A model generated the notes under the pieces. It ran no database searches, was not told the origin of the DNA, and saw only the letters and a program-made list of their open reading frames with translations. The position numbers and the translations under genes are program-made. A stretch of 64,000 nucleotides of DNA from assembly GCA_947497475.1 (NCBI GenBank), contig CANMGS010000001.1:558001-622000 (forward strand), written 5' to 3'. The stretch comes from an uncultured Amylibacter sp. (GTDB taxonomy: Bacteria; Pseudomonadota; Alphaproteobacteria; Rhodobacterales; Rhodobacteraceae). Shown here piece after piece: positions 1-64,000 of this stretch (the first letter of the stretch is position 1; every line of letters begins with the position of its first letter).

Positions 1-6
1 AGAAAA

Positions 7-1422
7 TCAATCATGCCAAGGGCCGTTTACCTTTTCACCTGGGTTATCCAGACGTTCAAACGTATGCGCACCGAAATAATCACGCAAACCTTGGATCATG
101 TTCGCAGTAGAACGGCCCGTGCGGCGCATATTGTGATAGTTCAAAGCTGCTGTAAAAGCTGGCACAGCGTGTCCGTTAATCAAACTAAATGAAGCCACGG
201 CTTGTAAGGCGGGTGCATGTGTTTTCATATGCTTTTTAAACACAGGTGAAAGCACCAAATGCCGCTCATCCGAATTATCAAACACATCAGAAATTTCATC
301 CAAGAACACAGAACGAATGATGCACCCCGCGCGCCAAACGCGTGAGATCGCAGCCATATCCAAGTCCCATTCAAACTGGTCAGATGCTTTTTGCAAAACT
401 TCGAACCCTTGCGCATAAGAGCAGATTTTCCCTGCGATCATCGCACTTTCCAATGCGCTAATAGCCTCCACCTTATCCACGTCGGCAATCGGTTTTGGCG
501 ATGCTCCAAATGCTTTCTCCATTTCCAAACGCGTTTCCAAATCCGCAGAAATATTACGCGCTTCAACCGCAGCAGCCATTAAACTTGCAGGCGCGCCCAA
601 ATGCAAAGCTTCGATCACAGACCAACGGCCAGTTCCTTTTTGCCCCGCTTTATCCAGAATAATATCCAACATCGCTTTGCCAGTTTTCGGATCTTCGGCC
701 AAAGCAACTTCTGCCGCGATTTCCATAAGGTAGGAATCAAGCGCACCTTTGTTCCATTCCTTAAATACCACGCCAATTTCTTTGGACGTCATGCCAAAGC
801 CATTCGCCATCAAACCATAGCTTTCGGCGATAAGTTGCATATCCGCGTACTCGATACCGTTGTGCAGCATCTTGATAAAGTGCCCAGACCCACCTGGGCC
901 AAACCAATCACAACATGGATCATCACCGAATTTTGCTGAGCTGTCTTGCAACGGGGCCTTCACACGTGCCCAACTTTCTTTAGACCCACCCGCCATAATA
1001 GCTGGGCCATGGCGTGCGCCCTCGGCACCGCCGGAAATTCCCATACCCAAAAACATCAGGCCAGTGTCTTCTAATTCAGCAACACGGCGTTCCGTGTCTG
1101 TGTAATTTGAATTACCAAGATCAGCGATCAAATCACCGTTGTCCAAAAGCGGCTTCAGCATACCGATTACACTGTCCAACGGGCCGCCTGATGGCACCAA
1201 TACAAGTATAGAGCGTGGTTTGGGGAGTGATTGAACAAAAGCATCTGCATCTGCGCAGGCAATCAGTTCACCTGACAGACCCTCTGATTTTGCTTCATCA
1301 ACAGCCTCTGCCATTTTTTCAGCACTACGATCCAGCAAACTGACAGTGTGACCTTTTTCTGCCAAGTTCAGTGCAAAAGCACCGCCCATTACGCCAATGC
1401 CGATCAATCCAATATGTGCCAT
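7..1422 (-). CDS. gnd: 6-phosphogluconate dehydrogenase, decarboxylating (start at MAHIGLIGIGVMGG, inside the longer ORF)
   Basis: N-terminal Rossmann motif GLIGIGVMGGAFALNLAEKG; GISGGAEGARHGPAIMAGG and HNGIEYADMQLIAESY are typical of 6PGDH. Confidence 0.95.
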   Translation of the reverse strand: MAHIGLIGIGVMGGAFALNLAEKGHTVSLLDRSAEKMAEAVDEAKSEGLSGELIACADADAFVQSLPKPRSILVLVPSGGPLDSVIGMLKPLLDNGDLIADLGNSNYTDTERRVAELEDTGLMFLGMGISGGAEGARHGPAIMAGGSKESWARVKAPLQDSSAKFGDDPCCDWFGPGGSGHFIKMLHNGIEYADMQLIAESYGLMANGFGMTSKEIGVVFKEWNKGALDSYLMEIAAEVALAEDPKTGKAMLDIILDKAGQKGTGRWSVIEALHLGAPASLMAAAVEARNISADLETRLEMEKAFGASPKPIADVDKVEAISALESAMIAGKICSYAQGFEVLQKASDQFEWDLDMAAISRVWRAGCIIRSVFLDEISDVFDNSDERHLVLSPVFKKHMKTHAPALQAVASFSLINGHAVPAFTAALNYHNMRRTGRSTANMIQGLRDYFGAHTFERLDNPGEKVNGPWHD

Positions 1423-1623
1423 TAAGTATCCGTCCCTTATATTCTTTCGGCGTATCTTAGCCATGCAAATGATCTTGTCTATGCTTGCGCGTCTGTTCAC
1501 TGGATTGTGCACAAACTCTATGTCGGAAATCAGCGGCTTCACTTCGCATATCAACTGACAAAATGTTTGACGCATCTCATTTGCATCTCTACCGTTTCTT
1601 ATGTTTTCACATCAGGTTTAGAC

Positions 1624-2613
1624 ATGACATCACACCGCCCATATCGCATCGACAATCTACAATACGCAAAATGGTCAGAAAAAATCTTTCGCCAAATGCG
1701 CGAAGGTGACGTTGATGCCGTACATGTGACGATTGCTTATCACGAGAATTTTCGCGAAACAGTTCTGAATATGGAACAGTGGAACCGTTGGTTTGAACAG
1801 TTCCCTGATTTGATTTTCCAAGGCTTTACTGGCGCCGATGTGCGATTGGCACGTGAGACCAACCGCACAGCAATTTACTTTGGCTATCAAAACCCATCGC
1901 CGATTGAGGATGATATAGGGCTTGTTGAAATCCATCATAAACTTGGTGCGCGTTTTATGCAGCTGACCTATAATAACCAATCCCTACTTGCGACGGGGTG
2001 TTACGAAGACGACGATACTGGCGTAACCCGTATGGGTCGTGAAGTAATTGCGGAAATGAACCGTGTTGGTTTGGTTGTAGACATGAGCCATTCAGCGGAT
2101 CGCTCTACCTTTGAAGCTATGGAAATTTCCAGCCGCCCAATTGCAATTACACATGCTAACCCTGCTTACTGGCACCCAGCGCTTCGCAACAAGTCTGATG
2201 ATCTGTTAAAAACATTGGGGCAGTCTGGTGGTATGTTGGGTTTTTCAGTTTATCCGCATCACTTGCACAACAAATCAGACTGCACGCTGGATGACTTTTG
2301 CGGCATGATTGCCCGCACGGCTGATCTGATGGGCATTGATAACATCGGTATTGGCACCGACCTTTGCCAAGATCAACCTGACAGTATCGTAGAATGGATG
2401 CGTACAGGTCGTTGGACAAAAAAGATCGATTATGGTGAAGGCTCGGCAAGTGATGCAGGCTTCCCGCCAATGCCAAGCTGGTTCAAAGATAACCGTGATT
2501 TTGGTAATATTGAGCAAGGGTTAAAAGCCGTTGGCTTAACTGACGAAGATGTTGGCAAAGTCATGGGAGAAAATTGGCTACGCTTTTATGACGAAAATTT
2601 TGAGCCAGCATGA
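1624..2613 (+). CDS. Membrane dipeptidase-like protein (peptidase M19 / renal dipeptidase family)
   Basis: LGARFMQLTYNNQS, VDMSHSADRSTFEA, ITHANP and IGIGTDL are M19 motifs; start chosen at MTSHRPYRIDN. Confidence 0.85.
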   Translation: MTSHRPYRIDNLQYAKWSEKIFRQMREGDVDAVHVTIAYHENFRETVLNMEQWNRWFEQFPDLIFQGFTGADVRLARETNRTAIYFGYQNPSPIEDDIGLVEIHHKLGARFMQLTYNNQSLLATGCYEDDDTGVTRMGREVIAEMNRVGLVVDMSHSADRSTFEAMEISSRPIAITHANPAYWHPALRNKSDDLLKTLGQSGGMLGFSVYPHHLHNKSDCTLDDFCGMIARTADLMGIDNIGIGTDLCQDQPDSIVEWMRTGRWTKKIDYGEGSASDAGFPPMPSWFKDNRDFGNIEQGLKAVGLTDEDVGKVMGENWLRFYDENFEPA

Positions 2614-4307
2614 TGACGACAGACGCACGCCCTGAAAATTGGAAAGCTCCATTGCGTGACCCGAATACGGTCATGCGGCTTTCGCAGATGGGATCGTTTC
2701 ATCAATCCCGCCTCAGTTTTATGCGAGCATTATTACGTCGTCTACAATCTGAAGACTGGCAGTTTGAAGTTAAAGAATTTGACATTGATGCGAATTGCGT
2801 CGGTCATGCGGTTTATTCCGCCATTGGCACGACGCATACATATTCGCTTGTGGCTTTTGCCCATGACTTGCCAGATGATATGCGATCTGACCGTGTAATA
2901 GCGACAGCATGGGATTGCACATTCACCCTTTTTGATGGTGTGCCAACTGATGCAGATATCGAGCGCCTATCTCAAAACGTACCTTATCAAGAAGCAGGAC
3001 GTATTTCGTCATCTGAACTTAGCCTTAGTCGTGCCAATAGGTCGAACCGTCTTTGGGGGCATGTGGTTGATCGATTGGCTGATGGTAAGCAACCTGATCC
3101 AGAGCTTATCCGATCAGTCGGGTATTTAATGCGCACAACTGCTGTTTATGGAAATGGTAAATTTGGCGCCGCAGACAGAACCAGCTTTATGCACCGTCCA
3201 ATGATGGCCGATCCGTTCCGTGTGGAATTGCTGAACGTTTACTTGATCCGTGCTTTTGTTATGGATTTGGTGGAACATGCTGCATGTATGAAAGGTGGCA
3301 ATGAAGCGGTCACATTAGATCCAGAGTTGCGTAGGCAATTTGGTATCGGAAATTCAACTGGGTTGGGCATGGCGCCATTCCTGACGTTTCATCCTGCGTT
3401 GTTAAACAATTGGATCGCATCGCGTGAAGAGGCACTGTCTCTTGTGAGGTCTGTGGAAACAGCAAGTACATCTGAACAGACTACTTTCGAAAACTTCCTA
3501 AAACGTGCCATTAAAAACGCAAATGATTGGCACTCTGAACACTCTTTGCAAATCGAAAAAATCACAGCACTGCGGTCTGATCTTTCCAAGCTTAAAGATC
3601 ACATCGAAACATTAGATTTATCTCAGCCATATTCATGGGATGCGCTTGTCAATTGGGCCGATGATAACCTCGCCTCTGAGGGCCAAGAACAATTGGTCAG
3701 TTTATTGTTTGAACCTTATCCTGACTTGGTCGATGATTTAGCAAACTGCATGAAAGCGGATGAAGCTGAAACCTTTGCTATTGATGGCACTAAAACGGTT
3801 TCTAATACATTGGATTGCATCTATGAAAACTATGATTGGGCGATTGATAATGATTATTCGTGTCCAGATAGTCGTTCCCGTTTTTGGTATGTTTCCGAAG
3901 AAAAATTAGAGCCGCGTTTGGGCGAACGATTTGAAGAAGATGGCGGCGATTTAGAACAGCCCCACACGATCGCACAAGACATGGATAAGTTTTGCAAGAC
4001 TTTGGAACTATGGCCTTCATCCGCTTTATTGGCAGATGTGCTTATCAAACATCCAGAGTTTCGCCAAGTGGCCCGCCGTGCACAGCTGACGCAAAAACTG
4101 CCCTATGCAGAAATCCGCGACAATCAGATTAGCGCGAACATGTTGCCTATCGATATGCTTAGGTGCAAACTATCCTTCTTTGGCGCCACAAAATTCGATC
4201 CACGTTCTGATCGTTGGTTGCGTATCTGCATGTACCAAAACGCCCCCTTCCCGCATGAACTTGCAACTGCCCCTGTCGATGACTGGGCCTATCCGAGTAT
4301 CGATTAA
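2610..4307 (+). CDS. Conserved hypothetical protein, 565 aa, coupled to the M19 dipeptidase and DUF3726 genes
   Basis: Long ORF; 4-nt ATGA overlap with the upstream gene and 1-nt TAATG overlap with the downstream gene. Confidence 0.8.
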   Translation: MMTTDARPENWKAPLRDPNTVMRLSQMGSFHQSRLSFMRALLRRLQSEDWQFEVKEFDIDANCVGHAVYSAIGTTHTYSLVAFAHDLPDDMRSDRVIATAWDCTFTLFDGVPTDADIERLSQNVPYQEAGRISSSELSLSRANRSNRLWGHVVDRLADGKQPDPELIRSVGYLMRTTAVYGNGKFGAADRTSFMHRPMMADPFRVELLNVYLIRAFVMDLVEHAACMKGGNEAVTLDPELRRQFGIGNSTGLGMAPFLTFHPALLNNWIASREEALSLVRSVETASTSEQTTFENFLKRAIKNANDWHSEHSLQIEKITALRSDLSKLKDHIETLDLSQPYSWDALVNWADDNLASEGQEQLVSLLFEPYPDLVDDLANCMKADEAETFAIDGTKTVSNTLDCIYENYDWAIDNDYSCPDSRSRFWYVSEEKLEPRLGERFEEDGGDLEQPHTIAQDMDKFCKTLELWPSSALLADVLIKHPEFRQVARRAQLTQKLPYAEIRDNQISANMLPIDMLRCKLSFFGATKFDPRSDRWLRICMYQNAPFPHELATAPVDDWAYPSID

Positions 4308-4813
4308 TGCCTTGCTATTCTTTAACTGAAATCGAAGCGCATTGCCGTAAAGCCGCGCGGGGTGCCGGATATCATTGGGGTGAAGCCGATGAATTGGGTA
4401 AAGCCACACGTTGGTTGTGTTCCAATGGCATAGATGGGCCAAAACATGTGCTAGATATGCTTGAACAAGTTGATGGCAACTGTTCTGATTTTCGTCCAAC
4501 CTCTGAATTATTCGACGGCAATAAAACTAAAACAGTTTGCGGGTTATCATTAGGTTGCGCATTGGCAGATCGTAGTGGTCAATTTGGCGATATATCTGCG
4601 CATATCATCGGCCCTATAATTGCATATGCTATTGTTGGAAATGCTGTGAAAGATGCCGATCTGGATACATTGGCAAAACATCTGAAAATCGAAGTTATAA
4701 CAGACGAACCCCATACAAATATCGACAGTGATACATGGGCAAACTTAAATACATTCGCCCACCGCACATATGTGCCCTCAACAGAAGAAAGTCGGCTAAA
4801 AGGGGCAGGCTAA
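4307..4813 (+). CDS. DUF3726-like protein
   Basis: YSLTEIEAHCRKAARGAGYHWGEADELGKATRWL N-terminus recalls DUF3726. Confidence 0.7.
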   Translation: MPCYSLTEIEAHCRKAARGAGYHWGEADELGKATRWLCSNGIDGPKHVLDMLEQVDGNCSDFRPTSELFDGNKTKTVCGLSLGCALADRSGQFGDISAHIIGPIIAYAIVGNAVKDADLDTLAKHLKIEVITDEPHTNIDSDTWANLNTFAHRTYVPSTEESRLKGAG

Positions 4814-4815
4814 AA

Positions 4816-5253
4816 TTAGAGTTGGTCTAAGATAACCTGAGATTGAACTGCGCCAATTCTTTTGTCTTCTGTAATTTTATCCACAAGTTTCGTTAAGGAT
4901 TGTGTAGACGGCACTTTCACCCAAATCACAGCATCAACAGAACCTGCGGTGGAAAGCACTTTGGCAACACCTGCCATCTCTCTAAGAGTTTTCAAAACAG
5001 GCAAACAAGGGCGTTCCAATATCTCGACAGATATCAATGCCTCGACACCCGCCTCCTGCAGGTTGATAATAGTCGTATACCCTGCTATCGCGCCAGCATG
5101 TTCCAGCTTTGCAATTCGATCCTGAACCGCTGTACGCGACAATCCCAACTGTTTCCCCAAAGCCGTTGCTGATTGCCGACTATTTTCTGAAAGCAACTCC
5201 AGTAACCGCTTATTAGTCGGATCTAAATTTTCTGCATTTCGCAAGTTTTTCAC
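4816..5253 (-). CDS. Lrp/AsnC family transcriptional regulator
   Basis: LDPTNKRLLELLSENSRQSATALGKQLGLSRTAVQDRIAKLEHAGAIAGYT HTH followed by a RAM-like domain. Confidence 0.93.
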   Translation of the reverse strand: MKNLRNAENLDPTNKRLLELLSENSRQSATALGKQLGLSRTAVQDRIAKLEHAGAIAGYTTIINLQEAGVEALISVEILERPCLPVLKTLREMAGVAKVLSTAGSVDAVIWVKVPSTQSLTKLVDKITEDKRIGAVQSQVILDQL

Positions 5254-5361
5254 TTATTTTTCCGTCGTTCCGAAGGCAGATAAACCCATCTGCGTATATT
5301 CTTATGCACTGTAAAAAAGATACCATAAGCAGACTGAAAACGAAACAGATCGGCCATCAAA

Positions 5362-5673
5362 ATGAATTTATATCACCCTAAAGATTTCAAAGGCAAAAAA
5401 GCATGGGATGCCTTGGATATTGAACGCATCCAAAACGCAACCATACGCCTACATTGGACAGATCAACCCTACAAATGGCACATCAATGATGGGCCAGAGG
5501 TGTTCGTTGTTTTGGATGGAACTGTAGACATGTACACCCGCAAAGATGGGGTGGAGGATATTCACCGCTTAAACATCGGTGATATTTTTCACGCGCAAAC
5601 TGGGGATGAACATGTCGCCCACCCACAAGGCGCTGCGCGTGTTTTGGTTATTGAAACCGAAGGCAGTGTTTAA
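5362..5673 (+). CDS. Cupin domain protein
   Basis: EVFVVLDGTVDMYTR...LNIGDIFHAQTGDEHVAHP cupin motifs. Confidence 0.85.
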   Translation: MNLYHPKDFKGKKAWDALDIERIQNATIRLHWTDQPYKWHINDGPEVFVVLDGTVDMYTRKDGVEDIHRLNIGDIFHAQTGDEHVAHPQGAARVLVIETEGSV

Positions 5674-6077
5674 CGAATAACGTGTACAGAACACTTCGCA
5701 TGGCGCACAACACGTGCAGCCGTGGAACCAATAAAGTAGTCCATGTAATCAGGTTTGTGCGATCCGATAATAATACAATCTGCGCCAGTGGATTCAGCAT
5801 GTTCCAAAATAGATCCCGATGGTTTGCCAGTCACAACCATGACTTCTGCATTTCCATGCCCATCCGCATCTTTTTGCAGTTTCGCGATTGCTTCAGCTTT
5901 TTCCTTAATCAGATAATCATCTGGCATATGTGATTGCATATGCGCAGGGGCCGCTTCGATCGCAGACATCAAAATAATTTTTCCACCCTTTGCACGTAAC
6001 ACTTCTGCCAATTCTAAAGCAGCCTCAACATGCCCTAAATGATCAGGTGCAATTGGAATAAGAATTTTTGAATACAT
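5670..6077 (-). CDS. Universal stress protein (UspA family)
   Basis: MYSKILIPIAPDH...GADCIIIGSHKPDYMDYFIGSTAARVVRHAKCSVHVIR. Confidence 0.92.
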   Translation of the reverse strand: MYSKILIPIAPDHLGHVEAALELAEVLRAKGGKIILMSAIEAAPAHMQSHMPDDYLIKEKAEAIAKLQKDADGHGNAEVMVVTGKPSGSILEHAESTGADCIIIGSHKPDYMDYFIGSTAARVVRHAKCSVHVIR

Positions 6078-6139
6078 TGTAGTCTCCCTTTTTTAGAAAG
6101 AGAGTATAACCAAGAAAATTCAGTTGTCGCGTTTAAAAA

Positions 6140-6535
6140 TCACTTATGACAAGTATCAATTACAATACTATTATAATCAGCAAGTTTTCTTAAATATCTT
6201 ATTTCTGATTGAGCATCTCGTATAAAATCTGGTCTATGATGGAATACTAAGTTTTTATTTTCTTTTACATCCCAAAATACATTACGCTCCTCCCCAATAT
6301 CATTGTATGGGACGATATTGGAAAAAGAACTCATAACTCCGTATATTGGTACGTTTTCGCAGTTGTATCTGAATCTTTTGTCAAAATAATAAATCATTAA
6401 ATGCAAAGAACGCTCATTGGGTTGGTTAAATGAGATTATCCTCGTGTATTCCATTGGAAATACAAACCTAAAAGTTAAAGAAATCACTGCAATTATTAAT
6501 CCAAAGATTACAGTATACTTCTTTCTCATTTTCAT
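6140..6535 (-). CDS. Small hypothetical protein with N-terminal TM/signal segment, coupled to polA
   Basis: ATG overlaps the polA stop codon (TAATG); hydrophobic N-terminus KYTVIFGLIIAVISLTF. Confidence 0.55.
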   Translation of the reverse strand: MKMRKKYTVIFGLIIAVISLTFRFVFPMEYTRIISFNQPNERSLHLMIYYFDKRFRYNCENVPIYGVMSSFSNIVPYNDIGEERNVFWDVKENKNLVFHHRPDFIRDAQSEIRYLRKLADYNSIVIDTCHK

Positions 6536-9357
6536 TAATGCGCTTCTGCCCAATTTGCACCTTGGCCTGCATCCACGATCAATGGGACATCTAATTTCAC
6601 CACTGGCATCGCAGCGTTTTCCATCACCCTCCGCACGACGGAAATGGTTTCATCCACTGCATCATCTGGCACTTCGAACAACAGTTCATCGTGCACTTGT
6701 AACAACATCTTGGCAGGTAGATGCGCAATCGCATCAGGCATTTGGATCATAGCGCGGCGGATCACATCTGCAGCAGTCCCTTGAATGGGCGCATTGATCG
6801 CCGCACGTTTCGCAAAACCAGCATGTGGTCCCTTAGCATTGATTTCTGCCGTATGGATTTTGCGACCAAACAACGTCTGCACATATCCATGTTCTTTGGC
6901 ATATGCGACCGTGTTGTCCATATAGGTGCGAATACCTGGGAATTTTTCAAAATAGGTATCGATAAACGCCTGTGCCTCTTTGCGCGGGATACGCAAATTT
7001 CGCGCCAAACCGAACCCGCTGATCCCATAAATCACACCAAAGTTAATCGCCTTGGCTTGGCGGCGGATCATCGGGTCCATGCCTTCGATCGGCACGTGGA
7101 ACATCTCGGATGCAGTCATCGCGTGAATGTCATGGCCATCCATAAAGGCCTGTTTCAAACTATCAATCTGCGCAATATGCGCCAGAATACGCAGTTCGAT
7201 TTGACTATAATCCAAAGCGACCAGAGTGTTTCCCTCTTCCGCCACAAAAGCCTCGCGAATTTGGCGACCAGCAGGGGTACGAATAGGAATGTTCTGCAGA
7301 TTTGGATCAGTCGAGGCCAAACGCCCAGTACTGGCACCAGAAATAACATAAGACGTATGAACACGACCCGTTTCGGCATTGATATGGGTCTGCAAAGCAT
7401 CCGTATAAGTGCTTTTCAGCTTAGACATCCCACGCCAATCCAAAACTTTTGCAGGCAGTACGTTCCCTTCAGCAGCTAAATCCTCAAGCACATCCACGCC
7501 TGTGGAATAAGCGCCAGTCTTACCTTTTTTGCCACCTTCAAGACCCATCTTATCGAATAAGATTTCCCCAAGCTGTTTGGGCGAACCCACATTAAACTCT
7601 TGCTCAGCCAGCTCATAAATCTCGGCCTCAAGCCCAGCCATCTGTTGGGCAAAGTTATTCGACATGCGGGACAGTTGATCACGATCCACTTTGATCCCAT
7701 TCATTTCCATATCTGCCAAAACAGGGATCAATGGACGTTCCAAACCTTCATAAACACGTGTGACGTGTTCTTGGTGTAATTGTGGCTTGAATAACTGCCA
7801 CAAACGCAACGTGATATCCGCATCTTCAGCTGCATATTTCACAGCTTCATCAATCGGCACCATATCAAATGTGATCGCAGATTTACCTGTCCCCAAAAGC
7901 GTTTTGATCGAAATTGGTTTATGGTTCAAATATCGTTCTGAAAGCGCATCCATACCGTGGTTATGCTTACCGCCATTTTGCGCATAGGACAGCAGCATGG
8001 TGTCATCAATCGGCGCAATGGTTACACCATAGCGTTTCATCAACTTGTAATCATACTTCATGTTCTGGCCGATTTTCATCACGGCCTCATCTTCTAGAAC
8101 AGGCTTGAGCATTGCCAAAGCGTCATCCAACGGCATCTGACCTTCAGCCAAATTCGAACCACCAAACAAATCCCCCTCGCCCTCTTTATGGGTCAATGGA
8201 ATGTAACAAGCCTCACCAGCTTCTACACACAAACAGATACCAACCAGATCAACCACCATCTCATCCAACCCAGTGGTTTCTGTATCAAACGCCACATGTC
8301 CGCGCTCTTTGATTTTATCAATCCAAACTTGCAATGCAGCCGCATCACGCACACATTCATATTTATCAGGATCAATGGCAGCAAGTGGGGCAACTGCCCC
8401 ACCGTTTGCGGCGGGGGTCGATCCCCCGCTGGAAACGGGTTCTGGAATATTTGGCGCTTCCACACCCAGTTTCGTTGCGATCCTTCCAGACATGGAACGG
8501 AATTCCATTTCCGCCAAGAACCCCAATAACACATCAGGTTCTGGATCTCGAATTTCCAAATCTGCAAAATCTACATCCAGCGGCATATCTGTCGCCAAAG
8601 TTACCAAATCACGGCTGATACGGATTTGGTCAGCTTTCTCAATCAAAGTTTCACGACGTTTCGGCTGTTTAATCTCACTCGCACGTTCCAACAAACTATC
8701 CAGATCACCATATTCATTGATCAACAACGCCGCAGTCTTAACACCAATCCCAGGTGCCCCAGGCACATTGTCAACGCTATCCCCTGCCAAGGATTGCACA
8801 TCGATCACACGGTCAGGACCAACGCCAAACTTCTCTTCAACCTCTTCCACACCAATGCGTTTGTTTTTCATCGCGTCAAACATCTCAACGCCACCACCGA
8901 CCAATTGCATCAGGTCTTTATCCGATGAAATCACAGTCACACGCGCGCCTGCATCACGTGCACGCACCGCTAAAGTCGCTATAATATCATCCGCCTCATA
9001 GCCTTCAGTTTCGATACATGCCAAATTAAATGCCTTTGTCGCTTCACGTGTTAACGGAAACTGCGGCACCAAATCTTCAGGCGCTGGCGGACGGTTTGCT
9101 TTATATTCAGGGTAGATATCAGAACGGAATGTTTTACCTTTATGATCAAAAATCACCGCAACATGCGTTGGCGCATCAGATCCCTTCTGTTCTTCCACCA
9201 TTTTGAAAAGCATATTACAAAATCCGCTGATCGCTCCAACAGGCAAGCCATCAGATTTTCGGGTCAAGGGTGGCAAAGCATGATAAGCGCGAAAAATGAA
9301 CCCAGAGCCATCAATCAGATGTAAGTGATGACCTTGACCAATTGATTGACTTCCCAC
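6535..9357 (-). CDS. polA: DNA polymerase I
   Basis: 5'-3' exonuclease N-terminus, 3'-5' exonuclease (FDTETTGLD) and polymerase motifs (DYSQIELRILAH, RRQAKAINFGVIYG, LLQVHDELLFEVP). Confidence 0.98.
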   Translation of the reverse strand: MGSQSIGQGHHLHLIDGSGFIFRAYHALPPLTRKSDGLPVGAISGFCNMLFKMVEEQKGSDAPTHVAVIFDHKGKTFRSDIYPEYKANRPPAPEDLVPQFPLTREATKAFNLACIETEGYEADDIIATLAVRARDAGARVTVISSDKDLMQLVGGGVEMFDAMKNKRIGVEEVEEKFGVGPDRVIDVQSLAGDSVDNVPGAPGIGVKTAALLINEYGDLDSLLERASEIKQPKRRETLIEKADQIRISRDLVTLATDMPLDVDFADLEIRDPEPDVLLGFLAEMEFRSMSGRIATKLGVEAPNIPEPVSSGGSTPAANGGAVAPLAAIDPDKYECVRDAAALQVWIDKIKERGHVAFDTETTGLDEMVVDLVGICLCVEAGEACYIPLTHKEGEGDLFGGSNLAEGQMPLDDALAMLKPVLEDEAVMKIGQNMKYDYKLMKRYGVTIAPIDDTMLLSYAQNGGKHNHGMDALSERYLNHKPISIKTLLGTGKSAITFDMVPIDEAVKYAAEDADITLRLWQLFKPQLHQEHVTRVYEGLERPLIPVLADMEMNGIKVDRDQLSRMSNNFAQQMAGLEAEIYELAEQEFNVGSPKQLGEILFDKMGLEGGKKGKTGAYSTGVDVLEDLAAEGNVLPAKVLDWRGMSKLKSTYTDALQTHINAETGRVHTSYVISGASTGRLASTDPNLQNIPIRTPAGRQIREAFVAEEGNTLVALDYSQIELRILAHIAQIDSLKQAFMDGHDIHAMTASEMFHVPIEGMDPMIRRQAKAINFGVIYGISGFGLARNLRIPRKEAQAFIDTYFEKFPGIRTYMDNTVAYAKEHGYVQTLFGRKIHTAEINAKGPHAGFAKRAAINAPIQGTAADVIRRAMIQMPDAIAHLPAKMLLQVHDELLFEVPDDAVDETISVVRRVMENAAMPVVKLDVPLIVDAGQGANWAEAH

Positions 9358-9394
9358 GATGACCGCTCCTTAATTACCTTTCACAAATTCATAC

Positions 9395-9907
9395 TTGGAT
9401 TCCAGCTTGAAGACCACAACAGTTATATCATTGCTTGCGATAATTTTCGGGGGTGCCGCGGTGTTGATCTATGTAACCACGCGCCCAGAACCAGCCCCGC
9501 TAACATTAGCCCAAGAATGTGATGGCACATCTAAAACAGGTCATTGCGCCCCAATGGTGGGGTGCATCGCAGGACAAGAGCCAACTTTCACAGGACGTAC
9601 AAACGGATTTTTCAAAGGCGAAATCATAGGCATACTTTCAAATGGAACGCTTTGTTCAGGAAGCTGGTCAGCAAACCCAACCAACTCAGGTGGCGCAGGC
9701 ATAGCCAAATGTTCAGATGGCACAGAGTTTTCCGTTGGATTTCACGAATACGACCGTAATGACTGGACACTTATCGGCAAAGGCACCACATTATCAGGTC
9801 AAACCGTTTATGCCATGACATCTGCTCCAGCTTTTCGCAAAAGTCGGGCTCCAGCCACTCAAATAGAAATGTTAGAAAAATGTCAGCGGTTGCTTACAGA
9901 TCAATGA
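9395..9907 (+). CDS. Hypothetical membrane-anchored or secreted protein
   Basis: N-terminal hydrophobic segment followed by a Cys-containing domain; 170-aa ORF. Confidence 0.55.
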   Translation: MDSSLKTTTVISLLAIIFGGAAVLIYVTTRPEPAPLTLAQECDGTSKTGHCAPMVGCIAGQEPTFTGRTNGFFKGEIIGILSNGTLCSGSWSANPTNSGGAGIAKCSDGTEFSVGFHEYDRNDWTLIGKGTTLSGQTVYAMTSAPAFRKSRAPATQIEMLEKCQRLLTDQ

Positions 9908-10077
9908 CCAGTATCAGCACCTTCTTTTAGCACAAATTTACAATCGCAATATGGGCATTCCACCCAGCCATGTTCACCTGGAATTTGCAACCAAACACGT
10001 GGATGCCCGCCTTCACCGCCATCACAGGCAATGCGCATTTTGTCTACTTCGATCACTTCAGGGGCGTCTTGTGCCAT
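9901..10077 (-). CDS. Zinc-finger domain-containing protein, 58 aa (zf-CHCC type)
   Basis: Translated by hand: MAQDAPEVIEVDKMRIACDGGEGGHPRVWLQIPGEHGWVECPYCDCKFVLKEGADTGH; absent from the supplied ORF track because it is shorter than 60 aa. Confidence 0.85.
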   Translation of the reverse strand: MAQDAPEVIEVDKMRIACDGGEGGHPRVWLQIPGEHGWVECPYCDCKFVLKEGADTGH

Positions 10078-10156
10078 GGCTACATTCTCTCATCGCTTAA
10101 GCTTTAGGTATATTTAGCCAGAACCACTGTATGCTGCAATGGCTAGCGCGCAAATT

Positions 10157-10537
10157 TTAAGCCTTTTTAATCATCGGCCCCAAATGGCGTCCCGCCAAAA
10201 TGTGAACGTGAAGATGTGGCACATCCTGCACACCATTTTTACCAGTGTTGGCGATCATACGAAAGCCTTCGCCATCAGTGCTTAAATCCACACCAAGTAT
10301 TTTACAAACCTCACCAATCGCACGCGTATATCCAACAATCTCTGCATCTGATGCTTCCGCAGCAAAATGGTCATAACTGACATAAGACCCCTTCGGGATC
10401 ACCAACACATGATCAGGAGCCGCGGGGGCAATATCATGGAACGCCAACGCATGTTCCGTTTCCAAAACAGTGCTATTAGGGATTTCACCACGCAAAATTT
10501 TAGCGAAAATATTTTCGGGATCGTATGAATAGGCCAT
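10157..10537 (-). CDS. HIT (histidine triad) family protein
   Basis: IFAKILRGEIPNSTVLET... and HLHVHILAGRHLG. Confidence 0.95.
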   Translation of the reverse strand: MAYSYDPENIFAKILRGEIPNSTVLETEHALAFHDIAPAAPDHVLVIPKGSYVSYDHFAAEASDAEIVGYTRAIGEVCKILGVDLSTDGEGFRMIANTGKNGVQDVPHLHVHILAGRHLGPMIKKA

Positions 10538-10549
10538 AATGAGGCTCTC

Positions 10550-12124
10550 CTAGTCTGAAAACAAATATGGTGTCTCGGCAATCTGTCGTGCTTTTTCTTC
10601 ACTTATATCCAAGAACGCTGATATCTGCATCATATTATCTTCGGGGCTATGTTTATCCGAAATGGAATACAGATGCGGGAAATTTCGATCACGGATCCGA
10701 TCACTTTCAAACGCCAAGTCTTGACGCACAGTTGGCACCAATCGCGCCAAGGCATCTTCGGAACTATTTACGTTTGCGATACCAGACCGGATTGCGTGGC
10801 CACGTATGTAATCATTCGTAAAGCTACACGCGATTTCCATCGTTTTGATCGTTGCACGGTCACCATAAAAGTCATCCAGAACCTCGATATTACTCGGGTC
10901 AAGACAGACCACCAATCGATCCGTTGCCATGTCTTCGTATATCATACGAACGAAAGATCGTCTGTGACGCGAGCGTTTTTCCAAAGTTTTCTCAATACCA
11001 CCGACATTTGGCAAAGATGTACTTGCTTCGTCAAACAAGTAGGCAACACCTTTGACGCCAACATTCTTTGTTGTTGCATCCAAAAAGCGTTTCGCAACAT
11101 GCCACTTCTTACAAATTATAATTAACAGTTCACGCTCGCGCCCAATACTGGCTTCTTTTTCCCAAAACCGCTGCGCATATCTCCGCCCATGGCGCCCGCG
11201 CTTTGTCAAATAACTATGAAGTTGTCGGCCTTCACTGGTGATATTTAAATCCACATCAGGCCCAGAATACAGTTTACTTAACCGCTCTTTGAGGTCTGTC
11301 GCATGGACAGAAATTTTACGCGCGAACAAATGTTCTTGGGATAATAATAATTCGTACTGGTCATTAAAAAATGTCACTGGCATCCCGTAATCTGAGAACA
11401 TCAAAAATGTCAGGGTACGCGCTTCAATATCTTCTTGAGGCACTAAATGGCAAACCAACGTCTGAAAAAACGTTTCATCGGGAATCCAAGTGGTTTTGAA
11501 AAATGACATCACATCGCGGCGCTGCTTGGTAAATTCGAGTATCGCTTCGATGGTTTTACGTCTTAAACACCACCATTGTGAACCAATACGCATCTCGATA
11601 TCTTTAGGTACACTACGTTTAATACCTAACTTCTGTTGCAAGTTAAGAGATGTATAAAATAAGCCTTTTTGTTGGCGCTCGTTAAACCAATGTCGATAAA
11701 TTAAACGTTCCTCTTTCAAACCCACTTTAATCCAGTCGGATTCAAAGAAATCTTCGCATTCAATATAATCGCAATTGCGGTCTTCTAAAAATTTATGCGT
11801 GTAGGTCGCTGGTTTGATTGCCATACAATCCCCAGACACCATATAAAAATGAGTTGCCGATGGGAAAGCCTTTTCAGCGGCTATTATAGCGTTTAATGAC
11901 GCTTCAACCAAAGACCACTCACCCCATCCACATTTCAAGCGTTTGCCATATGAAACATTTGGATTATCGGCCAAACCTTCTTGGATTTGATTGAAATCTG
12001 CTGCCGATGCCCTTGCATCAAAGTGTATTGAAATAAAATCACCTGCTGCTGTCAAACCTTTCGCCTGTCGAATGATCGATTCAGGGTCTTTATGACAGAG
12101 CAAAATATACGCTATTTTTACCAT
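10550..12124 (-). CDS. Core-2/I-branching-type glycosyltransferase, possibly with C-terminal DUF5928-like domain
   Basis: IAYILLCHKDPESIIRQ...FISIHFDARA...GEWSLVEASLNAI...FYMVSGDCMAI...GSQWWCLRR...PDETFFQTLV. Confidence 0.8.
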   Translation of the reverse strand: MVKIAYILLCHKDPESIIRQAKGLTAAGDFISIHFDARASAADFNQIQEGLADNPNVSYGKRLKCGWGEWSLVEASLNAIIAAEKAFPSATHFYMVSGDCMAIKPATYTHKFLEDRNCDYIECEDFFESDWIKVGLKEERLIYRHWFNERQQKGLFYTSLNLQQKLGIKRSVPKDIEMRIGSQWWCLRRKTIEAILEFTKQRRDVMSFFKTTWIPDETFFQTLVCHLVPQEDIEARTLTFLMFSDYGMPVTFFNDQYELLLSQEHLFARKISVHATDLKERLSKLYSGPDVDLNITSEGRQLHSYLTKRGRHGRRYAQRFWEKEASIGRERELLIIICKKWHVAKRFLDATTKNVGVKGVAYLFDEASTSLPNVGGIEKTLEKRSRHRRSFVRMIYEDMATDRLVVCLDPSNIEVLDDFYGDRATIKTMEIACSFTNDYIRGHAIRSGIANVNSSEDALARLVPTVRQDLAFESDRIRDRNFPHLYSISDKHSPEDNMMQISAFLDISEEKARQIAETPYLFSD

Positions 12125-12269
12125 ATTAACTGCTTAACCTATGCCTCAGATTTCATTCTATAGAATAGATCATGCTCGGAAAACACTTTTTCTTGGCAAT
12201 TCATCGCTATATAGGTAATTCTATTAATGTAAAAATGCTAATAAAAGCATCGTAAAGGGGCGGTAGAGT

Positions 12270-13073
12270 ATGGGATTTCCAGGAACTTGGATGACAGAAA
12301 GTCAAAGTGTGGTGTATCGGGTCATACCGAAATGTGCCTGTTCGACAATTGGTCAGATCATGTTTTATTCAGATCATGGACGTTTTTTTGATGGCGACAT
12401 CCATGATGCAAAATCAGGCATTCACAAATGGGGCATTGATGAAAGCCAACCTTTTATCACTGACCGTGTGACATCTCAGGACACTTATACATTCACCTGT
12501 GTCCGCAATCCTTACACACGTGTATTGTCTGCTTTCTTTGATAAAATTTGCGGCATTCAAAGGAATGGGAAATATTATCGCGGTAACCTGGTTCCAAAGC
12601 TTGCTCGCCAATACGGTGTAGAGGTTGAAGGTGATTTTGACCAAATCAAATCCTTCCGCAGATTTCTTTTGTTTGTACGTGACACCATTAAATTTCGCCG
12701 CCCAATGGATCCAGACATTCATTGGTCTGCCGTATCAGGGCATGCGTCAACATTGGTAAATAATGGCGGGCGATATGACAAAATTATTTCTACAGAAGAT
12801 TTTAAAACTGGCATGAAAGATGTGATGAAAAACATCAACACCAGCTTTGAATTAGATATAGATACAATGCCTCGCTTTAATGAAAGCGAAGGACACGGCC
12901 CCAAACGTGCACATCCCGTTGAAGATTATTTTGACGATCTTTCAATGCATCTGGTCTATGAAATCTACAAACGCGATTTCGTACTATTCAAATATGATGC
13001 GATGGATCCAAGCAATAAAATGCCAATCGGGGAAATCGACCTTGATGAAGTTCACGCAAAACTAGGCGAATAA
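12270..13073 (+). CDS. Sulfotransferase family 2-like protein
   Basis: VVYRVIPKCACSTIGQIM (5'-PSB-like) and FTCVRNPYTRVLSAFFDKI (3'-PB-like). Confidence 0.8.
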   Translation: MGFPGTWMTESQSVVYRVIPKCACSTIGQIMFYSDHGRFFDGDIHDAKSGIHKWGIDESQPFITDRVTSQDTYTFTCVRNPYTRVLSAFFDKICGIQRNGKYYRGNLVPKLARQYGVEVEGDFDQIKSFRRFLLFVRDTIKFRRPMDPDIHWSAVSGHASTLVNNGGRYDKIISTEDFKTGMKDVMKNINTSFELDIDTMPRFNESEGHGPKRAHPVEDYFDDLSMHLVYEIYKRDFVLFKYDAMDPSNKMPIGEIDLDEVHAKLGE

Positions 13074-13074
13074 A

Positions 13075-13097
13075 AAAAGGGGCTATATGCCCCTTTT
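13075..13097. terminator. Intrinsic terminator, probably bidirectional
   Basis: AAAAGGGGC-TATAT-GCCCCTTTT perfect stem between convergent genes. Confidence 0.85.
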
Positions 13098-13123
13098 ACT
13101 TTGTCAAAATATCTAAGTTTCAT

Positions 13124-14119
13124 TTATCCAAGATTGTTTGATGCAAACAACTCTTTCAAATCTGTTTCTGGGCGCGCGCCCATATGGCTGATCGCTTCAC
13201 CAGCTGCAACACAGCCCATAGTCCCGCATGTAAGCAAATCTCGACCTGACGCCAAACCATGTAAGAAACCTGCAGCAAACATATCGCCAGCACCCGTTGC
13301 ATCAACAACAGTTGCAGGGTTTGCTTTGGCGTGAATTTTTTCGCCACCATTCAGAATGTACGCGCCTTTTTCGCTTGCCGTACAAGCAACTGTTTCAACT
13401 TCGGTTGCTGCAATATCCAAAGCTTCGTCCAGTGTCTCTGTTTGGTATAGCGCTTGCATTTCATGTTCATTACAGAACAGCAAATCAACATGGTCTTTTA
13501 CAAAAGAACGAAACGCATCACGGTGACGATCTACACAGAATGGATCCGATAATGTCAGAGATACTTTACCACCCGCTGGTTTCGTTGCATTCGCAGCCAT
13601 ATAGAACGCAGCTTGGTTGGCTGGGCTGTCAAACAAATACCCTTCCAAATAAATCCAATCCGTATTAGCCAACATGCCAACATCCAAATCATTTGCAGAC
13701 ATTTCAGACGACACACCAAGGTATGTGTTCATGGAACGCTCACCATCAGGAGTTACCAAAACCAAACAACGGCCTGTTTCTGTCGCATGATCATGCGGTG
13801 CCTGACGTGTTGAAAAATCAGTGCCCTGCGCTTGGATATCATGGGCAAAAATTGCACCCAACTGATCATCACGCACCTTCGCCATAAAACCAGTGCGACC
13901 ACCAAGGGCTGCAATACCAGCAATCGTGTTGGCTGCAGAACCACCAGACACTTCCTGTGCTGCACCCATTTTACCGTAAAGCTCTGCCGCACGCTCAGTA
14001 TCAATTAATTGCATCACACCTTTATCGATGCCAGCTTCTGTCAAAAATGCATCATCACATTTTGCCAGAACATCGACCAATGCGTTCCCCACACCTACGA
14101 TTTGATATTTCTTAGTCAT
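13124..14119 (-). CDS. Adenosine kinase (PfkB family)
   Basis: YQIVGVGNALVDVLAKCDD...GGSAANTIAGIAALGG...DATGAGDMFAAGFLHGL. Confidence 0.9.
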   Translation of the reverse strand: MTKKYQIVGVGNALVDVLAKCDDAFLTEAGIDKGVMQLIDTERAAELYGKMGAAQEVSGGSAANTIAGIAALGGRTGFMAKVRDDQLGAIFAHDIQAQGTDFSTRQAPHDHATETGRCLVLVTPDGERSMNTYLGVSSEMSANDLDVGMLANTDWIYLEGYLFDSPANQAAFYMAANATKPAGGKVSLTLSDPFCVDRHRDAFRSFVKDHVDLLFCNEHEMQALYQTETLDEALDIAATEVETVACTASEKGAYILNGGEKIHAKANPATVVDATGAGDMFAAGFLHGLASGRDLLTCGTMGCVAAGEAISHMGARPETDLKELFASNNLG

Positions 14120-14759
14120 TTGTCTTCTCCTCAAAGGGACATAAATCTTCAATTAAACAGTTCGCACAGACAGGCTTGCGTGCCTTACACACATACCGCC
14201 CATGTAAAATCATCCAGTGATGCGCGTGCTGCTGAAACTCTGCGGGGATATGATCCTCTATCGCACGTTCAACCTGCACCACATCTTTGCCAATCGCCAC
14301 ACCTGCACGGTTCCCAAAACGTAAAATATGCGTGTCCACCGCTTGAGTCGGTTGCTTGAACCACATGTTCAGCACAACATTTGCCGTCTTACGGCCCACA
14401 CCCGGCAAGCTTTCTAAAGCGGCGCGTGAAGACGGCACAACGCCATCGTAATCGTCAACTAAAATTTGGCTGGCCTTCATCACATTCTTCGCTTTTTGAC
14501 GATAGAGCCCAATCGTTTTGATATGCTCGATCAAGCCGTCCATTCCCAAATCCAGCATCTTTTGCGGTGTATCTACAATCTTGAACAAAGCCTCTGTAGC
14601 TTTATTCACCCCAACATCAGTTGCTTGTGCCGATAAAGCAACGGCCACCACAAGTGTATAAGCGTTCGTATGGTTCAATTCACCCTTTGGTTCCGCTTCC
14701 TGATCCCGAAAGCGGCGAAACATTTCATAAATGGTGTGATAATCAAGTTGTTTAGCCAT
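14112..14759 (-). CDS. nth: Endonuclease III
   Basis: LNHTNAYTLVVAVALSAQATDVGVNKAT, LPGVGRKTANVVLN, CxxxxxxCxxCxxxxxC 4Fe-4S loop. Confidence 0.96.
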   Translation of the reverse strand: MAKQLDYHTIYEMFRRFRDQEAEPKGELNHTNAYTLVVAVALSAQATDVGVNKATEALFKIVDTPQKMLDLGMDGLIEHIKTIGLYRQKAKNVMKASQILVDDYDGVVPSSRAALESLPGVGRKTANVVLNMWFKQPTQAVDTHILRFGNRAGVAIGKDVVQVERAIEDHIPAEFQQHAHHWMILHGRYVCKARKPVCANCLIEDLCPFEEKTND

Positions 14760-14832
14760 TTAAGCTATGTGCCACATGGAAAACCTAAAACCAACCCTTT
14801 CTCGCAAGAAACGGGTGGTATGAATTGGCGCA

Positions 14833-15681
14833 ATGTCGCATGATCAAATCATGACACAAGATCCTTATCATCACGCCGTAATCGCCCGCGCCATCGACTA
14901 TATCGGTGACACATTACACGACCAACCAAAACTGGATGATGTCGCCTCTGCGGTTGGCTTATCACCTATGCATTTCCAACGCGTTTTCTCACAATGGGCG
15001 GGTGTAAGCCCGAAACGGTATCAACAATATCTAACATTGAACCACGCAAAAACATTGCTACAGGATCGTTTCACACTCCTCGAAACCACAAATGAAACAG
15101 GTTTATCCTCTAGCAGCCGCCTACATGATCTATTTTTGAAATGGGAAGCGATGAGCCCGGGTGAATACGCCAAGAAAGGCGCAAATCTTACGATCAACTA
15201 CGGTTACTTCGATAGTCCTTTTGGTGATATGCTGGTTATGGGCACAGATCGCGGCATTTGCGGTCTTGCCTTTACCGCCGAATTTGGGCGCGATCATGCG
15301 ATGACAGATATGACATCACGTTGGCCGCAAGCAATATATGTTGAAAACCCTGACAGCTTGGATGTGGCTGCCCTTATCAACAACGATCAACCTACAAACT
15401 TGCACTTGATCGGCTCCCCCCTACAAATCAAAGTATGGGAAGCCTTGCTCTCCATCCCATCAGGCCAAGTTACCACATACAGCGAAATTGCCGAGCATAT
15501 CGGCAGCCCCAAAGCTGTTCGCGCTGTTGGGACAGCCGTTGGGCGCAACCCCATCAGCTGGCTAATCCCCTGTCATCGCGCATTGCGGAAATCAGGCGGA
15601 TTGGGCGGATATCATTGGGGATTACCCGTTAAACGGGCCATGCTGGCGTGGGAATCTGCACGGTTTGACGCACAAAACTGA
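14833..15681 (+). CDS. Ada-like protein: AraC-type HTH fused to methylated-DNA-[protein]-cysteine S-methyltransferase
   Basis: AraC HTH in the N-terminal half; VGRNPISWLIPCHRALRKSGGLGGYHWGLPVKRAML active site. Confidence 0.92.
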   Translation: MSHDQIMTQDPYHHAVIARAIDYIGDTLHDQPKLDDVASAVGLSPMHFQRVFSQWAGVSPKRYQQYLTLNHAKTLLQDRFTLLETTNETGLSSSSRLHDLFLKWEAMSPGEYAKKGANLTINYGYFDSPFGDMLVMGTDRGICGLAFTAEFGRDHAMTDMTSRWPQAIYVENPDSLDVAALINNDQPTNLHLIGSPLQIKVWEALLSIPSGQVTTYSEIAEHIGSPKAVRAVGTAVGRNPISWLIPCHRALRKSGGLGGYHWGLPVKRAMLAWESARFDAQN

Positions 15682-15784
15682 TTGCGCAAGAACCTGCCAC
15701 TTAAAGGGATGAACGTTCAAAACCCTTGAAATGCATCTAAACTGCCCTTTTATGTTAGATATAACTATAAAAAACGAGGCAGCT

Positions 15785-16015
15785 ATGAGTAATTCCCCAA
15801 AGGCCATTGGCCTAAGTATTTTGGCCGCATTTGCGCTAACCGCATGTGACGCCATTGATAACAGTCCACAGAAAAACACCATTCGTGGTGCAGGTGTAGG
15901 CGCTGGTACTGGTGCCCTTGCAGGCCTGATACTTGGTGACAGCCGCCGTGACGTAAAAGTTGGTGCAGCAGCTGGTGCCGTAATCGGCGGTATTGTCGGA
16001 AGCCAACAAAACTAG
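15785..16015 (+). CDS. Glycine-zipper small lipoprotein
   Basis: Lipobox-like LAAFALTAC; GAGVGAGTGALAGLILGD glycine zipper. Confidence 0.8.
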   Translation: MSNSPKAIGLSILAAFALTACDAIDNSPQKNTIRGAGVGAGTGALAGLILGDSRRDVKVGAAAGAVIGGIVGSQQN

Positions 16016-16032
16016 TAATATGAATACCACAA

Positions 16033-16049
16033 GGGCCCACAAAGGGCCC
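16033..16049. terminator. Hairpin between tandem lipoprotein genes (possible attenuator)
   Basis: GGGCCC-ACAAA-GGGCCC followed by ATCTATAAAAAAAG. Confidence 0.4.
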
Positions 16050-16075
16050 ATCTATAAAAAAAGAACGAGGCAGTT

Positions 16076-16720
16076 ATGAAAAATCAAGGCAAGGCCATTG
16101 GCCTATCAATTCTATCCATATTCCTATTATCCGCATGTGATGACATCGCAAACAGCCCACAGAAAAACACTGTGCAAGGCGCTGGTATTGGGGCCGCAAC
16201 AGGTGCGCTTGCTGGCCTGATCTTAGGTGACAGCAAAAAAGATGTGGTCATCGGTACAATCGCAGGCACCGCTATTGGTGGCGTTGTTGGCAACCGCTTG
16301 GATAAACAAGAACAAGCATTGCGCGACAGCTTATCATCCAAAGACACGACAATTCACAACACAGGCTCTGAACTGATCGTGACGCTACCTGAAGGCATCA
16401 CATTCGACACAGACAGTACTTATGTGCGCAATGATTTCCGCCCAGAGATTTACAAAATCGCTAATAACTTGCGTCAGTACCCAGATACAACAGTAGATGT
16501 AGTTGGACACACAGACAGTTCTGGCAGCGAAGAATATAACCAAGCATTGTCAGCAGACCGTGCATATTCCGTTACAGATATCCTGACAGATCAAGGCGTT
16601 TCAGACAGCCGTATTGTTTCTTATGGTCGTGGCGAAACAACACCCATTGCTTCAAACGACGACGAATTCGGCAAATCTAAAAACCGCCGTGTGGAAATCG
16701 TGATCCGCCCAGCGGCTTAA
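16076..16720 (+). CDS. OmpA-family lipoprotein with N-terminal glycine zipper
   Basis: Lipobox-like IFLLSAC; OmpA peptidoglycan-binding motif VDVVGHTDSSGSEEYNQALSADRAYSV. Confidence 0.92.
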   Translation: MKNQGKAIGLSILSIFLLSACDDIANSPQKNTVQGAGIGAATGALAGLILGDSKKDVVIGTIAGTAIGGVVGNRLDKQEQALRDSLSSKDTTIHNTGSELIVTLPEGITFDTDSTYVRNDFRPEIYKIANNLRQYPDTTVDVVGHTDSSGSEEYNQALSADRAYSVTDILTDQGVSDSRIVSYGRGETTPIASNDDEFGKSKNRRVEIVIRPAA

Positions 16721-16752
16721 TTCTGCCCGCACCACAACCGAAATGCCTGACT

Positions 16753-16790
16753 AAGGCCGCTCCACTCCTCCCCGAAGCGGCCTTTCTTTT
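16753..16790 (+). terminator. Intrinsic terminator
   Basis: AAGGCCGCT...AGCGGCCTT followed by TCTTTT. Confidence 0.85.
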
Positions 16791-16846
16791 GCTTGATCCC
16801 ATAAGACATTAAGCATAAATTTGATGGAATTCGACTGGGGAACCAC

Positions 16847-17614
16847 ATGCCGTTTCAAAAAATAAACCAAGAACGTGTCGCTGATACTGTGATGCATCAG
16901 ATCGAACAGTTGATCCTACGTGGCATCTTACGTCCAGGCGAACGTCTCCCATCTGAACGGGATTTATCCGAGAAAATGGGCGTCTCTCGCCCCTCTTTGC
17001 GCGAAGCCATCGCGGATTTGGAAAGCCGTGGATTATTAACCACCCGTAAAGGCTCTGGCGTTTATGTCGCTGATGTTTTGGGCAGTGCTTTTTCCGAACC
17101 TCTTATCCAGCTTTTTGCCAGCCATGACGAAGCCCTATTTGATTACATCGCATTCCGCCGTGACCTAGAAGGCTTGGCCGCAGAACGTGCCGCGCGTTTA
17201 GCATCCGACACAGACATCAAAGTAATCAGTGCCATTTTCAAGAAAATGGAAAACGCCCACAACAAACGCAATCCAGCCGAAGAATCTGCTCTGGACGCTG
17301 AATTTCATATGGCCATTGTTGAAGCTTCTCACAACGTGTTCATGCTGCATATGATGCGTTCTATGTTTGAAATGCTACGCGCAGGTGTATTCTATAATCG
17401 CCAAGTGATGTTCAAAGTGCGCACAACACGTTCTGCACTCTTGGATCAGCACCGTAAAATTCATGATACAATTGTTGGGCGTGACCCTAAAGCTGCTCGA
17501 AAAGCTATCGAAGAGCATTTAAACTTTGTTGAAATTTGTATGACACAAAACCAAAAAGCGGCACAAAATGAAGCTGTAGCGCAACAACGATATGAGCATG
17601 AGAAAAATCGTTGA
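16847..17614 (+). CDS. GntR/FadR-family transcriptional regulator
   Basis: LRPGERLPSERDLSEKMGVSRPSLREAIADLESRGLLTTRKGSGVYV plus FCD domain. Confidence 0.93.
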   Translation: MPFQKINQERVADTVMHQIEQLILRGILRPGERLPSERDLSEKMGVSRPSLREAIADLESRGLLTTRKGSGVYVADVLGSAFSEPLIQLFASHDEALFDYIAFRRDLEGLAAERAARLASDTDIKVISAIFKKMENAHNKRNPAEESALDAEFHMAIVEASHNVFMLHMMRSMFEMLRAGVFYNRQVMFKVRTTRSALLDQHRKIHDTIVGRDPKAARKAIEEHLNFVEICMTQNQKAAQNEAVAQQRYEHEKNR

Positions 17615-17718
17615 ATAATAACGTAAAGTTTTCACTCGCCCTCACTTTCGTGTTAATTACATTGCCCATTCAATATGTATTTCTTAGAATATACTAATGT
17701 ATAACCAGAGTTTAATTT

Positions 17719-18642
17719 ATGTCAGCGACGCAACATCATACCCCTAAAACGTTTAAGAATTTCATCGAATTCTTACCTATGCTTTTGACAACAACCGTTG
17801 CACGCATATTGCCATATAAGTTGCGAAATCGTTTCTTTGCAAAAACTGGTGGGTTTATAATCAGTAAAGTTCCAAGTCTTCGCAAACGTGTTCTTGATGG
17901 TTTAAATCGTGTTTACCCAGACATGAATGATGATGAAAAAATAGAGCTTTGCAAAAGCATTGGTCAACAAGTTGGGCGGTCTTGGTCTGAAATCCTATTC
18001 AATGCAACTTACAAAAACCAACTTCCTCTTTTTCAAGCAAAAGAGCCAAATGCTGGACTCGCAATTTTAAAAGATGCTCAAGAAAAAGGGAAAGGCGTTA
18101 TTTTATTTTCAGGTCATTTTGGGCAGTTCGATGCCGTGCGCCACTACTTGAAATCCAAAGGGATGGAAACTGGAGCTGTTTACCGTGAAAATAACAATCC
18201 ATGGTACGATCCATATTTCCTTCACGGTTTAGAAGAAGCAGGGAAACCTATTATGGGGCGAGATGCATCTGGTCGCATGAAGATGGTAAAACATCTGCGT
18301 AAAGGTGGTTTTTTGGCCATGTTAGTTGATCAAAAATTCCAAGGCGGCGATTTGATCCCCTTTTTAGGGCACAACGCATTAACCAGTACAGTCCCTGCTC
18401 AATTAGCCCTACGTTATAATTTACCATTAATTCCTGCATTTGGCATCAGAGCTAAAAATGGTTTTAATATTGATATAGAATTTGGCGACCCTATTGAACA
18501 CTCTGATGCCATCACTATGACACGCCAAATGAATGATTGTCTTAGTGCAAAAATTCTAGAGCACCCCGATCAATGGTATTGGTTGCATCAACGCTGGAAA
18601 GATATCGACCTATATCATCCAGAGCATATTGATTCTAAATAA
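17719..18642 (+). CDS. LpxL/HtrB-type lysophospholipid acyltransferase
   Basis: GVILFSGHFGQFDAVRHYLKSKG (HxxxxD-like) ... GAVYRENNNPW...LVDQKFQGGDLIPFLG. Confidence 0.85.
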   Translation: MSATQHHTPKTFKNFIEFLPMLLTTTVARILPYKLRNRFFAKTGGFIISKVPSLRKRVLDGLNRVYPDMNDDEKIELCKSIGQQVGRSWSEILFNATYKNQLPLFQAKEPNAGLAILKDAQEKGKGVILFSGHFGQFDAVRHYLKSKGMETGAVYRENNNPWYDPYFLHGLEEAGKPIMGRDASGRMKMVKHLRKGGFLAMLVDQKFQGGDLIPFLGHNALTSTVPAQLALRYNLPLIPAFGIRAKNGFNIDIEFGDPIEHSDAITMTRQMNDCLSAKILEHPDQWYWLHQRWKDIDLYHPEHIDSK

Positions 18643-18812
18643 TTCCAGAATTTGACGATAAGTTCGGCAAGGTCGTTATCGCAGAAATTAGACAATCCAA
18701 ACGTAAGACGTCAATTGTTTCCATGCACAAAACAATGATGTGTATTTGTATCGAAACCGACACAACCATCCCGCCTCACTAGCTGTAAAAACATCAACAG
18801 CTTTGACACAGG

Positions 18813-18827
18813 TTAAATAATGGTTAA
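18813..18827. promoter_or_regulatory. Candidate CtrA-binding site TTAA-N7-TTAA
   Basis: TTAAATAATGGTTAA, 32 bp before the next ATG; includes TTAACCAT on the opposite strand. Confidence 0.45.
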
Positions 18828-18859
18828 CCATGGCCTCGTAATTAGTTTGAGGGGTTATC

Positions 18860-19219
18860 ATGAAAAATTTCCTAAGCATCGCTGCTTTCGCTGCTGTAAT
18901 AGCAACTACAAGCGCTGCATCCGCACAAAACATACCAGCACGAAACTCTGATCACACTGGTCCAGGTCACCAAGTGACTGACTATCCTTACATCGAGGGC
19001 GGCAGCTACGTTTCACCTTATGCAAATGGAAATAACGTTGGCGAATGGTCCCGCGGTAAAGACGCTGACAGCCAATGTTATCATGGCAATTATGGTTACA
19101 ACGGCCAAACATCAAATTACGACCATTCCGAATGTGTTGTTGTATATGATGCACAAACATATGTACGCCTCTTAAAAGGCAGTGGCGCTGCAGGTGGCAC
19201 ACAATATTTCGGCAACTAA
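18860..19219 (+). CDS. Hypothetical secreted protein
   Basis: Signal peptide MKNFLSIAAFAAVIATTSAASAQ; followed by a strong terminator. Confidence 0.65.
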   Translation: MKNFLSIAAFAAVIATTSAASAQNIPARNSDHTGPGHQVTDYPYIEGGSYVSPYANGNNVGEWSRGKDADSQCYHGNYGYNGQTSNYDHSECVVVYDAQTYVRLLKGSGAAGGTQYFGN

Positions 19220-19238
19220 TTAAGTTATAAACTCTCCA

Positions 19239-19275
19239 AAAAAAGCCTTGCATACAATCTATGCAAGGCTTTTTT
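19239..19275. terminator. Intrinsic terminator
   Basis: AAAAAAGCCTTGCATA-CAATC-TATGCAAGGCTTTTTT, 16-bp perfect stem. Confidence 0.95.
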
Positions 19276-19309
19276 GGTTTGCACATTCATCAGATTAAAG
19301 TTACTCAAC

Positions 19310-19482
19310 TCTTGTCGGTTTCCATATGGAAATAATAGGGAATTCGCACATGGTTTACCCCATGCAACCGAAACTGCCCCCGCAACTGTAGACGGCAAGC
19401 AAGCGTCAATAAATCCACTGTGCCAAAGCATGGGAAGGATGATGCCAGCCAAGACCCGTCAGTCAGGAGACCTGCCGACCAA
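19310..19482 (+). ncRNA. Cobalamin riboswitch (AdoCbl class)
   Basis: CCCCCGCAACTGTAGACGGC B12-box region, CACTGTGCCAAAGCATGGGAAGG, CGTCAGTCAGGAGACCTGCCGAC; P1 GTCGGT/GCCGAC. Confidence 0.93.
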
Positions 19483-19663
19483 ATGAAACCCAACCTGGCG
19501 GGGTGCCTAGGGAACGGAGATACCCTGTCGCCAAACAGCCAAGGGTCGTTCGTTATCCAGTGTGCCCTGTCTTGCTCTGATTAAAGAGGCAGATCGTTAT
19601 ACCCGCTATTTTCAACTTACCAATTAGCATCTCACATCAACATAAGTTTTAAGATTGCATATA

Positions 19664-19681
19664 GTTATGTTATAACATAAC
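19664..19681. promoter_or_regulatory. Perfect 18-bp palindrome resembling a Zur box
   Basis: GTTATGTTATAACATAAC, 45 bp upstream of the substrate-binding protein ATG and downstream of the riboswitch. Confidence 0.65.
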
Positions 19682-19726
19682 AATCATTGAAATACATAAA
19701 GACAACGTCATAAACCGGAGAACAAC

Positions 19727-20737
19727 ATGAAATATTCCCTCATTGTGCTTCCAGCATTACTTCTCAACATTGGCAGCGCACTGGCAGACCAAACCAGTTA
19801 CCCGCTTACAATTGAAAACTGTGGGCGTAATTTGACTTTTGAAACTCAGCCAGAACGCGTTGTAAGTATCGGACAAGCGTCTACTGAAATGCTATATGAA
19901 CTTGGGCTTTATAAAAATGTGGCAGGCACAGCTGTTTGGTTCAATGAAGTTCATGCTAAATATAAAGAAATGAACGACCAAGTTGAGCGCATGAATGACA
20001 ATGCGCCAAGTTTTGAAAGCGTTTTGGCAAAGAAACCGCAATTGGTCAGCTCTCAGTATGAATGGTACGTCGGGGCAGAAGGCAGTGTTGGAACGCACGA
20101 ACAATTCGAAACACTTGGGATTCAATCCTACACACTTCCTTCAGATTGCATCGGTAAAGATAACTCCACTGGTGGTGATGGTACGCGCACAGAAAGCTTT
20201 AGCATGGAAAGCATTTACAAAGGGATCGACCAACTCAGCACGATCTTCAATGTAAAAGACGCAGGACAAACAACAATTACCAGCCTACAAGGTCGTCACG
20301 AAAAAGCTGTTAAACGTGCAAAGAATTTGGGCGTTAAAGATTTATCAGCTGTGGTTTGGTTCTCTAGCCCTGATCAGCAGGCAGATGCATATGTTGCTGG
20401 GCAAAAAGGCGTTCCTGGTTTCATGTTAAAAGAGCTTGGTATCCGCAATGTAATTGAAACAGACGAGGAATGGCCAATCGTTGGTTGGGAAACCATCTCT
20501 AAAGCCAATCCAGACGTGATCATTCTGGCCCGTATGGACAGACGCCGCCGTCCGATGGATGATTACAAGCTAAAATTAGAATTTCTAAAAAGTGATCCCG
20601 TAACATCTCAATTGGATGCTGTTGTAAACAACCGTATCATAATCGTTGACGCCCATGCGATCCAACCTTCTGTGCGTATTACAACAGGTTTGGAAACCAT
20701 CGCAGGAGAATTGGAAAAGTTTAATCTTACGCAATGA
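19727..20737 (+). CDS. ABC transporter substrate-binding protein (BtuF/FecB-like, periplasmic)
   Basis: Signal peptide; PERVVSIGQASTEMLYELGLYKNVAGTA; downstream of the cobalamin riboswitch. Confidence 0.88.
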   Translation: MKYSLIVLPALLLNIGSALADQTSYPLTIENCGRNLTFETQPERVVSIGQASTEMLYELGLYKNVAGTAVWFNEVHAKYKEMNDQVERMNDNAPSFESVLAKKPQLVSSQYEWYVGAEGSVGTHEQFETLGIQSYTLPSDCIGKDNSTGGDGTRTESFSMESIYKGIDQLSTIFNVKDAGQTTITSLQGRHEKAVKRAKNLGVKDLSAVVWFSSPDQQADAYVAGQKGVPGFMLKELGIRNVIETDEEWPIVGWETISKANPDVIILARMDRRRRPMDDYKLKLEFLKSDPVTSQLDAVVNNRIIIVDAHAIQPSVRITTGLETIAGELEKFNLTQ

Positions 20738-21789
20738 CAATCGCCTCGGAAACACCTTCAGTTGAGCTCAAGAAGCTCAACTGGTCACGCTTATATTGGC
20801 CGCTTTTAGGAGCCGCTGCAATTCTTGCAGCGGTTCTTGCAGGCTTGGTCATTGGCGAAACAAATATCCCTGTAACGGACGCTTATAAAACATTGGCGAA
20901 TAAGCTTTTGTCAGCGGGATACGAAATCGACTTAATTGATCAAGGCATCTTGTGGGAATACCGCTTACCCCGTGCGATTGTTGCTGCCTCATGTGGTGCT
21001 GCACTCGCGGTTTCTGGTGTTGTCTTACAAGCTTTACTGCGCAACTCATTAGCAGATCCATATATTTTAGGACTATCCGCAGGTGCATCAACCGGTGCTG
21101 TGCTTGTGTCGATTGCCGGGGTTGGTGCAGGTGCAATTTCAATGTCCACAGGCGCATTTGGCGGTGCATTACTGGCCTTCATAATCGTAGCAGGGCTGGC
21201 CAAACTTGCAGGTGGCAAAGCTGGCGCTGCACAATTTGTTCTTGCGGGCATCGCAGGCTCACAACTATTTAATGCTTTAACCTCATTCATCATCGCTAAA
21301 TCAGCCAGTGCAGATCAGGCCCGCGGCATAATGTTTTGGCTACTGGGAAACCTGTCAGGTGTACGTTGGTTTGACGTTGTAACCGCAGCGCCGATCGCAA
21401 TCTTAGGTGTGTTCATTGTATTCCTACATGCACGATCATTAGATGCTTTTACATTTGGCAAAGACGCCGCTGCTTCCGTTGGCGTTGCGGTGCAACGCGT
21501 ACAAATCACATTAATCAGTATAACCGCTTTATTGACCGCTATTATGGTATCCATTGTCGGATCCATCGGTTTTGTTGGGTTGGTCATTCCCCATGCCGCG
21601 CGTTATCTTGTCGGCGTACGTCACAAAGCTCTTATTCCAGCATCTGCAGCAATTGGCGCTGTCTTCCTTGTCCTCGCAGATATTACCGCACGCATCATTA
21701 TTCCAGGACAAGTTTTACCAATTGGCGTTGTCACCGCTTTGATTGGTGCGCCTGCATTTGCAATCATCTTAATTCGGGGTCAAAGATGA
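20734..21789 (+). CDS. FecCD/BtuC-family ABC transporter permease
   Basis: LPRAIVAASCGAALAVSGVVLQALLRNSLADPYILGLSAGASTGA; GSIGFVGLVIPHAARYLVG. Confidence 0.95.
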   Translation: MTIASETPSVELKKLNWSRLYWPLLGAAAILAAVLAGLVIGETNIPVTDAYKTLANKLLSAGYEIDLIDQGILWEYRLPRAIVAASCGAALAVSGVVLQALLRNSLADPYILGLSAGASTGAVLVSIAGVGAGAISMSTGAFGGALLAFIIVAGLAKLAGGKAGAAQFVLAGIAGSQLFNALTSFIIAKSASADQARGIMFWLLGNLSGVRWFDVVTAAPIAILGVFIVFLHARSLDAFTFGKDAAASVGVAVQRVQITLISITALLTAIMVSIVGSIGFVGLVIPHAARYLVGVRHKALIPASAAIGAVFLVLADITARIIIPGQVLPIGVVTALIGAPAFAIILIRGQR

Positions 21790-22559
21790 AATTAGAGGCC
21801 CATAATTTAACATGGTCTGCACGCCAGTCACCAATTGTATCGGATGTTTCTATATCCATCGAATCTGGCGAAATGTTCGGTCTTATAGGTCCCAATGGCT
21901 CTGGTAAATCCACACTAATGCGTATGCTTGCAGGATTAAGCAAACCCAAAGAAGGTGTCGTTACAATCGATGGCACCCCTTTAAAACAAATGTCCCGCAG
22001 ACAGATTGCACAAAAACTGGCGTTTGTAGAACAACAGGCCGAAACCGATGAACTTATAAAGGTGCGTGATGCCGTAGAACTCGGACGGACATGTTGGCTT
22101 TCAGCATTATCACCATGGTCTGAACAAGATGATCTGATCGTAAACTCTGCACTAGAAAATGTAGACATGAACCACATGATCGATCGCAATTGGCACACCC
22201 TTTCAGGTGGGGAACGTCAACGCGTACATATCGCGCGCGCATTAGCACAAGAACCCAGCATTCTGTTATTAGACGAGCCGACCAACCACCTTGATATTTC
22301 TTATCAAGTTGCAATCTTGGATTTGGTAACAAAATTAGACACGACAACTATCGTTGCCCTGCATGATCTAAACCAAGCGTTTAAATGTGATCGTATTGGT
22401 GTCATGCAAGCTGGTAAAATGATCGCTGTTGGCACCCCAGAAGAAATATTAAAACCTACATTCCTCGAAGACATATTTGGCGTATGCGTTCACACCTTAC
22501 AGGACCCTGAAAATGGCAGTACAGTTCTGTCTTTCCATAGCGTTAAGGATAGAACTTAA
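21786..22559 (+). CDS. ABC transporter ATP-binding protein (BtuD/FecE-like)
   Basis: Walker A GPNGSGKST, signature LSGGERQRVHIARALAQ, Walker B ILLLDEPTNHLD. Confidence 0.96.
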   Translation: MKLEAHNLTWSARQSPIVSDVSISIESGEMFGLIGPNGSGKSTLMRMLAGLSKPKEGVVTIDGTPLKQMSRRQIAQKLAFVEQQAETDELIKVRDAVELGRTCWLSALSPWSEQDDLIVNSALENVDMNHMIDRNWHTLSGGERQRVHIARALAQEPSILLLDEPTNHLDISYQVAILDLVTKLDTTTIVALHDLNQAFKCDRIGVMQAGKMIAVGTPEEILKPTFLEDIFGVCVHTLQDPENGSTVLSFHSVKDRT

Positions 22560-22572
22560 AACACAAAATAAA

Positions 22573-22598
22573 ACCCCGTCACTTCTCAGCAACGGGGT
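22573..22598. terminator. Hairpin terminator between convergent operons
   Basis: ACCCCGT...ACGGGGT. Confidence 0.7.
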
Positions 22599-22623
22599 CA
22601 TAAATTTTCAAAGCTAAAAACGT

Positions 22624-23184
22624 TTAGTGAAGTTTTTCACCTACATCTTTAATCGCAGCATCGATCAAGCCGCCTGCATCTTTTGCAGACATCTTAGAAG
22701 CAATCACACCGCCAGCAACTGTTGTTGCAACAGATACGGCCGTATCGCGTACTTCTTTCACAGCAGACGCTTCTGCAGATGCAATTTGATCTTCTGCGGC
22801 TTGCAGGCGACGTGCAATCGTATCTTTCAAATCGATCTTAGCTTGCTCAGCAGCAGCTTGTGCCTCTGTCTTTGCATTCGCAACGATCTTGTCAGCTTGT
22901 TCTTGCACTTCTTGTTGCTTACGTTCGTAGGATGCCAAAACGGCTTGAGCTTCGTCACGCAATGTACGTGCTTCTTCCAAATCCGCTTTGATACCTTCTG
23001 CGCGCTCATCCAACATGCCACCAACTTTGCCAGGAACCTTAAGGTATACCAACAAACCGATGAACAATAGGAATGCAATCAACACAACAAAGTCAGTATT
23101 GTTCAAGCTAAAGAAAGGGCCACTTGCAGCCAACGCTGGTGCAGATGTCAAAGCCAATACAGCTGAAGTTGTAAAAGTTTTCAT
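22624..23184 (-). CDS. atpF: ATP synthase F0 subunit b
   Basis: Position after b'; [42 protein letters not shown]. Confidence 0.95.
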
Positions 23185-23188
23185 GATC

Positions 23189-23725
23189 TTACCCTTTCAA
23201 CTGTGCTTTAACAGCAGCTTTAACAGCTTTCGCATCCGCCGCACCCGGCATCACTGCATCAACAATTGCTGACGCTGTATCGGTTGCAACAACCTCAACA
23301 GATGCCAAAGCATTGTCTTTGATTTCTTTGATCTTTGCTTCGCCTTCAGCAGCTTTTGCAGCAATCTCTGCATCTGCTTTTGCAATCGCTTTATCCAAAT
23401 CTTTTTGGATGTCCGCTTTTGTCTCAGCAACGATACTAGATGCCTCTAGACGCGCATCAGCCAAAGCTTTGTTATATGCAGCTTCTGCATCAACAGCTTT
23501 TGCTTTCAACGCTTCAGCTTTTTCCAGATCACGTTGGATTGTGTCACTACGATCCGCCAAAACGCTTGCAATGCGAGGCAAGGCAATACGGCTTAGAACG
23601 ATGTAGATTACAACCAGTGTAACCACCAACCAGAAAATCTGGTTTGGAAAAGTTGAAAAGTCTAACTGCGGCATACCAGGTGCCGAAGCAGCTTCATGAC
23701 CTGCGCTATGAGTAGTGTCAGCCAT
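23189..23725 (-). CDS. ATP synthase F0 subunit b'
   Basis: [50 protein letters not shown]. Confidence 0.95.
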
Positions 23726-23817
23726 TTTACTCTCCAATGGGAAAACGAGTGGGGCAGAATGCCCAACACTCGCCAATCATATACTTAACCTAAAAAGGTT
23801 AAGCTCTCAAACGTTGC

Positions 23818-24054
23818 TTAAACAGCAAACATTAGTAGCAATGCTACTAGGAATGAGAAGATACCCAAAGCTTCAGCAAACGCGATGCCGATGAACAATG
23901 TAGCTGTTTGCGCGCCAGCTGCTGCTGGGTTGCGAAGTGCACCTGACAGGAAGTTACCTGCAACTGTACCCACACCGATACCTGCGCCACCCATACCAAT
24001 ACAAGCCAAGCCTGCACCGATGAATTGACCCATTTCTGCGATATTACCTTCCAT
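23818..24054 (-). CDS. atpE: ATP synthase F0 subunit c
   Basis: [56 protein letters not shown]. Confidence 0.98.
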
Positions 24055-24101
24055 GACGATTTCTCCTTTTGATGGAATAGATATATTAGTTGCTCAAACG
24101 A

Positions 24102-24851
24102 TTAGTGGCTCGGATGCAAAGCATCGTTCAGATACACACACGTTAGAATAGTGAAGACATACGCCTGAATAGCGGCCACTAGGACCTCAAGACCGTAAAC
24201 GGCTGTGATCGCAAAGATCGGTGCGATAGCACCCAAACCCAGCGCGCCTGCGAAACCCGCAAACACTTTGATCACCGCGTGGCCAGCCATAACATTACCC
24301 GCAAGACGGATAGAGTGGCTAACAGGACGTACGAAATAAGAGATAAGTTCGATCACAGCCAAAATCGGACGCAATGCCAATGGCGCTGATGAAACCCAGA
24401 ACAATCCCAAGAATTTGAAGCCATTCAATGCGAAGCCAAGGATTGTCACTGTAAAGAAAACAGCAAATGCTAGTGTGGCTGTAACCGCAATGTGGGATGT
24501 TGTTGTGAATGATGTTGGAATCAAGCCAAGGAAGTTGGCAACCAAAACAAACATAAACAATGTAAAGATATATGGAAAGAATTTCAGGCCTTGTTTGCCT
24601 GTGATGTCTTCAACCATTTTGTAGATAAAGCCGTACATACTTTCAGCAATTGACTGACTGCGTGAAGGAACGATCGCACGACCGCGTGTACCAAAAACCA
24701 ACAATGCAACGATAGCCAGAACAGTAAAGCCCATCCACAATGTTACGTTTGTTGGCGTATAAAAATGGATAGGACCATCACCAAACAAAGAATGTATTTG
24801 GAACTGATCCATTGGATGGATGTTAAAGCCGCTTGTTGCTTCGTCTGCCAC
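24102..24851 (-). CDS. atpB: ATP synthase F0 subunit a
   Basis: [23 protein letters not shown]-type motif and [18 protein letters not shown]. Confidence 0.98.
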
Positions 24852-24912
24852 GTGTCTTTTCCTTCATCTTGGGTGGTCACTCCACCCGATCTATCTTGTC
24901 CCCGCTATCAGC

Positions 24913-25227
24913 TTATTCAGCATCCAGCTTCGAATTCTTTTTCTGAACCTCTTCTGCCGTCCGCATCATCGTACGCACACCAGCAACAAAGCCCAATATT
25001 GTGAATATAATCATGAACCACGGCAAAGTGCCCGCCAGCGTATCAATCCCATATCCGATCCCGAACCCCAGCAGCAATCCTGCCACCAATTCGGTCACCA
25101 TCCGCCAGCCATGCTGGGCTTGTGAGATATGGCTTTCTTCGCGCGCTTCAGGTTCTTGCCCCTTCTTCGCAGCTGCCAGCCGTTTCTCTAATGCATCTAA
25201 ACGCTCGGGATCAGGGCCATCAGTCAT
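24913..25227 (-). CDS. atpI: AtpI family protein
   Basis: LVAGLLLGFGIGYGIDTLAGTLPWFMIIFTILGFVAGVRTMMR; first gene of the F0 operon. Confidence 0.9.
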   Translation of the reverse strand: MTDGPDPERLDALEKRLAAAKKGQEPEAREESHISQAQHGWRMVTELVAGLLLGFGIGYGIDTLAGTLPWFMIIFTILGFVAGVRTMMRTAEEVQKKNSKLDAE

Positions 25228-25315
25228 TTTTCAGCCCCTCCTTAATCACGCCAAAAGACACACCTTGGACAGTTGCGCGGAAAATAGGGTTAAGGGGGCT
25301 CAGAGTCAACGCGTT

Positions 25316-25331
25316 TGTCCCAGTTGGGACA
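25316..25331. promoter_or_regulatory. Inverted repeat upstream of atpI
   Basis: TGTCCCA-GT-TGGGACA, about 90 bp upstream of the atpI start. Confidence 0.4.
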
Positions 25332-25512
25332 TTTCGTAAACTACTGTTTTTATGTGATTTTACCGACCTGCGACAGGTTTATCGCTAACGACAGACCACC
25401 GTATGCCGCCTTTCATGCATGAATCCATTCATTCAACCATTTGGTTGAAAATAAACTTGAACAAGTTAATCAGACCAATAAAACTCATCTTAATTACATC
25501 AGAGATATTTAA

Positions 25513-26451
25513 ATGAAAACTATAGCATTAGACCAAAACAAATGGATCGAACTTAGAGAAGCTATGCTTTATCCAAATGACAACATAGAAGTTTACGAAG
25601 TTTTAGAATACCTAATTCAAAGTGCTCAAAAAGGTAAGATACAGATCCCACTCCACTACAGTAATATTTATGAAACGTATAAGATATACGATACAGAAAG
25701 GCGCGAACCTTTATCATATATTCAGAGTGTTTTAAGCCAAGGAACCGTTTTCGTAGGTAGGAATATTCAACGTAAAATTGAAGTTCAAACATTGTTAAGA
25801 GATGCCTTCAACCTGCCTAAGGTTAACTCAAACGTAGACACTTTTACCTCTAAATTATTTTGGGAATCTGTAGGAACCAGAGAACTGTTAGGAGCTGAGT
25901 TTCTTACCGATAAAATTGTCTCCCTCACTCAAGAGAACCCTCAACTTGCTTTATTCACATATCTTAATGAGCCTGATGTTGAATTTCGCAACGCTGCCAT
26001 CCGAAAATATAGCAATGGTATTTCAGAACTTCTTAAGGATATTGAAAAACGGCGGCAATTTTACAAAGATCAATCGCTTTCGATGCGTCGAAGAATTTTA
26101 GGTGTTCATATCTGGATGGAAAACCAAGATCACTTTTGGGAAGAAGTTGATAGGCTTGGAATCTCGACTGAGCAATTTAAAAATTCTAACGATAGCTTAA
26201 AACGTGACCTTATAAGAAAAGTTCCAAGTTTAAACATAGAGCGAGAACTAACCCTCAAGTTAGAATCTGAAGACATAATATTGGTTGAAAATGATACTCG
26301 GGATATGATGTTTTTTTGTTCCACAATCCCAATATGCGATATTATTGTAGCGGAACGCCCATTCACTGAAAGAGCAAAGCAGGCAAACTTAGGAAAAGAA
26401 TATAAAACCGAATTGTTGACCAATTTAGGCGAATTATTACACGTAATTTAA
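25513..26451 (+). CDS. Hypothetical protein with PIN-like features, orphan
   Basis: 312-aa AT-rich ORF; N-terminal TIALDQNKWIEL, internal NIYETYK, C-terminal NDTRDMMFFCSTIPICDIIVAE give a D...E...D...D arrangement. Confidence 0.6.
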   Translation: MKTIALDQNKWIELREAMLYPNDNIEVYEVLEYLIQSAQKGKIQIPLHYSNIYETYKIYDTERREPLSYIQSVLSQGTVFVGRNIQRKIEVQTLLRDAFNLPKVNSNVDTFTSKLFWESVGTRELLGAEFLTDKIVSLTQENPQLALFTYLNEPDVEFRNAAIRKYSNGISELLKDIEKRRQFYKDQSLSMRRRILGVHIWMENQDHFWEEVDRLGISTEQFKNSNDSLKRDLIRKVPSLNIERELTLKLESEDIILVENDTRDMMFFCSTIPICDIIVAERPFTERAKQANLGKEYKTELLTNLGELLHVI

Positions 26452-26475
26452 ACAACCACATACGCTAAAGTTACT

Positions 26476-26546
26476 GGCCCGCTTGCGGGCCGCGCCCGAT
26501 CCTCCCCCACGGGAGGGCGCACTGCGCCCACCCTAATCTCGGGCGC
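26476..26546. repeat. GC-rich multi-hairpin intergenic element
   Basis: GGCCCGC-TT-GCGGGCC hairpin, then outer stem GCGCCCGA...TCGGGCGC enclosing CCTCCC/GGGAGG and GGGCGC/GCGCCC hairpins. Confidence 0.75.
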
Positions 26547-26579
26547 TACGTTGCATTTCTTCTAAATGGTTCGACAAAC

Positions 26580-27788
26580 TCAATATAAGTAATCCCGCGT
26601 CACAGGCACCGCTTGCTGATCCTTAGTGATCTGAAACTGGAACACCACCTGGCGGTCCAAACGGAATGTCAGCTCTGATGCGATTAAGTAATACCGCCAC
26701 ATCCGACAGAAGGTGTAATCGTAAATCTCCAGTACCTGATCCAAATTCGCCTCAAAACGTGCGCGCCAATCGCGCAGGGTGTCTGCATAATGAATGCGCC
26801 AGACTTCAATATCCGTGGTGATCAAATTTGCATCTTCGATCACAGGCAGCACCTCGGACATCGCGGGGCAATAGCCGCCTGGGAAAATATATTTCGCGAT
26901 CCATGGGCTGGTGATATTCGGTGGCGCACAACGACCAATCGTGTGGATCAACGCCACGCCATCAGGCTTCAGCAGCTTTTTCACATGTTCAAAATACTCT
27001 GCATAATGCGGCACGCCGACATGTTCGAACATGCCTACAGAAACGATACGGTCGAATTGTTCGGTGACATTGCGGTAGTCTTGCAAACGGAAATCAACGT
27101 GTGCCTCAAGCCCCGCTTCTGCTACACGCGCCTCTGCCACTTTGTGCTGTTCTTTGGAGAGTGTTACACCTACCACATCCACACCATAATCTTTGGCCAA
27201 AGTCAGCCCCATACCGCCCCAGCCACAACCGATGTCTAAAACACGCATGCCCTTTTCCAATCGCAGCTTACCAGCGATATGCGCCTTCTTCTGCGCTTGC
27301 GCCATTTCCAGCGTGTCATTGAGTGTTTTGTAATAGCCGCAGGAATATTGTTTATCGTCATCTAGAAACAGATCGTACAGCTGGTCAGACAGATCATAGT
27401 GATGTGCCACATTTTGCTGCGCACGTCCTACGGGATTGTGTTGGGAAATCTTGCGCAGGATTTTACGGGCAGACTGCATGAATTTCTGACCTGTGGTAGG
27501 ATTGTTAAATCGCTCTCCATTCCGTCCGAGGTTCAAGACAGCCAAGGATAAGAAACCATAAAGATCGTCATTTTTAATCGTCATCGACCCATTCATATAA
27601 GCCTCGCCAACAGCCATATCTGGGTTCATTAAAATCTTACGTGGCAGATCATCTTCGTGAAGCGTCACTTCTACCAGATCACCGCTGCCATCCCCTAAGC
27701 TTACCGAACTACCGTCATTCAAAGTGATCTTTAGAGATCCACGTTTGAATGATTTTGTTAGAAACGTTTTGAATAAACTATCCCACAT
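26580..27788 (-). CDS. Cyclopropane-fatty-acyl-phospholipid synthase family protein
   Basis: VLDIGCGWGGMGLTLAKDYGVDVVGVTLSKEQ...VGMFEHVGVPHYAEYF...FPGGYCPAMSEVLPVIE. Confidence 0.93.
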   Translation of the reverse strand: MWDSLFKTFLTKSFKRGSLKITLNDGSSVSLGDGSGDLVEVTLHEDDLPRKILMNPDMAVGEAYMNGSMTIKNDDLYGFLSLAVLNLGRNGERFNNPTTGQKFMQSARKILRKISQHNPVGRAQQNVAHHYDLSDQLYDLFLDDDKQYSCGYYKTLNDTLEMAQAQKKAHIAGKLRLEKGMRVLDIGCGWGGMGLTLAKDYGVDVVGVTLSKEQHKVAEARVAEAGLEAHVDFRLQDYRNVTEQFDRIVSVGMFEHVGVPHYAEYFEHVKKLLKPDGVALIHTIGRCAPPNITSPWIAKYIFPGGYCPAMSEVLPVIEDANLITTDIEVWRIHYADTLRDWRARFEANLDQVLEIYDYTFCRMWRYYLIASELTFRLDRQVVFQFQITKDQQAVPVTRDYLY

Positions 27789-27886
27789 ACAAAAACTTCT
27801 CCGTATTCAATACGAAGAAGCCTAAGGAATAAAATTATAAAACGAAAGTCACTTTCAATGCCGTGACTGTTATCGCCAGAGTGCGC

Positions 27887-28945
27887 TTATGACAGCTTTG
27901 ACGCGTGCGCTTCTTTGAATGTGATCAAGCGGCGTTCAGCCTCGTCCCACAGGTGCAGATTTACGCTTTTAAAGCTTTCCATAATCGTCAGGCGTTTCAT
28001 GTCACCAAGGATCGGATGATCTTTGATCACTTCAGTCAAACGGTAAAATGGAATGCGACTGTATAGGTGGTGTACGTGATGCACACCAATGTTGCCTGTC
28101 ATCCACTGTAGTGGCTGTGGCAATACGTAGTGCGAAGACCCATGAAGCGCTGCATCATGCATATCCCAATCTTCTGGCATATCCCAATGTGTTTCTTCGA
28201 ACTGATGCTGCACATAGAACAACCACATACCCGCCGCTGCAGCTGTAAAGCTTGTGATCGCAAAAATTGCAAAGAACTGCCAGAAGCCGATCAGGTAAAT
28301 CATAGATGCATAGACAAGGAACATCATCACAGATGTGCCCAATGATGAAATCCAGTATTTCGCTCCATCTTTCATAAAGCCAACAGGTAGACGTTGTTGA
28401 ATACCGAAGATATAAATCGGGCCGATCACAAACAGCGTTAGCGGGCTACGGTACAAACGGTACATAAATTGCTGCCATTTGGTGCTGTCTTTGTATTCCT
28501 GCACAGTCATTGTGTAGATGTCACCAACGCCGCGCTTTTCAAGATTGCCAGAGGCGGAGTGGTGAATTGAGTGGCTGCGACGCCACAATGTATAAGGTGT
28601 CAGTGTTAGCACCCCAATCACACGTCCAACCCAATCATTTGCCACACGCGATGGGAACAAAGAGCCATGCCCACAATCATGTTGGATCGTAAACAGACGC
28701 ACCAAAAAGCCGCCGCCAATAAAGCATAAGAAGCCTGTCAGAATATAGCTGACTGAAAGCGACGCCCAAGCAAGTGCCCAACACCCAAAGAACCCTGTCG
28801 CGGTTACAGCCAGTTCAAAGACGCTGCGCCAAGTGCTTGGCGTTCTGTATTGCGCAAGTATACGCAACCAGTCTTTGCTCGGTGTTGTTGTTTCAAGGGA
28901 AGTGTCTTGCGCCTTAAGGGCGTGCAGCCCGGACATGTCGTTCAT
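27887..28945 (-). CDS. Membrane fatty acid desaturase
   Basis: His boxes HDCGHGSLF, HSIHHSASG, HHVHH (NIGVHHVHHLYSRIPFYRL). Confidence 0.93.
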   Translation of the reverse strand: MNDMSGLHALKAQDTSLETTTPSKDWLRILAQYRTPSTWRSVFELAVTATGFFGCWALAWASLSVSYILTGFLCFIGGGFLVRLFTIQHDCGHGSLFPSRVANDWVGRVIGVLTLTPYTLWRRSHSIHHSASGNLEKRGVGDIYTMTVQEYKDSTKWQQFMYRLYRSPLTLFVIGPIYIFGIQQRLPVGFMKDGAKYWISSLGTSVMMFLVYASMIYLIGFWQFFAIFAITSFTAAAAGMWLFYVQHQFEETHWDMPEDWDMHDAALHGSSHYVLPQPLQWMTGNIGVHHVHHLYSRIPFYRLTEVIKDHPILGDMKRLTIMESFKSVNLHLWDEAERRLITFKEAHASKLS

Positions 28946-29147
28946 TTAGTTTAGGCCTTAGGCTGTTTTATGCTCGATGTTTTAGATGATGTATACGCTA
29001 CTCGAAAAAGTGTTAACCTGAAAGATATTTTCCACATAAAATTACAAACAATCCTGTGACATATTCGCGTTTATAACAGTCAAGCGCATGTTTCGTATTG
29101 TTTTTAATGGGAAAATGAAACTTTCGTAAAAATCAATTTGTTAACTT

Positions 29148-30323
29148 TTACGATAATCCATCCAGATATATTTGCATTTTAGTTAGCGCATGTTCGATGT
29201 TTTCAACTGAATTTGCGTAACTTAAACGGATGTAACCTTCGCCCAACGTGCCAAAATCAGGCCCACCAATCGTTGCCACCCCTGCGGATTCGAGCAATTC
29301 AGACGCAAGTTTTTTCGCCCCCATCCCTGTTTTCGTCACATTCGGAAACGCATAAAACGCCCCCAACGGCGTGCGGCATGTGATGTTTGGCAAAGCGTTC
29401 AAACCCTCCACCACAATACGGCGGCGTCGATCGAACTCTGCCACCATATCCGTCACGCAATCCTGCGGCCCCTCAAGTGCAGCCAATGCCGCCCATTGTG
29501 AAGGCGCATTCACACACGACCACGAATTGATCGCCAACTTACGGGCTGCATCAATCAATGTGTCAGGCCAAACCGAATACCCCAAACGCCAGCCTGTCAT
29601 CGCATAGGTTTTCGACCAACCATCCAAAAGGATCAGACGGTCGCGCAAAGATGGATAGGACAGCATAGAGATATGTTCTTGCCCGTCATAAGTCATCTGC
29701 CCGTAAATTTCGTCCGACAGGATCGCAATATCAGGATGGTTTTCCAAACCTTTCACCAAAGCATCCATTTCAGCCTTTGGTGTCACGCCACCACAAGGGT
29801 TCGCGGGTGAATTGAAAATGATCAGACTGGTTTTATCATTCAGCTGGCTTAAAACATCCTCTGCCCGAAACGCAAAATCATTCTCTTCCTTAATAGGGAT
29901 CGGAATGGGCGTTGCCCCAGTAAATTCAATCATAGACCGATAGATCGGAAAGCCAGGGTCGGGGTATAAGATTTCTTTGCCTGGCGCACCAAACATCAGG
30001 ATCGCCAGAAACATCGTGACCTTGCCACCTGGTACGATCAGCACATTATCTGGGTTCACATCAACGTTTAGGCGCCGATCAATATCCGCTGCCACACCTG
30101 TACGCAATTCGGGAATCCCAGTTGCGCCTGTATAACCATGATGCCCATCACGCAGCGCTTTGATCCCCGCCTCAACAATATGCTCAGGTGTGCGAAAATC
30201 TGGTTGCCCAATCCCAAGGTTGATGATGTCACGCCCCTGCGCTGCCAAAGCTTGCGCGCGTGCCAGAACCGTGAACGCGTTCTCTTCGCCGATACGATTA
30301 AATCCGTCGATGATTTTTAGCAT
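29148..30323 (-). CDS. Pyridoxal phosphate-dependent aminotransferase, class I/II
   Basis: INLGIGQPDFRTPEHI...SDEIYGQMTYDG...LLDGWSKTYAMTGWRLGYSVWP. Confidence 0.93.
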   Translation of the reverse strand: MLKIIDGFNRIGEENAFTVLARAQALAAQGRDIINLGIGQPDFRTPEHIVEAGIKALRDGHHGYTGATGIPELRTGVAADIDRRLNVDVNPDNVLIVPGGKVTMFLAILMFGAPGKEILYPDPGFPIYRSMIEFTGATPIPIPIKEENDFAFRAEDVLSQLNDKTSLIIFNSPANPCGGVTPKAEMDALVKGLENHPDIAILSDEIYGQMTYDGQEHISMLSYPSLRDRLILLDGWSKTYAMTGWRLGYSVWPDTLIDAARKLAINSWSCVNAPSQWAALAALEGPQDCVTDMVAEFDRRRRIVVEGLNALPNITCRTPLGAFYAFPNVTKTGMGAKKLASELLESAGVATIGGPDFGTLGEGYIRLSYANSVENIEHALTKMQIYLDGLS

Positions 30324-30396
30324 GATGCATCCTCTCTTAAATGCACCCTGCCATATTAATACGTATGGTCAATACGATACGTGCAAAGCACGCAGC

Positions 30397-31776
30397 CTAC
30401 ATCGGCCAAAGTTTTGTGTCTGGGTGGAACTGTGACCATGCAAACCAGAATGCTTGGTGGCTGCCTAGATCAGAGCCGTTTTTATCCACCGCACGAATAC
30501 CGCCCGCGTCCAATTTCAGACGCACATTTTCAACGGCGATTTCATCTCCTTTGCGTAATGCCAAAAGGGCGATACTGCGTTGGAATGCAACAGGCTTACC
30601 AGAAGCGGTTACCACACCGATGATGTCCTCGTGTACGGGCAAACGCGGATCTACATCACCCACAGGGAAAATCGGGCCATCTTTGTCGCGGCCGTTGCGG
30701 AAATCTGGGTCACGACCCAGCGCATAGCGTTCCAGCAATACAGTTGTTTCAGGGTGTGCTTTCTTCCATGTGCCCCAATCGGTTGTCACAACAGTTGCCT
30801 GTTCCAGCGTGATATTCTTTTTCGCCAATGGCCCCGTCAAAGCTGTACCTAAAAACGTGTCGAACACGGAATAGGTGTTCAGGTCAAACATCACCTTGTT
30901 CGAGCGGCTCAACAGTCCAGATGTACGTAAAATCGGTCGTTTCACACCCGCTGGCATGCGGTCAGTGAAATAGGCCTGAGCCGCACCACATAGTGTGCAA
31001 TAGGGGATGCCCAAATCACGGCCACCCAATGTGTCGTTCACCATTTCACGCACTTCCATGATTTGGCGCGGATAGGCGCGGTATTCGCCATTCACTTCGA
31101 TCCCGAAAACAATGTCGCTGTCTTTCAGCCATTTTGCATCTTTTGCATTACTAACTTCAGGGTTGTCTGCGGCAGGGATACAGTTACAGGCTTCATCTGT
31201 CGTGTCATATGCGCGGTTATCTATCAGCACACCGCCCCATGAAACCAGACGCCAATCAATATCGCCTTTGACGAAAATTTTGTCCCAACCTGGAATGATA
31301 TTCGTAAAAATCTCACGTTTGTATTTCAGGTAATTCGGTGGCTCTGGAACGTCCCATGCAATCAAATGATCGGTCACATCACCCCAGCTGTTTTGATAGC
31401 TCATCTCTTTACCTAACAATTTAGAGGCTGCATCCGTCAGCGTGGCGTTCAAAGCGCGATCGGATACAAAACGCAACATATCACTGATCAACCAAACCAA
31501 TCTTGGGTCTTTTGATTCAGTGATGGTCGTTAAACCCAAAGACTGATCCCTGCCCCAAGTCGATTGTTTCATACTTTCAACGAAAGTCATTTTAACAGCC
31601 GAACGTAGATCCCCAGACAAGCGCCCACTTGGGATAGCTGGTGGTTTGCCGTATTGTTCCACAACATAATCTGGCAATGATGTTGCCGCTTGTGCATATG
31701 TCCCGCCAAAGGACAGCAAAGCAATTGCAACTCCCATCAGAAAATTGCGAAATTTATAATTAAGTGCCGAAACCAT
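30397..31776 (-). CDS. DUF3179-like secreted protein
   Basis: Signal peptide; VFGIEVNGEYRAYPRQIMEVREMVNDTLGG...PYCTLCGAAQAYFTDR is DUF3179-like. Confidence 0.8.
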   Translation of the reverse strand: MVSALNYKFRNFLMGVAIALLSFGGTYAQAATSLPDYVVEQYGKPPAIPSGRLSGDLRSAVKMTFVESMKQSTWGRDQSLGLTTITESKDPRLVWLISDMLRFVSDRALNATLTDAASKLLGKEMSYQNSWGDVTDHLIAWDVPEPPNYLKYKREIFTNIIPGWDKIFVKGDIDWRLVSWGGVLIDNRAYDTTDEACNCIPAADNPEVSNAKDAKWLKDSDIVFGIEVNGEYRAYPRQIMEVREMVNDTLGGRDLGIPYCTLCGAAQAYFTDRMPAGVKRPILRTSGLLSRSNKVMFDLNTYSVFDTFLGTALTGPLAKKNITLEQATVVTTDWGTWKKAHPETTVLLERYALGRDPDFRNGRDKDGPIFPVGDVDPRLPVHEDIIGVVTASGKPVAFQRSIALLALRKGDEIAVENVRLKLDAGGIRAVDKNGSDLGSHQAFWFAWSQFHPDTKLWPM

Positions 31777-31931
31777 GACCAACCCTTTCATGTGTCGTTG
31801 CCGTCCCAAGTGGCATATACATAATGCACAAGTGCCAAATGCTGCTAATCACAACTCTATCAGCTTGGCGTGAGTTATCTGACTTAACCCATCAGTTGAC
31901 CTTTATAGGGTGCAAAGTGTAGGCAATTCTT

Positions 31932-32255
31932 ATGACTGAGAACATCGACCTTGTCTTTGCGGCCCTTGCCGATCCGACCCGCCGCGAAATCCTGACTATG
32001 TTGTTAGAGGATGATATGGCTGTGACGGATGTGGCAGAACCGTTTGAGATGTCGTTGGCTGCTATTTCCAAGCATCTGCAAATCCTGACACGTGCTGGTC
32101 TAATCGCACAGGAGAAACGCGGACGCGTGAAATGGTGTAAGCTGCAGATGAACGCGATGAAAGATGCGTCCATCTGGATGGAAAGCTTTGGGCAGTTTGA
32201 GAACGTCAACCTAGACGCGTTCGAAAAATTCTTAGAGGAACAGCAATTCAATTAG
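31932..32255 (+). CDS. ArsR-family transcriptional regulator
   Basis: VFAALADPTRREILTMLLEDDMAVTDVAEPFEMSLAAISKHLQILTRAGLI. Confidence 0.95.
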   Translation: MTENIDLVFAALADPTRREILTMLLEDDMAVTDVAEPFEMSLAAISKHLQILTRAGLIAQEKRGRVKWCKLQMNAMKDASIWMESFGQFENVNLDAFEKFLEEQQFN

Positions 32256-32277
32256 CACTTATGTAATATAACCTCAT

Positions 32278-33162
32278 ATGGGAGACGTGAGCATGGCCAT
32301 ACTTAAGAAAGATCAAAAAGATCAATTTTGGAAGGACGGTTTTTTGATCATTGAGGATGCCGTAACAGATGAAGAGTTGGGTGATTTGCGTAGGGTTTTT
32401 GAAGGGTGGGTCGAAGAAAGTCGCAAATTTACCGAAGACTATGGTGAAACCCTTGATGGGCGTCCAAGGTTTGATCTGCAACCTGGTCACACTGCAGAGG
32501 TTCCTGGATTGCGCCGTGTTCAATCGCCAGAAGAAGTCTCTGATGTTTATGCCAATGTCATGCGAAATGCGCGAACTGTAGATATTTGTGCTGAATTAAT
32601 CGGCCCAGCGCTTAAATTTCACCACGGTAAGGTGAATTCGAAATTGCCAGGTACTGCGACAAAGATAGCGTTCCATCAGGACTTTCCATTCCAGCCAATG
32701 ACAAACGATGACATAATCACCTGCCTGTTGTTTATTGATGATGTCACTTTGGAAAACGGCCCATTAGAGGTCGTACCAGGCACACATAAAGGTCCATTAT
32801 ATTCCCACTGGCACAATGGCGTATTTACAGGATCAGTATCTGATGAGGTGTTTGAAGAGCACAAAGATAATATCGTGAAATGTACTGGTAAGGCTGGGTC
32901 TGTATGCTTGATGCATGCAAGTCTATTGCATGGTTCTGCGCCAAACTTATCCGATCATTCGCGTACACTTTATATCTCTACATATTACGCCGAAGATTCA
33001 ATTGAACTTAGCCCTAATCACCTGCCAAGCACATTTACGCATGAATTGGTTCGCGGCGAAGCGACAGGGCGTGTAAGATGCAGCTCATACGATATGCAAT
33101 TGCCCGAGGTGCCAAAAGACACGTCATTTTTTGCCCAACAATCGTCGGCAGACGCTGGATAA
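32278..33162 (+). CDS. Phytanoyl-CoA dioxygenase family protein
   Basis: FWKDGFLIIEDAVTDEEL...HQDFPF...GPLEVVPGTHKGPL...CLMHASLLHGSAPN. Confidence 0.88.
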   Translation: MGDVSMAILKKDQKDQFWKDGFLIIEDAVTDEELGDLRRVFEGWVEESRKFTEDYGETLDGRPRFDLQPGHTAEVPGLRRVQSPEEVSDVYANVMRNARTVDICAELIGPALKFHHGKVNSKLPGTATKIAFHQDFPFQPMTNDDIITCLLFIDDVTLENGPLEVVPGTHKGPLYSHWHNGVFTGSVSDEVFEEHKDNIVKCTGKAGSVCLMHASLLHGSAPNLSDHSRTLYISTYYAEDSIELSPNHLPSTFTHELVRGEATGRVRCSSYDMQLPEVPKDTSFFAQQSSADAG

Positions 33163-33251
33163 TCAATCGAACTTTGGCGTCGTTTTACACATATTAACAT
33201 CTTTACTTCATAGTCTGATGCATATGTCTAAAAAACCGTCAGGAATGCGCA

Positions 33252-34481
33252 GTGATCAAAACCCTATATACACTCCTTATATGGGTTTTCTTTTATGTTA
33301 TACCTGCGCAGGCGCAAACGATGTTTAATCCAAAGAAACCCACGTTCGCCCCCTTAACTGCTCAAGAACAACAATATGCACAAACCGCTTGGGCTTATTT
33401 TGCGCAAAACACCGATGCACAAACGGGGTTGGTGCCATCTGTGCGCAAATTTCAATCCATGACGATGTGGGATCAGGGCGGGTATCTGATGGCAACTACG
33501 TCCGCTTATAAGCTTGGGATTATATCGCGAGATGAAGCAACGGGACGTATGTTGCGCGCCTTTAACAGCATCGCACGTTTACCGCTTTATCAGGGACAAT
33601 TGCCGAATAAAGCTTACAATATCACCACCCTCGCCATGACTGATTATGCCAACAAACTTACGCCCAAAGGTATTGGCTGGTCAGCGTTGGATATAATGCG
33701 GTTTATCACGGGCATGTTGGTTGTGACCGAAACCTTTCCAGAGCTTTTGCCCTATGCCCAAACGATCATTCGGAAATGGGAATTATCCCAATTGACCGAA
33801 GCAGGACGGTTTCGCGGGTTGGCTGTGCGTGGTCAAGCAAACGGGCGCTACGTTCAAGAGGGGCGTATTGGGTACGAACAATATGCAGGGCGAGCAGGTT
33901 TGAAAATCGGACTGCCAGTTGAAGTGGCTGCACAATACGAACCAATATTACGGTGGCAAGGATATTACGGATTGAACTTACCAGGGGATGCCCGCACGGC
34001 GAAAACGCACGGCGTATCGGCCGTTACCACGTCAGAACCATTCTTATTGGAAGCCTTAGAAATGGGGTGGCGCGACGATGCATTTTGGGTGGCATCCCAT
34101 ATATTCGATGCCCAGATATTTCGGTATAATCAAACGGGGCAAATCACGGCATTATCCGAGGATCATATCAAAGGCCCACCCTATTTTGCCTATAATGCAA
34201 TCCTTGTAGATCACGACCCCTTCAAAAGCGTAACGGCAAGACGGGCAGATGTGTCAGACAAGAGGGCCATATCCACCAAAGCCAGTTTTGGGTGGTGGGC
34301 AACGATGCGGCACCCATACGCTGTTGAACTTGTGAAAACCGTAGAGCCTCTACAAACAGATTATGGCTGGTACGCAGGATTATTTGAGGCAGACATGAGC
34401 CCAAATGCCATCCTTACGCTCAATACAAATGCCGTGGTTTTAGAGGCCTTACATTACAAAGTTTTCGGACCTCATATTTAA
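33252..34481 (+). CDS. DUF3131-like secreted protein
   Basis: Signal peptide; AWAYFAQNTDAQTGLVPSV...MTMWDQGGYLMATTSAYKLGII. Confidence 0.78.
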   Translation: MIKTLYTLLIWVFFYVIPAQAQTMFNPKKPTFAPLTAQEQQYAQTAWAYFAQNTDAQTGLVPSVRKFQSMTMWDQGGYLMATTSAYKLGIISRDEATGRMLRAFNSIARLPLYQGQLPNKAYNITTLAMTDYANKLTPKGIGWSALDIMRFITGMLVVTETFPELLPYAQTIIRKWELSQLTEAGRFRGLAVRGQANGRYVQEGRIGYEQYAGRAGLKIGLPVEVAAQYEPILRWQGYYGLNLPGDARTAKTHGVSAVTTSEPFLLEALEMGWRDDAFWVASHIFDAQIFRYNQTGQITALSEDHIKGPPYFAYNAILVDHDPFKSVTARRADVSDKRAISTKASFGWWATMRHPYAVELVKTVEPLQTDYGWYAGLFEADMSPNAILTLNTNAVVLEALHYKVFGPHI

Positions 34482-34603
34482 AATAAGATATCTGTGATAA
34501 ATATCACCAAAAAATCGACTAAATCTGTCAGATTAAGGCTTGCCTAAGGTAAACTTTATACATACCCCTATCTCAAAAACATTTATTCACATTAGGAGAT
34601 AAT

Positions 34604-35659
34604 ATGTCTGACGGCACATTTGAAAAATTTAAATTCACGGGTAACGCCAAAGAATGGTTCGGAATTTGGATTGTAAATATTTTACTTAGCATCGTAACAA
34701 TTGGCATTTATTCCGCATGGGCAAAGGTGCGTACAAAGAAGTATTTTGCAAACCACACATATGTTGCAGACCGCAACTTTGATTATCATGCGACAGGCAA
34801 GCAAATTCTGATAGGTCGGTTGATCGTCATCGGTGGTTATATCTTGTTTAATATTGTGCTTATCGCACTGCCTATTCTTGGCCTTTTTCTGGTACTTGGA
34901 TTAATTGCTGTAATGCCTTGGTTGATTGTGCGCTCAATTGCGTTCAACGCACGTATGACAAGTTTCTCAAATGTGCGTTTCAACTTTCTAGGCACAGCAG
35001 GAAAAGCATTCCTTGTCTTCTTCATCTATCCAATTTTGACAGCTTTAACAGCCTATACAACAGCACCATTCCTAAGCCGTGCAGTGCAGAGGTTTACAAT
35101 TAACAATTACCGTTTGGGCACAGCATCCTTTAATTTCGACAGCGCGATTGGTCCTTTTTATAAAGCATTTCTAGCAGCCATTGCTTGGTTTGTTGTTGCT
35201 GGTGGATTGGGTATGATTGTTACTGGCTTTAACTTTTTAGAGTTTGCAAGTGCGATGGAGAACGCAGAAAATAATCCCGAAGCAATTGGACCAATTATTG
35301 GTATGTTTTACCTATTGTTGTTTGTTGCAGTATTACCAGCAGCAATGATTTATTACGCAATGATCCGTAATACTATTTTCAATGCTGCAACACTTGAAGG
35401 TGGCCACCGTTTCAACTCTACTGTAACAGCTGGTAAGATGCTATGGTTGGCAATATCAAACCTCGTCGTTGTGGTTTGCACATTGGGTTTAATGCTTCCG
35501 TGGGCACAAGTTCGTATGTCAAAATACTTGGCTGAAAATACAGATTTAATCCCAGGCGGTTCATTGGATGACTTCATCGGCACGCAACAAAAAGAAACAT
35601 CTGCGCTTGGAGATGCGTTTACCGATTTGGAAGGTATCGACGTTGGTATGCCAATTTAA
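34604..35659 (+). CDS. DUF898 (YjgN-like) membrane protein
   Basis: FKFTGNAKEWFGIWIVNILLSIVTIGIYSAWAKVRTKKYFANHTYV. Confidence 0.92.
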   Translation: MSDGTFEKFKFTGNAKEWFGIWIVNILLSIVTIGIYSAWAKVRTKKYFANHTYVADRNFDYHATGKQILIGRLIVIGGYILFNIVLIALPILGLFLVLGLIAVMPWLIVRSIAFNARMTSFSNVRFNFLGTAGKAFLVFFIYPILTALTAYTTAPFLSRAVQRFTINNYRLGTASFNFDSAIGPFYKAFLAAIAWFVVAGGLGMIVTGFNFLEFASAMENAENNPEAIGPIIGMFYLLLFVAVLPAAMIYYAMIRNTIFNAATLEGGHRFNSTVTAGKMLWLAISNLVVVVCTLGLMLPWAQVRMSKYLAENTDLIPGGSLDDFIGTQQKETSALGDAFTDLEGIDVGMPI

Positions 35660-35662
35660 ATC

Positions 35663-36745
35663 ATGAATGTAGATAACAACAAAAAATGCCCTGCTATACT
35701 TGGCAGGGCGTATCCAGCGTTGCAGTCCAACCGTGTGACAGCAACGCTTTTATCACGTCTACCGCTACATTCAGAAACGGCAGATCCAGATGATCTTATC
35801 TTGGATTTGCTGGATGAACATAACGCTGTGATTGCTTGTGCGCCTTTATCCGAGGTTACAATAGATGCTCCACTTGGGTCCATGCCACGACGCATGACTT
35901 TTCCAGATGGGACTTTATTTGAAACGGATGATCATGAAGGCGTTCATGCACTCACAGGTGAAACTCGTGGTTCCATCATTCACGGATTAGAACAATTCGG
36001 CCCACGCTTAATAGTAATTGTGCTTGCAACAATTGCCGCGGTTTGGGTCTTATGGCGCTTTGGTTTGGATATTCTTGTTGCCGCTGCAATTGCCATAACA
36101 CCTCCTATTCTTGTTGAGCAAATTGATCGTGGAACACTTCAAACCATTGATTACGCTATGGCCGACGACACCGAGTTAGAAGACCCCGAAAAAGCCAAGG
36201 TTCAGAAAATATTCGAACGTCTGCTGTCTTATATAGATGAAGATGACATTGGCACGTCAGATTTTAAACTTCTGTTTCGCAGTATGCCAGATGTTGGCCC
36301 GAATGCATTCGCCCTACCAAATGGCACTATCGTCATGACGGATCAATTCGTCGATGAATTCAATGATGAAGATGTTCTTGCGGGCGTCTTAGGGCATGAA
36401 ATGGGCCATGTGATAGAGAAACATGGATTACGTCAAACATATCGCTCGCTTAGTATCTATGTCCTTGTCGCGTTTTTAGTGGGCGATACAGGCCCCATCA
36501 TTGAAGAGTTGCTGCTTGAGGGGAACCTTATTTTATCTCTTTCTTATTCGCGTGATCATGAGGTTTCAGCCGATCAATTTGGATTACGATTGGCACAAGA
36601 CGCTGGTTATGATCCCGCTGGGTTAAAGAAATTCTTTGAATGGGTTACTGAAAATGCCATTGAGCCGCCTCAATGGTTATCAACGCATCCCTCTAGCACA
36701 GAACGTGTGAAAGAAATTGATACGTTTATTGAATCGCTGAATTAA
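35663..36745 (+). CDS. M48 family metallopeptidase
   Basis: GVLGHEMGHVIEKHGLRQ (HExxH) and SYSRDHEVSADQFGLRL. Confidence 0.92.
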   Translation: MNVDNNKKCPAILGRAYPALQSNRVTATLLSRLPLHSETADPDDLILDLLDEHNAVIACAPLSEVTIDAPLGSMPRRMTFPDGTLFETDDHEGVHALTGETRGSIIHGLEQFGPRLIVIVLATIAAVWVLWRFGLDILVAAAIAITPPILVEQIDRGTLQTIDYAMADDTELEDPEKAKVQKIFERLLSYIDEDDIGTSDFKLLFRSMPDVGPNAFALPNGTIVMTDQFVDEFNDEDVLAGVLGHEMGHVIEKHGLRQTYRSLSIYVLVAFLVGDTGPIIEELLLEGNLILSLSYSRDHEVSADQFGLRLAQDAGYDPAGLKKFFEWVTENAIEPPQWLSTHPSSTERVKEIDTFIESLN

Positions 36746-36750
36746 GCCTC

Positions 36751-37671
36751 TTAAATACGCGCGTAAGCTTTTTTCAAAGTTGGCCATTGTTGAAATATTC
36801 TTTGATCCTTATCATAGGGCCAAAGCTTCAACTCATAGACTTTCGCGGGCTCTAACTGACCTTCAATTGATACACGTTCGTAGCTTTCGTGGTTTTTAAG
36901 GAACTCAAACCCAAGCCCTTCGCATAATTTCTCGCCCTCCATTGAATAGGCAATCGCACAAATGGATTCTATCACAATACCCGCGTCTGCAAGCCCTGAT
37001 ATTTGCTCAAAGAAAGCATTTAAAAGTAGCACACGGGTTTTGTAATTTCGATCAGATAGGATCACCGATAGGTCAAGAAAATAGAGTTTGTATCTACCTG
37101 GCAATCCAAGAAGTTGGGTATTTTTTGCCGATAATTTAGAATTAAAAGACTTTCCAGAAATAATCTGATTATATGCTTCTTCTTTTACAGGGATAAAAAA
37201 CCAATAGCCCACGATATCTGAATGATTACGAACTAAAATACGCCCACAATCTGCCAGCAATTCATGCAATTGAACCCATTGTTTATGGCTGCCTTGTGCA
37301 TCGTCGGAAATGCTTTCGATCGTTTCATCATCAAGGTCAATCAATCTGGTGGTCAGGCTGTCAAAATCCAAACCCATCTGAAAGCAATGGCTGAAATCAT
37401 GCACTTCGTATGATTTGCTATTGTGTACGTCAGTGGTTTCAGATTTTTGGACGGATATGCGGATTAACTCTTCGAAATCATCAATCCCAATTTGCAATTC
37501 ACGGCGCAAAGCGATGATGTGGTGCACTTGCGGTACAATGCCCAGGTTTTCCCAACGTCCGACTGTACGTGCTGTTGCCCCTACGCGGCGTGCCAACTCT
37601 TCTTGGGTTAATCCATTTGATTTTCTTTTGGCATAGATTTCTCTGCTGAGCGGGGTCTTTTCTGTTGCCAT
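36751..37671 (-). CDS. XRE-type HTH regulator with GNAT-like C-terminal domain
   Basis: KSNGLTQEELARRVGATARTVGRWENLGIVPQVHHIIALRREL HTH; C-terminal CAIAYSMEGEKLCEGLGFEFLKNHESY is GNAT-like. Confidence 0.7.
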   Translation of the reverse strand: MATEKTPLSREIYAKRKSNGLTQEELARRVGATARTVGRWENLGIVPQVHHIIALRRELQIGIDDFEELIRISVQKSETTDVHNSKSYEVHDFSHCFQMGLDFDSLTTRLIDLDDETIESISDDAQGSHKQWVQLHELLADCGRILVRNHSDIVGYWFFIPVKEEAYNQIISGKSFNSKLSAKNTQLLGLPGRYKLYFLDLSVILSDRNYKTRVLLLNAFFEQISGLADAGIVIESICAIAYSMEGEKLCEGLGFEFLKNHESYERVSIEGQLEPAKVYELKLWPYDKDQRIFQQWPTLKKAYARI

Positions 37672-37720
37672 GTTTTACGTTGCCCTCATTTTTTAACGCA
37701 CTTGTTAAGTAACAACCAAA

Positions 37721-37749
37721 ATCGGACATTCATGTCCGATATGTCCGAT
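37721..37749. promoter_or_regulatory. Operator-like array of three half-sites
   Basis: ATCGGACAT-TC-ATGTCCGAT perfect inverted repeat followed immediately by ATGTCCGAT. Confidence 0.65.
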
Positions 37750-37891
37750 CCTGTCTGAATAACAGCCTACTCCTGTACGATTTGTTAAGGTAATATAAAC
37801 ATGCCCATGCTGGCAAATAAAGTTCATTGTTCAATGACAAGTAGTAGCAGTATTAATTAGTACAAATTTAATGAGTGTTTTACGAACTTTG

Positions 37892-37927
37892 GGGTGGTTT
37901 TTGACGGTCTTCCTACAAGAACCACCC
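37892..37927 (-). terminator. Hairpin downstream of the HExxH gene
   Basis: GGGTGGTT...AACCACCC, 8-bp perfect stem, 20-nt loop; weak U-tract. Confidence 0.4.
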
Positions 37928-37942
37928 TGCTCCCATAATAAA

Positions 37943-38662
37943 TCATTTAAACCTGCGCTCAGACACAGATTCATTGAATTTACCTTCAATCGTTGATTTG
38001 AGTAATTTTGAGGCCACGTATTCAATGCTGCGTGTTGCGTTTACATCCTGTCTTAACTGATCATAGAAAGCCACGTTATAGCTATACGCCCCACCATTTA
38101 GCGGGTCATTTTCCAAGCGCATGTCACATTGATTTTTACTGTCCGTTTTGCAAGGAACATGGGAATTATACCCTTGGTCTAAATGTCGTGTTTCATGGAT
38201 CACGACACCTGCAAGTTCAACAGGGTTGCTGGTGCGAATTTTATCAACATTGATATCGATTTGATGTGGCCCGAAATAGCTGATGCCAGAATAGCCAAAG
38301 ATCAATCGTTTGCTAAAAACTGGATTGACCTGTTTCATCCATGCATAAAAGCCAAACCCCTTTGTCCCGTCGTTTTGTTCGCCCCCCATTGTATCAATCA
38401 GAAACAAAGCATGGGCCATATTTGCATCTGCTGTACCACATTCGAACGACTCGAAGCTCCATGTGTCATCAAATTGAAAATCATTCCTATATTTGGTCTG
38501 CCAAAGCTGGTTTAAATTTACACATTCTGCTTTTGACAAGCTGAAATCCGTTCTGTGCGCAGGGGACAAAACATAAAGAAACAAAGCTATAAAACCGCAA
38601 AACAACAAGAAAGAGCGCAACTCTTTCTTTTGTGCTTTTACTCTGCCTAAACTATCAAACAT
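37943..38662 (-). CDS. Hypothetical membrane-anchored/secreted protein with HExxH motif
   Basis: N-terminal TM (ELRSFLLFCGFIALFLYVLS); VVIHETRHLDQGYNSHVPC. Confidence 0.65.
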   Translation of the reverse strand: MFDSLGRVKAQKKELRSFLLFCGFIALFLYVLSPAHRTDFSLSKAECVNLNQLWQTKYRNDFQFDDTWSFESFECGTADANMAHALFLIDTMGGEQNDGTKGFGFYAWMKQVNPVFSKRLIFGYSGISYFGPHQIDINVDKIRTSNPVELAGVVIHETRHLDQGYNSHVPCKTDSKNQCDMRLENDPLNGGAYSYNVAFYDQLRQDVNATRSIEYVASKLLKSTIEGKFNESVSERRFK

Positions 38663-38889
38663 AAAGGTAGTATAAAACAAACCACAGTTGCGTATAGATG
38701 CGTAACGCATTGTTGACTCTATACCCAACACCCGTTACATCCCCGCTAAATCCATAGGAAGTGCCAAACTTCCGGTCTTGTAATGATCAAGATCGCCACC
38801 AGTCAGCGAGTTTCGCCCACTGGTGTGTTTTGCGTTTGGCCAATCACTTCCTATATTGATGAAATGATAACGGTCGAAAGGGGCCTGAT

Positions 38890-40401
38890 ATGTTTGAGAA
38901 TTTATCCGATCGCCTCTCTGGCGTCTTTGACAAGCTTACAAAACAAGGTGCTTTGTCAGATGAGGATGTATCCGTTGCGTTGCGCGAAGTGCGCGTTGCC
39001 CTTTTAGAGGCTGACGTTTCACTGTCTGTCGCGCGTGATTTTATCAAAGCTATTCAGGAAAAAGCCACAGGTCAGAATGTTACGAAATCCGTAACACCGG
39101 GCCAACAAGTTGTGAAAATCGTTCACGACGAAATGGTGCACTTCCTATCAGGCGAAGATGCAAATGCGGGTCAGTTAAAAATTGACAACCCACCTGCCCC
39201 AATCTTGATGGTTGGTTTGCAAGGTGGTGGTAAAACAACGACCACTGCAAAACTTGCAAAACGCCTGCTTGAAAAAGAAAAGAAAAAAGTTCTGATGGCG
39301 TCTTTGGACACCAACCGCCCAGCGGCGATGGAACAATTGGCAATCTTGGGTACGCAAATTGGCGTCGATACATTGCCAATCATCAAAGGTGAAAACGCGG
39401 TTAAGATCGCGAAGCGCGCAAAACAACAGGCCACATTGGGCGGCTATGATGTTTACATGTTGGATACTGCTGGCCGTTTATCCATTGATGACGAGTTGAT
39501 GGCCGAGGTCGAGGCGGTGCGCGATGTGGCAACACCACGCGAAACGCTTTTGGTTGTTGACGGCCTGACAGGTCAAGATGCTGTGCATACGGCTGAAAAC
39601 TTTGACGAACGCATCGGCATTTCAGGCGTTGTTCTAACACGCATGGATGGCGACGGTCGCGGCGGTGCAGCGCTTTCTATGAAAGCTGTGACTGGCAAAC
39701 CTATTAAATTCGTCGGCCTTGGCGAAAAGATGGACGCGTTGGAAGAGTTCCATCCAGAACGTGTTGCAGGCCGTATTTTGGGCATGGGCGATATCGTATC
39801 ATTGGTGGAAAAAGCCCAAGAAACCATCGAGGCTGAACAAGCTGAAAAGATGATGAAGCGCTTCAAAAAAGGTCAGTTCAATATGAACGACCTGCGCGCA
39901 CAGCTTGAACAGATGATGAAAATGGGCGGCATGCAAGGCGTGATGGGTATGATGCCAGGCATGGGCAAAATGGCCAAGAAGATCGAAGAATCTGGTGGCA
40001 TTGACGATAAGATTTTCAAACGTCAGATTGCATTGATCCAATCTATGACGAAAAAAGAACGCGCCAACCCACAGATTATGCAAGCCAGCCGCAAAAAGCG
40101 TGTGGCGGCAGGTGCAGGCCTGTCTGTTTCTGAATTGAACCAACTTTTGAAAATGCAACGCCAAATGGGCGACATGATGAAGAAGATGGGCAAAGGTGGC
40201 ATGTTGAAACAAGCCATGAAGGGCATGATGGGCAAAGGCGGCGATATGCCAGAGATGCCAAAGGATATGGATCCAGGCAAGATGGACATGAAAGCCATGG
40301 AAGAAGCCGCCAAGAAAATGAATAAGATGCCAGGTGGTTTACCTGGTTTAGGCGGTGGCAACTTGCCACTTGGCCTGTCAGGGTTCGGTAAGAAGAAATG
40401 A
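38890..40401 (+). CDS. ffh: Signal recognition particle protein
   Basis: NG-domain GLQGGGKTTTTAKLAKRL, DTAGRLSID; Met-rich M domain. Confidence 0.98.
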   Translation: MFENLSDRLSGVFDKLTKQGALSDEDVSVALREVRVALLEADVSLSVARDFIKAIQEKATGQNVTKSVTPGQQVVKIVHDEMVHFLSGEDANAGQLKIDNPPAPILMVGLQGGGKTTTTAKLAKRLLEKEKKKVLMASLDTNRPAAMEQLAILGTQIGVDTLPIIKGENAVKIAKRAKQQATLGGYDVYMLDTAGRLSIDDELMAEVEAVRDVATPRETLLVVDGLTGQDAVHTAENFDERIGISGVVLTRMDGDGRGGAALSMKAVTGKPIKFVGLGEKMDALEEFHPERVAGRILGMGDIVSLVEKAQETIEAEQAEKMMKRFKKGQFNMNDLRAQLEQMMKMGGMQGVMGMMPGMGKMAKKIEESGGIDDKIFKRQIALIQSMTKKERANPQIMQASRKKRVAAGAGLSVSELNQLLKMQRQMGDMMKKMGKGGMLKQAMKGMMGKGGDMPEMPKDMDPGKMDMKAMEEAAKKMNKMPGGLPGLGGGNLPLGLSGFGKKK

Positions 40402-40733
40402 TCACTTGTTCGCTGACATATGTGATCGACCCTTACAAAGTGGACGATTTTGAAACCTACGCCAAAGCGTGGATTCATCTGGTGAACAAACTGGGTGGCA
40501 CGCATCACGGTTATTGGTTCCCGCATGAAGGTGCGAACAACATCGCCTATTGCCATTTCTCGTTCCCATCATTGGCAGCATATGAAGATTACCGCGAGCG
40601 CATGGCAGCAGATGCTGAATGCCAAGCGGCCTATGCATTTGCAGAAAAGACACGTTGCATCATTTCATACGAGCGCAGCTTTACGCGCCCTGTTTTGGAA
40701 GGTGCGTCACCACAGGAGCTTGGATTGGTATGA
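40398..40733 (+). CDS. NIPSNAP-like family protein
   Basis: CSLTYVIDPYKVDDFETYAKAWIHLVNKLGGTHHGYWFPHEGANNIAYCHFSFPSL. Confidence 0.75.
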   Translation: MITCSLTYVIDPYKVDDFETYAKAWIHLVNKLGGTHHGYWFPHEGANNIAYCHFSFPSLAAYEDYRERMAADAECQAAYAFAEKTRCIISYERSFTRPVLEGASPQELGLV

Positions 40734-41239
40734 TACAGCCAATTGAAACCGAGCGCCTGATTTTGCGCCGCCCTGCACCGCGCGACCAAGATATCTGTGT
40801 AGATTTCTTTATGTCTGAACGTGCTGCTGGTGTGGGTGGCCCGTTTGATCTGCACGCAGCATGGCGCCACTTTGCATACGAGCTTGGCCATTGGGAGATT
40901 TATGGCTTTGGCATGTGGGCTGTAACAATGAAGGGTGATGATACCATCCTTGGTTTAATCGGCCCATGGCATCCTGCGGATTGGCCAGAGCGTGAAATCG
41001 GTTGGATGGTCTTTGGAAACGCCGAAGGTAAAAGCATTGCCTTTGAAGCGGCAGAAGCCGCTATCAAACATGCCCGCACAGAATTGGGTTGGACAGATTT
41101 CGTCAGTTATATCAGCGAAGGCTTAACACGTTCTATCGCATTAGCTGAACGCCTTGGTGCCGCTTTGGATCAAAATGCCAAAGGCCCTGATGCACACCCA
41201 TGCCTTGTTTACCGTCACCCTATGCAGGAGGCTTTATGA
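40730..41239 (+). CDS. GNAT family N-acetyltransferase
   Basis: IETERLILRRPAPRDQD...GLIGPWHPADWPEREIGWMVF. Confidence 0.9.
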   Translation: MIQPIETERLILRRPAPRDQDICVDFFMSERAAGVGGPFDLHAAWRHFAYELGHWEIYGFGMWAVTMKGDDTILGLIGPWHPADWPEREIGWMVFGNAEGKSIAFEAAEAAIKHARTELGWTDFVSYISEGLTRSIALAERLGAALDQNAKGPDAHPCLVYRHPMQEAL

Positions 41240-41538
41240 TGTCTGATGATGTTATTAAACTTGCCGCTGATGTTCTAAAGGGACACCGCGAAAGTATTGA
41301 TCGTTTGGATGCCGTGTTGATTTACACATTGGCCGAACGGTTCAAGCACACCAAAGCTGTTGGCGTGCTGAAAGCAGAACACACACTTCCGCCATCTGAT
41401 CCGATGCGCGAAGCCCACCAAATCGAACGTTTGCAACGCATGGCGTTAGACGCAGACTTAGACCCTGAGTTCGCTAAGAAGTTTTTGAACTTCATCATCA
41501 GCGAAGTCATCCAACACCATAAGAAACATCAAGAATGA
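41236..41538 (+). CDS. Chorismate mutase
   Basis: RESIDRLDAVLIYTLAERFKHTKAVGVLKAEHTLPPSDPMREAHQIERLQ. Confidence 0.88.
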   Translation: MMSDDVIKLAADVLKGHRESIDRLDAVLIYTLAERFKHTKAVGVLKAEHTLPPSDPMREAHQIERLQRMALDADLDPEFAKKFLNFIISEVIQHHKKHQE

Positions 41539-41585
41539 ACGCAGTAAGCACTGCACTCAAATAGCTACTTTAGGAGAAATACATC

Positions 41586-42014
41586 ATGGCTATGAAAATC
41601 AGACTGGCCCGCGGCGGCTCTAAGAAACGTCCATTTTATCGCGTTGTTGCGGCTGACAGCCGTATGCCACGTGACGGTCGTTACGTTGAAAAATTGGGTA
41701 CATACAACCCACTATTGCCAAAAGACAGCGAAGAGCGCGTTAAATTGGACATGGAACGCGTAAACTACTGGTTGGGCGAAGGCGCACAGCCATCTGACCG
41801 TGTTGCACGTTTCCTAGAAGCAGCAGGCGTTTTGGCAAAAACAGAGCGTAACAACCCTGAAAAAGCTGTTCCTGGCAAAAAAGCACAAGAGCGTATCGAA
41901 GAGAAAGCACAAAAAGCAGCTGACGCTGAAGAAGCTGCAAAAGCAGCGGCTGAAGCTCCTGCAGAGGAAGCACCAGCTGAAGAAGCTCCTGCAGAAGAAG
42001 CAGCAGCTGAGTAA
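41586..42014 (+). CDS. rpsP: 30S ribosomal protein S16
   Basis: [42 protein letters not shown]. Confidence 0.98.
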
Positions 42015-42038
42015 TTGGCATTACGCTTGGAGATATAG

Positions 42039-42671
42039 ATGCGCGAATTTTCGCAAGATTTTCAATCCGAGCTTTCTGCATTGATGAAGTGGCGCCGCGA
42101 TGTGCGCCACTTCAAACCTGACACCGTTCCCCAAGATTTAATCCAAGAATGTTTGGATGTATTTCAAGACGCGCCATCCGTTGGCCTGTCTGAACCTTGG
42201 CGGATTGTGCAGTTGAAATCGGATGCCAGCCGCCAAAAAGCGCTGGAAAATTTTCAATCTGCGAATGCTGATGCATTGGCGGATTACGATGGTGAAAAAG
42301 CTAATCTATATGCATCCCTGAAATTGTCAGGCATGAAAGACGCACCTGTTCAGTTGGCTATATTCTGCGAAGAAGACACACCAAAAGGTGGCGGTTTGGG
42401 CGCACAAACGATGCCAGAGATGCGCCGCTATTCAGTGGTGGCTGCGATCATGACATTTTGGCTGAAAGCCCGCGCACATGGTTTGGGGTTGGGTTGGGTT
42501 TCCATCCTTGATCCTGACCAATTACGCGCTGATTTGGATGTGCCCAACAATTGGACCTTGGTAGCGTATCTTTGTATGGGATACCCTCAAGAAGAAACGC
42601 TGACACCTGAATTAGAAACCGTTGGTTGGGAAGCACGCGACCCTGAATTGACAAAAGTGATTGAGCGATAA
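42039..42671 (+). CDS. bluB: 5,6-dimethylbenzimidazole synthase
   Basis: [17 protein letters not shown]...[15 protein letters not shown]...[32 protein letters not shown]. Confidence 0.93.
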
Positions 42672-42672
42672 A

Positions 42673-43209
42673 ATGTCGAAATCTGATCTGATCTGTATTG
42701 GTGCAATTATCGGGGCCTTTGGTGTTAAGGGCGAATTACGCGTGAAAAGTTTTTGCGCGGAACCATCTGATATTGGCAACTACAACCCTTTAACATCAGA
42801 AGATGGCGAACAGAGTTTTGATCTTACGGTCAAAGGCCCCATCAAAAGTGGGTATTCTTGCCGTATCAAAGGCGTTCAATACAAAGATCAGGCCGACGCG
42901 CTGCGAGGTGTGCGCTTATTCACGAACCGCGAAAACTTACCGTCTCTGCCAGACGATGAATTCTATCACGCCGATCTGATTGGGTTGGATGTGGTTGATA
43001 CTGGCGGTGAGAAATTGGGAAAAATCGAAGCTGTATATGATCACGGCGCTGGGGATATGTTGGAAATTTCAGGCAAAGGCATCAAAAATACTGTGATGTT
43101 GCCTTTTACGCGCGAAGCAGTTCCGACGATTGATTTGGAAGCCGGCCGCGTTATAACAGATCCACCTACTGGTATTTTTCCAGATTCCACTGACGAAAAG
43201 GACCCTTAA
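42673..43209 (+). CDS. rimM: Ribosome maturation factor RimM
   Basis: [21 protein letters not shown]...[32 protein letters not shown]. Confidence 0.96.
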
Positions 43210-43212
43210 GTC

Positions 43213-44154
43213 GTGGATATAGAAACCGCTGCATTACAATTGGTGAAAGCTGAAAAGCGGTTCGAGGCCCTAAAATCTGAGCACAGTGAACTCCGCCACC
43301 TGAACTTAACGGAAATGTATCAATCCGTTGAGGATCGCGCAGTATTTGCAGGGGATTGGTATGATAATAAAGTCATCGTAAAGCTTTTATTTACCAAACA
43401 ACAAAAGGCAAAAACAACAGAAATTTATGAAATGCAATCAAGGGCTTTCAAAGCTCTGAAGACAAAACGAAATCGTATTGCAGAAACATTATTCCACCTT
43501 CCAAACGAAGGCTTATTTGTGTTTGAATATATTGATGGAACAGGTTTCGATGAGTTATTGAAAAATGCGTCACGACAAGGAGCCGAAAAGCTCTATAACC
43601 GTGCTGGATATTGGCTGCGTGACTTCACAGAACCCACAAAAACCAAGAACCGCGTATTTCGAAAAATATTATTGCAGAGGGCGAGGAAATATCCACAGCG
43701 GATATCCGAGCCGAAAACTTTGCAGCTCGCACAACAAATGTTTCTTTGCTTAAGAAAACTATCTCATAGCATTGGGGCATCCGATGTTGATCGTGCAGTG
43801 GCTCATATGGACCTGTATCCACGTAATCTTATGCAAACAGATGATGCCGTGTATGGAATTGACCTGCAAAACACGAATGAAATGTTTGTATTTGATGATA
43901 TTGCGCGGTTCATGATGGGTGCGAGTTGGATGCAAGAAAGAGATCATCCATTAACATATGGTGTGGACGAAGCATTTTTGAGTGCTTTTCTATCTGGATA
44001 CGGTGCAGATCAATCCGAAGACATGATGCACAGTTTGCGGTTTTTTATCGCCAAAGCTGTGTTGGACCATCTGTGCACACGGAACCAAACGCTTAAACAA
44101 ATTCCCTATTACACCCAGATGGCGCAACAATTTATAAGGGTTTATGGAACCTAA
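43213..44154 (+). CDS. Putative protein-kinase-fold phosphotransferase (GTG start)
   Basis: VAHMDLYPRNLMQTDDAVYGIDLQN resembles the HxDxxxxN...D catalytic loop; located between rimM and trmD. Confidence 0.6.
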   Translation: MDIETAALQLVKAEKRFEALKSEHSELRHLNLTEMYQSVEDRAVFAGDWYDNKVIVKLLFTKQQKAKTTEIYEMQSRAFKALKTKRNRIAETLFHLPNEGLFVFEYIDGTGFDELLKNASRQGAEKLYNRAGYWLRDFTEPTKTKNRVFRKILLQRARKYPQRISEPKTLQLAQQMFLCLRKLSHSIGASDVDRAVAHMDLYPRNLMQTDDAVYGIDLQNTNEMFVFDDIARFMMGASWMQERDHPLTYGVDEAFLSAFLSGYGADQSEDMMHSLRFFIAKAVLDHLCTRNQTLKQIPYYTQMAQQFIRVYGT

Positions 44155-44196
44155 TAAGGGCTGTTCAAACCTTAATTATTCTCGTATCGGGTAGCT

Positions 44197-45003
44197 ATGA
44201 CTGACAAACCTGCAAAATCCCACGGTCGTTTGAGCGTACGCCCAACATTGAAACCACGTGAATTGATGACCAATACGCCTGATATATTTGGCGCATGGAA
44301 AGTTAAAATCATCACGTTGTTTCCTGAGTTGTTCCCAGGTGTTTTAGGTGGCTCATTGACGGGCAAAGCCCTGAAAGAGGGTTTGTGGAGCTTGGAAACG
44401 ATAGAACTGCGCGGGTATGGCATCGGCAAGCACAAAGATGTGGACAGCCCACCCGCTGGTGGCGGCGCTGGTATGGTTTTGAAACCTGATGTTGTAGGTG
44501 CTGCTTTGGAAGATGCGCGTCGTGGTACGCCGATGGATCCGAAAGCGTGGCCTGTTGTGTATTTATCTCCACGAGGCAAACCGCTGACACAAGCAATGGC
44601 GCGTGACTTTAGTAAGGCGCAAGGCATGACTTTGTTATGCGGTCGCTTTGAAGGTGTCGATGAGCGTGTTTTAGAAGAATATAACGTTCAAGAAGTCTCG
44701 CTTGGGGATTTCGTTCTGACAGGTGGTGAGATTGCAGCGCAAGCCTTGATCGATGCAACTGTGCGTCTGTTGCCGAATGTTTTGGGTAATGAGGAAAGTG
44801 CTGTTGATGAAAGCTTTTCCAACGGGCTGTTAGAGCATCCGCAATATACCAAGCCTGCGGAATGGAAGGGCCGTAAAATCCCTGATGTTTTATTGTCTGG
44901 CCATCATGGTAACGTCGATAAATGGCGTCAGGAACAATCTGAAAAGATTACCCAAGAACGCCGCCCTGATTTGTGGGAAAAGCATACGGATGATACCGAA
45001 TAA
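44197..45003 (+). CDS. trmD: tRNA (guanine-N1)-methyltransferase
   Basis: ITLFPELFPGVLGGSLTGKALKEG...LLCGRFEGVDERVLEEYNVQEVSLGDFVLTGGE. Confidence 0.97.
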   Translation: MTDKPAKSHGRLSVRPTLKPRELMTNTPDIFGAWKVKIITLFPELFPGVLGGSLTGKALKEGLWSLETIELRGYGIGKHKDVDSPPAGGGAGMVLKPDVVGAALEDARRGTPMDPKAWPVVYLSPRGKPLTQAMARDFSKAQGMTLLCGRFEGVDERVLEEYNVQEVSLGDFVLTGGEIAAQALIDATVRLLPNVLGNEESAVDESFSNGLLEHPQYTKPAEWKGRKIPDVLLSGHHGNVDKWRQEQSEKITQERRPDLWEKHTDDTE

Positions 45004-45110
45004 GTCCTGAGTGTCGTTTTTCACGCAATAAAAATACGTCAATCATATTGACATATTTCCAAATCTTTCACACCTTGCTGCGATTGAGACATTAATGCGA
45101 GGGGATTCTG

Positions 45111-46310
45111 ATGGATTGGCAAACTATATTAGCCACCCGCAATGCGCGGATGAAGGCATCGGAAATACGTGAATTGTTAAAGCTGTTAGATCAGCCTGAT
45201 ATCATCTCGTTTGCGGGCGGTATTCCTGATCCTGCGTTGTTCCCGACGCAACAAATTCAAGAGGCTTATGCGGATGTGTTCACCTCTGGCGCGCATGATA
45301 CGGCTTTGCAGTATTCCCCCAGCGAAGGCTACAAGCCATTGCGCGAATGGATATGTAAAGAGATGGCAAAGCTTGGTGTACCCTGTTCCATCGAAAACAT
45401 TTTGATAACATCTGGATCACAACAAGCGTTGGATTATTTAGGGAAGCTATTGCTATCCCCAAAGGATACCGCGTTGGTGGGATGGCCCACATATCTTGGC
45501 GCACTTGGCGCGTTTAATGCGTATGAACCTGAGTATGATCGGTTGCACCCGAATGGAAACAGAACGGCTGCGGATTACATGGAAACCGCAGATGGAAAAG
45601 GCGGGCGCGTAAAGCTGGCCTATATGTCGGTGGATTTTGCCAACCCTACTGGGATCAGTATGGATCGATCTGAACGCGATGCGATTTTAAACCTTGCCGA
45701 TGAAATGGATATCGCGATTGTTGAAGATGCGGCTTATCAATCGCTGCGGTATGATGGCGAAGCTATTCCACCAATCCTTGCGCTGGAAATTGAACGTAAA
45801 GGATCAATTGAGGATTGCCGCACGATTTACACTGGCAGCTTTTCAAAAACACTTTCCCCCGGTTTGCGTGTAGGTTGGGTGTGCGCAGCAACACCTGTGA
45901 TTTCGCAACTGGTTTTGATGAAACAAGCCTCTGATTTGCATTCACCAAGCATCAACCAAATGGTTATTTCTGATGTAGCGCATAAACATTTCGACGCGCA
46001 TATCGCTATGACACGTGCCGCATATATGGAACGGCGTGATCATATGTTAGCAGCATTGGAAAAGTATATGCCCGTGGGTGTGGAATGGACACGGCCAGAG
46101 GGCGGCATGTTTGTTTGGCTGACTTTGCCAAAGGGTATTGATGGGGCTGAATTGCTGGCAAAATCAATCGAAACCCAGCGTGTGGCATTCGTTCCAGGTC
46201 AGGCGTTTTTTGCAGATGGGTCTGGCGCAAACACCATTCGGTTGAGCTTTTCCAAGTCAGATGGCACAGCTATTGATGAAGGCATTAAGCGCTTAGCGAC
46301 ATTATTATAG
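45111..46310 (+). CDS. PLP-dependent aminotransferase (2-aminoadipate/MocR-type)
   Basis: IISFAGGIPDPALFP...ILITSGSQQALDYLGKLL...YTGSFSKTLSPGLRVGWV. Confidence 0.92.
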   Translation: MDWQTILATRNARMKASEIRELLKLLDQPDIISFAGGIPDPALFPTQQIQEAYADVFTSGAHDTALQYSPSEGYKPLREWICKEMAKLGVPCSIENILITSGSQQALDYLGKLLLSPKDTALVGWPTYLGALGAFNAYEPEYDRLHPNGNRTAADYMETADGKGGRVKLAYMSVDFANPTGISMDRSERDAILNLADEMDIAIVEDAAYQSLRYDGEAIPPILALEIERKGSIEDCRTIYTGSFSKTLSPGLRVGWVCAATPVISQLVLMKQASDLHSPSINQMVISDVAHKHFDAHIAMTRAAYMERRDHMLAALEKYMPVGVEWTRPEGGMFVWLTLPKGIDGAELLAKSIETQRVAFVPGQAFFADGSGANTIRLSFSKSDGTAIDEGIKRLATLL

Positions 46311-46395
46311 GCGTATCTCACGCTATTCGTTCACAAGATCGTGCAGATCGTTCCACACGTATGGACGAATAGCAAGCCGTCACTATAGTTGAGAC

Positions 46396-47334
46396 ATGCT
46401 AGATTTATTAAGTGACATCCTGACCAAAATCTCCCTGCAAGGGACTTTGTATTTCCGCACCGCCTTTACCAAGCCGTGGGGCGTTGCTGTGCCATCCTTT
46501 GAAAATGTGGCACGGTTTCACTATGCCCATCGTGGTGATTGCTTGATTTCCGTTGATGGTATGGAAGAGCCGACATTGTTGGCGCAGGGTGATTTGATCA
46601 TCATTCCACATGGCGCCGCGCATTCGTTATACTGTGGCCATGATCCTGAAAGCACGATCTTGCCATTGGATGAAGTTCTGGAGCGCTCTGGCTTTGATGG
46701 GTCAGGTGTTTTGGTCTTTGGCGGCGATGATGATGAACGCGAAACACAGCTTATTTGTGGTCACTTTTCGTTCGTGAAAAATGCAAACCACATGCTTTTG
46801 GATCGCCTGCCCCCGATCATTCATATCCGCAATTATGGTGAGGCTTCTGGCAAATGGATGGAATCCACATTACGCATGATCGGCGATGAAACAGGCGGCG
46901 TGCAAATTGGCGGCGATCTGATTGCATTGAAAATGTCCGAAGTGATTTTTGCACAGGCCATTCGCAGTTATTTGGACAGCGCTGCCTCCGCAGAGGCTGG
47001 CTTGGCAGGATTTTCCGATCCCCATATCAGCCGTGCTTTGGATGCGTTTCATAAGAGACCCACCGAAGCATGGAGTGTTGAAAATCTTGCAAGAGAAGCT
47101 GGGCTATCACGCACAGGGTTTGCGGTTTTGTTTTCCAAGAAAATGGGCGTGACACCAATGCAATATGTCACCAGCTGGCGCATGGAATTGGCGAAACAAA
47201 TACTGGCAGATCATAAAATCTCGCTCGCGGAATTGTCTGACCTTGTGGGATATGCATCCGAATCTGCTTTTGCGCGTGTGTTCAAGAAAGAGGTTGGCTT
47301 TACGCCAGCGGGCTATCGCAATCACATTCAGTAA
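46396..47334 (+). CDS. AraC-family transcriptional regulator with cupin domain
   Basis: N-terminal cupin; C-terminal LAREAGLSRTGFAVLFSKKMGVTPMQYVTSWRMELAKQIL. Confidence 0.93.
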   Translation: MLDLLSDILTKISLQGTLYFRTAFTKPWGVAVPSFENVARFHYAHRGDCLISVDGMEEPTLLAQGDLIIIPHGAAHSLYCGHDPESTILPLDEVLERSGFDGSGVLVFGGDDDERETQLICGHFSFVKNANHMLLDRLPPIIHIRNYGEASGKWMESTLRMIGDETGGVQIGGDLIALKMSEVIFAQAIRSYLDSAASAEAGLAGFSDPHISRALDAFHKRPTEAWSVENLAREAGLSRTGFAVLFSKKMGVTPMQYVTSWRMELAKQILADHKISLAELSDLVGYASESAFARVFKKEVGFTPAGYRNHIQ

Positions 47335-47475
47335 CGAACAGTTCATTACAACAAACTTTCGAACGATCTGCACATTAAGGCGAACTTCTGAGCATATTTA
47401 CATCCAACAATACCCATTATTCTTGTTTTTAGCGGTTCAAGACCGATTAACTTAAAACAACAGAAAGATACGATT

Positions 47476-47838
47476 ATGCGCTTCGTTACAAAAAACCTTC
47501 ACGCCTATTTGGATTACCCAGTGGCTTTGGCTCTATTTGGCTTGCCTTTCATTTTGGGTTTGGGTGCCTCCCATCCTTTGGCGTTCACTTTGTCTGTCGC
47601 AACAGGTGTTGCTGCATTCTTGCTGACACTTCTGACAGATCACCATTTGGGTGTGTTTAAGGTTTTACCTTATAAATTACACCTAGCCGTTGACGGTATG
47701 GTTGGTGTTGTATTCACTTTAGCACCATTCGTTTTGGGCTTTTCAGGTTTGGATATGATTTACTACCTTGCAAACGGTTTGACTGTGCTTGCCGTTGTTG
47801 GTTTACATAAATCGGATGATGCTGTTGTCACTGCATAA
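47476..47838 (+). CDS. Small integral membrane protein (SPW-like)
   Basis: Four hydrophobic segments in a 120-aa ORF followed by a strong terminator. Confidence 0.65.
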   Translation: MRFVTKNLHAYLDYPVALALFGLPFILGLGASHPLAFTLSVATGVAAFLLTLLTDHHLGVFKVLPYKLHLAVDGMVGVVFTLAPFVLGFSGLDMIYYLANGLTVLAVVGLHKSDDAVVTA

Positions 47839-47848
47839 TCTTAAAATC

Positions 47849-47883
47849 TCCCCTAGCTATCCTTTAATTGGATAGCTAGGGGA
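47849..47883. terminator. Long hairpin terminator
   Basis: TCCCCTAGCTATCC-TTTAATT-GGATAGCTAGGGGA, 14-bp perfect stem. Confidence 0.85.
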
Positions 47884-47954
47884 AATATGTTCAGCGGTAT
47901 TCAGCTTACATTCAATCGCCGCTGTAGACAAAAAACCTGTGATTACATACTTCA

Positions 47955-47969
47955 TTAAGTAATTATTAA
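47955..47969. promoter_or_regulatory. Candidate CtrA-binding site TTAA-N7-TTAA
   Basis: TTAAGTAATTATTAA, 50 bp upstream of the ATG at 48020. Confidence 0.35.
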
Positions 47970-48019
47970 TAGGGCATTACATCGCCCGCAGAAAATGAAG
48001 ATAGCAGGAAACCATTCAT

Positions 48020-48673
48020 ATGTTTCGTACAACGGCACCGCTTATCGTAATCGTCTTGATGATGACCAATCTAATGTCACATGCGCAATCAACAGCAGCA
48101 CCAAGCAGCCAAACTGAGAATATTCTTACGCGTCAAACCGAATTAGCAAAACGATTTCAAACACGCGCGGAGCTCACCCAGGGAAATGTTGATCAGCTAC
48201 TCAAAACATACCCTGTAATCAATAGTACCCTGCAAGAGATGAACCCTACGCAGACACCTGAAATGCAAAAGACAATGTCAATTAGCATTAAAGAAAATAC
48301 ACCTTACGAAGGATTGCGCACTGCGCTTAAAGATACAAATGTCCTACAAAGACTAGACACTGTTGCAAAAGATAACGGTTACGTCGATTACAGCGAATAT
48401 GCTTTAATGGCAGATTATCTTTATCAAATATATATATCGCAACAGAAAACCATCGTTACTGTTTCTGACACCGAAAAAGATGTTTCAGACGCATCTAAAA
48501 TCCAAAATTTATCTGCTTTCTTGAATGATGGAACCGAGCCATCCGAAAGACGCGCAAAATATCAGGCACAATTGTCCAAAATATACAAAGAATTTAACAT
48601 ATCAAATGAGACGCATGATATTTTTGCTAAAAACTATGATGCCTTGATGCTTTTCTTCAACCCATCCAGTTAA
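48020..48673 (+). CDS. Hypothetical secreted protein
   Basis: Signal peptide TAPLIVIVLMMTNLMSHAQS; 217 aa. Confidence 0.65.
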   Translation: MFRTTAPLIVIVLMMTNLMSHAQSTAAPSSQTENILTRQTELAKRFQTRAELTQGNVDQLLKTYPVINSTLQEMNPTQTPEMQKTMSISIKENTPYEGLRTALKDTNVLQRLDTVAKDNGYVDYSEYALMADYLYQIYISQQKTIVTVSDTEKDVSDASKIQNLSAFLNDGTEPSERRAKYQAQLSKIYKEFNISNETHDIFAKNYDALMLFFNPSS

Positions 48674-48719
48674 ATACAACAATTATAGGGTATCACTCAT
48701 TAAGACATTACCCTTGATT

Positions 48720-48996
48720 GATCCCCCCTTTAGTCCTATACCGCGCGGACTTGGTGTGTACGGATTCGTATCTGTACGTTTCATGCATGCCAAAGGCCCA
48801 CAGATTTCGGGTGCCACGTGATGGGATTTCTTCTGCCTATTCACACAGCATTCATCGCATAGCGATCCGTTATCCAAAGCTAACGAAACGTCGACCTGAA
48901 CCTCTGGCGGGCGCAAATGCGGACCCGGTTGAAGACCAAGAGCCCTGAGGACGGAAAATCACTTCGCCGATCAACGGTGAGCAAAAGGAAAACGTT
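48720..48996 (+). promoter_or_regulatory. Long 5' leader of rplS-rpmE, candidate structured RNA
   Basis: Unassigned interval of about 280 nt with locally higher GC immediately upstream of rplS; local inverted segments such as CCTCTGG...CCAAGAG and GCGCAAATGCG. Confidence 0.4.
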
Positions 48997-49374
48997 ATGA
49001 ACTTGCTAGCACAGCTTGAAGCTGAACAAATTGCAAGCCTAGGCAAAGATATCCCTGACTTTAAAGCAGGTGATACAGTACGCGTAGGCTATAAAGTGAC
49101 TGAGGGCAGCCGCTCTCGTGTCCAAAACTACGAAGGTGTTTGCATTGCACGTCAAGGCGGCGACACAATCGCTGCGTCTTTCACAGTGCGCAAAATCTCT
49201 TTCGGCGAAGGTGTGGAACGTGTATTCCCACTATACTCAACAAACATCGACAGCATTTCAGTAGTACGTCGTGGCCGTGTACGTCGCGCGAAACTATACT
49301 ACTTGCGCTCTCGTCGTGGTAAGTCTGCTCGTATTGCTGAGCAAACAAACTACAAACCAAAATCTGCGAAATAG
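48997..49374 (+). CDS. rplS: 50S ribosomal protein L19
   Basis: [35 protein letters not shown]...[37 protein letters not shown]. Confidence 0.98.
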
Positions 49375-49385
49375 GAGCAATCATT

Positions 49386-49607
49386 ATGAAAAGCGATCTG
49401 CACCCAGAGTACCACACAATCACTGTTAAACTAACAGATGGTTCAACTTACGAAACACGTTCAACATACGGCGAAGAAGGTTCTGTATTGTCACTAGACA
49501 TCGATCCATCTGCACACCCTGCTTGGACAGGCGGCAACCAAAAGCTTATGGATGCTGGCGGTCGTGTTTCAAAGTTCAAAAAGAAATACGAAGGTTTGGG
49601 CTTCTAA
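49386..49607 (+). CDS. rpmE: 50S ribosomal protein L31 (no CxxC zinc ribbon)
   Basis: [29 protein letters not shown]...[30 protein letters not shown]. Confidence 0.96.
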
Positions 49608-49631
49608 GCACCACAACCCCATCAGATTTAG

Positions 49632-49660
49632 AAAGCCGTTCTTTTGGAGCGGCTTTTTTT
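49632..49660 (+). terminator. Intrinsic terminator after rpmE
   Basis: AAAGCCG...CGGCTTT followed by TTTT. Confidence 0.9.
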
Positions 49661-49767
49661 ATGGCTTAAATTAATCTTGCAAAGCTTTCTAATTTCCGTT
49701 CTTGATGCTGTGAACATCTGAACACAGCACGATACTGCTTTTTCAGTCTTATCTTGGATACAACGCT

Positions 49768-50643
49768 ATGAATAATATCAAAGGCATATTGCTTGTCATT
49801 GCCTCTATGGCTGGTTTTACGCTGGAAGATGCATTCATCAAGCAATTGTCCACGACGATTTCAACAGGGCAAATTTTGCTGATTGTTGGCCTAAGCGGCT
49901 CATTCCTATTTGCCATGATGGCAAAGATGAAAGGGCATCGTATTTTCATCAAACGCTTCTGGACACCATTAACATTGACACGCGCCACAACAGAAGCTTT
50001 TGCAGCCTTAGCATTTGTGACATCATTGGCCCTTGTTCCCCTATCCACGGTTGCGGCTGTGTTTCAATCAACACCGTTGGTGATAACAATGGGAGCTGCT
50101 TTATTTCTAAAAGAACAAGTTGGGTGGCGCAGATGGACCGCGATTATCATCGGTTTCCTTGGGGTTTTGATTATCATCAGGCCAGGCTTGAACAGCTTTG
50201 ATCCAAATGTGCTGTTTGTTCTAATCGCCGTGTTTTTTGTGGCAGCGCGGGATTTGATGACGCGGTTTATTCCCGCAGATATCCCATCAACAGTCGTCTC
50301 AAGCCAAGGGTTTGGGGCCCCAATGTTTGCAGGTATTGCCGCCTTGCTGTTTTATTCCGAACCTTTGGCACCTGTAGGATCATTAGAAATTTACTACTTT
50401 ATAGGTGCGGTCGTCTTTGGCGTTGCTGGTTATTACGCTATTGTTGCAGCCATGCGTGTTGGGGATGCGTCTGCTGTGACCCCATTTAGGTACACAAGAT
50501 TGCTGTTTTCTTTGCTGGTTGGCATCATCGTTTTTAAAGAGCAGCCTGACCAGTTAACACTCCTTGGTGCTGCCATCATTATTGCAACAGGGCTTTATAC
50601 TTTCTTACGCGAACGGCGGTTGGTGCAAAAAAGTACTGGATAA
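49768..50643 (+). CDS. DMT/EamA family transporter
   Basis: Multiple TM segments; LVPLSTVAAVFQSTPLVITMGAALFLKEQVGWRRWTAIIIGFLGVLIIIRPG. Confidence 0.9.
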   Translation: MNNIKGILLVIASMAGFTLEDAFIKQLSTTISTGQILLIVGLSGSFLFAMMAKMKGHRIFIKRFWTPLTLTRATTEAFAALAFVTSLALVPLSTVAAVFQSTPLVITMGAALFLKEQVGWRRWTAIIIGFLGVLIIIRPGLNSFDPNVLFVLIAVFFVAARDLMTRFIPADIPSTVVSSQGFGAPMFAGIAALLFYSEPLAPVGSLEIYYFIGAVVFGVAGYYAIVAAMRVGDASAVTPFRYTRLLFSLLVGIIVFKEQPDQLTLLGAAIIIATGLYTFLRERRLVQKSTG

Positions 50644-50756
50644 CAATAGGTCATATGGGATAACTATTGTTTCCAGTTAACAAACAATATTGTAATCGAG
50701 TATTCTATAACGCATAGTGCGCACATGCCTATACTATTGGGGCGTTGGGGAATTGA

Positions 50757-51566
50757 ATGGCACATATAATTGTTTTCGGTAACGAAAAAGGCGGATCGGG
50801 TAAATCTACCACTGCAATGCATGTTTTAACGGCGCTGCTGCGTTCGGGTAAAACTGTGGGTGCATTGGATTTGGATCTGCGTCAGAAAACGCTGACACGT
50901 TATATTCAGAACCGCATTCTTTATATTGAGCGCACAGGCATTCGTTTGCCGTTTCCTGAAACGGCAGTGCTGAAAAAACCATCTGAATTGGGTATGGAGC
51001 CAGGCTTTAAGGCCACTTTGAAAGCCTTTCAAGATGGGTTGGCACAATTGGATCAGACCAATGAATTTATCGTAGCTGATTGCCCCGGGAACTATACTCA
51101 GTTGAGCGAATTAACCCATGCTATGGCTGATACATTAATCACGCCTATGAATGACAGCTTTGTCGATTTTGATTTGCTGGCGCGTATTGATGGCGAAACA
51201 AACAAAGTTGTAGGCCCGTCAATTTATTCCGAAATGGTGTGGAAAGCGCGGAAAGCGCGAGCTGAATCTGGATCACGTCCGATGGATTGGTTTGTGACAC
51301 GTAACCGTATGCACGCATTGTCGATGAAGAATAAACGGCGTGTCGGTGAAGCGTTAGAAGATTTGGCGCGCCGTATTGGATTTACACTGATCCCTGGTTT
51401 CTCAGATCGGGTGATTTTTAAGGAATTGTTTCCCAATGGGCTAACATTATTAGATTTGGTTGATGTCACGAATGAGCCAATGAGCATGTCTAATCTCGCT
51501 GCCCGCCAAGAAGTCCGTGATCTGGTGAATGCTTTGAATTTGCCAGATGTGACGATTAACTTCTAA
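50757..51566 (+). CDS. mipZ: Division plane positioning ATPase MipZ (ParA family)
   Basis: IIVFGNEKGGSGKSTTAMHVLTALLRSGKTVGALDLDLRQKTLTRYIQNR. Confidence 0.92.
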   Translation: MAHIIVFGNEKGGSGKSTTAMHVLTALLRSGKTVGALDLDLRQKTLTRYIQNRILYIERTGIRLPFPETAVLKKPSELGMEPGFKATLKAFQDGLAQLDQTNEFIVADCPGNYTQLSELTHAMADTLITPMNDSFVDFDLLARIDGETNKVVGPSIYSEMVWKARKARAESGSRPMDWFVTRNRMHALSMKNKRRVGEALEDLARRIGFTLIPGFSDRVIFKELFPNGLTLLDLVDVTNEPMSMSNLAARQEVRDLVNALNLPDVTINF

Positions 51567-51573
51567 GCAGGAA

Positions 51574-52116
51574 TTAAGCCGAATCTTGTTCGTGGCAAAT
51601 CTGTTTTGTTTCCAATTCAGTCAAAGGTTCTGACAATAAATTGCAGAACCCACCTTGAGATTCTTTAGAAAAATGTCTGCATGTGTGGCAAATTCCAAAA
51701 GTTTTTCCGCCGCTTTTTTTCAATACACTCTCTAATAAATCTGTCAGACCTTTATGAAGGTCTTTTCTGTCTGATACGTTTAAATCATCCAAACCATGGT
51801 TGATAATATTGATATCAGACGTTGCTTTCTGACCTTGATCCGTCAGCGTAAAACTTACGACACGCTTATCCATTATCGAGCGCTTTTCGCTTAAATATCC
51901 TTTACGAACCAATGCCTTAAGTGTTTGGGACATCGTTCCGCGCGTTGTATCCAAGTATTCTGCCACGTGTGATGGGGATCTGGAAAACCTGTTTGCACGT
52001 GCAAGATAATCCAATGCATCTCTTTGTGCTGGATTTAAATCCCCTGCCCAACCTTCGCCCGCATCTAAGCGCGCCAATCGGTTTAGCAAACTGCGTATTT
52101 GTTCTGTTTGTTTCAT
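51574..52116 (-). CDS. MarR-family regulator with Cys-rich C-terminal tail
   Basis: winged HTH SPSHVAEYLDTTRGTMSQTLKALVRKGYLSEKRSIMDKRVVSFTLTDQG; tail ICHTCRHFSKESQGGFCNLLSEPLTELETKQICHEQ. Confidence 0.9.
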   Translation of the reverse strand: MKQTEQIRSLLNRLARLDAGEGWAGDLNPAQRDALDYLARANRFSRSPSHVAEYLDTTRGTMSQTLKALVRKGYLSEKRSIMDKRVVSFTLTDQGQKATSDINIINHGLDDLNVSDRKDLHKGLTDLLESVLKKSGGKTFGICHTCRHFSKESQGGFCNLLSEPLTELETKQICHEQDSA

Positions 52117-52126
52117 ATTTAAATCA

Positions 52127-52167
52127 TAGCGACTCGAAATAAAACCTGCAATAGTTTCGACTCGCTA
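52127..52167. promoter_or_regulatory. Operator-like inverted repeat in the MarR divergent promoter
   Basis: TAGCGACTCGAAA...TTTCGACTCGCTA; 13-nt arms with one mismatch. Confidence 0.55.
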
Positions 52168-52205
52168 CTAATTAAGAAACATAGAACCCTAATGGAGAAA
52201 GAATC

Positions 52206-52956
52206 ATGAAACATTATTTATCCGCAATCGCACTAAGCGCTGTTGCTTCTGTAGCAACAGCAGGTGAAGGACATGATCACGACGCAAAAGGTGCCGTGAT
52301 TTCAGCAGCTGATGAAACGAAAGTAGCGGCTTTCGACATACTTTCAGCGCATGTAAGTCATAAGGGGCGTGTTATCACGTTCAAAATGGAAGCAAATGGA
52401 ACGGCTGGCAGTGCAGTTCCTGACAGTACTGGTGAATTTGGCGGCTCATCAATCTGGGCTTATGTATGGCCAACAAATTTAGATCCTAAAGTTGTAGGAT
52501 TTGAAGCGGGTACAGGTATTCTTGCCCTTGCTGCTACTAATCACCCAGACTTTGGACACACCATTGTTTGATGAAAACATTGATGGTGACACAGGAAATG
52601 ATGGTGCGCATTGGCACAGCCATTGGGTGGTTTTGACACCGAACGAAGAATGTGGCCCAGGCGCATTATCTGTACGTGATATTCCAAAAGGTGAAACACC
52701 ACAAATGCCTGCAACTTGGCCAGGTGTTCCTATGTTCTTGGACAGCCCAAGCTACACACCTTATTTTGATGGCCCAACAATTTCCATCAATGTGGCTTTG
52801 GCAGCATCAGATGCTGCTAAAATTGATACAGCTGCATATGATGGTGTAACTGCTGCATTGCGTGTGAATGCTGACCTGCATGCGCCATTGGCCTGTGTGA
52901 CAGATGTATTCGATGTGGCATCTGGCGATTTGTCTCTACCTGGCAAAGTTGACTGA
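52206..52956 (+). pseudogene. Secreted His-rich hypothetical protein interrupted by a 1-nt frameshift near 52549-52555
   Basis: Two overlapping ORFs; removing one base in GACTTTGGACAC joins ...TNHPDF to DTPLFDENIDGDTGNDGAHWHSHWVVL... Confidence 0.6.
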
Positions 52957-53008
52957 TCATTTGGTGCAGGGCGCATAAGCCCTGCATCCCCTACCAAAGG
53001 TTATTAAA

Positions 53009-53455
53009 ATGGCACCTGAATTAAGCGTATCGCAATGGTTTAACGCACCCCAAGATCTGACTTTGAAAGATTTACGGGGCAAAGTCGTGGTTATAGAGGC
53101 ATTTCAAATGCTGTGCCCTGGCTGCATATTAGAAGGTATACCGTTGGCGAAATCCATCCATGCCACATTCCCCTCTGATAAAGTTGCAATGATTGGGCTG
53201 CATACTGTGTTTGAACACCACGATGCGATGACACCAGTTTCGTTAAAGGCATTCTTGCATGAGTTCAAAGTTACTTTCCCCGTAGCGGTCGATAAAGCAG
53301 GGCCAAACAACATTCCCCAAACAATGGAAACCTACGGTATGCGTGGCACACCGAGTTTAATATTAATTGACCCAGAGGGCGAGTTACGCGCACATCATTT
53401 TGGCAACGTTTCCGAACTGCAAATCGGGGCGGAAATCGCAACGTTATTGAAGTAA
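53009..53455 (+). CDS. Thioredoxin-fold redoxin (TlpA/AhpC-like)
   Basis: GKVVVIEAFQMLCPGCILEGIPLAKSIHATF...GMRGTPSLILIDPEGELRAHHFG. Confidence 0.85.
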   Translation: MAPELSVSQWFNAPQDLTLKDLRGKVVVIEAFQMLCPGCILEGIPLAKSIHATFPSDKVAMIGLHTVFEHHDAMTPVSLKAFLHEFKVTFPVAVDKAGPNNIPQTMETYGMRGTPSLILIDPEGELRAHHFGNVSELQIGAEIATLLK

Positions 53456-53465
53456 CCTATCGTGG

Positions 53466-53963
53466 TTAACTTCTTGCAGATGCTTTTAGATGTGCTGCGA
53501 ATTCATCACGTAAAAAGTCGCGTGTGTTGTTACCCCTTAGGATTTTTGTCAGCTCGCCTTTGCCATCAAACAGTAATATTGTGATATGTGGAACGTGATA
53601 TTTGTTCGCGAATGCCTGACCATCTGTGCTGCGAATATTCGCTACGAGATATTGTAATTGATCGTCGTCAAAATTGCCCAGAGCTTTGCGGGTTTCTTTC
53701 TGCAAAGCTTGGCATCGTGGGCATTGGGGATCGTGGATTTGGACGATGGTTGGCATACCATTGCCAACTTTTGTAAGATCACCCTCTTCCAAACTGCATT
53801 TAACATTCACGGCTGCGAAAGCGCCACCTGCGCCAACCAAGCTTAGCCCAATTGTGACATTGCGAAGTTTCCGTAAAAAAGCACGTCTGTCGTTTGAGAC
53901 ATTTTGCTGAACAGGTTTAGATTTGGCCTTCACTCTTTGCTTTTTATGTTTCTTTCTCATCAC
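53466..53963 (-). CDS. Membrane-anchored or secreted thioredoxin-like protein
   Basis: PTIVQIHDPQCPRCQALQKETRKAL (CPRC); N-terminal basic region plus TM/signal. Confidence 0.8.
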   Translation of the reverse strand: MMRKKHKKQRVKAKSKPVQQNVSNDRRAFLRKLRNVTIGLSLVGAGGAFAAVNVKCSLEEGDLTKVGNGMPTIVQIHDPQCPRCQALQKETRKALGNFDDDQLQYLVANIRSTDGQAFANKYHVPHITILLFDGKGELTKILRGNNTRDFLRDEFAAHLKASARS

Positions 53964-54067
53964 AAAATCCCCTTATAGTTGTTTTCAAAATCAACTTATT
54001 GGGGTTTATGCTACGCATTACTTAAGCAATGTGTAATCAAAACTGTGTGAGTAACCATAAAAGTAAA

Positions 54068-55504
54068 TTAGCTACCAGGTGAAACTGTCACACATGTTTG
54101 GCTACGAGCACGCAAACGAGAACATGCTTTATTTGCGTCAGCTTGGGATAACCCTACAAAACGAGCCCGATACAAACGTGCACCATTTACTGTTGCAGGT
54201 GCAATTCTACGCGAGGCGCCCTCAAGCGGGCCAAGATTGCTTAATGCAGCTGTTAATAGTGTCTTTTCCGCTTCAAACTTTGACCCAAATGCTCCTAATT
54301 GGACTGACCATGCATGACCAGATGTTGATTTGCGTGAAACGACGCGCGGCTCTGAGGGCGCTTGTGCCACCTGAACAGGTTGCGATGTTGTAACCAACGC
54401 CGCAGGAATAACGTTTGCTGAGCGCAATACTGGCTTTGGTGATTTTGCAATCGTTGGCGTGGGTTCACTCGCTTGTTCAGCTAAGGCTTGCTTAAGCACA
54501 GCTTCAACTTCCGATTGATCTACAGCGGCCACCAACAATGGTTTTGGCTCTGGTGTAGCTGGTTTTCTTGCAACACGCATCTTTGGAATTGGGCTTGTTC
54601 GAACGGCACCACTGACCACGACTTTAATTATTTTGGGTTTCTCATTTGTAACTGGCGCAATACGTGCTGGCTTACGTTCTGCAAGGCGCGTGTTCACACG
54701 GCCAAAACCCATATCCAATAATTGTGCAACACGTGCATTACGAGAGGCAGATGTTTTGCCACCAAATACAGTCGCAATCACACGTTTGTTTCCACGTTCT
54801 GCGGATGCAACCAGATTAAACCCAGCCGCATTTGTGAACCCCGTTTTAATGCCATCTGCACCGCGATAGTTGGCCAACAACTTGCGGTTCGTATTGGCAA
54901 CTTGGCGCACACCAGCATCTGTTGAGCGGCGTGAGAACAAATTATAATACTGCGGATAATCATAAAACAAACGACGACCCAGCAATGTCATATCACGTGC
55001 CGTCGAAAGGTGTCCTGATTGCGTAAGTCCGTGTGCATTTTTAAAAGTGGATGATTTCATCCCCAAGCGTTTTGCTGTTGCTGTCATACGGCGAGCAAAA
55101 GCGGCCTCACTGCCCGAGACCGCTTCGCCCAATGCCGTAGCTGCGTCATTTGCGGATTTCACAGCAGCGCCACGGATAAGGTATTTCAGTTCAATACGCT
55201 GGCCCGCTTTCAGGCCAAGTTTTGAAGGTGGTTCAGAGGCCGCATGCTTTGAGATGCGCACCCTTTTGTTCAAACTAATTTCGCCACGCTCAATCGCTTG
55301 GAACACAACATAAAGCGTCATCATTTTTGTCAAAGAGGCTGGATGAAGGCGCGTATCAGCATTGCGAGAATGCACAACTTGTCCAGTTCGGGCATCCATT
55401 ACCATCGCAGCATAAGGTGCAGCATAGCTGATGCTGACTGCATAAAGATTCATCAATAAGAATACTACCATGGCTGTTAGCCAATGGTTCAACTGCCTTA
55501 GCAT
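54068..55504 (-). CDS. D-alanyl-D-alanine carboxypeptidase with C-terminal SPOR domain
   Basis: SLTKMMTLYVVF (SxxK), KSANDAATALGE (SxN), DGIKTGFTNAAGF (KTG); C-terminal WSVQLGAFGSKFEAEKTL SPOR. Confidence 0.93.
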   Translation of the reverse strand: MLRQLNHWLTAMVVFLLMNLYAVSISYAAPYAAMVMDARTGQVVHSRNADTRLHPASLTKMMTLYVVFQAIERGEISLNKRVRISKHAASEPPSKLGLKAGQRIELKYLIRGAAVKSANDAATALGEAVSGSEAAFARRMTATAKRLGMKSSTFKNAHGLTQSGHLSTARDMTLLGRRLFYDYPQYYNLFSRRSTDAGVRQVANTNRKLLANYRGADGIKTGFTNAAGFNLVASAERGNKRVIATVFGGKTSASRNARVAQLLDMGFGRVNTRLAERKPARIAPVTNEKPKIIKVVVSGAVRTSPIPKMRVARKPATPEPKPLLVAAVDQSEVEAVLKQALAEQASEPTPTIAKSPKPVLRSANVIPAALVTTSQPVQVAQAPSEPRVVSRKSTSGHAWSVQLGAFGSKFEAEKTLLTAALSNLGPLEGASRRIAPATVNGARLYRARFVGLSQADANKACSRLRARSQTCVTVSPGS

Positions 55505-55812
55505 CGGTTGTCTCCGATATCTGCCTGTTACTGCCTCATCCGCTTTTCGCGGTATTCGTTATGGCAAACGTAGCACGACATTTATTTTCAGAAAATAACT
55601 ATTTTACAGAAACTTATATTATGTTCTGATAGCAACAAAACCAGAGCATTCTCGCTCATACGCCCCCACAAACACAACACTTAGTGGTTGTTTACCCATT
55701 AACCACTAGACCTCTGCCCTAAAAATGCCCCATTTGGCCCCAATTAGACTTTTTTCTTCCTTACGGCAGCGGTATACACTGTCTAAAATTAAATGCCGAA
55801 ACGTACGATCTT

Positions 55813-56148
55813 ATGACAAAACCAATTACATTATCCAACGATGACGACTATGACAGCGACACAGCGGTTGTCACCAAGACCAAGCCGAAAACGGCTAAGC
55901 CGCCTATGTATAAGGTGCTGTTATTAAACGACGACTATACGCCAATGGAATTTGTTGTGCACGTGTTGGAGCGGTTCTTTGCTATCAACCATCAGTCAGC
56001 AATTGAAATCATGATGACCGTTCATAAAAAGGGCGCCGCTGTTGTAGGTGTATTCTCACATGATATAGCGGAAACCAAAGTAACCCAAGTTATGGACTTG
56101 GCACGTAAACATGAACATCCGCTGCAATGCACAATGGAAAAGGAATAG
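55813..56148 (+). CDS. clpS: ATP-dependent Clp protease adaptor ClpS
   Basis: [60 protein letters not shown]. Confidence 0.97.
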
Positions 56149-56167
56149 GCGTTTACGCCCTACGTAT

Positions 56168-57169
56168 ATGGCTCAATCTTCCCGTCTTTCTAAACTGTTC
56201 GATACTCTAACGGACGAGCTGCCTGATAACGGCTCAATCCTGATCATGCGTGCTACAAACAATCCTGCTTATCGTAGATTTAACGCCAACGATCTAAAAG
56301 CAGTTCAAACATTCAAGCCGACTTTCGAAGTTTTGGAAAATATTGGTATACGCCCCGCTCAAGAAATACCATCATCCGTTAAAGCTGCCATTGTTGAACT
56401 CACACGATCAAAGCCAGAAAACTTAGCGAATATCGCAAAGGCTTATAATGCTTTAGAGCTTGGTGGTACATTGTTTATTGATGGCGCAAAAACAGACGGT
56501 ATTGATAGTATATTTAAGGCTGTGAAATCAAAGGCCACTGTCGAGGGTTCCTATTCGAAATCGCATGGCAAAACCATTTGGACACTCAAAGGTAAGGATG
56601 AAAATCCTTTCAAAGAATGGCTGGCACTAACAGATATCATCCAGAATAAAGACGACTTCTGGTCTGTTCCTGGCATCTTTAGTGCAGATGCAATTGACCC
56701 TGCTAGTGCATTATTATGCGAAAGCATCACAGTGCCTTTAAAAGGAAGAGGCGCGGATTTGGGTGCAGGTTGGGGTTACCTTAGCCAACATGCATTGCAG
56801 AAATACCCAGAAATCACATCATTAGATTTATTCGAAGCTGAAAAAGTCAGTCTAGATTGTGCGCAAAAAAACATTACGGATAACCGTGCCCAATTCCATT
56901 GGACCGATGTTCAAACGATGCCGGACAAAGGCGGATATGATTTCATCATCATGAACCCTCCATTCCATGTATCCCGTAAAGCGGATGTTTCTTTAGGGCG
57001 CGATTTCATTGCAAAAGCTTCAAAATTACTTGCGCCGAAAGGGCGCTTGTGGATGGTCGCAAATAAGCAATTGGCCTATGAAGCCGTCTTGGATGCAAGC
57101 TTTAACACTTGGTCCTATGAAGAGCAGACGCCGATCTTCAAAGTGATCCACGCCCGCCGTCCAAAATAA
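56168..57169 (+). CDS. Class I SAM methyltransferase (RsmC-like)
   Basis: GADLGAGWGYLSQHAL...YDFIIMNPPFHVSRKADVSLGRDFI. Confidence 0.9.
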   Translation: MAQSSRLSKLFDTLTDELPDNGSILIMRATNNPAYRRFNANDLKAVQTFKPTFEVLENIGIRPAQEIPSSVKAAIVELTRSKPENLANIAKAYNALELGGTLFIDGAKTDGIDSIFKAVKSKATVEGSYSKSHGKTIWTLKGKDENPFKEWLALTDIIQNKDDFWSVPGIFSADAIDPASALLCESITVPLKGRGADLGAGWGYLSQHALQKYPEITSLDLFEAEKVSLDCAQKNITDNRAQFHWTDVQTMPDKGGYDFIIMNPPFHVSRKADVSLGRDFIAKASKLLAPKGRLWMVANKQLAYEAVLDASFNTWSYEEQTPIFKVIHARRPK

Positions 57170-57244
57170 CACCTGAACTAACGATTGGCACGCAGGCTTC
57201 GTTTCCACTAACCTACCCAGACAGAATCATAGAACGGACCACGC

Positions 57245-58051
57245 ATGTCTTTTTCGATCGAAGGTAAAACAGCTATTGTTACTGGTGCTGCAAATGGCAT
57301 TGGGCTTGCTATCGCGCGACATTTTATTGACCAAGGTGCGAATGTGATGTTCGCGGATATGGACGAAGATAAATTGATCATGGAGTGCGATTCATTGGAT
57401 TGTCCACAAGCCAGATACTTCAACGGCGACTTGCGCAAAAAACTGACGATCGCGAACCTACAGTCCGCAACAATAGATGCGTTTGATCGTATCGATATCC
57501 TTATAAATGCAAGCCGCCAAGTTTTACCATCAAACCCACTAGAGCCAAAAGCAGACGGTTTTGAAGCCTTGTTTCAGCAAAACGTTCTTGCGAACCTACG
57601 CCTGACGCAATCGGTTGCCAAAGTTATGATTCAACAAGCCGAAGGCAGCGACGAGGATGGTACAGAATGTATCGGATCTGTCGTCAATCTAAGCTCCATC
57701 GCATCAGAGCGTGCGCACCCTGATCTGTTAGCTTATTCTGTAAGTTGTGCCGCCTTAAACCAAATGACACGCTCGCTGGCTGTCAGTCTTGCCCCTGACC
57801 GTATCCGCGTAAACGCAATCGCAATCGGATCTGTTATGTCGGCAAATCTACAAAACTATCTAAAAGACGACGAAGACTTGCGCGATCAAATGGCCATGGT
57901 CACTCCAATGGGCCGTATTGCCGATGCACAGGAAGTCACAGAAGTAACGCAATTCTTAGCGGCTAACAGCGCCAGCTTTGTAACGGGACAGATCCTAACC
58001 GTGGATGGTGGGCGCACATTGATCGATCCTATGGATACCGCAGTTCATTAA
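57245..58051 (+). CDS. SDR family oxidoreductase
   Basis: KTAIVTGAANGIGLAIARHFIDQGANVMFADMDEDKL...VTGQILTVDGGRTL; the usual YxxxK is altered to YSVSCAALNQ. Confidence 0.88.
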   Translation: MSFSIEGKTAIVTGAANGIGLAIARHFIDQGANVMFADMDEDKLIMECDSLDCPQARYFNGDLRKKLTIANLQSATIDAFDRIDILINASRQVLPSNPLEPKADGFEALFQQNVLANLRLTQSVAKVMIQQAEGSDEDGTECIGSVVNLSSIASERAHPDLLAYSVSCAALNQMTRSLAVSLAPDRIRVNAIAIGSVMSANLQNYLKDDEDLRDQMAMVTPMGRIADAQEVTEVTQFLAANSASFVTGQILTVDGGRTLIDPMDTAVH

Positions 58052-58178
58052 AAATAATGCACTATTAACGCACATCTAATGACAGGGGGCTGGCATGCAT
58101 TTCCCGTTATTGCGCTTGTACTAAAACCACCAAGTCATAAAATCCATATAAACGAGTTACCCATTCAGGAGACCAAAT

Positions 58179-58541
58179 ATGGAAACCTATAAAAATACAG
58201 ATACGATCAAGGGCTATCATGCCCATGTATATTTTGGCGCTGAAAGTACAGATCAAGCCACAAAGCTTTGCCAAGATGCATCTGGTTTATTCAACGTAGA
58301 TATGGGGCGCATCCATGAACGCCCTGTCGGCCCACATCCAATGTTTTCATGCCAACTTGGATGTACAGTTGAACAATTCTCTGATCTTTTGCCGTGGCTT
58401 GCCTTGAACAGGGATGGTTTGATTGTGTTTTGTCACACAGAAACAGATGATCACCTGGCGGATCACACCAAACACGTGATCTGGTTGGGCGAAGCGCAAC
58501 CGTTAGATTTGTCTATATTCCGCCAAGAAACCAGCGCATAA
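58179..58541 (+). CDS. DOPA 4,5-dioxygenase family protein
   Basis: IKGYHAHVYFGAES...RPVGPHPMFSCQLGC...NRDGLIVFCHTETDDHLADHTKHVIWLG. Confidence 0.9.
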   Translation: METYKNTDTIKGYHAHVYFGAESTDQATKLCQDASGLFNVDMGRIHERPVGPHPMFSCQLGCTVEQFSDLLPWLALNRDGLIVFCHTETDDHLADHTKHVIWLGEAQPLDLSIFRQETSA

Positions 58542-58544
58542 AAA

Positions 58545-58572
58545 AAAAGCCCTTGCAAATGCAAAGGCTTTT
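58545..58572. terminator. Intrinsic terminator
   Basis: AAAAGCCCTTGC-AAAT-GCAAAGGCTTTT, one mismatch. Confidence 0.75.
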
Positions 58573-58593
58573 AAAACTCAAATACAGTTCAAC

Positions 58594-59328
58594 TTATTCA
58601 GCTTCGCCGCCATCTTTTGGCAAGTTGAATAGGCTATCTGCATCGATCTCTGGTTCGTCGTCTTTCTTCACATCATCTGTCAAAGTGAAGTTCTCAAAAC
58701 CACTGACTGAGCTTGGCATTTGTGGTTCGTCAGGCATGTGCAATGATTGCTCTGTTGAAACAAGCTTCATGCGCTCTTCTTCAGACATCGCACTGCCATC
58801 TTTTGCAGCTTTTTTAGCAGCCTTTTGAACAGCCGCGTCTAATTCGATCTGCTTACACAAACCTAATGCAACAGGGTCGATTGGCTGAATGTTTGCGATG
58901 TTCCAATGTGTGCGATCACGTAATGCTTGGATTGTTGGTTTTGTCGTACCAACTAATTTAGACACCTGACCGTCTGTCAATTCTGGGTGGAACTTTACCA
59001 ACCACAAGATACCTGATGGGCGGTCTTGGCGTTTTGAAAGCGGTGTGTAGCGCGGGCCACGGCGTTTTTGTTCGCCTTCGGCAGCAGCGTTGTATTTTAG
59101 CTGTAGCTTGTGAATTGGCTTCTCTTCACCTGCTTTGATCTCTTCTGCAGTCAACTGGTTGTTGGCAATCGGATCAAACCCTTTGATGCCTTGTGCCACT
59201 TCACCGTCAGCGATGCCGTTCACTTCTAACTCGTGCAAACCACAGAAATCTGCGATCTGTTTAAACGTTAAAGTCGTGTTATCAACCAACCAAACAGCGG
59301 TTGCTTTTGCCATAATAGGTAGAGCCAT
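58594..59328 (-). CDS. Cell cycle regulator TrcR-like (DUF1013)
   Basis: MALPIMAKATAVWLVDNTTLTFKQIADFCGLHELEVNGIADGEVAQGIKGFDPI...RPSGILWLVKFHPELTDGQVSKLVGTTKPTIQALRDRTHWN. Confidence 0.9.
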   Translation of the reverse strand: MALPIMAKATAVWLVDNTTLTFKQIADFCGLHELEVNGIADGEVAQGIKGFDPIANNQLTAEEIKAGEEKPIHKLQLKYNAAAEGEQKRRGPRYTPLSKRQDRPSGILWLVKFHPELTDGQVSKLVGTTKPTIQALRDRTHWNIANIQPIDPVALGLCKQIELDAAVQKAAKKAAKDGSAMSEEERMKLVSTEQSLHMPDEPQMPSSVSGFENFTLTDDVKKDDEPEIDADSLFNLPKDGGEAE

Positions 59329-59461
59329 ATCAGCGTTCCTTATCCATACATCTCTCCCGTACCGAGAATCGGGTACCAGCCGCTTTGGCCAGTGAATTTT
59401 CCGTTTCAAGAGGGGAATTCCCCGTCTATATAGGGTGAAACGACCAAAAGGGAAAGTCCTA

Positions 59462-60097
59462 ATGTTTCGCAGCTTATTAGCCTTCTTATTGTTGTCTTTC
59501 CCCGCTCATGCCGAAGGCGAACGACCAGGCGATTTTGATTATTACGTCATGTCTTTATCTTGGACACCAACATGGTGCGAACTGACAGGCGACGCGCGCA
59601 AATCACCACAATGCGACAGTGGCAAAGGTCATGGTTTCACATTGCACGGACTGTGGCCACAATTTACCGATGGCGGCTGGCCAAGCTATTGTCGAACAAC
59701 AGCCCGCAATCCTTCGCGCACTATGTCGAATGATATGGCGGACATCATGGGCACCAGTGGATTGGCATGGCACCAATGGAAAAAACATGGGCGCTGTACG
59801 GGCCTATCTGCGGCGGATTACTATGCATTGTCACGTATGGCTTATGGCAAAATCAACCGCCCTGCTGTTTTGCGAAAATTGAAGAAAGACATTCAACTAC
59901 CCGCTTCCGTGATTGAAGATGCCTTTATGGAAGCCAATCCGACATTGTTGCAAAACCAAGTGACGATCACATGCAAGGCACGTCAAATCCAAGAAGTACG
60001 TATTTGTATGACAAAAGATTTAGAGCTGACGAAATGCGGGCGTGATGTGATTAAGGATTGCTCATTACGTGACGCTGGATTGGCGAAGATACGTTAA
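59462..60097 (+). CDS. Ribonuclease T2 family protein
   Basis: FTLHGLWPQFTDGGWPSYC and WHQWKKHGRCTG (CAS-1/CAS-2). Confidence 0.93.
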   Translation: MFRSLLAFLLLSFPAHAEGERPGDFDYYVMSLSWTPTWCELTGDARKSPQCDSGKGHGFTLHGLWPQFTDGGWPSYCRTTARNPSRTMSNDMADIMGTSGLAWHQWKKHGRCTGLSAADYYALSRMAYGKINRPAVLRKLKKDIQLPASVIEDAFMEANPTLLQNQVTITCKARQIQEVRICMTKDLELTKCGRDVIKDCSLRDAGLAKIR

Positions 60098-60101
60098 GCA
60101 T

Positions 60102-61073
60102 TTATTTTATCGTTCGTAGGACAATCTTGCCAATATGCTTTCCCGCTTCCATACGCATATGCGCGGCAGATGCATCGCTTAGATCAAAGGTTTGATCCAT
60201 AATCGGTGCCAGTTTACCAGCCTCGATCAAGGGCCAAACTTTGGTGCGTAAATCATTCGCAAGTCGTGCCTTGGTCAGATCGGTTTGTGGGCGCAGGAAT
60301 GAGCCCGTCAGCACCAGCTCTTTTGCCATAACCAATGCTATATTCATCTCGGCCTTTATACCTTGTAAAAACGCGATATTCACAAGGCGCCCACCCTGCC
60401 CTAATACCTTTAGGTTTCGTGCTGTATAATCACCGCCGACCATATCCAAAACAACGTCTATTTTCTGGTCTTTTAAGGTCTCTACAAAATCTTCATTGTG
60501 ATAATTGATCGCGATATCCGCGCCTATTTCCAGACACTTAGCGCATTTATCATCAGAACCTGCTGTCACAATTGCACGTGCACCAAAAGCGCGGGCCAGC
60601 ATTATGGCAGTCGTACCAATACCGCTGGTGCCACCATGAATAAGAACAGTTTCACCCGCCTTTAAATCCGCCTTTACAAACAGGTTAAACCAGACTGTAA
60701 AAAACGTCTCGGGCAGTGCCGCAGCAGATGCCATATCAACGCCCTTTGGAACCGGCAACACATGCCCCGCATTGGTCAGCGAATATTCCGCATAACCACC
60801 ACCCGGTAACAATGCACAAACCTCGTCCCCCACTGCCCATTGCGAAACGCTTTCCCCAACGGCCGCAATCACACCAGCACTTTCCAGCCCAGGTAGATCA
60901 GATGCGCCTTTGGGTGGGTTATAAAGCCCCGCACGTTGTAAGCAGTCTGGCCTGTTAACGCCAGCATAGTGATTCTGAATTACAACTTGCCCGTATGCAG
61001 GTGTTGGAACATCACGTGTTCCAAGTGTTAAAACCTCTGGTCCGCCATGGGTCGGTAATTCAATAACCCGCAT
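60102..61073 (-). CDS. NAD(P)H-quinone oxidoreductase / zinc-type alcohol dehydrogenase-like protein
   Basis: NHYAGVNRPDCLQRAGLYNPPKG...VLIHGGTSGIGTTAIMLARAFGARAIVTAGSDDK. Confidence 0.92.
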   Translation of the reverse strand: MRVIELPTHGGPEVLTLGTRDVPTPAYGQVVIQNHYAGVNRPDCLQRAGLYNPPKGASDLPGLESAGVIAAVGESVSQWAVGDEVCALLPGGGYAEYSLTNAGHVLPVPKGVDMASAAALPETFFTVWFNLFVKADLKAGETVLIHGGTSGIGTTAIMLARAFGARAIVTAGSDDKCAKCLEIGADIAINYHNEDFVETLKDQKIDVVLDMVGGDYTARNLKVLGQGGRLVNIAFLQGIKAEMNIALVMAKELVLTGSFLRPQTDLTKARLANDLRTKVWPLIEAGKLAPIMDQTFDLSDASAAHMRMEAGKHIGKIVLRTIK

Positions 61074-61076
61074 GGT

Positions 61077-61955
61077 TTATGCCACGTCTTTTTGACTGAA
61101 CCGTGAGTGTGAATAATCCCAATAGATTTCACGTGCGCGCATTGTGATAGGGCATTCTGGCATCATACGGTCTTCGTATTTTGCTACAGGCATAACTTTG
61201 GCAATATTACCTGTACAGAATATCTCATCTGCGGTTTCAAAATCGCTCAATGTCATTTGTGTTTCGGTAACTTTGATACCATCTGCTTGTAGCAATTTAA
61301 TTGTTCTTTGACGATTTAAACCGTTCAGGAATGTTCCATTTGGAACAGGTGTAAAGACTTCGCCATCTTTTACTGTGAACACATTCGTTGATGCGGTTTC
61401 CGCAACATTCCCATCAATGTCCAAAGACAATGCATTATTAAAGCCACGCTTACGTGCATCCGCCATGATACGCCCGTTGTTTGCATAAAGCGAACCCGCT
61501 TTGGCTTCGGTCATCGCCATATCTTGGCGTGGGCGGCAAAAAGGGGATGTTGTTAAAGAAAACGTACCAATTGCGGGCATTGGTAACTCTTCAATACACA
61601 ACGCAAAACCTGTGCTTTCTGGTTCTACATCAATGATCCCTGGCGTGCCTTGTTTGGACCACATCATAGGGCGAATATACAGTTCGGCATCTGCGTTGAA
61701 TTTTTTACAGCCTTCTTCGGACAGGCCAAATATTGTGTCGACATCAATAGGGGAAATCATACCCATGACTTCTGCCGAATGGATGATACGTTCACAGTTT
61801 AAAATCAGATCAGGACGGACGCCTTCGAACTGGCGTGCACCATCGAAAACTTGACTGCCCAACCATGCGACATGATCCGCTGCACCGATAATTGGTGCGT
61901 TACCTTCGTGCCATTCACCTTCAAAGAAAGTTACAATTTTTCCGCCTAAAGCCAT
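61077..61955 (-). CDS. ilvE: Branched-chain amino acid aminotransferase
   Basis: class IV aminotransferase; ADHVAWLGSQVFDGARQFEGVRPD, RKRGFNNALSLDIDGNVAETASTNVF, EIFCTGNIAKVMPV. Confidence 0.85.
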   Translation of the reverse strand: MALGGKIVTFFEGEWHEGNAPIIGAADHVAWLGSQVFDGARQFEGVRPDLILNCERIIHSAEVMGMISPIDVDTIFGLSEEGCKKFNADAELYIRPMMWSKQGTPGIIDVEPESTGFALCIEELPMPAIGTFSLTTSPFCRPRQDMAMTEAKAGSLYANNGRIMADARKRGFNNALSLDIDGNVAETASTNVFTVKDGEVFTPVPNGTFLNGLNRQRTIKLLQADGIKVTETQMTLSDFETADEIFCTGNIAKVMPVAKYEDRMMPECPITMRAREIYWDYSHSRFSQKDVA

Positions 61956-62104
61956 TTCAAATCCTCCCAATATTCAACTTGGCTAACGCGAATTTTGCAA
62001 CCGCTCAAGTGTGAACATTAATATTACCGTAAAAAGCAATAATATTACTCATACAGTATTTTACTTGGTATGAAGCCTATCCATTTCTCTATATTTAGCG
62101 CAAC

Positions 62105-62806
62105 TTATGATGTGCTCGTTTTGCCCGGTAGGTCATCTGGTGCACAGCTTGATGGCTTGCGAATGTCTGGAACGAACGACATCAATCCTTTGATCAATGG
62201 ATTATCTTTTAACTTTGCCTTCACAGTTTCGAATTGCATCACATTATCAATACGGCGATCAAGAAACGCCCAAGTGTTTGCATAATCGTCACTGTCATCG
62301 CCCAACCAAAAAAGAATAGTTGATGAATAAACAGCAGAAAGTGTGGCGCGTTTTGTGTACCAGTTCACATCTTCAGAGCTATCGCCCAGCGCTGTCCAAA
62401 TCTTATCCGTTGTAGCCCAAAGCACTTGTGCCCCCTCACCCGCATTCTGTGGCAATGCAAACAAGGTCACACCGCGGCGAACCGCCTCTTTTTCATCAGC
62501 CACGGCGCGAATGCGTAATTCGACAGCTTTGGCAATCTTATCACGGAAACGCATATCAGATAGGTCAGTGGAATTTAGCGCATCAACCATCGCTTCATCC
62601 CCCAAACGGTGGAAGCCCAGCGCAAGATCAACGGCACCACGAGGACATGTTTGGGCGGCAAGCCCCTCATCCACACCCGAATCTTTAACGGCTGCTTTGA
62701 ACGTTGTATCGGACCACCCATCGAACATAACATGGGGCAAAGCGGCCTCTACAAGCTGCTTTAAAGCCAATGAAATATGGTCTTGTTCGGTTTTCTTCTC
62801 AGACAT
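62105..62806 (-). CDS. COQ9 family protein
   Basis: [49 protein letters not shown]...[44 protein letters not shown]. Confidence 0.93.
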
Positions 62807-62905
62807 AGGTCTATCCTCCACACACTAGACAAACAGCATTCTCACTGCTATATGGCAGCTTCCTGCAATTCTGCAACTCTAACTCTAGAAAGGTGGTGTT
62901 ACCAC

Positions 62906-63112
62906 ATGCAGGTATCAGTACGCGACAATAATGTTGATCAGGCACTTCGTGCCCTCAAGAAAAAATTGCAACGTGAAGGTGTCTTTCGTGAAATGAAGCT
63001 TAAGCAACATTACGAAAAACCGTCCGTGAAAAAAGCTCGTGAAAAAGCTGAAGCAATTCGTCGCTCGCGCAAGCTGGCTCGTAAAAAAGCACAGCGTGAA
63101 GGTCTTTTGTAA
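62906..63112 (+). CDS. rpsU: 30S ribosomal protein S21
   Basis: [61 protein letters not shown]. Confidence 0.97.
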
Positions 63113-63131
63113 GACCGACGACTATAAATTG

Positions 63132-63170
63132 ATAAACCCCCAAAGGTCTGTCCTGCGGGGGTTTATTTTT
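63132..63170 (+). terminator. Intrinsic terminator after rpsU
   Basis: ATAAACCCCC...GGGGGTTTAT followed by TTTT. Confidence 0.9.
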
Positions 63171-63236
63171 GCCCATTTTGATTTTACACCCAAATCACCC
63201 TATGGTTGTATTTTAGAAATCAAAGGGAGATTAAAT

Positions 63237-63437
63237 ATGAGTGTCATGAAAGTTATTGAAGTGATGGCGGACAGCAGCAAGTCATGGGAAGATGCCACAC
63301 GTAATGCAATAGAACGCGCTTCGAACTCTGTAGACAATATTGCCTCAGCTTGGGTTAAAGATCAGTCTGTGGGTGTGGATGGCGGCAAAGTCACAAAATA
63401 CCGTGTGACATTGAAAGTTTCATTCGAAGTCAAATAA
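63237..63437 (+). CDS. Dodecin family protein
   Basis: VIEVMADSSKSWEDATRNAIERASNSVDNIASAWVKDQSVGVDGGKVTKYRVTLKVSFEV. Confidence 0.95.
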   Translation: MSVMKVIEVMADSSKSWEDATRNAIERASNSVDNIASAWVKDQSVGVDGGKVTKYRVTLKVSFEVK

Positions 63438-63441
63438 ACAA

Positions 63442-63469
63442 AAGGCGCGAGGGTTACCTTCGCGCCTTA
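63442..63469. terminator. Hairpin terminator between convergent genes
   Basis: AAGGCGCGAGG...CCTTCGCGCCTT. Confidence 0.75.
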
Positions 63470-63479
63470 TTATTACGGT

Positions 63480-64000
63480 TTAGTTTTTACCCGTATCGTT
63501 CTCGTAATACTTGTCCGTTTGGACATTTGGCAATTCTGCAAAACGTTTCATCAGCTTTTCTGGGAAGTATGTGGATTTGATACCTTGAAACCCTTCTAAC
63601 TGATTAAGGATCGCAATCGTATTAATCGCGCAAGTAGCATCCAATGCGCGGCCTTGTAGTTTTGCAGCTGCTATCGCTTGTTCTGCCACTTCTGCTGATA
63701 CATAAATCTTTTGTGAAACGACATGGTGTGTGTCGCGTGCATGGAATGATCTGTAAAGCTGTAGGATGTTGTCATTCACACCGTACAATAGGTCATGCCG
63801 TTCTGGTGCATGTGAATTGAACCAACGACCCGCAGGATCATACATCACTGTTTGCGATCCATTGATCACAAGCGATGAGTGGCCACCACGTCCCGTTTTG
63901 TTGCTGACCATTGTCATCAGCATCAAAAATGGTTGTTCTTGGCTTACGTGTTCAAATTTCGCGACTTCGGTATCAGATGCGTATTTATCATCAGTGCCAT
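63480..64000 (-). CDS. Hypothetical protein, 5' end outside the window
   Basis: Frame stays open upstream of the listed Met (...TDDKYASDTEVAKFEHVSQEQPFLMLMTMVSNKTGRGGHSSLVINGSQTVMYDPAG) to the window edge. Confidence 0.6.
   Translation of the reverse strand, partial: GTDDKYASDTEVAKFEHVSQEQPFLMLMTMVSNKTGRGGHSSLVINGSQTVMYDPAGRWFNSHAPERHDLLYGVNDNILQLYRSFHARDTHHVVSQKIYVSAEVAEQAIAAAKLQGRALDATCAINTIAILNQLEGFQGIKSTYFPEKLMKRFAELPNVQTDKYYENDTGKN

Follow-up and report, generated by a model that had tools for sequence, protein, structure and literature searches.

A candidate split-PIN immunity gene at the atpI-cfa site of an uncultured Amylibacter sp.

We report a 312-amino-acid (aa) protein, encoded in the genome of an uncultured Amylibacter sp., whose gene we propose (probability of roughly 0.6) to be a horizontally acquired single-gene immunity element specifying a split-PIN, metal-dependent RNase similar to the Escherichia coli defense protein DS-3. 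The gene lies within a stretch of 64,000 nucleotides (GenBank assembly GCA_947497475.1, contig CANMGS010000001.1, positions 558,001 to 622,000), which is called the window here and whose own numbering is used throughout. A one-gene immune element is the most likely reading because the protein has a predicted split PIN core and because its relatives are found on plasmids, in a phage, and beside anti-phage systems.

The open reading frame (ORF) starts with ATG and occupies positions 25513 to 26451 of the forward strand, flanked by atpI (24913 to 25227) and cfa (26580 to 27788), both on the opposite strand. An earlier reading of the letters and ORF list (the original prediction) described a lone AT-rich gene between core operons, and coordinates and composition agree with that description; the GC content is 35.7%, and the GC3 of 31% is the lowest among the 45 window ORFs of at least 200 aa (mean, 43%; standard deviation, 5%). 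The motifs quoted at that time (LDQNKWIEL, IYETYK, and NDTRDMMFFCSTIPICDIIVAE) are all in the ORF, which we regard as a real protein since full-length homologs with 23 to 45% identity occur in unrelated bacteria. An obvious antitoxin partner had been reported as missing, and the ORF list of the window indeed holds no partner ORF beside the gene; with no adjoining antitoxin gene at the locus, assignment to the type II VapBC systems was rejected. No Rfam RNA was found in the locus, and promoter and terminator scans of it performed no better than shuffles. Elsewhere in the window, the ORF at 17719 to 18639 has the second lowest GC3 (0.32) and is another candidate for acquired DNA.

The gene is supported as recently acquired cargo, as had been proposed, by its composition, by the empty or alternatively filled slot in sibling genomes, and by its patchy distribution. 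In a blastn comparison with sibling genome G167, whose Cfa is 95% identical to that of the window genome, homology ended at 25460 and restarted at 26579 (the cfa stop), leaving a variable segment (25461 to 26578) that is replaced in G167 by unrelated sequence with an unrelated 110-aa ORF. The same slot holds two thioesterase-like ORFs in G163 (a label read from the sequence by eye, without a family search) and is nearly empty in G150. No split-PIN homolog was found in these three genomes, in the 149 other genomes of the family (1 of 150 carries the gene), or in 398 other genomes of the phylum, nor in a wider sweep around genome G300 (a small class, swept without a positive control). From the sibling slot contents and the absence from the searched genomes, we conclude that the site is a variable slot and the gene a rare one. 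A host RNA-processing or housekeeping nuclease might be expected next to core operons, where this gene sits, but absence from 149 of 150 family genomes and from the same site in siblings, together with the spread of homologs over plasmids, phage, and archaea, makes such a role exceedingly improbable, and a core housekeeping gene was rejected on these grounds.

Three further observations concern the site itself. Within the genus, the atpI-cfa gap is a cargo hotspot (G167, G163, and G150; loci L043 to L045). A perfect palindrome, TTCAACCATTTGGTTGAA, lies at 25432 to 25449, where its exact match is unique in the genome; it is kept in G167, where it sits right on the border of the variable segment, about 200 bp upstream of atpI, and it may be an operator of the ATP synthase genes or a target for insertion. 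The 3' end of the cargo carries a dispersed repeat, a GC-rich intergenic element (26484 to 26547) that recurs in part at other places in the genome and on Phaeobacter and Leisingera plasmids.

The protein very probably adopts a PIN fold. AlphaFold2, run with an input alignment of 14 sequences, gave a model with a pLDDT of 91.8 and a pTM of 0.89, in which DSSP assigned β1 (residues 2 to 6), helices at 8 to 19 and 25 to 39, β2 (about 43 to 47), and helices at 49 to 57 and 61 to 75 to the N-terminal part, and a helix (259 to 271), β3 (277 to 279), a second helix (282 to 290), and β4 (300 to 302) to the C-terminal part, with helices in between (83 to 252). The model of a distant member (L013; about 17% identical) has the same order, β-α-α-β-α-α followed by α-β-α-β, and likewise carries an insert. 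Both members modeled with AlphaFold2 thus run β-α-α-β-α-α-(α)-α-β-α-β along the chain, which is the order of elements in the PIN fold. On the forward strand, the N-terminal half of the core (residues 1 to 75, β1-α1-α2-β2-α3-α4) is encoded at 25513 to 25737 and the C-terminal half (residues 259 to 312) at 26287 to 26448; they enclose an all-helical insertion (residues 83 to 252; 25759 to 26268) of about 170 residues, which is the least conserved stretch of the alignment and a candidate sensor or autoinhibitory region.

Structure and profile searches returned no significant score. When the window-protein model was compared with PDB and viral structures, Foldseek yielded chance matches only (root mean square deviation of >13 Å), with no PIN structure among them; for the L013 model, the best sensible match was VapC2 of Rickettsia felis (3zvk) (rank 2 to 3; E value of about 2; probability, 0.28; target TM-score, 0.40); neither member matched a solved PIN structure at an E value of <0.001. 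Alignment of the insert-free core to a small PF01850 profile with hhalign was not significant (P = 0.26). This lack of a significant fold or profile match is what would be expected if the protein had another α/β fold with PIN-like acidic residues by chance, for example, that of a different metal-dependent phosphodiesterase or of a nonenzymatic accessory protein. The order of elements, the invariance and spacing of the acidic positions, and the lead of VapC2 among the sensible matches to a distant member argue against such a fold, which we consider improbable. The structural check that accompanied the original prediction therefore came out in favor of a PIN-like order, with VapC2 best for one member, and fell short of a significant score; a model unlike PIN, named beforehand as counterevidence, is not what AlphaFold2 produced.

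The acidic residues point to the same fold. Conservation was judged on 15 aligned sequences, seven of them homologs that tblastn had retrieved free of motif bias, because motif-based retrieval inflates the invariance of LDQNKWI, which is partly an artifact; in the tblastn-found homologs, D7 and W11 are constant and the Q, N, and K of this motif vary. Out of 48 D/E residues in the window protein, six are acidic in 15/15 sequences (D7, E54, E90, D261, D264, and E281), and five of these occupy the four metal-site positions of a PIN domain on the forward strand, namely, D7 at the end of β1 (25531 to 25533; D in 15/15), E54 in helix α3 after β2 (25672 to 25674; E in 15/15), D261 and D264 in an NDxxD motif at the start of a late helix (26293 to 26304; both D in 15/15), and E281 at the end of β3 (26353 to 26355; E or D in 15/15). 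The fourth position is D in one homolog, and in L049, it reads FTDK, like the VapC motif. The original prediction had placed this fourth residue at an Asp of the C-terminal string, and it is better read as E281. Its PIN-like idea held for the order of elements and for the invariant acidic positions in two divergent members; the spacing that it invoked did not hold, since some 200 residues separate the first acidic pair from the last, unlike the normal spacing of PIN domains, and we describe the core as a PIN core that an insertion has split.

Within the last pair, the distance is conventional. The third and fourth acidic sites of split-PIN members are 17 to 20 residues apart, and the last two sites in VapC and FitB structures are 18 to 20 apart (18 in both VapC3, Asp9/Glu43/Asp99/Asp117, and FitB, Asp5/Glu42/Asp104/Asp122) (PMC5086665). 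The window protein resembles VapC (PF01850) in this spacing, in its D-E-D-D/E acidic sites, and in its strand and helix order; VapC is about 130 aa long and has a VapB partner, whereas the window protein has about 170 residues inserted and no partner, and there is no significant sequence or profile match between the two.

Homologs with 15 to 45% identity were identified in genomes of Roseibaca, Reyranella, Hyphomicrobiales, Geobacteraceae, Ideonella, Rhodanobacter, Nitrospira, Chloroflexi, Clostridium, Marinimicrobium, and Pseudomonas; on plasmids of Mesorhizobium, Bradyrhizobium, Rhodococcus, Mycobacterium, Arthrobacter, Streptomyces, Gordonia, and haloarchaea; and in the Pseudomonas filamentous phage PfAC03. 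Tailed viruses of haloarchaea share homology over the C-terminal part only. All annotated members are labeled "hypothetical protein," and no model in Pfam, NCBIfam, PADLOC, or PHROGs recognized the family beyond chance. For the window protein, there was no profile match to PF01850 or the other Pfam PIN families, nothing beyond chance in a PDB sequence search, and no match in PADLOC-DB at E values up to 1, with no consistent PADLOC-DB match among the 15 aligned members.

The defense-rich contexts of these homologs give strong, though unquantified, support to a defense role. On a Rhodococcus ruber plasmid (L047:3779-10972), drmA, drmB, and drmC are followed after 24 bp by a split-PIN homolog, which could serve DISARM as an accessory or be a stand-alone system embedded in the operon; the window gene, in contrast, has no DISARM neighbors. 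Genes for Gabija, AbiE, and a SIR2 protein lie no more than 12 kb from the Bradyrhizobium plasmid homolog, and other homologs lie near MzaBCDE genes and Vsr (Ideonella), pPIWI and AbiEii (Streptomyces), an RmrA-like gene (Chloroflexi), or an Mrr-like nuclease (Halomicrobium). The Mesorhizobium homolog is divergent from E2, E1 (ThiF), JAB, and patatin genes, and the Reyranella homolog is directly preceded, on its own strand, by an E1-JAB fusion and patatin. No recognized defense gene was seen close to the homologs at L004, L008, L049, and L073, and the window copy and its closest relative (Roseibaca; L002) each stand alone among housekeeping genes. The neighborhood survey suggested by the original prediction thus turned up DISARM, Gabija, Mza, E1-E2-JAB, pPIWI, and AbiE neighbors, and the opposing outcome that it named, homologs at syntenic core sites with a known function, did not arise.

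Operons of E1/JAB (with or without E2) plus a patatin phospholipase adjoin split-PIN homologs twice (L003:40-4073 and L016:6870-12963). No CD-NTase gene was recognized or annotated in these two operons, which may be a variant of ubiquitin-like defense.

In PfAC03, the homolog is ORF6 (L018:9086-10033), a split-PIN accessory gene of a Pf phage annotated as hypothetical. Accessory genes of Pf phages are mostly defensive, and ORF6 was left out of the published defense-gene count (PMC11878078). The plasmid and filamentous-phage locations of homologs, together with toxin-antitoxin genes near those of PfAC03 and L005, would also suit a split-PIN RNase that works by itself in the maintenance of mobile elements or in conflict between them (plasmid addiction or superinfection exclusion) and not in anti-phage immunity at large, with the chromosomal copy a stranded relic. 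Such a role seems unlikely, though it is the least improbable of the three alternatives considered here: no antitoxin partner was recognized, the DISARM-adjacent and Gabija-island placements suit defense better, and the window ORF is uninterrupted and retains every catalytic residue.

The precedent for an immunity element of this kind is DS-3 of DefensePredictor, a validated one-protein defense of E. coli with its PIN domain split between the N and C termini and with no antitoxin; its catalytic mutants lose defense, and its authors suggest autoinhibition until infection (PMC13092281). The window protein, by its model and acidic sites, likewise has a PIN core split between the N and C termini of a single protein and lacks an antitoxin, as in the published architecture; a DNA search found no E. 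coli relatives of the split-PIN gene. Protection by DS-3 was demonstrated experimentally in E. coli, whereas a defense role for the window protein is argued from its relatives and predicted structure. DS-5 of DefensePredictor is also a PIN nuclease in phage defense, as proposed here. The suggestion of an undescribed toxin, RNase, or single-gene defense element therefore fared well as to function, given the defense, plasmid, and phage contexts and the DS-3 precedent, and was only half right in "undescribed," because one-protein split-PIN defense is now published.

By analogy, we infer nuclease activity, an RNA substrate, autoinhibition by the insert, and an anti-phage role in the host. Residues 1 to 75 and 259 to 312 would form the PIN catalytic core, and the inserted helical domain (about 83 to 252) would most likely keep the enzyme inactive and sense infection. 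Once activated, the site formed by D7, E54, D261-D264, and E281 would cut RNA, perhaps tRNA or another RNA of translation, as VapC does. Cleavage would keep the phage from growing, perhaps through arrest of the cell, and no antitoxin would be needed.

We tentatively suggest, as a possibility rather than an expectation, that the homologs constitute an antitoxin-less split-PIN family of bacteria and haloarchaea, absent from current libraries and not homologous to DS-3, that acts both alone and as an extra effector embedded in DISARM and E1/E2/JAB-patatin operons and uses its variable insert as a sensor. The family would add a new member to one-protein split-PIN defense and, if DS-3 is unrelated in sequence, would be a separate split-PIN family. 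A scattered set of "hypothetical proteins" missed by PADLOC, Pfam, and NCBIfam thereby gains a candidate catalytic site and a likely role. How a toxic RNase that stands alone can stay silent without an antitoxin becomes a further question, and one that the conserved split core and the variable insert open to experiment.
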